Of a stretch of DNA of 64,000 bases, positions 1 through 64,000 are shown one piece after another; position 1 is the stretch's first letter; each line of letters opens with the position of its first letter. Made by a program: the position numbers and the translations under genes. The DNA is taken from contig NC_060112.1 of NCBI RefSeq assembly GCF_021155765.1, positions 12,710,001 to 12,774,000 on the forward strand, written 5' to 3'. The DNA is from Diprion similis. Taxonomy: Eukaryota > Arthropoda > Insecta > Hymenoptera > Diprionidae. The notes beneath the pieces are model-generated. The model was not told the origin of the DNA. It saw only the letters and a list, made by a program, of their open reading frames with translations, and searched no databases.

Positions 1-15
1 CCTCGGCTATTTCAG

Positions 16-51
16 TACATCAACTACTTGATGATGAACGCAGTGGGGTAA
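16..51 (+). CDS. Possible C-terminal exon of an upstream gene (partial)
   Basis: A TTTCAG acceptor ends at position 15. It is followed by twelve codons reading YINYLMMNAVG and a TAA stop at 49-51. An AATAAA poly(A) signal follows at 139-144. This acceptor, short tail, stop and poly(A) order is what the last coding exon of a + strand gene looks like, with the rest of the gene to the left of the window. The peptide is too short to identify, and chance is a real alternative. Confidence 0.3.
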   Translation, partial: YINYLMMNAVG

Positions 52-144
52 TGTCTACTCGATGTACTCCACAGTCGGCAGTGGTGACCTCCTTTCCCCC
101 ACCGTTCATGAGCACTTGTTTAGGATCATACACAGCTTAATAAA

Positions 145-3100
145 CAGTATAATCAAAAAATTGCCCCCTCAGCTGATCGGATAAAAATGATAATAATCTT
201 TTGTATTAAGGTTATCACATTTGAACTAATAATCTCTTGTTGCCAAAAAATGATTAAAATGATCATCAAATGTGTTTCGCTAAGATGTCAACGTGTCGTT
301 CTCCTTAACACGATTAAGATGATTAGCTATTAATTTAATACCTACTGATTACATGATTTTGAACTTTTTCTGTTCTTGTTTTACTAATAATGACGCGATG
401 AGTGTTTCAACTTACGATTCTACCTCAATTAATTCCTAACGAGCTGGTTCACATGTTTAAAAAGTTTTGAATGAGGACATCTTGTTATTTGATCTAATCT
501 CAGAGGGATGTTCACATGGATCTTCTCAATATAGTTATTTTTTGGAAATTTTTATTAGGACTCAACGTATATGATCGACCAATCATCCCGACGCTTCGGA
601 ATTTGTCTTATGCCAAACCAGCCATTTCGTTAGCTTGATTGATATAGCTCATGTTACAAATTACTTGATAAAACGAATTCCAACTGCTGTGAAAATGAAC
701 TTAAAATTTACATTATGAACGCCGTATATTTTTCTAAATCCTCCGGTCTGTAAATGCATATTTGTATGTATTTCGACTTTGCAGCGATTTACAAAGAGTC
801 TCCTCCCCGAAATGCGAAATATTCCAAAAATCATATATCTGATAATGTTGATCAAATGAGAAAACATCGAAATGTAACGCCAAATATTTTTATAATATTT
901 TTTGAGAAAAAAATTAAGAAAATCATGTCTGAGCTTACTTGATTACAGCAAATAGTATTAAAACCCTTCATAATATTCATCTGATGTTAGACATTCCAAA
1001 TTAACATTTCCATTGGGATAAAGCTGTTTGATATTCACTCGTGTATCTTTATATCAAAATAAAATAAAAGTAAATTTTTTTTTCTGGTATTTACACCTGC
1101 CCAGTAAACAGTCACATACTAACAATGAAAAATTGCTTTGTTATTGGAAGTTGCGATACTACAGTACAGTAATCCAATACCTCTGATTCACATGCTTATT
1201 TTCGTCGATTGACAATGAAAAAAATATAACAAAGTGTTTCTGTAATCATCGTTATCAAGTTACTTTCTTTTAACTGTCATCTTATCGGCTTTTGGTATAA
1301 TTTCACGTGACTTTATTGCATTGATCTGAATTCTCTTCAGGTCATTGAAAGACAATTTGATCTGAACTCTGCAGTCTAAAATGTTGTACTGAATGTTCTA
1401 TCAGGAAGTAGCAATAGGGCATTCACCTATTAGGGTCGTAATTATTTTAATCCTTATTTTTAGGTACCAATTCGCTTAAGGAATTTCAGGTAATTTTGGT
1501 AACCGTACAAATCTAAAATTCAAAGGTCGGAAATTATACGTTATTATTGTACGTTGTTTATTGTGTATTACAGCTGGATAATTGCTATACGATTTTTTTT
1601 TTGTATGAATCCAGATTTTATGTGATGGGTCTGAGAATGCTTTCATCTTCAGAGTTTGTTATTGCAACTCCCCGTCAAGAATATACATGCTTTCATGTTG
1701 AAATTAAAAAGTTTTTTTACCGACAATATCTTGGAGTGAACATAGATGTATTCGTGAAATGGGATATGGCTTACCTTATCTTTTAACCAATTCCTATTCT
1801 CTAGTTTTCAATTAGGTGAAAATAGTTTGACTGCAATTAATTGTTATGCAAGCATATTTGTATAGATGTTCAATATATCATACCATCACAGTACTGTATC
1901 TTAATTAAATACTGCTTAAGAGAAAAATATAACTTCATCAAAGTCAAATATCTAGCACGACAGAGAAGGCTGATAACCGTTAAATAAAACGTTTAAATTA
2001 AAATATTTTAATAATATTAAAATACACTAATTAATATAGGCATTAATATAACAACAGAATATCATTTTATTACATAACATTGATAATAATTGAATGTATC
2101 CAGTTCATACAAACAAATAATACATGGAGATGCATAAATTTAGTACATTCGTGAGAGCTTAATAAATTTTGACTACCTTACTTATAATATAAATGACTTT
2201 TATAAACGACTCTTCAAAACGTTTATAGGTAGCACTTGAGACACTTGACTTCGACTTAACGCAGATATTGTTTATAAAGGTATGACTCTGAATAGATGTA
2301 TACCATTATTCTTCATATTCATTTTTCATATTCTTGGTATACATTTTTATAGCTTGTTTTTTTCCTGCTTCCTTCAGACTAAATCTCTTCATAGGGTGTT
2401 TCATCGAAGCAATTGAGGTGACAATATCATTCGAAATTATTTCACGATCTCCAAAATCACTTTAAAATCTTCGATATCACACTGAAGTTGGTAATATTTA
2501 AATAAAATTTTGTATTAGTAACCATCGAGGTAATCATAGTAGTCATGATAAATCATTCAGGATTACAGAATCTCTTTGTAATCTTAAAAATTCATATGAA
2601 ATTATTATAAATCATGAGAAATCACACAATCCAAGTAAAATTCATTTGTCAAGCAATGACTCGTAATCACGATGTCAATACTTGCTCCGATGAAACATCT
2701 CTTGAATCCCTCTAGAGAGGATGAGTTTTTCTAAATTTATATTACTTTTTTTTGTATATTATAATTAATTTCTATTTTTCACCACTGGCTCCTATTAAGA
2801 GTGTGGAATGAAAGGGAAGATAATGACCGACTTGTTACAACTAAGATTTTAAACTATGGCCTCCATAGCCAGATTTAAACTACGATTACAGACGTTACTT
2901 ATGTCATGGATATTTCTGGATTTTTAGAATCCCGTGGAACACATTCAGAGAAATGGAATGTACTTTTATGATATGATAATGTAAAAGCATAATTATGGGA
3001 ATTTTTCAAATAATACTCGTGCTTTTCTACACCAGTCCGTAGAAAAATTCCTAGTACTCCATTAATGTACATTTGATTAACCTCTTCCCCTACGATTTAA

Positions 3101-3750
3101 GTTCATTTCGCGCGGGCTCATGATGAGCAGCAGAGTCAGTCACGCTTGCAAATACCACAGTTCTCACTTGTGACTCTCATGTTTGGCCTGATTGACGTAG
3201 CACGAGTCTCACACGTGGTTGTAGGGTAAAGGGTTAATGCAAAATTTTTTTTGGAACATTACGATTGATGTTACAAATGCGAAGCGGAATGCTGGAACAA
3301 TTATTCAAATATTCAACAAATTCTCCAACATGGGGTTCTTTTTTTTCTTTAATAAGTTATAAATTTGTTTCAACTACATAACAACCTAATCGTACAAAAC
3401 TGTAAAAATGCACCAACCCGACGTATAAATGCCAATTGAAGATAGGTAAGTCACTATTCAAATTACTATTTGAATCCACAACCATAATTGGACTTCCATT
3501 ACTTATTTTGGTTTTTTAATGTTTTACTTCTTCCCACATAAGGTCTGATACATCAATTTAATTTCTAGTCTAGCATTATTTCAGTAGTAACATCGAACAA
3601 CAAAGAAATTGTATAGATAAGGTGTTTAAGAGGTGTGAAAACTCACAGCCGATTCTTTGCGAAGCTAGAAAGTAAATTATGCCAACAATAAATAATAAAT
3701 ATTGCACTACCCCCGGCACGTTATCTGTACTCTCTTTTGAATCTTGGGCT
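145..3750. other. Intergenic, AT-rich, no gene seen
   Basis: I see no convincing coding exon here. The ORFs present are short, low in complexity and not flanked by good splice sites. A 13-bp perfect palindrome of GCTCAT and its complement lies near 3117-3129. The 3' UTR of the holocarboxylase synthetase gene must extend into the right end, because its stop codon is at 3760 on the minus strand. Confidence 0.5.
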
Positions 3751-3759
3751 GAATGTTTA

Positions 3760-6700
3760 CTATTTCGGGGCAATCAGTCCTTTGAGAATATCAAAACTAT
3801 TACCATCCGGATGCACGGTAAAAATTTCTCCGCCTTTATCACAAACTTGCAAAAATCCGTAATCATCAATTCCCAATATTTTCGCCTCTTGTGATGTTCC
3901 TTCTGGTGAGACTACCATGACTTCAGCATCACTGCAAATAATTGAATATATTTATATATATCCCAAAACAATAAATATTACTTAAATATGACGTTCGTGA
4001 AAATTTCTTTGATAGAAAATTTGTACATGCAATTTTTACCGTTATCTATTAAATTTGAGTTTTGTTATTAGATAAGCTGATTCGGCTGTTAACGTTATTA
4101 TATAAGAACCTCAACTACGGAAGTCAGTAATTTACAAAGTCCACTTACGTATGCATCCAATATTCATAGTAAATCTCATAGAAGTGATTCATGTTGCCAG
4201 TTTGAACAACGTTTAATATCCTCTCCAGTTCACTGAATACAAGAGCAAAGTACCTTTCAGCAGTCAATATTGGCAAATTGGTACTGTACTGATCATTATG
4301 ACGAGTGATCAAGTCATTGATGCAGCATGTCGGCTCACTGTTGGATAAATTCACTCCAACACCTTAAAACAAAATTGCCAGACACGCGGACCGATTTTTC
4401 ACAATTTCTATTACTCTTACAGCAATTTTAGATACTGTGTGCAAATCACTTGTAATTAATAATTACCAATATTGCAAATTGCCATTTCAGATTCAATCAA
4501 CGACGTCACTATTAAACCTCCAATTTTGGCCGTACTACCAGCATAAATATCATTTGGCCATTTCAATCTCAGATCTATGTCCTAGAAAAATGACATGTGA
4601 GTGAATATTTATTTGGAATACTCAATGTTATATTTTTAAAGATTGAAATTGCTAAAACAAACCTCATAGCCTGGAATAGATTTTATTGCAGAGACTATTG
4701 CAGCAGCAACTAAATGCTGGATGAGTGATAACCGCCCACCTAATATCGAATTTAATGCAATATGTAACTGCAATGTGAACATTCCACAACCTTTTGGACT
4801 CAGCCACACATTCTTGCTCCGCCCTATTATACATGAAAGTATCAACTTATTAATATACTTGACAGCTCAACTATCAGAAATTTGGATCAGTTATCTATGA
4901 TGAGTAGATAAAAACAAGACGGGTTGGTTTGAAAATGGTTTTCAGTTCCATGTACGAATAAGTACAATAGAACCCCGATTAACTGGGCTGCTTGGAACTG
5001 ATGGATCCACAGATAAATGAAATCACGGTTTATGCAAATTATAAATAATTACTGATCGAACGACTAGTGACTACCGAGCATGCAATGCAATACAAGAACT
5101 ACATGTTCAGTTAGCACGTTAGCCTGTTTCAAGATAAGCACCAACGCGGTGAGCGTATCGAGAGTTCGGACGAGTTTCTGCCTGGAGCAAGTTACCGTAA
5201 CCTGGTTGCTCTTGCGAAGTACGGAGGCGCTCGAGACTACCCTGTTAATCTGCTCCTTGGTTAAGCCAACCCCGATTAATCGGGGTTCTATTGTTGTTGA
5301 TTTTTTAAACTTACCTTGTCCGCTAATCTGCTGACATGGAATTACAGCCAGTCCATGATGTAGTTGACAATTTGCTACGACATCCATTGATGATGTCATT
5401 ACATCAGCATATATCACTAAGCGGCCCAGTTCTTCTGAACTTAAATTCTGAGAGAACCCATTTTTTTTTTCAGTTCCAGAGTTGATACCAAAAATTAAAG
5501 TTCAAACTTTTTGCTACTGTTTTGAAAAAAATGTATGCGTGCTAAATTCTAATACACATATTCTCAAATAAATTGTGTAAGTTTACCTCAAAATATTCGA
5601 CGGTAGAAAAATTATCTGGACACTGGTGAATCATTACTGGTAAAAGCGACGCTGATGCAGAAATGCCCTCCGTGCTTCTTCCACAAAACTGAATCTCCAA
5701 TTTTCCAGTTTTTATTATGTCATTCGGTAGCATCCTATCTTTTAACTTCTCCAGCATTTCTAACTTAAGCTGCATAATGGACAATGTAGATTACTCTGAT
5801 TTGGTGCGACGGGTTGGAATGCATGCTTACAGTAAAACTACTTAGGTTCATTACTGATACACAGAGTTCACTAAGTGTACTGTGTATTATCAATCTTCCA
5901 GTGCACCTGCGGACAGGTTAAATACTCTAAGCTAACATTAATTGTGCTCAATTTTTCAATTATTCCAACAGTGCAAGATGATGAGATTCTTGATGAGTTG
6001 CCGATGCTAGCAGCTACGCTTTGAAATGTTTACAGCGATTGAGTCACTAATAAATTTCTGTTAATGTCCGAACTGTTCAATAAATAAAAAAAATTACATT
6101 TTCTTATATTCAAAGCTCAAATGACTTTTCACCTATTAAATATCTTTGAAGCTGTACAAAAAAATCTAACCCATTTACACGTTTCTACATAGACATGAAT
6201 TGTCCTCAAGTTTAATTGTGAAATCTTGTTTGAGAGATATGACAGAAAATTGCCAAAAAGGGCGCCTAATCGAGGAAAAAATAAGATTATTATGAATGGG
6301 TGTACCACTTTGTGTAATGAGTAAAAGTAGAACAAATATATTCCAAAATTTGTTTTAAGAGTACATACCTCGTGTCGCCCCAAGAAAAAACCAGGGCTAT
6401 AAGCTGGAAGTATACGGGGTTCGGAACAGACATCCATTCCAAGATGGGAGCTTAGCAAATCACTGAATATTTCAAGTCTTGCTGAATTACTCTGTTTTAG
6501 AGCTGAAAATTTGCTCTCTTCAAATTCATACTGTGAGGGATCCACTTCCAGATGAATCTGCGAAAATACAGCTTTGCCACCAGTAGCTGGAAGATTAGCC
6601 AGTAGAAGACTCGGTGTGTGCCATGTTTCTTCAGTTCCTAATACTCTCACATGGAAAGTGTGCGTTTTGCCTGCTTTATCACGAACATTTGCTGAGGCAG

Positions 6701-9700
6701 GCGTCATCGGTGCGGAAACTCTAATGAAGGTAATTGTTGGATCCTCAATCAAGTCACAGAGAGCATGATCAAGACAGTCTAGGGATGCATAACAAGGAGA
6801 TGTGCGCAGCTTATAGAGAAAGCTGGAATTTTCGTGCAAGATATTCACATTTACTCCTATTTCTTGCAAAGTACATTGAGTACATGATTGGGTAAAATGG
6901 AATATAATAGTAGAATGCAAAATAAAATGTCATTTATAATGTTATATGGCTAAAGAACATATATGTTCCCAAATCATGGCGGATAATATCCGATCATACA
7001 TCATAATGATCGGTTGAATTTGAAAATAAGTATTTTACAAGGCCTACCTGCGATTGAGAAATGCAAAAAGATGTTCAGACAGTGTTAGAACAAAACAAGA
7101 AGCCAGATGCACATTCACACAATAGATTATAACCATACAAACGTTTTTGTGATCAATATATGGGTTTTATCCTACATTTGCATTTTCTTTAGAATCGTTA
7201 TACTCCTCATGTAACCCATTGTTACAAGTTAACAAGTATTACATTTAATATAACTGATTCACTTAATTTCAGTGTGATACTAATTGTGCCAAAATTGAAA
7301 TAAAATTCGTTTACTGAGCTACGCACATTTCCGTTGAAACCTGAATCATTAATAATAAACCCAGAAGCTTACTTGACATCTTCATGATCTTGGGAAAACC
7401 TGGATTTTGCAGGAGACGCTTGATAGCAAAAAATATGATGCATCATGCGGACATGTTTCCATTTGCCATATGAAAAGCGAACGAGCTCATGTTCGCGTAC
7501 TTCAGCTGTCTTGAATGTTGGCAATAACGTATGGAGCGTATCAGAGCATAGAGCGAGTAGCCTCCCACCTCGCACCATGTACTCAACCAGCTGAGACGCA
7601 ACATCCACTCCAACATTTCCACATACAACTACTAATCTGGCTTGATCCATCCAGACATCACTACGTGCTTCGTCACTAGACAGTGTGTATATCGTGTACC
7701 TAAAAATATTCGATTATTCAGTTTTCAAAGATAAAACTCAAAGTTTTACTATAACAGTCGACTGCAATAACGTTTTCGGAAATGTAATTCTCAACCTACT
7801 TATTCCTATTCAGAATAGATTCCAGCACACGCTTCACATTATCGATGGCAATGGTACTGTCTGCATATAGAAGTATGTTTGGAGGTTTGGCATAATTCCC
7901 TGATCCAGTGACTGCTTTCTTTGATGGTGAATAGCTGCGATTTTAAACTCTTTAAGACACAGTTAAAGTCATCTTTGATTTATACTAGCATAAGTGAAAT
8001 TTTTCAGGCTATAGCTATCTGGCATTGCAATTAACTCACTTTGCTGTACTGGTGAGCGGCAGTGACTTTGGTGATGGTATTTTAGTAGGACAATCACTCG
8101 GTACTACATCCAAACATTCTGGTGGAATCGAGTCAATAACTACGACAGATTTCGTCAGATTTGATTCAACAGAATCAACTAAAGTAAGGTCGTGGGATTT
8201 CGATGGGCTTGGACTAGCAGACAAGACCGTTGGTGTATCCAATGACGATGTAGGACTACATTCTAAGGAACCACTCAATTCTTGCGATAATCTTAATACT
8301 GTCCCATTGATAATTGCAGATGCAGATGCCGGGGTAGGTGGCGGTGTTGAAGGAAAAGGCGCATCTGATGTACTCTGTGTAGCTTGAAGTTGAGAAATAA
8401 ATAAATATACAGTATATTGCATTTGGATTATGAGCTACGAGGTGTGAAAAATGGGACTGAATTGGTAGGAAAGCTAGAACTAATTGTACGTACCTACTGC
8501 ATCTGAAGGTATTGTAATTTCCAAGATTGTTGGAGCATGAAGTGTGGGAATCTCATTTCCAGGGGATATACAAATTCCTGGTGTTTCTTCCACCTCAATA
8601 GGTATTCCTTGCTGTGATACTATCCTGGCAGTACTACTAAATATTCGTAGATTTTTCACTTGAGCATTCCATTGTGCTTTACCTATCAACTCTGAAAGTG
8701 GATATGAACAAAAAATTAATATACCACATGAATAGATTAGATAAGAAAAGAATTGAAAAGTAGTTCTTTCCCATTGATTAGCATGATCAAATACGTGATA
8801 TTAGATTTCTAGAGACGAATGATATCAAAGACCAATAACAGAAGTAAACAACGAATCTACTGGCTTTTCATAGTTTTATGTATAGTTGATAAAGGTCCGA
8901 TATTTGTAACATCAAACAGTACAAAATGCTGGCTTACTGTTCTTATGAAATAATTCAAGCTTATCACTGTTGTAAACACATGGCTTCCCATCGACCACTA
9001 CAGCTATGGAAAAATAAAGATGAGACAAATTTTAGCATATGAGATTGGCAATCTTCAGCTTTATTCATATTTCAGTAGTGTGTAATGCTTAATGAACTAG
9101 TTCAACTTACATTGTACACGAGTTAAACAAAGCCCATTATTGATGAACTGTTGTCCGTGCATCAATGCTGTACACAATTTGGTCAGATAATCTAAATCCA
9201 TTTCAAGTATAAGGGATATGTATTTGTTCGATGTCCAGGCCACGACTGTGCCATAATCCTCAAGCTATATGTAATGATTAATACAATGGTTTCAAGAATA
9301 TTTGGCAATTAAGACTCGCAATAGATCATAGTGGTATACTTTACCTTTGTTGCTTTAATAGATGCGGTAGGATTATAATGATCTAATTCAGCTTCTACAA
9401 GCACATGCATCCTACATTCTCCGAGAGATGCATCTTTACTGTAGTTGTGCATACATAAAGGAAACATTGTCTTTCCAAGAGGGAACTTTAGCCAGTCTGA
9501 CACATTTACTTTTTGCTGTAGGAAAAAAGGTTGTATCAAAATTAGATCAAGGTTCATCAACATTTCTAAAATTTAAAGCCATACATGAATACAAACAAAA
9601 TTTTGAATTACAAGATTTCAATTTCAAGCCTAACGTTACCCACAAAAAGTTCTATTACTTGATATAATGTATTTTTAGATGTTTTTAAAAATGCTGTATT

Positions 9701-10259
9701 TCCTAAAGGAAAACCAGCAATACATACTTGTGGGTATACGGAGCATAGTTGTTTATCGCCTTGATACCAAAGAAGATCCCCTAGTTTAGCAAGACTTCTG
9801 TTGCTGCATAATTCTGAACTGAGACTCTCAGTGCTACCGTTGCTCTGACTGGATGCAGTTTTTACTACACTGGATTCTTCGAATAAGGTAATCGCAAAAT
9901 TAGACTCCTTAAATGTTTCTAAGTACAGAACTGAGACTAAATCCAACTGTGTTAAATAATTATAGCCTTGGTTCAATCTACTTCTTTATCGTTATCATAT
10001 GTTCCAGCTTAATTTTACAACTTTGGGACAATTTTTTTGCTTCACATATTTACCTTGCTTTATACAACCAGTGGAATTGATGTAAAATGCTATGGTTGGA
10101 GTAGGAGAATTTGTATTTTGGAGAATAGCAGCTAGGCGTGTTCTCAGCGACGATAGCCTCCAGGCTTGAACCCATGTTGCCACCATGTAGAAGAATGTTA
10201 AGATCATCGTAGAGCAAACACGTATTTAATGGTGTCGCAGCCTGGCATAGATCGCTGAT
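3760..10259 (-). CDS. HLCS: Holocarboxylase synthetase (biotin-protein ligase), 5' end not resolved
   Basis: This enzyme joins biotin to lysines of carboxylases through biotinyl-5'-AMP, in cytosol and mitochondria. The C-terminal catalytic core is unmistakable: GRSKNVWLSPKGC, then KWPNDIYAG with KIGGLIV (the biotin/ATP site), then GVGVNLSNSEPTCCINDLI. The C-terminal biotin ligase domain ends HPDGNSFDILKGLIAPK. Exons in coding order: 10054-10259, 9659-9983, 9345-9515, 9111-9264, 8938-9003, 8494-8691, 8040-8382, 7800-7934, 7373-7699, 6369-about 6862, 5587-5769, 5315-5447, 4663-4823, 4467-4581, 4149-4362 and 3760-3931 (TAG at 3760-3762). Phases agree everywhere except the 7373/6862 join, where a small exon may be missing. 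The long non-catalytic N-terminal half, including KPPNILLYAD, matches animal HLCS. The initiator Met was not found with confidence; exon 10054-10259 is open in two frames, and only the one entered at 10259 fits the next acceptor. Confidence 0.93.
4965..5293 (-). mobile_element. Tigger/pogo-like short DNA transposon in an HLCS intron
   Basis: The element is 329 bp with perfect 18-bp terminal inverted repeats: CAATAGAACCCCGATTAA at the left and its complement at the right end. The GAACCCCGATTAA-type terminus resembles Tigger/pogo elements of the Tc1/mariner superfamily. On the minus strand the interior reads as a degraded peptide (RTLDTLTALVLILKQANVLTEHVVLVL) that looks like the far C-terminus of a jerky/Tigger transposase, so this is probably an internally deleted copy. 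A clean TA duplication is not evident: TA is present on the left and TT on the right. It lies wholly inside the intron between HLCS exons 5315-5447 and 4663-4823. Confidence 0.7.
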
Positions 10260-11739
10260 CTACTAAGAAAGTATAATTCAAGCAAAATTGACTATCAACT
10301 GCACAAATCAGATAAAACAAAAATTATCACTGAGGTAAATATAATTACAGTGGCTGATGGGTCAAGTGGTAAAAACGAAAAAAGGGGTTAAAATTTGAAT
10401 AACAAATTATACATGTATACTAAATATGCAGCCTGCCAGTCACTTTTACATAACATTGCAACTCCAATCCATTTTACGGGATTAAGAAAAACTTAATTAC
10501 TGACAACTGGTTAGAAAAAAACACTATTGATTACACAACCCTCTGTTTCCGACGGTGGTTTGATTCCGCATTCGTTATTATCGTAAAATTATCGTGTAAT
10601 AAAAATAAGTCTGACATTGGTTGCGTCAAAAGCCGATAATCAGCAAATTCCGCATACAAAGTATAAATTTCCAGTTAACGAGAGTTAACAGAAATAGTAA
10701 ACATCGATTGATTGAATGAGGGTAAAACCCATGATCACGATTGATAAAAAACAAAAATATCTGCACGATTTATTGATAATACCTGTTAATTTATTTTATT
10801 ATTGATATACCTTTTATGCACAGTTTCCGACCTAGGCAACGCCGTACATTTTTACTAAAACCGACCGACGATCTGCACGATCAATTTATGCGGCAGCGCA
10901 GTAAAGGGTACCGGCAAACTCTTGACACGTACATTGCTGATGGTAATTAGGCATGTGCGCATGTATGTAAAGCTGAATAGGTTGTGGTTGTACCAATATA
11001 ATATTTCTCCTCTTCTTACATTCCTTGAAATCCAACGCTTCCAAAGGCTCCGCGAAACAATTAATTAAATGTATTGTTCAGTTCATTAGAATACAGTAAA
11101 ACAAAGTAGTTATATCGAGGGTAAAAAGTCGATTTTAAAAATTAAATGGGCTAGTGGCAACAATGACATTGGTTCGTCGTGGAAAAACCAGGGGACTTGT
11201 TTCCCAACATGCTATAAGTTCCCAACATAATGGTCTACGAAAAGTGTCCTCTAGAGTTAGACAAGAAGGGAACGAGGTGGAGGTCAACTGCTCTCTCTTT
11301 CTAAGAATTTTATTAAATAAATACAATAATTAATACATCACAAGAAAAAAAAACTAGCAATTTCGGTCGCGGGTCACAAAATTATTAATCGAGGTTCCTG
11401 CCTCTATCAATATCGTCACCCGATTGTACGTACAATACATACAACAAATGATATGGATACATTTTTTATTTATCTAACGCTTGTTTGTGGTCGAAATTAT
11501 TCATTTGGGTCCCTATAAGTTTGTTAATTCAATTAATGTTCATTTTATGGCAAATCCGCATCCACAGTGCCCGCGCCAAAATTTGTGTTGGCCTAGTACG
11601 TTAAGGGGCCTAAATCATATTGCCACACTCCTGGTTAGAAGGAGACGGAGATTAACCTCCACCGGTCGCTATCTCTTTCTACTAGCTAGTCATATTCTAC
11701 CAGCCTAAGTGTAGTCCACACTATACGTCGATGATAAAA
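10260..11739. other. Intergenic or 5' region of HLCS, no firm exon
   Basis: The first exon or exons of HLCS and its promoter should lie here or a little further right, transcribed leftward, but I could not pick a unique start exon. A 63-residue minus-strand ORF (11135-11326) has no splice support. No tRNA or other RNA gene was recognised. Confidence 0.4.
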
Positions 11740-12012
11740 TCATTTAATCAAAACGTCGGTAGCACCAATCTGTAGTCGTGTTCTGCAGTGCCGGTAGAGC
11801 TTGTTGAGATTGTCGGTAACATTATTATCGATCTGAGTCCCATGATGTCGATGTTTTAGGAAATAAAGTTTTTGAATCTTGTCTAATGCCAAATTTTTCT
11901 TAATACGTATTTCATTGCATCGAAGCTTGTCAATGTGTCGTGTAAAATCAAAAAATTCCCATGAGCTTCCGTTCGTGGTTTTCAAATCTACGACTGCCGC
12001 TACGTCATGCAA
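11740..12012 (-). CDS. Hypothetical 90-residue ORF beside a likely divergent promoter
   Basis: An ATG-initiated ORF of 90 codons begins at 12012. It reads MHDVAAVVDLKTTNGSSWEF, a basic middle section, and ends RLQIGATDVLIK. I recognise no family. It starts about 200 bp upstream of the first exon of the plus-strand spliced transcript, so the GC-rich stretch 12000-12220 could serve both directions. It might instead be an upstream exon of HLCS or a chance ORF. No donor with a fitting phase was found for HLCS. Confidence 0.2.
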   Translation of the reverse strand: MHDVAAVVDLKTTNGSSWEFFDFTRHIDKLRCNEIRIKKNLALDKIQKLYFLKHRHHGTQIDNNVTDNLNKLYRHCRTRLQIGATDVLIK

Positions 12013-12029
12013 AATCTGGTTGTTTCGTG

Positions 12030-12230
12030 CGCAACTGCCGTGCGCAGCGGTGTATGACCGATCGATACCGGTCAGTCATACCTACCGGGCAGTCGGATAA
12101 AAGGCGAGTAAGCGTCGCGCAGCGCTCATTCGGCTTCAGCCAGTGCTGATTGGCAGTCGCGTCTGACGAGTAGAGTTTGCTCAGATTCAAATAGCTCGAA
12201 GAGAGCTGCGCACTTCAGTCTTGTAGAATC
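12030..12230 (+). promoter_or_regulatory. GC-rich candidate promoter for the 12.2-14.9 kb transcript
   Basis: This island is clearly richer in GC and CpG than its surroundings. It contains a near-palindromic block around 12053-12083 (GTATGACCGATCG then CCGGTCAGTCATAC) and an arthropod-initiator-like TCAGT at about 12212. The first strong plus-strand donor follows at 12360. The assignment is by composition and position only. Confidence 0.35.
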
Positions 12231-14881
12231 CAAATCGCTGTGTTATAAGTAGTGCATATTTCTAGTAATTTACATTCGGTGATTACCATGCAACATTCAG
12301 AAAAGTGCCTCAGAGAATCAGAGTATTATTAAAATCACAACAGCCTGCAAATGTTGAAGGTGAGTTACATTCGTCGTATTCAACCATCGTACGTGTAACT
12401 TGAAGTTGCTGCTGTCCGCAGGGTGTTGTGTTTTGTTTTTTGCCCACGGATTTTTGGTAACTAAACTCAATATGAAATTAGCAATTTGAAGTTAGGTACG
12501 CATTACGAATTAATCCTGTAGATTCTAACGGTCACCGGCCTGCGTCGATACCGAATTTACAAAACTGTCAGCGAGTCAAACAGTCAGCAGAGATTGGTTT
12601 TTCAACAGTAATCTCGATCATTCTTGAGAATAACGTAACATGCGTATTATTTTTTTATTGTAATGAGGAGATACGTCGGTTGTACGGTGAATTGGGTTGA
12701 TAAAACTGACCTTGCGGGGAATGACCTTCGTTTCAATTATTGTTTCTGATTTCGGATCACACGTAGCGCTCTCACAGGTCTATAAAATGCGATTCTCGCG
12801 TATAGGTCACTTTAGCACCGATTCTTGCGTATTGAAAACACGCTAGGTGAAAAAATGTCTGTGAGCTTAAGGATGCATTGTTTACATAATAGTGGCGCTT
12901 GTGTTGCGGCTGGTGCAGCTTACCCTTCAAAAACATACTGAGATTTGTGTTTATCACTGTGAGCGTTTCCTTGAATTACGAATCAACAAATTCATCTTCC
13001 TTCGCGTTTCTTTCTGAGAATCGATATTATAATACGTCGTTTCGTATTCTATTATAATATCTTCTTTCAGAAGTTCATATATTACGACGTTACTTATTTT
13101 CGAATTTCGAATAACTCGTACGTTCTTATTCTTATTATACGTCTGACGACGAAGAAGTATATTACGGTAAAAACCGAGGAACGTAAACGATTAACTGTTT
13201 TTTAATCGTGGTATTATTTTTTTTGAAAATAGTAATTAAATTATGCTTGATTAGTAGATCGATTTTAACGTTATATCATGGTATCTTATCTGTTTACAGA
13301 AACGAACTGCAATAACATTGATTGGTGTTAGTGATTACCTGGATCGAGTTATCCTATCAATAAATCCTGGAAACATCCTACATTGACTGAGGAGATCAAC
13401 TTATTTCCGAGAAACGGAAGGTATATATGGTGCAATCGATCATATTTTTAAAGATTAAGCATATTACAACACATTTGAAATATGCGTGTTAAATACTGTA
13501 CGTACATAGATTTTGGAAATGAAGTATTATTATATTAATTATTATATTATATAAATATTTGGAAATATTAACAAAATTTGGTGTTATTTTATCTGATTAC
13601 AGAAATAGACTGCAGCACGACTAATCGAGGTTTGCGATTATTTGAATTGAGCCCAGCAATAAACATCGAAGAATAAAATGCGAAATCTAACCAGGCCTCA
13701 ATGCTGTTGGAAAATAAAAAACAGGTACACGATCAAGATCATTTTCGATTACACTATCTGCTAAATTCACTCTAAGAAAGTTGACCTTTAGTTGAAATTC
13801 AATATTATTTAGTCCTTAATTACGTTCAAGAAAACTGTAGTAAATTTTCAATGCTTACTATTACTGATTCTGTGGTTCATGTATCGGAGCATAAAAAATT
13901 AATGAATTTTATAGAAAAAAAATTATTTGAAATAGACAGTTTCTAATGAAACGAAATCTGATCCAAGTATATTGCATGATTATTATTCTGTTATATTCTT
14001 ATTGCAGTGTAAAAAGTGCGTCACTTCACGATTCACCCTGGGATCTACCAGAACTACTACATCTGAAGTGTGGAGCAGCCCGGAGGAGGTGAAAATTGGT
14101 GAGTTTGCATGTGTTTAGGTTACGGATATTTCCCTGGTATTCCCCTGTCATGTGGCGTGGCGGTAACAATAATATTACATCAATCTTCGATTTCTCAGCT
14201 GCATGGATAGGCTCATTCGCAATCGCAACGGTGCTTAACTTTCAGTTGAATCATTTTTTTTTTTGCACTTTCATTTACCGTAGCTTACTTAGAGTTAGAA
14301 ATCTTACACGTTGCTAAATGTGGAATGAGCATCGCGACAGGTAACCATCACTCATTCGCAAATCGCAAGATTGAATCGTGTTTCGCTACTGATGTAATAA
14401 TCTAGATTTGAATTTAACAATTATGTCGTTTAAGTGATGGTTTCACCTGAGGTCTGAATACATTCAATTATTCACATTATTGTTGAATTGATGAAACTAC
14501 AAGGTCCAGCATAAAGTTACGTAATGAAATTGGATTTTAAATTATGAATCATATTCAATTTTTTAACAAGCAACAAGTATCAGTCAACTATAAGCTTAGC
14601 TCGTTTAGAAAAATGCTGATTAGCATACAGGATGTTTTTAATCCATTTTACAAAAGGTTGGTGTACCGATAGTCTGCCAGTATTTTCTAACATAACGCAT
14701 ACAATGTTAAGGTTGGCGTGATACAACTGCAGTACTGTATTCTGAGTAGGCAGACTATGGTACAAAAACATTTTTCTCCCTACAGGTAATCAACGAAAAA
14801 GTAAGCGACAGTGACCACGGCGCGAATGAGGAAGAATGATGTGTGTTGGAAAAAATGGAGAATCGTTTAGATCGAATATAG
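12213..14881 (+). ncRNA. Spliced plus-strand transcript, probably non-coding or encoding a micropeptide
   Basis: Five segments carry paired splice signals on the plus strand: about 12213-12359 (donor GTGAGT), 13300-13420 (TGTTTACAG acceptor, donor GTATAT), 13603-13724 (GATTACAG, donor GTACAC), 14008-14098 (ATTGCAG, donor GTGAGT) and 14786-14881 (CCCTACAG, donor GTAACC). No long ORF joins them. The best small ORF starts at ATG 13678 and crosses the 13724/14008 junction to TGA at 14090-14092. It encodes 43 residues (MRNLTRPQCCWKIKN, then SVKSASLHDSPWDLPELLHL, basic end). A second frame of the 14008 exon, spliced from an alternative donor at 14089 to 14786, ends SDSDHGANEEE. It could be a lncRNA, or the 5' UTR exons of a gene further right. 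Confidence 0.4.
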
Positions 14882-14899
14882 GTAACCGGGGAGGTAGGT

Positions 14900-16125
14900 G
14901 GTCGTTTTGGGATACGTCGCAGGGTTTGATGTGGATGTGCGTGTGAATTTTTTTTTCAACATTTCCGTTGGGTGGTTCCGTTGGGAATCAGGCGAGGGTA
15001 GGAAGGTCGCGATGTATCGTGATGTCACTATCTTTTGTAATCGACAGCGTCAAACTATCACAGACATTTAATCCCAAAACAATTGAAAGACTCTGTATCC
15101 AAGTCTAGCCTATTTATCAGTATTTGAATATTAAGAAGGTTGAATTTTTCAATAATTGTACTCTGCAATTATTTACTAGCTGTTATTCAATTCAATTATT
15201 CAGTCATTATCCATCATTATTTTATTCAATTAATCTCTGTGATCGTTTGAATGGGCAAAACTCATCTCTGGACTATCTATCGCGTTCCGTGGTACGCTAG
15301 ATAGGGAGAGATGCTGAGCTCGAAGACTTCGCGTTGAAGAGGACCGCCGACCGTCACGCCACACAATAATGCATGCTCTCCAACCTCCCTCCCGAACTTG
15401 ATTCGTATCTGAGAACAACAACCCGCATCGCAGTGTATCTGATTTGAAAAAACGTAGATGTGGATTGGGTTTCTACAGAGTTTTTACGACAAGTTCTAAA
15501 TATAAGAAACTTTTTGACAATTCATTCGATTGCGCCTTTTTGTGCGCCGAGTAATCACTGAAACTGCACGCGCTTTTAACGCGACAATTGATGATGCGAA
15601 TCGATTGCTCGTGCCTTTTGCGCATCGATTTCGCTAATAGTACGTGGGAAAGTGAAGCACTCTTGATATGCTTAGCTTTCAGCTGTTGAGTCAATTTTGT
15701 TATCAATAAACAAGTTTTCAAGTTTGACCGCGCCTTTTGCGCGTCCACTTGATACCTTGTGATTATGAGAGAAAGCACGGCATAAGCCGCGCAGAGATAA
15801 AAATCGCAGAGTGTATAATGATAGTGAAGAACCTTGGCCTAGGCATTTTTGAAAAATATCTGAGGTGTACAAAATTATTTGTTTTTTAACAATGGTATTA
15901 CTTTTTCTTCCAGGGCAATAAAGCAATTCTTTTTTACAAGTACACTGATAGCTATAAATTCCAGTCGAACAAAATATTTATTTCAATAAATGTCGGTAAG
16001 AAATAGATAACTAATAAATAAAATATGCAATTTGTTGTCATTATTAAAAATAATCCAAGTCAATATTGTCGCCGCGAATATCATGTTGGATTCGACATAG
16101 ATTTTATCACTGTACTTGTAGCAAC
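14900..16125. other. No gene recognised; clustered short GCGC hairpins
   Basis: I see no supported exon. Four related hairpin-like motifs of the form GCGC-CTTTT-GCGC lie between 15530 and 15745. Because of them a 101-residue minus-strand ORF (15473-15778) repeats DAQKARSN/KKAQSNEL-like words; this looks compositional rather than coding. An 8-9 base hairpin (CTATCTA ... TAGATAG) lies near 15276-15307. Confidence 0.4.
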
Positions 16126-16129
16126 TTTC

Positions 16130-17446
16130 TGTGTTTCAGCTAATCAAACCTCTCCACTGTTTCAGCTAATTAAACCTTTTATCTATTTCAGCTAATCAAA
16201 CCTTTTGTCTGTTTCAGCTAATCAAACCTTTTGTCTGTTTCAGCTAATCAAACCTTTTGTCTGTTACAGCTAATCAAACCTTTTGTCTGTTTCAGCCAAT
16301 CAAACCTTTCAACTGTTACAGCTAATCAAACCTTTTGTCTGTTTCAGCTAATCAAATCTTTTGTCTGTTTCAGCTAATCAAACCTTTTTTCTGTTTCAGC
16401 TAATCAAACATTTCCTCTGTTTCAGCTAAATAAACCTTTTGTTTGTTACAGCTAATCAAACCTTTTGTCTGTTACAGCTAATCAAACCTTTTGTCTGTTA
16501 CAGCTAATCAAACATTTCCTCTATTTCAGCTAAATAAACCTTTTGTTTGTTACAGCTAATCAAACCTTTTGTCTGTTACAGCTAATCAAACCTTTTGTCT
16601 GTTACAGCTTATCAAACCTTTTGTCTGTTTCAGCTAATCAAATCTTTTGTCTGTTTCAGCTAATCAAACCTTTTTTCTGTTTCAGCTAATCAAACCTTTT
16701 GTCTGTTTCAGCTAATCAAACCTTTTGTCTGTTTCAGCTAATCAAATCTTTTGTCTGTTACAGCTAATCAAACCTTATGTCTGTTACAGCTAATCAAACC
16801 TTTTAACTGTTACAGTTAATCAAACCTTTTGTCTGTTTCAGCTAATCACCTTTTTTCTGTTTCAGCTAATCAAACATTTCCTCTGTTTCAGCTAAATAAA
16901 CCTTTTGTTTGTTACAGCTAATCAAACCTTTCGTCTGTTACAGCTAATCAAACCTTTTGTCTGTTTCAGCTAATCACCTTTTTTCTGTTTCAGCTAATCA
17001 AACATTTCCTCTGTTTCAGCTGAATAAACCTTTTGTTTGTTACAGCTAATCAAACCTTTTGTCTGTTTCAGCTAATCAAATCTTTTGTCTGTTACAGCTA
17101 ATCAAACCTTATGTCTGTTACAGCTAATCAAACCTTTTTTCTGTTTCAGCTAATCAAACCTTTTGTCTGTTTCAGCTAATCAAACCTTTTGTCTGTTTCA
17201 GCTAATCAAACCTTTTTTCTGTTTCAGCTAATCAAACCTTTTAACTGTTACAGCTAATCAAACCTTTTATCTGTTTCAGCTAATCAAACCTTTCCTCTGT
17301 TTCAGCTAATTAAACCTTTTGTCTGTTTTAGTTAATTAAACCACCCCTCAGTTTCAAGCTAATTAAACCTTCTGTCTGTTTCAGCAAATCAAACTTTTGC
17401 CTATCTCAGCTAATCCAACCTTTTGTCTGTTTCAGTTCTGTTTCAG
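16130..17446 (+). repeat. 26-bp tandem repeat array, about 50 copies, each shaped like a 3' splice site
   Basis: The consensus unit is CTAATCAAACCTTTTGTCTG followed by TTTCAG (26 bp), repeated without interruption over about 1.3 kb. Variants include GTTACAG for GTTTCAG, TAAATAAACC for TAATCAAACC, ATTTCCTC for TTTTGTCT, and two 24-bp units near 16840 and 16970. A multi-unit higher-order block (CAAACATTTCCTC, then AAATAAACCTTTTGTTTG) recurs near 16400, 16505, 16870 and 16990, so the array has grown by block duplication as well as single units. Each unit carries a branch-point-like CTAAT, a pyrimidine tract and CAG, all on the plus strand. The outer units are the most diverged, as expected for array edges. 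Confidence 0.97.
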
Positions 17447-17598
17447 AGAAAAAAGAATTAATCTGAAAGTGTCTAGTTGAGTTAGTTATATTTTTTCGTT
17501 TTCACGGTGTAAAATTTGTCAAATATCATTCTATCTGCAAATTCTGAGCTCACAGTCAAAGTGAACACAAAGTGCATCGAGACTTATTACGATTTCCT

Positions 17599-17985
17599 TC
17601 AGAAGGTTTCGTTATGTTCTCGTTTTACTTTAAAATAAGAGTATCGTTCCAAGTTGTTGATCATCGTTTTCATTGATACTCCTTCATGAAGTTTGTTTTG
17701 AATTGAACTGTAGAATTCTGAAGATCTTACGTTTTGTGGTGATTGGGAATCTTCTTTCTCCTTTTCTCCTCTCATTATTTGGATTGCATGTAAAAACAAA
17801 TTGATCAATGTCGTTGAGATCAATTTTACATTTCGATCTTCTTCGTGGAATAGGCCTATTGGGGATACCACGTTTAAAAAAAACGCACTGAATGCTCTAC
17901 CCCTAGTGGTGGTGTGGAAACGAGCTGTCACTATATTTATATAAAATTTTAACAAATGTATTATTATAGTAATGGTTATCTTCAT
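17599..17985 (-). CDS. Hypothetical 128-residue ORF with hydrophobic N-terminus
   Basis: A minus-strand ORF begins MKITITIIIHLLKFYINIVTA, which could be a signal peptide or membrane anchor. A mixed hydrophobic and basic middle follows, and it ends KREHNETF. I recognise no family. It has no clear splice sites and sits between a satellite-like array and a tandem duplication, so it may be chance. At 128 codons in AT-rich DNA it is longer than most spurious ORFs here. Confidence 0.2.
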   Translation of the reverse strand: MKITITIIIHLLKFYINIVTARFHTTTRGRAFSAFFLNVVSPIGLFHEEDRNVKLISTTLINLFLHAIQIMRGEKEKEDSQSPQNVRSSEFYSSIQNKLHEGVSMKTMINNLERYSYFKVKREHNETF

Positions 17986-18029
17986 CTTGTTATGGATATA
18001 TAAAAAAGATATATCGAAAGGGATTTTAA

Positions 18030-18420
18030 TTAAATTATATTATTGCAATTTATTGTTACCATTGTTATATGAATCTTAACTCTTTTAAGCAACTGGACTC
18101 TTTTAGAATAATCATCTTTTATATTATGTAAACTAAATGCTGTTTTATTTCAAATATAAATCACTCAATGCTGGAACATGAATTAATCAAAACTACCTTG
18201 AACGTGTACATATTTATTATTTATATTAATATATTTTAATTGAATTATATTGTTACAATTGTTATATAGATCATAAACTCTTGAGCAACTGGACTTTCTT
18301 AGAATAATCATCTTTTATATTATGTCTACTAAATACTGTTTTATTTCAAATATAAATCACTCAACGGTTGACCATGAATCCAATTAAAACTAACTTAATT
18401 ATGTATACATATTTACTATT
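18030..18420. repeat. Tandem duplication of about 196 bp (two copies)
   Basis: Two adjacent AT-rich copies share long blocks at a constant offset of 196 bp. The word AGCAACTGGACT is at 18088 and 18284, ATCATCTTTT at 18111 and 18307, and TTTCAAATATAAATCACTCAA follows in both. The copies differ at perhaps one site in ten, so the duplication is not very recent. No ORF spans it. Confidence 0.9.
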
Positions 18421-18529
18421 GCAACTGATGGAGGTCAGAGCATTTTGTAAATCTGCAGGGATGCGCTCAAACAGGAATCTGAAGACGGCCAATCAAACGC
18501 GGTATGATTTCCTTTATGTCTGGATTTCA

Positions 18530-18675
18530 GTTCTTGACCAATAGGAATGTCAATAATATTTGTGATTCTACTACATACATACTAACCACGGAGTAGAATA
18601 ACTCCGTGATACTAACTGATACTAACCACCAGGTAGCGCGTCCCTGTTTTATCGGCATTCCTATTTGTCAAGAAC
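18530..18675. repeat. Inverted repeat with internal hairpin upstream of GCC2
   Basis: TTCTTGACCAATAGGAATGTC at about 18531-18551 is matched in inverse by GGCATTCCTATTTGTCAAGAA at about 18653-18673, with 19 of 21 positions complementary. Between the arms is a perfect 8-bp hairpin, CACGGAGT-AGAATA-ACTCCGTG (18587-18608). It could be a small remnant of a foldback element, or structured DNA upstream of the GCC2 start at 18978. Confidence 0.6.
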
Positions 18676-18977
18676 ACGGTATCATGAAAGTTCAGCCTAT
18701 GTATCGATTCTCCTGAGAATTTGACTTCGATATTAAGTATCGATAGATTTACATTTATTTTTGCAAAGACATCAGCTGATAGTACGCCGTGGCTTTTAAA
18801 CAGCATATACGAGCTGTTGAATTTTGTTACATATCTATGACGAAACGTCACACTCAAATGCAAGTCAGATTAAAGTTGGTCTAGACCATTCAAGAATGAG
18901 TATAAGTCACCTAATAGTCGGACTCTGATCTGGAGGTATCGTTTTTGGCACTAGATCTAGTTAAAGCAGATTTGAGG

Positions 18978-21900
18978 ATGGAAAATGAATCCCCTAAGGT
19001 TGACAATAGCGAGGTAATCATCCTTTTGTGCAATTGACTATGTACACTTAAATTATTAAATACGCCAAACGTGGCACTAGCTGCAATCTCAGATTAACAG
19101 TTGTAGTAGTGCGACATTGTGTATTCTTAGGCCTGTTAATGCCAATGGTAAAGAAAACTTTCTGAACTGATTCTAGGCGTCAAAGTCGACGTCAGTTGCT
19201 AGCGAGACTTCTGCGAAGCCTGAGGAAAAAGAGTCCCTCGAAGAACGATATAACAAGGTATAATATCTGGCGTGATACTGCAGTCTTATGCTTTCATAAT
19301 ATGTGCTTTCATCTTCCCACAAACAGCTTGTATACCCCTGAAAATTTTATATTCCCCATGCATTATGAAAAAAGTTTTTCTCAGTCATCATAAGGTCTTA
19401 TAAGCTTCATACTTGCATATTTCAGTTTCGAGTTTATGCCGTTAAATTAAGACACAAGGTCTCCGATCTCACTGAACTGCTTCAAAAATCCGAAGCTGAG
19501 AAGAATAAAATTATCTCCGACAAAGAAGAGCTTCAAAATCGAATTATTCAAATTTCAGATAATGCCAAGAAATTACAGGTAATTATACTCAAAACAACTG
19601 TGTCACAATTTTTCTAGCCTTATTCAACGAAAGAGAAGGTAATCACTGCTGATAAATTAGTTCAAGCCTAACATCGTGGCCTAAAACTCATGATATAATG
19701 TCACTATTGTTCTGTACCCTATTCATCAGACAATTCAATCTGAGTACGACAAGGTACAGGACAACTTGGAACAGGCAAAAGATGAGAACAAGAAGCTGTC
19801 GAAGAATCTGGAGACTTTGTGTATGGACAACTCGTCCTTGAAAGAGGCTTTGTATGAAAAAAAAAATACTATCACTCGTCTGACTGCTGAAGTTGATCGT
19901 TTCACCAAGGAGCAGTCTAGACTCGAAACTCTTGTCAAACAATGTCAAGATACAATAAAAGCGTTGAAGGATGAGAGAAAAGCGGAAATAATGATCAGAG
20001 AACAGAAAGATAAAGAATATGAAGAAATGAAAACTAGTCTCAACTTGGAGAAAGAAGCTCACAAAACAACTAAGGCTAAACTTGAAGCGACAAAACAAGA
20101 ATGTAATACCAAAAGTGTTCTTTCTTTAGAAGTGCAGAATTATGAGGTGAGGAAAGCAATTCGAAACTGAATTTACTAATAACACTTATTATATTTGCAA
20201 ATAGGAAAAATTTTTCTGTTTTTACGTATCAATATCGCCACAAAAGTAAAAAGAATTGTTCAAAAATTATTAGGGTAAAGCTTTTCCAATTCAAATTCGA
20301 GAGTCGCGCTATATTTTTCCGTTCATGGTTGCAGAAAAGTGTCGAAGATTTAAAAGCAAAGCTTGAAAACGAATCTTCTAAGCGAAACAGCATGCAAAAA
20401 ACAGTGGACAAGCATTTAGAAACAATTTCAAACTTGGAAATGCAAATATCAGAGCTGAAAGACACTTGCCTCGCGAAAGCTAATCAGATTACTGTCTTGG
20501 GTGAAAAAAACGAAGCTATTAAGCAAGAAATGTGTGAAATCAAACGTAAAGCAGACGATGAAAAAAAAATAATGGATAAATTGAATAACGAACTGAGAAC
20601 ATTGTCTCAAGAAAAAGACGAACTATCTACGAAAATAAATAAGCTTATGTCTGAACTAGACATCGCTATAAATGACAGACAGAATCAAAAGAGACAATGC
20701 GATGGGCAGGTAGTGTAGAAATATTTATTCACACGACTTTTAAACAAATCGACATGATCCATTTTGCATATTTGTAGATCAAAACCTTGGAATCCGAAAT
20801 AACAAGGCTGAATGCTGTAATTGCCAGGGGGAACCAGGAGTTAGAGGCATTGCATGAAGAGTTCACAGGGTATAAGTTACGAGCACAAAGCGTACTCAGG
20901 ACAAAGCAAAGTCAGGGTAAGGATGGTGGCAGAAGTACAGTCGAAGTTGAAGAGGAACTTGAACATGCTCGGACCCACGCTGCCCTTCTTCGTGATAAAC
21001 TAGATTATTATACGTTAGTACTTACTCAACTTACTCATTTTATTCATAAATATTATTATAGGTATAAATCATTCAGTATTGAAGAATTGCATACAAAGTG
21101 AACACAAGTTGAGACATTGTAAACTAATTTATTCCTAGTCACAGACTGGAACTTTAGCTGATGTTAGTTTCTCCAAACAAAAATATGATATTCGTGTATT
21201 ACGTTTTTTATCAATTTAACATATTGTATTTACATATAAATGTTAGTTTTCTAGGGAACTATGCATTGCAGGTAAGAAGATATGTAAGGGTTACTTTTTT
21301 ATAGATTACAGATCGAGAATCTCAGAAGAGAAATTGCTGTCGTGGAAGAGGAACGAAATCATGCAATACAGAACGAAAAAGAATGCAATCAAAAAATATC
21401 GATGCTACATCAAGAACTTTCCTCTGTGACAGAACAGTTGCGTTCAAGTGCTAATAAAATTCAGCAAATGGAACGCCAACACAAAGAAGAAATAGACTCA
21501 ATGCAAACTAAGCATAAAGTAATGTTATATTGCAATGCTACAGACATATACAAATTTTGTTGAAGTCCGTACAAAATTTCGAAGCCTATCAACTTGAGTT
21601 ATCATTGAAATGCACCATGGTTGCTGGATTTATGAACCTGCCCAAACTCACTGTAATTTTGTTTTCAGCATGAGATATTTGCGTTGGAAGAGAAGCACCA
21701 TGAAGAGTTTCAGAATATGCAAATGGAAAAACAGAAAATGATGCTCGAGGGATCAAACGACACTACAATTAATCAAAATTATTCAGATAAATATGTAGAA
21801 CATTATTCGGAGCTCGAGCATGATTCTAGATCCTCAGGAATACCACTTCTGGAAAGAGAGGAAGGAGAGGTACTTACGTTAGATTTACTTATTCGATACT

Positions 21901-23188
21901 GATATAGGTACTTCTGAAAAATCAATTGGCAAACGCTCTTTACTCATTATGAATATTACACGACTGTAAACGGCATTTCTTGACTACTTTTTCTTCATTC
22001 AGGGATCTGAAAGTGTAGATTCGTCCTCCTCAGTAGTAGTCAACACAGAAAAGCATCGTAAGCAGCCTCTGATGTCACTAGATGAGTTACTCAATTCCCC
22101 AGATGATTATCACACAACTGTAATGCCACCGTTGTCTCTAACCGTGGACCGCCAGACTTATGAAGTGTGTGAACGACGTGTTAAGCATTTAACGGTACTG
22201 CTGGCTGATGCAGAGAGAGATATTGCTAAATTGACACAGCTTAACCAACTTCTCAAAGAAGATATTCGCACACAACAGCGTAGCATAGAGAGAGAAAAAC
22301 ATGGAAACAATTTTGAATACCTAAAAAATATTGTTTTTAAGGTAATAACCAACTGAATTTAGCTTTTTTCAAACTTATTCACTTAAATTTGCATACAAAA
22401 TCACCAGTCACGATATACTATTTGTTTGTACAAAGATGGTGCAATGGTGGAATATTTCTTTTGAATTACAATAATCTTTATCATACGACAACCACTTCCA
22501 ATTTTACAGTTTATAGCTATGAGTGCCTGTTTCATTCATATGTCCGTGCTCTCATCCAAAAGATTACAAAATTTTTGCTATTTGGTTCCCTTGAAACATG
22601 TCTTCTTAACATATTTTCAATATATTTCAGTTTATCACATTGAAGAATGGCGATGAGCGCAGTCATCTTATACCTGTACTTAATACTATACTTAAACTAA
22701 GCCCTGAGGAAACTCAGAAACTCAATGCTGTTGCAGGAGGTTAGTAATCTTCTCATGTTTTCGTAGTATTGGACGAGTTTCATAAAATTTTTATCTAAAA
22801 CTGTATTAGATAGTTACTACTTTCTGCTGGTTTGAAGTTAAATTGCTGTGACCAAAAAGTTTGATTGAGAATTTATAAGGTTGAACTTTCTCCTCGAAAT
22901 GCAGCCTTGACCATAAACTAAAGCGTATTCCCTTGTAAATTGACTAAAATTTGCAAGAGCCATCAGCCAACTACTTCTTTATGCATATTCACGACGGATT
23001 TTAACTTATTCAATTTCTAAAAATCGATGGTAAAAGTGAACCATAGTTTGGTAACCTGGAAATAACACGAAATAACTTGTTGCACATCAAGTGCACACAC
23101 TGAATAGTAATTCATGACATTGGTTGTTGCAGTATCTGGACGAAACTGGATTCCAGGGATTCCAATACCAGGATGGAATCACTACTAG
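18978..23188 (+). CDS. GCC2: GRIP and coiled-coil domain-containing protein 2 (GCC2/GCC185), 738 residues
   Basis: This is a peripheral trans-Golgi golgin that tethers endosome-derived vesicles through a long coiled coil and a C-terminal GRIP domain. Exons: 18978-19013, 19177-19257, 19426-19578, 19730-20146, 20335-20709, 20778-21013, 21305-21518, 21669-21869, 22003-22341, 22631-22739 and 23133-23188. All phases agree, giving 738 codons plus TAG. Nearly all of residues 50-570 are Glu/Lys-rich heptads. The C-terminus is diagnostic: an LLEREEGE acidic segment, SLDELLNSPDD, then GRIP-type NFEYLKNIVFKFITLKNGDE and LIPVLNTILKLSPEE, and a final WIPGIPIPGW. The order matches vertebrate GCC2, but at well under half the human length (about 1680). 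The conserved YKLRAQSVLRTKQ patch is present. If the last intron is retained, the protein stops two codons after AVAG. Confidence 0.95.
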
Positions 23189-23189
23189 G

Positions 23190-24140
23190 TTAATTAAACT
23201 TCCTATTACCAGTATTGAAATGTGTAATAATTATGTAATTTGTATATAAAAAAATTTATAACTTAACTAGATTACACAACTATATTTATTATTCCACAAT
23301 TTAGTTATTATCTACTTAAACATCTATATCTAAAGTGAGAAAAATGTGGTAAAGTGCTGAAACATTTTTGTAATTCTCATACGTATGTGAACTTTTCATT
23401 GATTTAATTTACAAAAAAATGCAGGAAAATGAACATTTTCACTCACACCCTTCTCTCAGTTATTGAGATACACATTCATTGTATCACATGTATGAACAAG
23501 GAGAAAAAACTTTTATCCACCTTCTGCACACATTGGGTTATCAGATTTTTTGGTACTTTTAAAAAAATGTTTTATTCCTCTAAGCACAAAAGAAACCTGT
23601 ATGCTATATTTTTTATGCAGTGAATCCAAGTCGTGGATGCGGGGTTTTAAATAAATTAATAAGTCGATAGGGTTGTTTTTTTTCCAAACTCCAAATGCTG
23701 TTTCATACCTACATAGCTTTATTTCGATGCATTTATAATATCATGTTTTCAGCCGATTTCTGAAGTGATTTCTTAAGTAGGGTAGAGGCGGGCAAAATGA
23801 TCCCTAGTGAGCAAAACTGGTTCCCCTGTAAAACCAAATAGGATTTCAAAAAATTTCAACAACACTTGAAATATATTTTTAGGCCAAAGACAAAAAATTG
23901 TGCTGTCGAAATCTATATCGAATGTATCATTGACTGAAAACTGTTTCCAGACGACGAATGCTTGAACGATATCCTGAATATTGCAAGATTCGAATAGGAT
24001 TTCCATATACCGCCACGCACCCTCGGGCTTATTCGGATTCCGTCGGGTGATGGTCGGAATTTGAACTGCAAACCCTGGATCGCGGTCGTGGCATCTCCGA
24101 AGGTTTGGCGGCGTTGAACCGAACCAGCCAGCACCTCAGT
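23190..24140. other. GCC2 3' UTR and beta-tubulin upstream region
   Basis: Possible GCC2 poly(A) signals are ATTAAA near 23196 and AATAAA near 23650. From about 24000 the DNA becomes GC-rich, approaching the beta-tubulin start. Minus-strand ORFs at 23773-24134 have no splice or family support. Confidence 0.45.
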
Positions 24141-24149
24141 ACCTCACTC

Positions 24150-24188
24150 TATAAGTTGTCTGTGACCTCACTCACCTCACTCCTCAGT
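24150..24188 (+). promoter_or_regulatory. Candidate core promoter of beta-tubulin
   Basis: TATAAG at 24150-24155 lies about 36 bp before an arthropod-type initiator TCAGT at 24184-24188. That would give a 5' UTR of about 100 nt ahead of the ATG at 24288. The spacing is slightly longer than the usual 30-31, so this is tentative. Confidence 0.35.
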
Positions 24189-24287
24189 CTTTCAAGCGCC
24201 GTCGCCGTTGCAACTTGGGAGCGAGACACGTAGTGGGGTAAAAGGATCAAATATCATCCACATTATAATCAGCAGTACAAAACGAAC

Positions 24288-33666
<9,379 letters not shown>

Positions 33667-33817
33667 TACAGGAGTTCTGAGAAACTTAACTATTGTCACA
33701 TTATTCTGTCTTGTATGTAGGTTTATCTTGTTTTTGTTACAAATTTAAAAGATCAAATTTTTTTTCATTCACTACAATTTATTGTATATAATTTATTTTA
33801 CGACACGAATATCAGTA

Positions 33818-33823
33818 AATAAA
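33818..33823 (+). terminator. Poly(A) signal of beta-tubulin
   Basis: AATAAA lies 152 nt after the beta-tubulin stop codon. It is the first canonical signal in the 3' flank. Confidence 0.75.
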
Positions 33824-33839
33824 GTCCCAGTATTGATTT

Positions 33840-34960
33840 TTAATTGGATAAAAAATACTGAAATATATTCCTAATCATTTTTTGCCCGACAATTCAACTA
33901 CGGAATTTGAAGTCCGATCATCAGTCGTTAATTAGTTCAGAATCTTCTTCTAAATCAATTTTGATCAAGTACCCAGAATCTTGCATTTGACGAACGAATT
34001 ATTAAAAATGCTGCATACTTACCTCAAAATTACAAATTATTTCAAGTTCTAGTTTGAATTACTAAGCAAATCATAGGAAAATTACAGATAAAAGACTGGA
34101 TCTATTCTCAGAAATATAATTCACGGAGAAATAGTATCGATTGATGATTGAAGCACCTTATTAAAAAAATTTTGCAAGCACTGACTGGAGATCGTCTCGT
34201 ATGCTATAAGGTTCATCGCTCAAGTAAATTTACATCTGCAAATCAATTATCATTCACTGAGTGTTGTAGCCTTGTAGAGCCAAATAGGATTTAAATATCA
34301 ATGAACGCTGTGTGAATATAAAAACCCTGTATATTCATCGATATCGGCTTTGTTTATTACAGCAAAAAATTGGAAATATGCGCAGTTTACATTGCACTAG
34401 GTATTTCCTGGTCAGGTTAAAATTTGTCTGCTATTCGATGACAAAAATTACATATAATTACAACAAAACAACCTATATAGACTTTTTTTCGTAATATTTG
34501 AAAAGTTCTACTTCAACTGTTGATCTGAATAAAACTCAATAAAAAAATATACATATCGGTAACTGATTACAGCTGTGATTTGTTGTGCAACAACAATTGC
34601 ATACGTCTGTTTAACATGCCATTCGTTATGGATTAAAGACTATACAGGAAATCCCAATTTACTGTTTTCTTTTCGGATTATAACTATCGTCAATCTATCG
34701 GTAAATTTCATTAATAAAGGAATTTGCTACACTAAGTTTCCATCCGAAGGAAGTATTTGTTACTATTTAAAGTTAACGTCGCTTTCCACTAATATTATAA
34801 TTCCTACTATACCTTTATACGGTAGCATTTATAATTCTCTGCAATTGTGTATTTTCTTGTCTCAAACTTGACACCAGTTTTCTACTTAATTCAGTTAAAA
34901 TTCATTGAAAATGCCAAATATTTCAATTAAATTAACTTTCAACTATTTTAAATCAGATGA
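33840..34960. other. Intergenic between convergent beta-tubulin and PHD genes
   Basis: The region is AT-rich, and both neighbouring genes end into it. A 98-residue plus-strand ORF at 34575-34871 has membrane-like composition but no start or splice support. TTTATT near 34349 could be the complement of a poly(A) signal for the minus-strand gene. Confidence 0.4.
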
Positions 34961-34963
34961 GAG

Positions 34964-37900
34964 TTAGGTAGAGAATTTTCTCCTAATGTTTAAAGTGTCG
35001 ACGTTTTCATCAGTTGGACTTGTTTGCATTATAGAAACTTGTGAACATTTCTCAGGGTCTAAATCACGAAAACTTTGGGACCTCACAGAAGTTTGTACAA
35101 TTTCTGAAAGTTGTTCATCTTTACGTTCAGTTTTTGAATGATTTTTACATTTATTAAACAATTGTGGTCGACTAACGATCAAATTTTTAATTTTTCCCAG
35201 ATCGATTTCAACTTTGATGCCAAGCCCGGCCCTACACATCTTACCTCCATACTTATGCATATTTCTATCTTTACGTAGAGTAATTGGATTTTTAAGGATA
35301 TTACATTTTTGTTTTTTCATCGAGATATCCAGACCATCATCACTGATTAACTGATAATTCGTATCAAGAGCTTCAACTTGACGTTTATCCGAGTTCAGAT
35401 CATCACAATATTTACTAGACTCCTCAACTTTGGTGTTGACTGAGAATTTGTTACTCCAGTCATTTACGTGTGAATGGACGACATTGTTATCAATACTAAT
35501 CCCCGACTTTTGTACACTGGCATCTAAGTTATCAATACTATGATAAACGTGCGAACTACTATCTATAAGTTTAAAACTATTGTCACAAACAACAGGTAGC
35601 TTCAATTCTGAAGACTCATTACTGCTTTCAACTAAGCACATTGAACCTCTGTTTAATCCATTGAACCATCTGTTTCCATTTAAAATATTATTGGGTCTTT
35701 GACGGGAATCAATGTTTGATCCACCTTCTGTCCCACTTCTATCTTCGAACCTTTTCATTGAACTTTTCTCATCACTTTCACTGCAGTGTTTTCGGCGTTC
35801 GTGAAAAATTACATGGTCCTCACTTTCACATAAACTTTTTGGTGTGCAGCGAGTGTGCATAAAATTTAGTTTATTACCATTCAAACAACCACTCACTGAA
35901 AAACCTGTTTTTTGAATGTAACTTTTGTTCATATCATCTGATAATGATGTTTGCTTTTCATTGCCATCAGGTACATTCTTTTGGATACTGTATTTTCCCT
36001 TAGTATCACAAGACACAATGGAGTTGCTGCCTTTGGTGGTAGCTGCTATAACTGATGTTTCCTCACTTTCAGAAGCACATTCAGGAGCCACTAGATCGTC
36101 GATGTTTCCTAATGAAGACTGACATTTCTTGGATATGCTTACAGTGGAACTTTTCTCGGTATCCAGGGGTTTTGATGACGATGATGATGATGGTCGTGGC
36201 GAATAGTTAGGTTGCATAGAAGATAAAAGCAGACCTTGCTTCTCTAGCAGGCTCATTGGATCTGGTACATATTTTGCTTCTAATGGATTACCAGCGTTTG
36301 TGCTGAGATTTACTGTGAAGGTATCATTGATGACTATCTGCACAAAAAAAGTGTATTGTACTGTCAGGTTTGTTAGTTTGGTAGATGGTATTCAAACAGG
36401 CAGAAATATGGGACAAAATTCATACCTGAACAATATCTTCATCCAGAACATGAAATTTGAGATTTTGCAAAGGCACCTTCTGGGGTATCACTCGAGGTTT
36501 ATTACAATATTTTCTCGTGGTTGAGGAGCTGCAGGGTTGCATAGTTGTTTGAAGGGTTGCAACACAAGTGGAACTGAAAACAATTAGGCAATGAGTCAAT
36601 TATCCAAGGCGGGAAAAATAATTTTCAGTGATTTTAGAAATTACATGAAAGTTACAGTGTCAATAATTATACATCACTATTCGGTGACATTCTGCATACA
36701 AATACATATATGAAACAAAAACCATTTATGAATTTATTTGGACGAAGGGTGTCCTCTGAGTAAAGAGTAGTAATGGAATCAATTTTACTTTCTACTCACC
36801 AAATCAAGGATGGCCATATCGCATAGCGTGAAAAACAACAATTACTATTCAAATAATTTGAAATACACATCAGTAAAATAATAAATTTAAAGTATTATGA
36901 AGTCATGATAAAACCATTGAAAGTCTCAGATTAATCATCTACCATCAATAACAGAAATCATGAATAATAAACTTTGATGCTAAAAGTGATTAGACGGGAG
37001 AGATACAAGTCTGTTTTATAGGATACACTTACATGCTGGAATTATGATTGACTCTTTTTGCTGAATCTGATATTGCACTGGTCTTTTGCTTAAAGGCGAT
37101 TGCTTCTGACTTTGTATGGTTTGCGGTCCTCGAGCTCGAATAAAGAGCAAATCCGGCCTCAGCAGCAGGACTGGAGCCTGCATCCCCGTCACACTGTTAG
37201 AATCGCAAGAGATACACTGGAGAGGAGGTACGGGGATAAGTTTCATACACACATTCCCCGCACCTAGTATCTCACCAGACACATTCTTGATTTGCTAACT
37301 TTCGTCTCATTATAGTAAGAATGACTTTTTGGGACTTAGCAAAAATACTGAAGAGCCACACTTTTGGAGACCAATTGGATGTATTTATGTTCTCCTTTTA
37401 CAAAACTTATGTAAAACTCGAATGACATTATGGATGTTTTAGATATTGTTACTATGATCCAGAAAAACAACCATAACACACACCAAACAGAGCTTTACAT
37501 TTTCGTCAATATTTAGGTCTTCAAATTCAAATCTTAATGACATACTCTGCTCTAATATTTGTAGTAAATTCTCTTTAGTTTGTTCTTCAAATGTTCATAA
37601 ATATTAACAAATGTTTCATTATAAATACACTTAAACATATGTTAACGACCTCACAGCAGCCGTTTCACTGTCAACAGTAGTACTAATTCTTAGAATTCAC
37701 AGATTTGAACTGAGTTCATGAATGAAATCTAATCCAAGCAGTTTCATTGCTGCCTGTTTACTGGCGATTTCATAACATTTTTAATGATTTTCAAGTCATG
37801 AAAATTCCACTCAGCCATGCTAAGTTAGGTCAATTTTAACCACCCCCGTAAGTTAACTCTATTTTAGCATGATCTATCGATATATTTTTCCAAAAGGACA

Positions 37901-40900
37901 TTTTCCTTACATGGTCTAATGAATATATTATTGGTCAAGCTTCATGCTAAGCATATCTTAAGATTATACGAGGCATGCTTTCTAGTTTTAATGTCACATT
38001 TACACTACCCGAACTGCAAAAAATTTTTGTTACTATTTATGTCTACATCATGGCAGAGAATAATAGAGTGATGCCACTGCTGGACATGCTTGGATACTGA
38101 ACTGTGAACCTGAGTCGATGTGTGATCGTTCATCAAAGGAAACTTTTGCGTCATATATTTTTGGAAATGAGATTGCATTACATGAAAATGACCTAAGAAT
38201 TTGGTGTTTATGTCTTGTAATGTGTTTTTACAAAGCTTTTGTCATGAGTAAGTAATATTGAAAGATTTATCATTGAACTCCACCACTTCAGTTATGAAAT
38301 CGGAATCTTGTCGTTATATTTGGAGTACCTATATAGAAATCGAATCATAAGATTACATATGATTTTCGAACGCAATCGTAATTGCTGCAACTTTTCTCGT
38401 GTTTACCATGTTTATTTGCACAATAGAAGATCTCACTATCAATGCGATTACGATTACTTAGGACAGAAGGTTGTAACTAATTTTTTCACGGTACACTAGC
38501 TGCACCACCTACTATCATTCCTTCAATAGACTGAGGATTTCATGATTTGATTTACTGAAATAATGAAATAAACTGACAGTTGCCAGCTACTACTGCATAT
38601 TTATGAGGCCACGATACATGTTATTATTCGCCGCCATGACACACTTACACACATCTAAAAACAATTACACCTATAAGAAAAATTACTTACACCGCTAGTC
38701 ATCAGACCTCCGTTACCCAGTTGTGTTACTGGGTTGCGTATTTTCATCATGGCATTTGCAACTGACTCATTTTCATTACTGGTGGCAAGACCATCAGAAT
38801 TAGTTCTTGTTAGACCATTGTAAGATGTGCGATCAGGCGTAGGTGGATTAGTTTGTCCATTTAATGTAATTGCATTTTGTTGTGTTTTAGCTTGCCTAAT
38901 CTTTTGATGGGATTGATGAACCGTATACGTTTTCGGAGCAATGATTTCATCCGAATTAGGAAGGTGTGCAAAGAGTTGCGAGTTGATTGAAGTAGATGAT
39001 GTTTCTGGTGAATTTTGTAACTCATTTACTGAAGATTTAAAACTGTGGCATGTAGTGTTTCGTATACTGTCACTACACTCTGTGATACTGCTGACAGAGT
39101 GTTGTACACCCAACTCAGGTTGGCTCGAATTGCTGACTTTGATTAGATCGGATGTAGACGTAGAATTCAGTTGTATTCGAATAGGAGAATTCATAGTATT
39201 TGGTATAATGATATGGTTGATATTAACGTGACTCTGATTTTGTACCGAACTGCTGCCAACAGTCCCGGAAGTGTAATTGCAAAAGCCATTTCTTTGTTCT
39301 ACATCCATCCTTCTTATCAATCTGACACAGCTTTTGTTAGCTTGTGTTCCATTCATATTCACTTGCAACGTTGTTGTACTTTGTTGGGAACTGTAACTAC
39401 TAGTTGAATGACTCATTGGTATTGAGGTTGCAACTACGGGAACTGCACGACTTATATCATTTGAATTAATATTCCAAGAAATGTTTCTCGTCTGGGGTTT
39501 GAGTGTAGAATCGTTACAATCATCAATCCGAGCTTTTTTACGTGATATTTCCGGATCTTCTATGATAGGTAGGATAGATGCAGGGTTATCTATTGTGTAC
39601 TCGTCACTTTTCCGTTTTAAATTAGACCCACTTATTGAAGAGGTATTAAGCTGGATGAACGTCAACTGTGGTTTTGGAACTTCGATCATTTGATTTTGCA
39701 CTACTTCTAGCTGCTGGTTACCATTCAGTGATGGAATATCTCCTTGAACACTTTCTGCAAAAGTAAGAGACGCATCGTGGGTAATTTTTTCTACGTTCAC
39801 CGCTGTAGATGGGTTTTCATAATATTCCGGCCGTAATGAGGTAACATTTGTGATTTTAAGATTGAATGCAGGATTTTCCTGCAAAACTTTATCATCTACT
39901 ATCAAATCTGCATCTTTGCTTCCATTCAATTTTTTCTTGGCAATACTTGTAGTATTCATACTATCGATCAGAGGTTTCATTACATTTGCTGTATTATTAT
40001 TTGATATCGGTGTCGTAGTAGAGGTTGTATCAGTGGTATTTGAGACACTAGATGAATGTGGTGCAATTAAACCGTTCGCCCTAGGACTTGTTTTGGGTGG
40101 GCTATTTAATATTTCCAAAGGTTCTGAACGTCTCGTTTTGGTAACCTTAGAATTCTTTCTGATTTTTTGAATATTAGTTGTTACTTCACTTAAATTGCGA
40201 GACTCAATTTGGATTCGTTTTGTAGTTACAGAGCCATTGGGCTTAGGTGTTACATCAATTATCTGCAAAATAAGGGTAAAAATCACTTTGTTGATTAAAG
40301 TTCACATTAATTTGGTATAAAATTTGCAGTAGCCTTCATGCGAACTACAGTTACCTTTGTATAAAAATGTATATCATACCTCCACCTCGTCGTCACTGTC
40401 AATCACAATAATGTCAGCTGTATGACAGCTGGGATCTTCTGGTTTCACATTGATTATTTTTGACAAGACGCTGGTTTGAGAGCTAACAACATTCAATTTA
40501 CTGAATTCATGATCAGTCGACGTCAGGACTTCTTTCGAAGGGCACGTTCTTGAGTGCATTGTCTCACTGATAGATTTTGTGTCTGGAATAGTATTAGTAC
40601 CGGCGTTCGATGCACTAGATAAGGAAATATCATGTTTCGAAGGCAAGAATGTCATGGAAGTAGCTGTTGTCATCAACTGCAAGCTATAACATATTTGGCT
40701 ATCGTAAACATGAGTGCAGTTAAAACAAAAAAATCGATAATTTTTCACTTTTCGTAGCTATCATGAAAAGAATATCAGTTTTGGATAAAGAAAATCAGTT
40801 CTGCAAATTTTGTAATATCTTTATGTTACACAACCTCTAGAAACAGAAAAAAAACGGGATTTTATCAAAATGTCATTCTGTCGTACTATCCGTTAGTTGG

Positions 40901-43900
40901 ACTCCAATTTCTCTGAAGAGGTCAATAATGGAAATCTAAACTTTCTATGGTACACAAATTCAGTTGCTACATAAGATGAGAATTTCTCATTTTTCCCTGA
41001 TACGATTTTCGGGTATTTACTTTTTGATAAACAAATTTTAGAAAGCAATTCAGAAAATATCTCAATCAAGGGTATTTGCCACCTGATTTTAGTCTATATT
41101 CGTCAAATGTATTAGAATTGGCCATTGGACGAGTCAACTGGTGCATTATTCAGTGATTCTAGATGGAACTTAGATTTAGTGAAGTTTAATATTTGCATAC
41201 TGTGCAGAAGAACTCTTGAGAAAAGAATAATACCGACTCGTTCAAAGACTCCATTACATACATGGGAATTCAAACTCTGTTTGAGAACATATTAATATTA
41301 GTGACAGTTGTAACTTTAAGGACAGACCTTCTCATGTTTCGCGATGCTTGTTGCAATTTGAAAGATTTAGGTCCAGGTCGTAACCTGAAAGGTGGTGGTG
41401 TGGGTGACGGTGAGACGTCATGTTTTGATATTGGTGGAGGCGTCGTATTGCCACCAACTGAAATTTCACTGTCACTACTACTCTCATTCGAATACTGATC
41501 CATTGATCTAGAACATAATTTTTGATGAAATTAAGTTTCAGCTGTTTCAATGGTGATTTTCACCAATGCAAAATCTTGATTTCGGGGAATTGTATCGCTG
41601 AATTAGTAACTCACTCTTTGGGTTCATTTCCATCAGAAGGTATAGGATCATTCGATTTTTCTGTAAATTAAAAACGACATGAAAACAAACAAAGACGTAA
41701 TCTGGTACAAATACAAATCATAGTGCTCTTCAAATTGAGAACACAAATTCTACACACTGAATACTGGATATAATACTGTTACATTCACACATTCACATAA
41801 ATTTTATGTTACATATATTTATATACGTACTCAACATCCCAGTACATTCTGTACATTCCCAAACAGAACTACCCCATTTTAATTGTCCGCATGACTTGTG
41901 AACTCCTTGGGATCCGCACAATCGGCACAAAACGAGTTCCCATTTTCTGTTGGGAATTTGTTCAATTTAAATCACTGTAATTTTGTAAGACTCATGACTA
42001 GTTTACTTACGCATTAACACTGGTATGACTTCTTCCCTTTGGACATAGACATTCTGGAGCATCACACTGATTATGCCTGTGCAATAATTCTTGAAAAGCA
42101 TTTGGCACAAGCTCCCATGAAGCATCTCTGGATTAAATACCAAAATATTATTTCTATTCAAGAAATGCTAAGATTGATTTTTTATTACAGTAATTAGTTG
42201 GAATCTAAACTTACTTTCTCAAATGCATTGGGAAAGTGCAGAGATTCGTTTTTGTACGTATCTAAGCTTTCATAAATATTGGTGAATCAACATTTTGGTA
42301 ACCCGATGACGTTTTAATGGTTGGGTTTTTTTTCAGTTATATCAACCCATCCCTCTTCCACGTGAGAGCATCACATTTACAGACACTAGGGTGGTCATTA
42401 TTTAAGGTCTAAACAAATTTTTACTGGGCTATTCTTAAAATTTCAAATTCACTACATTTGAAATTTGTATGGGTTATCCTATACCAATATAATGCTATTT
42501 TATATTTTTATTAATACTCCTTTTTAAATGCTACAAGATCAGATATTTAGAAAAAATTTGAAAACAAACATATTGGTCTAGCATATAAATTTTGAAACCG
42601 AGGAAGTGGTAATTTTCTCCCATATAACAGAGCATTCTCGTACAAAAATTACTGAAGTCTAAAAAATTTTTGGCCAAAACTTAGTTTTGCGATGAATTAC
42701 AAATTATAAAGACCACAGAACCTCATGTAATTTAAATGAAGAAGTTCATCTCTTATGGAATCGGTAGCACATTGAAATAAAACACAAAAATAATAACAGG
42801 ATTAGGTATTACTCATTTAGATTCGATTTCGAGGGCAGTCCAATAAAATTCCCTTTAGACCCCAATAAGCAACCTCACTGATAGATATCCATACTCACTG
42901 ATTTGGGATGAAAATTCCATGATCGAGCATCGCCTGTTGAAATTCTGGTTTATTATTGCAAAGAGGACATTTGAAGAAGTAGCCAGCACTCAATGCCAAG
43001 CGCTGTAACAGTGAAAAGCTCGTATTAAAAATATTACAACTGCAAAGGTATTCCATACATGCTTTTTTTTATTCAGCAAACACATGTTTTCTGTATTTTT
43101 GTGGTACGTACTTGAACACATTTCCGATGAAACCATGCGTTTTTCCGACAACATGGAGCCCACAACGTTCGTATAGGATTCTGGGGATTTACCTCCTCGT
43201 AACAAATATAACAAGTTATATCACCTGTTGCTGCAGCTTCTTCTTTTATGTATTCATCTATATTTTGTTTTATTCTGTGTCGTATACAGTATGACCTGTC
43301 AAATGATGATGATGAAAAATAACATTTCAAAAATTTTTTCTGAAATGTAACACATATATTACTATTTTACCTAAATTCACCAAAGAACTGATGAAGTGAA
43401 CCTGCCCGCAGCCCACATGGTAAATGAAATACTTGTTTACATCTGGTGTTACAACACCCCAAAGTTGCTCCATTTCGCTTACAGTATGAACAAGACTGCA
43501 ACAACACATAATCAACATAAATCTTCCGCTAGTGGTTAAAAGTCACTATAAGATTTAGAAGGTGGGGGTAAAAAGCTCTTCTCTTGACCCAAGAATGGTT
43601 GTCGTTATTTTAGAAAAAATAAATATGATTTTTCACAGCTAAATTACTAACATATTTATTACGTGCAATACTTGTTTGAGAAAAAATAACTGTATATAAG
43701 GCAGTTATAGCAGGTACGAAAAATCTCGTTGAAGCTTATCAAATTCAACAGGAGCAATAAAATTTGAATTCTAAACTGCCATGGGTTTTTCGAGTAGTGA
43801 AAATGATTTAATTCACTGCAATTAAGTTTAAATGAGACTTCGAATGATTAAAACTGCAAGTTACCTTGCAGATGAATATTTCTACTCACAAGCCTTTTTC

Positions 43901-44587
43901 CTCGGCGTAATTCCTTTTGTATGTCTGTAGTTAAGAAGCCCAAGATTCCTTCATTATCATTACCATTTTGTTCCATGTTGGATGATAAAAGCTGAAAGAA
44001 AGTACAGATTGAGTCAATATGTCGCAGGATTAAGTGAGTCGACCAGTCATAAGTATGTAATGTTGAGAAAGAAAAAGTAGAAGAACATAATTAGACAATA
44101 CAAGTGTAATTTTACTGATAAAGAATTGATTAGTAATGACATATCAATTGACGGACTTTATTCACTTTACAATTTACTAATGTTTTAACATGTTTACGAG
44201 TTTTAACTGTCTTTTTTATAGGAATCCTATACTAATTTATGATCAACTTCAGTGAAGATACAGGATGTTCGAAATTATTCTATAGAAGGAAATTTTAATC
44301 AGAATATTAAATATGCCATGCATATCACAAAAGTGAATCTATGTCATATAAACTTAATGCCTTGCCTAAATATCAAGAAGCCATAAGGCTTTCTCAATGG
44401 CCACTGGATCTAGGCTTTACACTGATTACTTGAAATGCATATTTACCAGACAATAGTAGTGCGTAACAATGCCGTCTTGGTTCCAAAGTTTTCCATATTC
44501 AACTTCATCATCTTCAGAAAATCCACAGAAGCAGCACGTCAGAGTGCCCGGAGTTTCAGGCAGGCGTTTTGACCGTCGTCGTGACAT
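34964..44587 (-). CDS. PHD/RING-like zinc-finger protein of the G2E3/PHF7/pineapple-eye type
   Basis: This is a probable nuclear chromatin reader or ubiquitin E3. Exons in coding order: 44447-44587 (ATG), 43890-43991, 43371-43495, 43112-43295, 42899-43002, 42011-42127, 41831-41946, 41615-41660, 41270/about 41330-41511, 40380-40676, 38691-40262, 37033-37294, 36426-36573 and 34964-36337. Domains: an extended PHD ([70 protein letters not shown]), then a RING-like finger ([22 protein letters not shown]), then a third finger ([35 protein letters not shown]). A Ser/Pro/Thr-rich tail follows, with a SUMO-interaction-like [12 protein letters not shown]. Two junctions are uncertain. After 41270-41511 no good phase-0 donor exists and the exon itself runs to a stop, so a short form of about 390 residues or two separate genes is possible. 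The 37033/36573 junction is out of phase, perhaps through a missed small exon. Confidence 0.82.
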
Positions 44588-45715
44588 TTTCGCTAGCTGT
44601 ATAAGAGTGAAATAGAAAATTGTGCTTTGAACTATGCACCCAGCATCACGTTTAGTTAACATGGTGAAATATGGTCAAAAATGTTTGTTATACTCACTAA
44701 TACTTCACATAGTGCTTTTCCTGCTCTTGGATGCTCCCAACACTACTTTAAAACCATGAAATGTCAATATTCAACAGCCATTCAGTTATTCCTACTTATG
44801 GTGCAACAGTCGGTGGAAAATATTACGTGAAATAGATTGGTGGTGTTCAGTTTATACAAATGACAGGTTTATGCAAGGATTTTTGTACCTTTGCGAAGAA
44901 TTGGAGTAAACCTGAATAGTGTTACGACATTTGCGTACATGAATACCTACCGAGATATGGAGATTCTACCCGGAACGTGAAAAACTGACCAGTTATTCCA
45001 CATGAAGTCAACATTGAGAAATAATCGTATTTTGATCAAGAAAATAGAATGTTTTGTCAACACTTGTTTGCAGGTACGGATTGATTTTCACGACTTTCAC
45101 GTACGTATCTACCGATCAGTACGAAGCGCCCGTACTTTTACGCCACCTCGGCCTACCGCTTCGATACGTCGAAAAACCTAACCTCTACCTTAGAACAAAT
45201 ATGTGGATAATATTAATTGTGACTTGTGATAAGACAATAATATTTTACTGCAATTAGTCAGAAAAAGTATAAACCTGCGTGTAATGCTCCTCGAGCAATT
45301 GGGCCGATTAAATTCGGCGAAATGCTAAGAAATACATGATTTTTCGATAAGGGCGGGAAATTGTGAAAACAATTGGTATACTACCAAGTTCAAATTAAAG
45401 CCTATCCCCCCTCCTTTTGCGAAGGTAGAGTTCCGTTTCAAATACAATTACGTAGAAATAACGTAAAAATCATAGTTACAGAATTAACTATTGAACTGAC
45501 TAGCCAATCTTAAGAGACGATGATCATTGTATGATGATGATAACTCAATTATTCTTATGTATTTCAAGGTTATCATTCTGTTCGATTTCCAAGTCGAAAA
45601 GACTGATAACCTTGAAAGAAATCATTGATAAATACGATGCACACAGCGTACACGTACATATATACGAACTTGCTTCATCTTTTGCGAGTCACGGCAGACC
45701 ATTAGCACCGGCGCG
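44588..45715. other. Divergent upstream region between the PHD gene and CCS
   Basis: Both genes point away from this 1.1-kb segment. No TATA box stands out. A 67-residue plus-strand ORF at 45054-45257 is not supported by splice sites or composition. Confidence 0.4.
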
Positions 45716-47709
45716 ATGACTTCGGCAAAGGTGTGTATGCAAATTGATTCATCTCGTACCTCATTCCAACGATTTGAACGATTTCGAAAAATAGCTACAA
45801 ATGATATTTTGGGGCTATTGATAAACAATAAACTGCCTGATGTCAGCAACTGATTTAACTGTAGCCGAAAGGTTAATTTCATTAGTTTATCATGTTGCTA
45901 CTATAATTTCGAAGTTCGAAAACATATATCTTCATCTGATTTTTTCCAACTATTCTCTACTGAACATGTTAGTCGAAAAATTAATTAGTGAATCAAGAAG
46001 GAAAAACAACGTACTACATAGGGAAAACAAAAGTCTTAATAAAATTGCGGTAATCATACGCAAGTGATAATGTTTATTATCATAATGTGTCACATTATGC
46101 AACAAAAATTCTCGTATATTCGCTCCGCTGCCACAAAGTGAAGGACTTTTGGAAATATTGGTAAAATTTGTTGCTGTCATTAGTCTCAATAATTTGCTAT
46201 GTTGAGTCATTATCAAATCTTATCATTTGATTGTAAAGTTTTCCATATGTAATGAAATTCAAATTTCTTATTCACAGATCGAGTTTTCTGTGCAAATGAC
46301 ATGTGAAAAATGTGTACAAGCAGTGAGGAACAGCTTGTCAAATGTTGAGGGAATCCAAAACGTCGAGATATCCCTTGAAAATGGGACTGTTGTTGTAGAC
46401 AGCAGCGTTCCCTATTCTGTGGTTCAAGAAAAAATTGAAAACTCAGGCAAACGAGCTGTTCTTAAAGGATATGGTGGTATAGAATAAATTCTACTCACCT
46501 CCTGTAACTTTGATTCAGTAAAATTGAAATTTCTGTTCAATTGCTTGTCACCAAAAAACAAAAAAAAACACCACTTGGAATCTTACCTTGCCTCTGATAA
46601 TAGTATCTCTTGACTTTGTATGATATGTAACTTAAAAACACCTAATTGCTACGTATCTGTTTTATGAAAGATTTCACTCGCTCATCATTTCAGGTACAGG
46701 AGCAAGTGCAGTGGCAATGCTCGGTGGGGACTCAGGATACAGTGCAGGCGATCAAATAAAAGGGGTTATTAGATTTGTGCAAGCAGGCGAAGACTGTATT
46801 ATAGATGGTACGATAGATGGCTTGAATCCAGGGCCACACGGTGTTCATGTTCACGAATGTGGGGATATCTCAGAGGGATGTGAGAGGTATTACCTTTGGA
46901 ATAACTTCCAGATCCTTCACTCCCAAGAAATAATGTATTTCTTTTATTCACAAGAGTTACATCTTACACAGCGTTGGCGAACATTTTAACCCAAATAATA
47001 CACCACACGGTGGACCTGGAGATGATCTAACGCAACGGGTATGTTTTAGATCTTGAATTTGCAGTGCTCTGAATTTCTGATGTCAGTAATAATTTAAAAA
47101 TTAGCAAAAAGACATTTTTACTATTTGTTGCAATGTTAATATATGTTTTGTACATCTGAAATCAAGGGCCAAAACGAAATATTTAGAAGATTCAGTTATC
47201 CGTATAGTAAGAGAGAAGTTTATGAGACTAACGAATTAATCTCTTACAGCATTATGGAGATTTGGGTAATATTATGGCTGATGAAAGTGGTAGAGCCACA
47301 TTTCGAATAGTTGATAATGTGCTTAAAGTGTGGGATATCATTGGTCGCTCACTGGTTGTCACCGATGGTCCCGACGATTTAGGAAAAGGTGAAAGTCCCC
47401 GATCAAAAATTGACGGCAACAGTGGAAACAGGTGATGAGAAACTCAATTTAAAACATTGAACAATTTCCTGAAGAGTCTTCCCCAAAGATTATTAGAAAA
47501 AGTATAATTTTTAATGTATGACATAAATTTTGATTTTCAGATTATCATGTGGCATAATAGCCCGAGCTTCTGGTTTATTCCAAAATACGAAAAAGATATG
47601 TGCATGTGATGGTATAACTCTTTGGGACGAAAGAGATCGATCTGTCACAGGATGGAAAAATTCAAAGAATGGTGTAGCTACTGGTAACTCAGTATGCCTA
47701 GTACTTTGA
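45716..47709 (+). CDS. CCS: Copper chaperone for superoxide dismutase (CCS), 274 residues
   Basis: CCS delivers copper to SOD1 and helps form its disulfide in the cytosol. Exons: 45716-45730, 46278-46476, 46694-46886, 46972-47038, 47250-47431 and 47541-47709 (TGA). All phases agree, and the total of 274 residues equals the human length. The first coding exon is only 15 nt (MTSAK); it was chosen because it gives an in-phase donor at 45731 and the sequence MTSAK-IEFSVQMTCEKC. Domain I (about 1-75) is Atx1-like with the copper motif MTCEKC. Domain II (about 80-225) is SOD-like: GPHGVHVHECGD, HFNPNNTPHGGP, HYGDLGNI and GRSLVVTDGPDDLG, keeping the zinc-site residues. Domain III has the CAC (CXC) motif in KKICACDGITLWDERDR. 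Retaining the intron after 46476 would end the protein early at a TAA. Confidence 0.97.
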
Positions 47710-49134
47710 TAGCTTAAAATTTTGTATACCCTTCAGTGTGATATAAATATGATGACTTCATAAGATAAACCATTTTAATTGTCGAAATTTTAATTCTACA
47801 TTGGCTGCATGTAATTTCCTTTTATCCCTTACTTGACGTTACATTTTATACTTATACAATTTACTATCGTCTTTATTCGAATCTTTTTCAATTAAAGAAA
47901 TACACTTGTTGACTGATGAATCAAAAATAGATCCAAAACGTTTTGACATTAGCTATTAATTTCAGTAGCATTCAACATTCAACCCACTGATTGTTTTGAA
48001 AATGATTTCTGTATTTCTTTTTTTCAGTGAGCTGAAACCTTATAGCCTTGTCGTACCAAGGACTCGGGGATCTTTTTTACATTATTTCATTACACTATGT
48101 ACTTATCTATACAGGTGCAGGGTATACAGTAAACTTTACATTCCAAGTAACTTATTGAATGAGGGAACAGTTTGCATCTGTATCGTTCTTTTAGATACAT
48201 GCATAGGTTTTGTAAATGGTTAAGGAAATTGTGATTGTAGTTTTTATATTTTGCCATAGAAAGTGGATGTTTTTGTAAATGTAACAAGTCCTTCACTATT
48301 AATTACCATATTAGAACTTAAATCAATTAAACACCCGACAATTGAATATGTTATTCGCAGAAAGCATCTGTAGGCAATGATATGGAATATAGGTACGTTC
48401 ATCAAAAATACTTGAATGCTGTTTTGCTAAACAATTATAATTTTTATTAAGTTTTTTGTTACAAAATTTATATAAAGCAACTTACAGTCAATCTGTAAAT
48501 AAGCACGAAGTGTATTGAATACTTAATTACCATTATTATGAATAAAATAATATAATTTGTCTTTCAATTTGATACGTTTATGGAATAAATAGACTTGTGT
48601 TCTTCCAAGACTTTGCGAAAATCTTGTCATACACGATCAAGGCAAATCAAAAGTACTGCAAAACGTCAGGGACGAAGATACTACTTGTGCCTAGTAAATA
48701 TAAAACAAAGATTTTCGGAACCGTTGAGTATCTCGAATACACAATTTCGAAAGGATATCAAACGATTTTCCTTCTTTTACCAGATTATACAAGGTAAATT
48801 AAGTAGGTGCGTATTATTGTGATGCTGATAATTTGACTGTTTCACGTTTATTCAAACTTCCCACGAAAGTATGGCATTGTATGGTCAACACGCATTCTCA
48901 AAATTTAATTTCATGCATTGAATGTTCAAGAAATTAATAAATGTAATAGCCTTAGTTGAACAGAGGATATACTATACAAATTGCTTATATTGTCATCTTG
49001 CAGTCTTCGAATATAACTTACGTTTTTATCTGAACAAAGTAATAGGAAAAAAAATTTGTTCAAAGTTGTGGACGTGTGCTCATGAAAAACTCGCCTCGAA
49101 TTAAACATGTAAAAAGTGTTGCAAACAATTATTG
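47710..49134. other. Convergent 3' flanks of CCS and TXNDC9
   Basis: This holds the CCS 3' UTR (candidate AATAAA near 48542) and the TXNDC9 3' UTR (complement of AATAAA, TTTATT, at 48847-48852). Two overlapping plus-strand ORFs at 48595-48822 are in different frames and match no family I know. Confidence 0.45.
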
Positions 49135-50092
49135 CTAATCCCAATCATCGTCAGACCCATCATCCTGACGACCCCTAATAGTCTTGGGCTTGCCACCAAG
49201 CAGGGATTTAGTTTTCTTCCCTTTCTCTGGGGGGTTCATCAGATCTCCGTTATACGAGATAGCCCCAGACTGGGCGATGCGCCACTCCATCATTTCTGTA
49301 GAAAAATCATCACAATTTCCTAAATCTGTGAAACCAACGATATAATCCTTGGTTTTGCTGTCAGAGATCAAGGCAATCGTTGGAATGATTTTGATTCGAA
49401 GTCGTTCTGAAATCATGAAATGACAATATAGTAAATATAATGTTGTAAACGTTATTAAGTTCATTTGAAATGAAGTTTGTATTTCAGAACCAACTGACAC
49501 TGAGTTCTTAAATAGATTATTAGTATTCACCGATATATACCTGTTAAAAACGGGCATCGTTCAACATTAAGTTTACAGAATCTTGCTTCAACATGTTTTT
49601 TGGCCAAAATCTTGAGATGTTCGTCAGCAATTTTACATCTCGGAGAACCCTCTTTGAAAAAGAGACAAACGATATCTTTAGATTTCTTAGACACCTCGAA
49701 GAATTCCTTTTCATCAGGAATTTCTGTGTATTCTCCATGGCCCTATAAAAAGGTAAAGAAATTGAGCAATTTTATGGTTGAATGTTTCTGAATATGTTTC
49801 ATGTCTGCTTATTCTAAAATCTTTTCTGCACTTTTCTAAGTACGTTCCAAAAATTTGGAAATCATTACTTCATTAATATAGTGGTGCAAGGATATCTTAA
49901 ATGTAGCAAAAGTACCATTGCAAGCCAAGTCTGCCTTTGATTTTGATTTTTCTTCATTTCTTTGAGTCGCTTCTCTCTGAGAGTTTCAAGATCGTCAGCA
50001 TCCATGTTATCAAGTCGGTCTAATTCAGCATCAAGCTGCTGCTCGACATGCTGTGCAACTTGCATTACTTGATTCTGTATTATGCTCTCCAT
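49135..50092 (-). CDS. TXNDC9: Thioredoxin domain-containing protein 9, 216 residues
   Basis: TXNDC9 is a phosducin-like/thioredoxin-fold co-factor of the CCT chaperonin, implicated in actin and tubulin folding. Exons: 49916-50092 (ATG 50090-50092), 49541-49742 and 49135-49406 (TAG). Phases agree. An N-terminal helix rich in acidic and basic residues ([29 protein letters not shown]) leads into [15 protein letters not shown]. The thioredoxin fold (about 75-180) has the inactive-site segment [12 protein letters not shown] with a single Cys instead of CXXC, which is normal for this family. Then come [25 protein letters not shown] and a charged C-terminus. It is divergent from TAF7, with 811 bp between the two start codons. 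Confidence 0.96.
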
Positions 50093-50903
50093 TTTTTATG
50101 GCTTTAGGCTAGAAAAATATACACATGTTTTATTATAATTTTCATCTAATTTATGTGCAAAAGAGAGTCTCGAAAAAGTTTAAGGGAATATATTTTAACA
50201 CGTGATTATTTGTGTAACTCAAACATTGGTACGTAAATTGTTACCTATTGAAATTCAATTAATTAATTTCGCCGAAAATATTCATCGTTACCAAGGAGAT
50301 GATAAAGGTTGAAACTGGTGTAATTATTTGTTAAGATATTTTATTGCTAATATACACACTAGTATTTTGTACGAATAAATTCGAAACATTGCAGTACGTA
50401 CCGTTGCAAAATGTGTTTAAATTGATTATTTCGAAAATGTGAGGACTATTCTTTCTCCTTATATGGAGTTTTTGCTCGCTTCGCCACAGTTGTACGCAGT
50501 TGACACACAGCCCACACCATAGAATGCCCACACGCCCCACACAAATGTCCTCAGTCAACGCACACATTCATCTGCCATTCGCGGAATCGTCATTTTTCAT
50601 GTCCCCCATTCAGTAGCGTCGTCTGACTCGACATGCATTTTTGGAACTAACCTTAGAAGTGTCTGGACGGTAAATGCGTGTCGGTAACCGACTGACGGTA
50701 ATGGCAATACCCTACACTTACCTACTGTACCGAAGCTCCTCGCATTATTCCTTGAAAAGTTCCCCATTCAGTTGGCTGTCTTCGATTCATTTTTAGTCAA
50801 TGTTTGTCCCTAACCTTTAATTGTCAAAGGGGGCGAAGAATTGCATTCTTCAATTTCCCCGACGTGCATAAATTGATCAGTGTAACAAATTATTCGGATC
50901 AAG
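50093..50903. promoter_or_regulatory. Bidirectional promoter region, TXNDC9/TAF7
   Basis: 811 bp separate the start codons of two divergently transcribed housekeeping genes. No TATA box is apparent, and the TAF7-proximal half is richer in CpG. The presence of both promoters is inferred from gene arrangement. Confidence 0.5.
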
Positions 50904-53005
50904 ATGCACAGGCACGTGAATTCCGATTATAAAGGGCGCGACGATCCGCCGGCCGAATTAGAAAGCCAATTCGTTCTACGAATGCCAGGGGTAGTTTTTA
51001 CGTACAATTATTGTTCTACATAGGTTACAATTTTCATACACAACTTGTAATGTGATGTCAATACTGATTTAGGAACCAGCAAAAATATTACGAGAGACGC
51101 TGCGTAGTGGATTACCATTAAAAGACCGTCTGAGCATCAAGTTAGAAAATGATATGCGATATGGAGAAGTTAGATTTGATCACTGGCTACTTCACGCGAA
51201 AGTATGTTTGTATTTATCAAGGTTTCATTTAGTTATATGTTGAAATGTAAAATGCCTATTGTGTGAAAAAAATTTCTACAAAAATTTTTCCACAGGTCGT
51301 AGATTTGCCAACGATTGTTGAATCCTTGAAAACTATAGACAACAAAAGTTTTTACAAAACTGCTGATATATGCCAGGTAAGTTGAGGAACTCACTGCATT
51401 AAAATTCATTTAACATTTCTTAACTAACTGACATTTGTTGAAGATGTTAATATGCAAGGAAGAGGATGACCAAATAACAACCGATGAAGAATCTCCGGTA
51501 AGGCAGAAGAAGAAAGACCCAAACAAAGTGGATAAGAAATTTCTATGGCCTCATGGAATTACTCCACCGGCTAAAAATGTCAGGCGGAGGCGGTTTAGGA
51601 AAACCTTGAAAAAAAAGTATGTCGAAGCCCCAGAAATTGAGAAGGAGGTAAAAAGATTACTCCGAGTCGACAATGACGCAGTTAATGTAAAGTGGGAAGT
51701 AATCTGTGAAGATGAAGATCAGACTAAACCCAACAAAGTTTCGTCGTCGGGTACTGTTAAAACTAAACGAGAAAATATCGACGGCAGTACTTCGCAGAGT
51801 GTTGATGTTGGTTAGTTCTACTTATTATTTGGTAAAAAATGCCATTTTGATCATTTTTACTTGGAATACTTTATTCATGATATTTGCCTTGCAATTGACA
51901 ATTATATCGTGTAATAAACATCATCATAATAATAGTTATCACTACCAACACGTGCCATGCCCGATAGGGTATGTCTCCATGAGCCGTTAGGCTTATGCAG
52001 GGCAAGAAAAGGAATAGATCAGTGACCATCATTATGCATCTGCAACCATCTTATGATTTTCATTAGAAACACCAGCATTTGCACAATATATATTTTATCT
52101 GAGATTTATTTCATCTGAATTACAGCTGAACATGATATATTTGGAGAAGCTGTGAGTGACAGCGAGGATGATGAAGAGGAAGCAAATATTAACATAATGG
52201 AGCTGGATGAGAACAGCAGGTTATCTGCAGATAGTCGTGTATCTGACTCAAATTCTATGCAGGTATTTCCAATTTCCATATAGTTCAATACACTTATTTA
52301 GGAATTAATTAGGTGTTTATTAAAAATAATTTCAATTATTGTTGCTGCAGGTGAGGTATTCTGAAAGGTCCGGAAATCACGCATCAGGTAGCAGCGGACT
52401 AGTCACACAATTTAGTAAAGAGATGTTTCCTGGCAATGACGATGGTGAAAAACCACTGGTCGATTTATCTAAAGTACCCAAGGAAGAGACTTTCCATTCA
52501 GAATACATGATTCCAGACGATTTCTCTCGATCCCAACCCATGGCTCTTACTAACGGTAAAACCTTTTTCCGATATATTTAGATTTAATTATAAAACCATT
52601 TTTATAGCTTGTAAATTTCCATTCCTGTGCTCTGAAAATATATTTTTTTTTTTCAGATACAATCCAAGCTCGGATAGATACACTTTACTCGGAACTCACA
52701 GAATTAAAGCAACGCAGACATCAACAAGAAATGGAAATAGCTAACATTGAAAATTACACGTTGAGACAAAGGTTCCAAGATATCTTGGACAACCTTCTTA
52801 CTCAACAGATTGAAAAAGAACAAGAGGTATGCACAGTGATGCATTTGATCATATACTTTAATAGCAACATAATTCAAACAAAAAGTTTATTTCTTACTGC
52901 TGTTAGTAAAATCAAAGGCATAAATCAATGTACGGCTAATAACCACTGACACAATGCATATCCTCTTTTTAGTTGCAAGACTTGCAAAGCATGCTACAAC
53001 AGTGA
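50904..53005 (+). CDS. TAF7: TFIID subunit TAF7, 402 residues
   Basis: TAF7 is a TFIID component that binds TAF1 and restrains its acetyltransferase until initiation. Exons: 50904-50990, 51073-51201, 51296-51376, 51444-51810, 52126-52262, 52351-52555, 52657-52826 and 52973-53005 (TGA). All phases agree. The N-terminal TAFII55 domain (about 20-165) is clear: [55 protein letters not shown] and [21 protein letters not shown] Lys/Glu-rich middle follows, then an acidic stretch ([20 protein letters not shown]). A C-terminal coiled coil ([24 protein letters not shown]-like [15 protein letters not shown]) ends LQSMLQQ. The length lies between human (349) and Drosophila (about 460). Confidence 0.96.
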
Positions 53006-53101
53006 GAATCCAGCGAACCATCTACAGCTTTGATGATTATTTCATAATGGGAGAAGAAGTCTGCGTTGCAATGGGAAGTCTTGTAATATTATATGATAAT
53101 C

Positions 53102-53107
53102 AATAAA
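53102..53107 (+). terminator. Poly(A) signal of TAF7
   Basis: AATAAA lies 97 nt after the TAF7 stop codon and is the first canonical signal downstream. Cleavage 15-25 nt later would fall on top of the oppositely oriented TRAPPC2 signal. Confidence 0.65.
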
Positions 53108-53126
53108 TCAGTGATATTTCATGGAC

Positions 53127-53132
53127 TTTATT
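53127..53132 (-). terminator. Poly(A) signal of TRAPPC2
   Basis: TTTATT on the plus strand is AATAAA on the minus strand, 162 nt after the TRAPPC2 stop. It sits 20 bp from the TAF7 signal. Confidence 0.6.
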
Positions 53133-53293
53133 GAACAAAAACTATTATCATTCACATCAGGCATATGTATTTCATCTATACAACTTTGTTTCTTGAGTCA
53201 CGAGGTTAAATTCAAAAACCTATACTTATAACTGATTATAAATGTAAGATTTAGCCTTTTAATAGCTAAATTGAAGATGATAGTTTGAAAGTA

Positions 53294-53883
53294 TTATGAA
53301 GATAAATATTTTCGTCCATAAAGTTGAGCCTTCTTCTCGAATCCTACAGACCTGATTGGTGTGTTCAGTTTGTAGAATGGATTCATGGAATACTGAAATA
53401 ACGATAACGAATTTAGATCGTTACTTTTCTCCAATCTAGTGAAATGCAAATAAATTGTCTCTAGAGGTAGAATATCAGATTACTTACTTTGATGTACGTT
53501 TCATATATCTCGTTAAAAAAGTTCTTAATGCCATCTTCATTTTTGCTATCATGTACCATGACGAATCGAATGTGAGTCGCTGTAACAAATGCACTAACAA
53601 ACCACTGATTGAACTTATCAACCATTTTTAGATGCATGTTGGTAGTTTTCCACGTGTGCTCGTCGACCAGATCCAAAGCGGCGTGAGCAATAAACTGGCT
53701 CAGATGTCTGTGATCTTCTTTCTGCAATACAGATAACGTGCCATGTTTTATGATCAAAATTAACTCCAATATAATCTGAAAGTAGCGACAAACCTTTGCA
53801 TCTTTGTTAGAATTATTGAATTCTATTTCGAAGAGAGGATTGTCCGCGTGTCCGATTATTGCAAAGTAGTAATTCCCTGACAT
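53294..53883 (-). CDS. TRAPPC2: Trafficking protein particle complex subunit 2 (sedlin), 140 residues
   Basis: TRAPPC2 is a core longin-fold subunit of the TRAPP tethering complexes (ER-Golgi transport, Rab1 exchange, collagen export). Exons: 53794-53883 (ATG 53881-53883), 53488-53721 and 53294-53392 (TAA). Phases agree, and 140 residues equals the human length. Signatures: [78 protein letters not shown] and the C-terminal [15 protein letters not shown]. The gene converges on TAF7; the stop codons are 288 bp apart. Confidence 0.97.
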
Positions 53884-54393
53884 TGTACCGCATGCGAGGG
53901 CAGTCGTTCTAAGCAGTTCTAAGTGTTTACAACACTGACAACTCGCTTACACCGATCAGCTGTTTTGCGGTTCAGTTCCGGCCAAAGTCTTCGGTTCCGA
54001 CGTTCCGTTTCTAACATTCCTTTCAGGTGACAGACTCAACTGTAGCTCTTACTGTAGCTTTAAAATCGCAATTGCGTTGGATTGGATGAAAACGCCGGGG
54101 TCCGAATCCGCCTGTGAAGTCGGCTTTATAATTGATCCAATTGTTTGTGAATGATATCTGTTATAACCTCGTCACGTGGCCCGTAGTGCCGTATGAATAT
54201 CGTGTGACAATAATCCCCATCGTTGGTCTGCTACGGCTAATGAGTTGTTATTTATATTGTTGTAAATAAAAAAAGCCTACTCGTCAGGGTCATTGTTGCA
54301 GCTACAGCTTCGGGCTTTTCGTGACCTTTCAGATTTTTAGAGGTCATAACCAACGTTGAACTACCTCGTCTTGTCAATAGTCTACGATAAACA

Positions 54394-57300
54394 ATGCTAC
54401 AAGTAGACGACAAAAAGGTGAGCTACAATTCAGATAATCCATTTAATTCCTGCCTAACAATAAACTACCGCCAATAGGCTAAAAAGATTAATCCGATTTA
54501 GTCGATGAATACCAAAGAATAAAAATTCTCGGGTCTCTAGATTTTACGCGTGCTTTTATAGCGACGTGTACGTTTTATTTAAACGGTTTTATTTCCGTTG
54601 TCTGTGAGGAAAACTGTACTCGTGAAATTCGTGCTGTTACATTATTTTTATATGCATACAGATAACTATTCCCATCAGGTAATAATCAGGTCCCTATTAT
54701 TAAACGTTCGTTTCGATTTCTTATCAAGCAATACAATTTTCATATCAGGTTTTATTATAAATCTTGGGAATTTTTTACTCCTCAGTTTGTGTCTATACTG
54801 GGATATAAAACTTTAATCCTCAGTTTGATCTCAATGTCAGCTGTATTTACAATATTTGATCAATTATGTAATGTCAAATTTTGTGAGGTACGAATAGTTC
54901 GCTTCGTTAACGATGCTAGTCGGATATACGCAGGACCAGTTTTGAATATTTCCCAAAATTCCACGAACCACGTTAGCTCCACGAATTTTTCCATTATGTA
55001 TCAATTAGGACGTGCTAATTATGTAATGAAAAACATCATGCTAAGAAAAATTTACGTATACAGAACGCAGTCGATTAGTTGATATATGGCAGAGATTAAC
55101 AAAAATATGTTTTCAAAGGTCTGCAGCTTGAATTTTTTGTACCTAACAATATCGGGAAGCTGTTGATTATTATTGGTGGATTGTTTTCCCGGAAACGATT
55201 GCGCACGAACACGCAATAACGTGTTACAATAATACACAAAATTAAGTGCCAACCTTTCCCTGATTTACAATTTCAATATAAAAATTTGAAATGAAAAGAA
55301 TTTTACGCGGTCGTTCACACGTGAATATATTTCGTCATCGTTTGAAGAACAGTTTGTTTTCCGTCATACATTTCCATTGTTTTCGAAATATGGGATTGAC
55401 CAGATGACGAGAGTAGAGTGAGCAGATTATTTCCACAACACTCAGTGTAGAAATATGATTAGACATTTCCTTAATCTATAGCCGCGAAAAAATACCACAA
55501 AACTTTGCTATTACGTATTACGGCCGCAGGCTAATAAAACGGATGCAAATGGGCATAGAACGGTTGAAATCAAATTCATCGTGTACGACTACTTAGTTTC
55601 GTCGCTTTCGTGTCTATGCAACAATTCTAAATGTATAACAAGAAGAATATCTCAAAGCGTCTAAATTTATGTCTGGAATTCTTTTCACGTTCGTTAGCCA
55701 CGCTTATATGCCTTAAGGGGTTGCCCCAGTAAATTTCGATGTTATCTTATTTTCCTCCAAATATCGAAGTCCACGTATCTCAAACCCGAAAAGGAGCTTA
55801 GTCACAAAGGAGCTCATTTTCATTCGACGCAGAAATAAAGGAATTATGTGATTGAATTCTACGAATTTACTAACCCAATTTTGTATCATCCGTGCCATTT
55901 TTTTTATTTCTGCGTCAAATCAAAATGTATTCAGAGTGTTTTTGCTCAAAATTATGTATAGAATGAGGCTGTCAAAAGCCTTTTTTCGCATTTGAGATAC
56001 GTGGACATCGATAATTGAGGATATACCTATACGTTATCGTCCAAACAGACTAGGGCACCCCCTTAATATATAGGTAATTATATTACCAATACTGTAGCTG
56101 CGAGGTACTGTGCTGCAGTCTTGCATGGTATTACATGCACTATTGTTATAGACGTAGGCCAGACATTGCGGTCTGTTTTGCGGTGTCGGTCCATTGCGAC
56201 TTGGTAATTCTACACCCACGCAACAAGTGATCGAAGAAAGAAGAGAAAAATCTTACTCGTATCGCGTCGTGTGTCGTCACGTTAGTTCGTTGCAGTCGGA
56301 AAGTTTGTAATCAATTTTTAGATATAACTTTTCACAATATTTCACCGATCGTTGTTTCTTCGTTTATCTAATGAGTATCCATTCACAGACTTCTGCGTGC
56401 GATAATACTAGCTTCGGTGTTGACTGTACAGAGAAATTTGTATTTCTTGCCACTGTAGTATCTTGTCTGATAAACTTTCGACAAGGCGTTTGCTGAACAG
56501 ATTTAAATCATTTCATGCCATAAATAACACTGCCATATTTAAAGACTCGGACTTTAAATTCTTCAAATATTTTCACGACACATAATACTTCTCACAATGA
56601 ACAGATGATTTTATACTCTACTTTATGTTTCACCAAATTTAAATAAAAATTTTTATTCACACATAGAATAAAGATAAAAAGATTCCGGGTACGTTCCTGA
56701 ATGAGCATACGCAACTTGAGCAACTTGGCTAAACAATGTGGCCTGATTGAGAGATTTAAATCGCTAAACGGGCATGCCATGCATCCCTATGAGTTAAATA
56801 AATGCACTTCACACTCTCGCGTCTGGGTCTTTAAGTTATTCGCGATTTGTACTCATATGTCGGTCATGGAATGATGCGATCTAGCACTGTAAGTCGGCCG
56901 GAACGCGCGTCGCAGTAGTGGACAATATTGTTTGATAAAAATTTTCATCATCATCATCATCCTACTGCGATGATACTTTTGATAAGAAATTAAGTAATCA
57001 TTCATAATAATTATAACCTAATACTTTGAAAATGATAAGATAAAAGATAAGGCGATTGGCTTGGGCTTCAAACGAAACTACTAGATGCACGTTCTTGAAT
57101 ACACAGAACTCTGTTGTAACCGCGACAGATTCACTCCGTCAGTCAGTCAGTTAGCTGCTGGTTCCCTTGTACACGAGTGCTTAACATCACATGGAGTACT
57201 TACTCAGAGTGAGTAAACTGAACGAATAGATATTGATTCATCATTAATTATACCAACCGTCGTTGACGTATAGAGCATTCGAAAAAGTGCTGCAACACAA

Positions 57301-60300
57301 TTAGATACGAACGAAAAATTAAAATTATCGTTTTTTTGACCACCAATATTCCTTTTCTCATACAATTCTGTGCATATAACAATTGCGTAAAGTATCTGAA
57401 TTGAATATTGTAAATTCCTGTTCTTCAACTATCACATTACGTATTAACGGTAAAACTATGTAACATTTTTTTATGTTGGATGTAATAAATATCGTTGCGC
57501 TAAGAAATTTTCTAACGAGAGAAATTCATTCTGTTTCAACGATTTCATTAATATCACGTTACTTGATATATCTATGCTAAATTAACTGCGATAGCCAATC
57601 ATGAATAACTTGACCTCTTGACCTACGTTTCGCAGGCAGACGTCGTAGAAGTCGTACAGCCTTCTCGTTGAATGACTGACACTTTTGTACATTTTTTAAT
57701 TTCATCAAGTGGTTGAATATTCGATTTTTCTATGGACATTCTCTTGACGACATTGTGCTTCGATATTCTAAGAAGCCAAATAATTAGCCGCAGACTCGAG
57801 AATCGTCTCTGTCTAAGGCAAATAACAAAAAGATTTGTGCTAATATTACATTCGCGTTAATTATTCTCGTTTTCTCGTGTGACTGTGTACGACCTCTCTC
57901 AAGGACTGTAAAGTGCAATAATCAGTATTCCAGGATTCGTTGCTTTGCTGCATTTGCAATTAAAAAACGTACAGAGCAAATGCGATAATTTTTAACAAGG
58001 ACCAAGTCGTTTTAGTCACTTTTAGAAGTTAGCGTGTATAAAATGCACATTATTATGCATATCATTCATTTTTCATACATTAAATTACACACTTGTTTTG
58101 TATTCATATTTACAATTACTTAGTTATGTTGTGTAATTCAAGGGATTGGTTTCTTTTCTTCTTATCAGGTAATTCTAATTATCCACAATGTAAAGTTTAT
58201 ATCTCGCAAACATCAGCGTATACATATACGATAAACTTGGAGGTCTAATTGGATTTGATTACTGTAATAGTTTCTTTGCATACTCATGCTGAGTAGGCAT
58301 GTTTTTTAGAATCGAGCTTGTTCTTCTCCTGATAAGCAGTCCTCCAGTTCCTATCACTCTGTAATTTATAATATATCATTAGCGATCTCTATATCTCTAT
58401 TATTGTGCGAATAATTCCAGTAGTTACATAACAAAGAGCGAAGATCAACCCGTGCTGATGATGTGAGAGTAAAAGGATAACATAAACGAAAACCATAATT
58501 GCAGAAAAATTTTTTTGTTTTATTTTTTATTTTCCACAGTCGTTAGACCTTCCACCTGCAGCAAAGAGTAATTAGTTGTCAAGGGCATTCGACTTATATT
58601 ATTTATGCTAAGTATATTTTCAGTCTTCGCCAGCTCGTGTGAAGTATATAATTATTCGTAAATTTGAGCGAAGTTACGGCTGTGTAGATTAATAATGGAT
58701 CTTACTCTTGCGAACTTCTTTAACTGCTTGATTATTTTCTTCATGAAATTTGCCGCAGTTTCGCTAGACAAGTAAATAGAAAATTTGACTGACCATTTTT
58801 ATTGGTTCTTCGTAGTCGCAATTTTATCCATTATATCGCATTATACATTGCATTTAGTAGCTATGAGATTTCGTTTCAAAGTCAAATGAGGTCTACACGT
58901 TGTTCTAATTACTGTATAAGGATGACGTATTTTCGTAATGCGAATACCTCATAAGTTATACTACATATGAATTGAATTATTTTACACATGCTGATGCATT
59001 GTAATGCGTTGTTATTTCATGCGCTATTAAACACCGGATGGTCTTTGACTGATCGGATATGCACACTTGAATTAATAAATCCGTGGGGAAAAAATAGCAA
59101 TTATGATCAAAGTACCCGCAAATTAGTTTTTCAGTTTTTATGATTTTCTCTCTTTGTTTTCCATTCTGAACTATACCTCTCTGTATTATTATAAACTTTC
59201 AATAATATTACAGTTTTCATGACTGATAGATCACACTTACACATAAAAGGAAAACGTTTTTAAGTCGATAATGTGGCCAGAGTTGAGTGAGAATAAAGCC
59301 CTATATGTAACTCAGGAATAAAAGTCGATTACTTCATTGTTACAAAATGTACGATTCAACTTCTATTTTTGAGTTTATATTTACATGAATAAATTTTGAT
59401 TCTATATATTGAATAATAAAGAAAATCTTCATTTATTATTTATAAAATTTGCTTATGTCTTTTTTACATTTATAAATACGTCTTCAAGTTTTCGCTTCAT
59501 CATACATTATAAGCAGCAGGTAGCAGCACGTTGAAATAAAAAGCAAACTTTATCGAAGAAAACTGTATTTTCTTCTGTTAGTTACGTGGAAGAAATTAAA
59601 ATTTGATATCTAAAACCGAGAATCAAAATTCTTGTTGACCGGTGTAATTTACAAAACTTTTACATAATCAAATGTCAGCACATTTTACAAATCATTCGAA
59701 CGCGTAATATAAGTAGATATACATGCATCTAGTAATAATCTTGACCTTCGATGCATGGATATTATTTTTTTAAATATATATTGCTTCGTGATTAGCGGAC
59801 TGGGATATCTAAGACATTTCTAATCTGGAATAACTTGCACGCTGTAGGTATATATAAGCTGTACTTACACGACATGAGTGATAAACCGACGGAGTGAAGA
59901 ATCGAGTACTTAAAATTTTGTAATAGGAAAGAACAACGACAAGTCCCTGATATTGGTATAAGTAAATACTACGATATAAGAAATACTACTAAATAGTAAT
60001 TTGAAAAAAAAGAAAAGACCTGCGTCAAATGATTTTATGAATAATTCATAGCCTACACATCTTTCGCCATAAATACCTGAGTATTTATATGTATGTACCT
60101 ACTCTACGGTATTTCTGTGTACACATAATAAGCAGACCGCAATCAGTAGCGATACAACACGCGTAGCACAAACCTCGGGCGAGATTTCTGTCGGCAAATG
60201 CGTATCTACGTGCTTCGTTGTAAAATTGTGATCATCTAATCAATGAATCGAGGAAGTACATATTCGACTCGGAGATTTTTCGACAGTGATCTTGACCGGA

Positions 60301-61083
60301 AATAATTAATTTCGTAACGTTAATCTATCGATACATTTGTAGATAACGATTGTGTATTTCACAACTTTAGGTTTGTCTGAATATCGGTAAAATTGCGTAC
60401 TCGTATTTTGCAAATTGAATTCTTTCAGTGTCAAGCTTAATTCTATAGAGTTTTAAAACAAAGAATTTTCCAATTTCTTGATACTTTGGTATATCAAAAC
60501 AACTTCAACCTCGTAATATTCTCATGAACTGCATTCTTCTCATAAACGATTACCTTCCACAATATGTATATTATGTTTTTCGAAATTTTATAATAACGAA
60601 GATACGTAATGTCGCAGTACTTATACAGTTGGCTAAATTAGATAATAGGTTGATTGTGGTCTGAATAAAAATATACGGTTGGATTATATTCGCGAGCGTG
60701 TTCAGGTGTGCAAATATTTACTCCTAATATCAGACACTCTTTATTGATAAAACAAAAAAATTCTGAATAATAATGAATCATTTTATTTTGATGGTGGTGT
60801 AATTTAAGCTGTGTTCTTATTGGTACGTTACCACTAAGTTCACCAATCAGTTTGCCGATGTTATCGCTTGCACAATCGCTCGTTAATTTCACCTGTTATC
60901 AGCAAGCGGAGGAAAGAGTCTGTCACGCGATTTTATGGTCGACGTTCATGTTAATATTCATCCTTGGTATAATTTACGTTTGTGCAGCGCGTATTCCAAG
61001 TGATTATCATGTCGTTAGGAATTATCAATGATTTTCAGTGCAAAAAGTACGGATTAGAAACAACGGAAGAATTCGATTATGGG
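54394..61083 (+). CDS. First two exons of an unidentified gene (continues beyond window)
   Basis: ATG 54394 starts an 8-codon exon, MLQVDDKK, that ends at a perfect donor (GTGAGC) at 54418. The region upstream is the divergent promoter shared with TRAPPC2. The only good phase-0 partner I find is 60988-61083, with TTTGTGCAG before it and GTAATA after it. It encodes RVFQVIIMSLGIINDFQCKK, then YGLETTEEFDYG. Joined, they give 40 in-frame residues with a short hydrophobic stretch, and no further exon before the window end. I do not recognise the protein. The 6.6-kb intron and two short exons make this tentative; the second exon could belong to another transcript starting at its own internal ATG (61009). 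Confidence 0.35.
54420..60985. other. Sparse AT-rich region, probable long intron
   Basis: Apart from the MITE at 55713-56066 and a short CAT microsatellite at about 56949-56962, I see no supported gene. ORFs of 60-97 codons occur (for example 54789-55082), but they have low-complexity composition and no paired splice sites. Confidence 0.45.
55713..56066. mobile_element. MITE with long terminal inverted repeats bounded by TTAA
   Basis: This is a 354-bp non-coding element flanked by TTAA at 55713-55716 and 56063-56066. The ends are inversely related: GGGGTTGCCCCAGT on the left against GGGCACCCCC on the right. Further matching blocks extend inward, including TCGATG-type segments, TCCACGTATCTCAAA on the left with TTTGAGATACGTGGA on the right, and GACGCAGAAATAAA near the centre with its complement TTTATTTCTGCGTC. 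Nearly the whole element can fold back on itself. A TTAA boundary suggests mobilisation by a piggyBac-type transposase, but the ends do not start with the usual CCC, so the superfamily is open. Confidence 0.8.
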
Positions 61084-62419
61084 GTAATAATTGTTTATTT
61101 CTTTAACCATGCTATGTCAAAATATGTTGATATGATAATTCCATATCGATTGACTCTCTGTAACAATTTTGACGTCAGTCAATTGATAAGAACGCAAAAC
61201 TTTCCACGAGATTAAAGCATCGCTAAGTCATTAATGCTCAAAATTATACCTACATGTGTGTATGTACCAGAGAGATGACTGTTATATTTTTACATAATAT
61301 TTATATGTTGAAAAAAAAATTTCCTAACAAATATCACCATTCCCGGATTTAATCTATAAATATCAACACGTGCCACCGGGTGATTGTAATTTTAAATGTA
61401 AATGCATTAAAATTTTCTTGTTTTTCGTTATTTTTTTTTCGACAGTCAAAGTGTGATAAAAAAATTAATTTTATGCTCAAATACAACGGTTATACTTTGA
61501 GCTAAACGTAGAACAAGAAAAAAAATATATTGCATCTTGAAACTCTTATATTTCGCAAGATCACAATTTTTGCGGTTGGTTTAATTGAGTACCGTTATCT
61601 ACGGAATAATATGTCTGTATATCCCAAATTTTTTTTTGTTACTACGTTTAGTCGGGATTATAAACGTTATTCTCAAACATCAAATTGATTTTTATTATAC
61701 ATTGCAATTGATGAAAGTGAAATGAAAAACATCGAAAACTTCAATGTATTTTACACTTCAAAGTTCAATTACGTGTTACAAACATATCTGGTTGTGTTTC
61801 TATTCGACGGAAAAAAATTTTTAATTGATATGAACATATTTCTGGCGTGAGCTTGAAAATATTTCAAAAGTACCAAAATGACGGATACTCTGCTGTATAT
61901 TGATCAATTTTTTAAAACATTTTTAAACTTCAAACTTCGTTATGTTTTCTCAATCTTGTAGCAAATTTGCATATTATTATGTAATTACACCTTGACATTT
62001 AAAAACGTAATGCCGAATTTCTACTATTTCCTGCTTATATATTTCTGGTTGGCGCTTAGTAATATTATTGTTATTGGTATTATCGTTATACGATGTAATT
62101 TATGTTTTAGCGTCTGACCTCTTATCTCTTATATGTATGCTGTGTGTGACATTGGTCGGCTCTGAACAAACTTTACAGTTCTAGAGTCGAATAAATATTC
62201 CATCCGTCTATGTTCGTTGATTACGGGCCAAAAGAATAATCGGCTTTTTTTAACACGTGCGTGAAATAGACCTTTTTTCTTTCACGTAAAGTGGATGGAA
62301 AATTGCTTTTACCACACCTGCGCGGAAAGTCCAACTTTCAGCCCCTCCCATAAACGGGAAGTTGTATTTTCAGATGCAGGGGGTGGCGATATGCAGCATA
62401 CGTCACACGAGAGTCAAAA

Positions 62420-62496
62420 AGGCTAGCCTAAACTGCGTTCCTGCTACCCTCACCTTCGGCTCGGGTTTCAATATTGCACGCAGTTTGGAATAGCCT
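62420..62496. repeat. Short inverted repeat in repeat-derived DNA
   Basis: AGGCTAGCCTAAACTGCGT (62420-62438) is matched in inverse by ACGCAGTTTGGAATAGCCT (62478-62496), with 16 of 19 positions complementary and a 39-bp loop. The surrounding 62300-62660 is GC-richer than its flanks and contains no ORF of note. Confidence 0.55.
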
Positions 62497-62539
62497 ACTT
62501 TTCCCCCCTAAGTGCGTAATACTTTGAGCGTGGACTTCA

Positions 62540-63205
62540 TTACCTCCCTGGGGAAATAATAGATATTAGCTTAGAGAAGTGTCCCCGAACCAGTCAGAGC
62601 AAGGGACGTAGTAAGCCTACATCCCTTCTCTTTCTACGGCAGGAGCGTACCTATCGTAATTCAGTGCCCCGAGCATTGCATTGATATAATCCGGATAATA
62701 TGAATACATATTATGTTCTAGTGCCTAGTGGGTGAGATTATTGAAAGAGACATGCAATAATATCAATTTTTAGCATATTTTAAAATTAAATAATATAATA
62801 TATAAATGTGGAACGAGAATTTTCGCCGAAAAGTGTGATAAACAGATAAAATACTGAAACGTGAGATAAGTTTTTACAGAATAAGCTAAAAAATTCTAAT
62901 AAATAACTTGCACGAAGAAACGCAATATTTTAACGGCACGATTTAGTAACTAAATGAAATTCAATAGGTACAACAACACCAACAGCAATGCTCTAACGTT
63001 TGTACGGTTTAAGTGTACAACATTCGGAGTTTGCGAGGCAGAGAAGGGACGTAGTGTTACTTCTTCCCTCTCTATGCCGTTTTCGATTTACACAAAAGGG
63101 TAGAGCCGGCGCCCTCCATGTCTGTATGCTCCAAGGATATTACCCACTTTATTACCTCCCTAGAGAAATAATGGGCATTATAACCCCCCCTACCCAGGGA
63201 AATAA
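62540..63205. repeat. Dispersed short direct repeats, probably degraded transposon
   Basis: TTACCTCCCTGGGGAAATAAT at 62540-62560 recurs with two or three changes at 63152-63172, and a third partial copy (CCAGGGAAATAATG) lies near 63190. AAGGGACGTAG occurs at 62601 and 63044; the first copy forms a hairpin with CTACATCCCTT. Repeated pieces in a changed order suggest decayed mobile DNA. A 94-codon ORF at 63000-63284 overlaps them and looks accidental. Confidence 0.5.
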
Positions 63206-63579
63206 TGCAAACCACACCCAAAATGCGCCACGTCCCATCCACCCTACATCCCTACATGCACTATTATTCCCTTGTTGCATGTAGGTTTTTTATTCCCAAG
63301 TTAAATGTGGCCACTTTATTGACTTGAGAAGTGGATCCCACGCATTGAAACGGAGCATTTTAAATTTTCTGCGTCGCGGTCGGTGGTGCTGTTTTCATCA
63401 TTCGCGCATTGCGCATGCGTCTTGTGTAAGAGATCTCGATGGATCTCTAACTCGACCGTGGAAACGACTGTTTTTATGATAGTAGGATCGGTGCCCGGTA
63501 TGTAGTACGTAGAATTAAATTTGGTAGTTGATTTTTGTTGCATTTTTGATCGTGAAATATAATCAAATTTGTGTAGACA

Positions 63580-64000
63580 ATGTCATCGAGTGAAGACGAA
63601 AAGCAACATTTCACGTGCCAATCACCGGAGGTAATTAATATAAAAGAAGATTTCACGTGCGAATCACCCGAGTTCTTTGACGAAAAACAAGATTTTACAT
63701 GCACGTCACCGGAGTTGCTTGAAGCCGCAGATAATGTTAAAGTTGAATTGCTTCCTCAACAATCTCGAGAGCTGTATTGGTCTACGTATAATGCTTTTAT
63801 AGAATGGAAAGATGCGAACAGAGTAAAGACCATTTCAGAAAGTGTAATGTTGACTTATTTTGGTGTGTTAGCCAATAAATATAAACCTTCAACACTTTGG
63901 ACTAAATACTCAATGTTAAGAAGTACAATAAAAATCAAACACAACATTAAAGTTAAAAAGTTTACACGCCTATTGGCATTTTTAAAACAACAGAGCACTG
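63580..64000 (+). CDS. Crypton-like tyrosine recombinase/DNA-binding protein, N-terminal part (partial)
   Basis: The ATG at 63580 opens a frame that runs to the window edge (140 codons). The first 50 residues hold three copies of a short acidic motif: QHFTCQSPE, EDFTCESPE and QDFTCTSPE. Next comes a helical domain, YWSTYNAFIEWKDANRVKTI, SVMLTYFGVLANKYKPSTLW, then TKYSMLRSTIKIKHNIKVKK and a final LLAFLKQQS. This layout matches, from memory, the SAM-like core-binding region that precedes the catalytic domain of insect Crypton-type tyrosine recombinases and their domesticated relatives. The catalytic R...H-R-Y part would lie outside the window. The intact frame suggests a recent or conserved copy. 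Confidence 0.6.
   Translation, partial: MSSSEDEKQHFTCQSPEVINIKEDFTCESPEFFDEKQDFTCTSPELLEAADNVKVELLPQQSRELYWSTYNAFIEWKDANRVKTISESVMLTYFGVLANKYKPSTLWTKYSMLRSTIKIKHNIKVKKFTRLLAFLKQQST

Follow-up and report, generated by a model that had tools for sequence, protein, structure and literature searches.

Arrays of 26-bp units resembling 3′ splice sites in a dispersed, probably once-spliced family of noncoding loci in Diprion similis

Tandem alternative acceptors of the NAGNAG type consist of two or three sites that lie a few bases apart. Among RNAs built from tandem repeats, hsr-omega and satellite III are reportedly grouped with the long noncoding RNAs that sequester splicing regulators. In human cells, the tandem-repeat RNA PNCTR sequesters the splicing regulator PTBP1 (PMC6224606). 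A limited search of the literature found no description of arrays of consecutive 3′ splice sites.

We analysed a 64,000-nucleotide stretch of Diprion similis DNA, referred to as the window, which contains a 26-bp tandem array of acceptor-like modules of the CTAATCAAACCTTTTGTCTGTTTCAG type at positions 16132..17435 of the plus strand. Tandem Repeats Finder reports a period of 26, 50.3 copies and 87% matches, and wrap-around alignment of the array to a circular 26-bp unit yields 50 units. Each unit consists of CTAAT, a pyrimidine-rich tract and a YAG. The AG is present in 50 of 50 units, T2 and A4 of the CTAAT are both retained in 48 of 50, and the units end in TTCAG in 31 cases and in ACAG in 17. 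An earlier note on this DNA had described about 50 units with CTAAT, a pyrimidine tract and CAG, and this description is confirmed. The branch A, which it had placed about 22 nt from the AG, is unit position 4, 22 nt before the G of the AG. The locus is like NAGNAG-type acceptors in having several potentially competing AGs in a row, but here there are about 50 of them, each with a branch-like motif. The locus also resembles PNCTR-type lncRNAs, in whose noncoding loci short pyrimidine-rich motifs recognised by splicing factors are repeated in long arrays. It differs from them in that every unit has the make-up of an entire 3′ splice site, where theirs is one motif for an RNA-binding protein, and in that many dispersed loci carry it.

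To count such modules we used a working definition of our own, in which a YTNAY is followed, with no intervening AG, by a stretch with at least seven pyrimidines in nine and a YAG. Between 16130 and 17446 there are 32 modules on the plus strand and none on the minus strand, and the whole 64-kb window has 98 on the plus strand, including the 32 of the array, and 56 on the minus strand. The density is 24 per kb in the array compared with about 1 per kb elsewhere on the plus strand of the window (66 modules). Dinucleotide shuffling of a single 26-bp unit left a module present in 158 of 5000 shuffles, so the content of one unit is only mildly surprising and the repetition is the striking part. The array is a minisatellite by its tandem units of 10–100 bp, its variable copy number and its locally duplicated blocks; the 24 arrays of this kind that were analysed have 9–52 units each, and their higher-order periods (best lags) are locus-specific. 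Intronic minisatellites as a class share the unit size, the copy-number variation, the higher-order duplication and the unit drift. Unlike in that class, the unit boundaries here match the grammar of an intron end, and the same holds for another type of array found at two related places.

The array is not restricted to the window. A search with positions 16130–16400 found at least 40 separate array places on 12 contigs of the 269-Mb assembly (40 of 70 candidates were scored), four of which form one tandem cluster on contig C2. A pattern search for the 26-bp unit that allowed up to three mismatches gave 586 matches, compared with 0 for a reversed control. The array is thus no private intron end of this locus; at least 40 places carry it, and in the 23 others read it lies within a repeat family. 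From the 40 places, 20 regions with one non-window array each were fetched, and the arrays of L030, L032 and L033 were added later; the unit statistics refer to 24 arrays with 834 units, of which L009 and L010, as members of a single tandem cluster, cannot count as independent. The stretches fetched at L029 and L031 contained no array. The orientation of the array relative to its flanks is identical in the window and in the 23 other loci read.

The dispersed repeat copy that holds the array in the window extends over approximately 11740..18450 on the plus strand; identity between copies collapses after about 18400, and the upstream limit is approximate. In fifteen copies, including that of the window, the homology extends for over 3 kb upstream of the array and for about 1 kb beyond it; these copies make up a star-like subfamily with 5–10% divergence. 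Older copies share parts only. The core equivalent to 14096–15595 occurs in 9 of the 11 older copies read, with about 75–80% identity, and is absent from the parts read of L009 and L013; the stretch immediately before the array is also common to older copies. Because the downstream flanks of the fetched loci are unrelated beyond about 1 kb, and no other genomic copy was found of window positions 9000–11219, the array is part of a dispersed repeat family. Transposable elements likewise occur as scattered copies whose flanks are unrelated; here the flanks were compared mainly on the downstream side.

Proteins of the family's own were sought in 15 of the 24 stop-to-stop frames of at least 60 amino acids between 11740 and 18544, and none of the 15 had a Pfam match above the curated cut-off (best E 0.0055). 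Protein-coding exons were rejected on this result. Since, in addition, the exon-like block at 14008 differs in length by 7 bases between copies, the blocks are taken as noncoding. The family probably resembles noncoding loci that were once spliced. Dispersed copies with a common internal array are also found among dispersed non-autonomous repeats with internal tandem repeats; in contrast to these, no coding capacity and no defined family ends were found here, and exon-like blocks occur together with a covarying RNA. LTR-type ends were considered as well; what had been taken for a terminal repeat is instead a short, independent element with inverted termini, which lies at the 5′ edge of the family and parts of which lie after the 3′ edge in four loci (L011, L016, L020 and L021). 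This element (CATCGAC.TATAGTATGGACT) occupies about 11210–11737 of the window, is present in L034–L041 and occurs alone at many places. An insertion of about 4.4 kb with the termini CAGGGTGGCGAC and GTCGCCACCCTG lies at the equivalent of 15589–15595 in L032 and L033, and the same point holds a stretch of 0.1–0.4 kb in L025, L026 and L030.

Upstream of the array, the plus strand of the repeat copy has a series of blocks with splice-like boundaries. A TATA-like box with a putative first exon, which ends in GAAG followed by GTGAGT, is predicted at 12096..12359 from sequence only and is matched by family copies. An exon-like block lies at 14008..14098; older copies have a GT-AG intron after the point equivalent to 14088. 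In all nine older copies that have this stretch, the equivalent of 14008–14088 is followed by an intron-like stretch of 155–182 bases that starts with GTAA and ends with CAG, and then by a block of 47–50 bases and GTGAGTTT. The interior of the intron-like stretch is more diverged than its edges; the subfamily of the window has lost this stretch. A further exon-like block at 14786..14881, with an AG before it and a GT (14882) after it, is situated inside a longer conserved block, 14751–15060. The AG and the GT are intact in 19 of 19 aligned copies (19 of the 21 loci searched matched), which agrees with the earlier proposal of an upstream exon with a free donor at 14882. The use of 14882 as a donor and the existence of a separate exon stay putative, because conservation continues past the donor to about 15060. 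In agreement with the earlier note, each unit of the array amounts to a full 3′ splice-site-like module and shares its strand with these blocks, whose GT-AG boundaries are conserved.

Between 15191 and 15390, also on the plus strand, lies a block that is conserved between subfamilies, with 81–94% identity per 20-base step, and its folding energy is not unusual. None of the conserved blocks has unusual folding stability (z 0.92, 0.07 and 0.48). In 12 copies of the young subfamily, private substitutions amount to 0.134 per column in the conserved blocks compared with 0.209 elsewhere. This ratio of 0.64, or a lower one, was obtained in 22 of 1314 circular shifts, and the deficit is modest. Since the window, L019 and L027 had served to define the conserved blocks, this comparison excluded them. 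A looser count without gap filtering gave a stronger contrast, and the strict count is relied on here. The deficit is a weak sign that the copies may still be constrained.

There is no conserved exon right after the last AG of the array (identity 0.73–0.84 at 17437–17496), and older copies run on into differing sequences beyond it. About 0.4 kb downstream of the array, on the same strand, lies an 81-nt RNA motif that forms a covarying pseudoknot (17844..17924). The 81-nt block is sharply bounded and has 83–100% identity to the version at L042 (40 matches scored). Its 27-base core has 64 genomic copies with up to three mismatches, compared with 0 for a control. Three loci (L057, L058 and L059) carry the motif yet share nothing else with the other places. 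The structure drawn from 21 sequences has a hairpin at its 5′ end and a second domain that is pseudoknotted, and 98.7% of its cells are paired, compared with 22–55% when the structure is slid along the alignment. Four pairs have changed on both sides, as reached by 3 of 500 shuffles, with 14 such cells (0 of 500), and further pair types are no more numerous than in the shuffles (264 of 500); the 21 rows are related copies from which the structure itself was drawn, and these counts do not represent independent events. The structure has many G-U pairs, so that the plus strand is favoured.

A comparison of window positions 9000–20000 with Rfam gave no match at E values up to 1, and L042 and L043 gave none at gathering scores. 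The 81-nt motif itself had chance-level matches only, the best at 15.9 bits with a cut-off of 38. With these negative results a known RNA family was rejected for the motif and for the locus. A self-cleaving ribozyme and a riboswitch were considered, and nothing was found to support either for the motif. The 81-nt motif is a candidate for a structured RNA without an Rfam family, and as a putative new RNA family it is of interest in its own right. It is also present at L042:910–991 and 8245–8326, at 2970–3051 of the reverse complement of L056, and in L057, L058, L059 and L060.

In the window copy and its close relatives, exon-like blocks, array and 81-nt structured RNA follow one another in this order on one strand. 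Our preferred explanation, tentative and held at a little under an even chance, is that the array may be an amplified intron end in noncoding, originally spliced loci, in which single units are expendable and any of many acceptors may suffice. A 3′ intron end with its branch motif, pyrimidine tract and CAG would have been amplified in the ancestor of the dispersed family, which would itself have comprised noncoding, originally spliced loci. In this reading the window copy would be transcribed, and upon transcription any of the many AGs could accept a splice from an upstream donor. Redundancy among the acceptors would allow individual units to drift while the array grows and shrinks by local duplication, and the presence of some usable acceptor might be all that matters, which would be the reason for the survival of the AGs. 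The amplification of an ordinary intron end is the best-supported part of the earlier reading. The roles that the earlier note had suggested beside it, as an acceptor decoy, a spliceosome sink, a delay of splicing or a source of many isoforms, are speculative. If the AGs are used, the arrays offer a natural experiment in acceptor choice by the spliceosome, with tens of equivalent sites to select from.

Nearly as likely, and a serious possibility, is that the array is a passive minisatellite in a non-functional dispersed repeat, untranscribed or unspliced and without function, with a grammar inherited from its founder unit. The pattern of changes within the units agrees with this explanation in several respects. 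Among the 834 units of the 24 arrays, the AG is intact in 703 and lost in 131, and single arrays lack it in as many as one unit in three (4 of 12 in L032 and 15 of 50 in L015). In the 22 arrays with at least 10 units (L030 and L033 were left out), 328 changes private to one unit, deletions included, show no preference for any of the 26 positions (chi-square p 0.74); T2, A4, A25 and G26 jointly have 47 private changes compared with 50.5 expected. Such evenness would follow from sites being redundant or unused, and is expected for either. The earlier note had also stated that substitutions largely keep the grammar of the unit, which is true of the window copy, where every one of the 50 units has its AG; it does not apply to the family, with its 131 lost AGs and even private changes.

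The unit consensus is that of the window in seven of the nine older arrays, where the flanks are 20–28% different, and individual units deviate from the consensus by 6–19%. Conservation of the consensus was rejected as evidence for selection, since a majority vote over drifting units yields the same result, as passive persistence would have it. In the 15 younger arrays, AG retention ranks 15th of 25 neighbouring pairs, so that even the need for some acceptor is hypothetical. In the nine older arrays (182 units), the AG is the second-best kept of the 25 pairs (0.929 compared with a median of 0.808), and the window array is among the best kept for AG. These last two observations are less easily explained by passive persistence, and so is the lower number of private substitutions that the young subfamily has in the subfamily-conserved blocks. 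Altogether, the signs of selection on individual acceptors are weak and partly contradictory. If the AGs are neither used nor bound, an intron-end grammar would have been multiplied without function, which is a caution for splice-site prediction.

Several kilobases were read at eight places that carry the 81-nt motif outside the 26-bp family. At L042, in a cluster of 12 motif copies on contig C2, a 117-bp array begins 0.9 kb after one copy of the motif; about 4.3 kb, in which other arrays lie, separate its end from the following copy. At L056, a 119/160-bp array ends 0.3 kb before the motif. The 117-bp and 119-bp units are homologous to each other, and each contains two or three modules, on the sense strand only. 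In total there are 29 modules at L042 (12 per kb) and 43 at L056 (16 per kb) on the sense strand, versus 0 on the other strand, and 85 and 111 of 5000 unit-level shuffles, respectively, did as well. The 26-bp unit aligns with both units better than most mononucleotide shuffles do: of 2000 shuffles, 12 align equally well with the L056 unit, the other 1988 doing worse, and 44 with the L042 unit. A common origin of the 26-bp and 117/119-bp units is possible. At L063, a 264-bp array has about one module per unit. Acceptor arrays are absent from the stretches read at five of the eight places (L057, L058, L059, L060/L061 in the C11 cluster and L062 in the C12 cluster).

The fetched loci contain 12 array types besides the 26-bp type, in 23 arrays; three of the types (117, 119 and 264 bp) reach at least one module per unit and nine have less than one, which suits passive persistence. 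Neither the 117-bp units of L042 nor the 119-bp ones of L056 retain the CAG better than their other positions, which points the same way; in the L056 unit, one branch motif and its pyrimidine tract are better kept (98th and 90th percentile). Against passive persistence stands the presence of a second array type with acceptor-like modules at two places that share the 81-nt RNA. We regard the recurrence of sense-strand modules in this second type as suggestive, not decisive. A broader extension of these observations, which we consider unlikely, is that multi-copy noncoding RNA loci marked by the 81-nt pseudoknot built arrays of 3′ splice-site modules on their sense strand at least twice, once from 26-bp and once from 117/119-bp units, and that their transcripts would be multivalent platforms or redundant acceptors for the 3′ splice-site machinery.

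We think it quite improbable that the array is a dedicated platform for splicing factors, in which tens of branch-point and pyrimidine-tract/AG sites would bind SF1, U2AF or U2 snRNP and thereby titrate or localise them. The number of modules per kb at the window array, L042 and L056 (24, 12 and 16), together with the absence of modules from the opposite strand of each array, would suit such a role, but no selection on individual sites was detected in young arrays and many copies include units that lack the AG. The recurrence of modules is, moreover, only moderately surprising, with three of the 12 other array types at one module per unit or above and the 117-bp and 119-bp types homologous. 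Precedent for sequestration of a splicing regulator by a tandem-repeat RNA comes from PNCTR and PTBP1 (PMC6224606). If the AGs bind factors without being used, the arrays would be a natural sponge for 3′ splice-site factors. A role at the DNA level, in which the CTAATCAAA-type unit would seed heterochromatin or be bound by a DNA-binding protein and its splice grammar would be a coincidence, is very unlikely: the arrays are repetitive and dispersed and the chance of a module in one unit is not negligible (the 158 of 5000 shuffles), but such a role would leave unexplained why the 117/119-bp arrays have modules on the sense strand and why the array is flanked by splice-like blocks on one side and a structured RNA on the other.

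Thus the amplified, redundant intron end is the reading that we retain for the window array, which is outside any recognised protein-coding gene and which, in our reading, sits upstream of the presumed first coding exon of a coiled-coil gene on the plus strand. That gene (18930–22356, plus strand) lies just past the repeat copy, and its GRIP and Rab-binding matches are below their cut-offs. A tubulin C-terminal match (E 1.3e-31) was found at 33075–33548 of the plus strand.

Several head-to-tail noncoding clusters carry family blocks, arrays or the 81-nt motif, and the unit size differs per cluster. The cluster at C2:5885304–5907403 (L009 and L010) has units of about 7.1 kb, that at C1:10214159–10271349 (L043) has units of about 10.3 kb, and that at C2:10236498–10346076 (L042) has units of 5–16 kb. 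A donor-like GTAAGT in the 143-bp units of L042 was dropped from consideration because it is absent from the 142-bp consensus of L060; it reappears in the 145-bp repeat type of L063. A tandem repeat of 142–145 bp is common to L042:4486–6358, L060, L061, L062 and L063 (contigs C2, C3, C11 and C12), all of which have the 81-nt motif.
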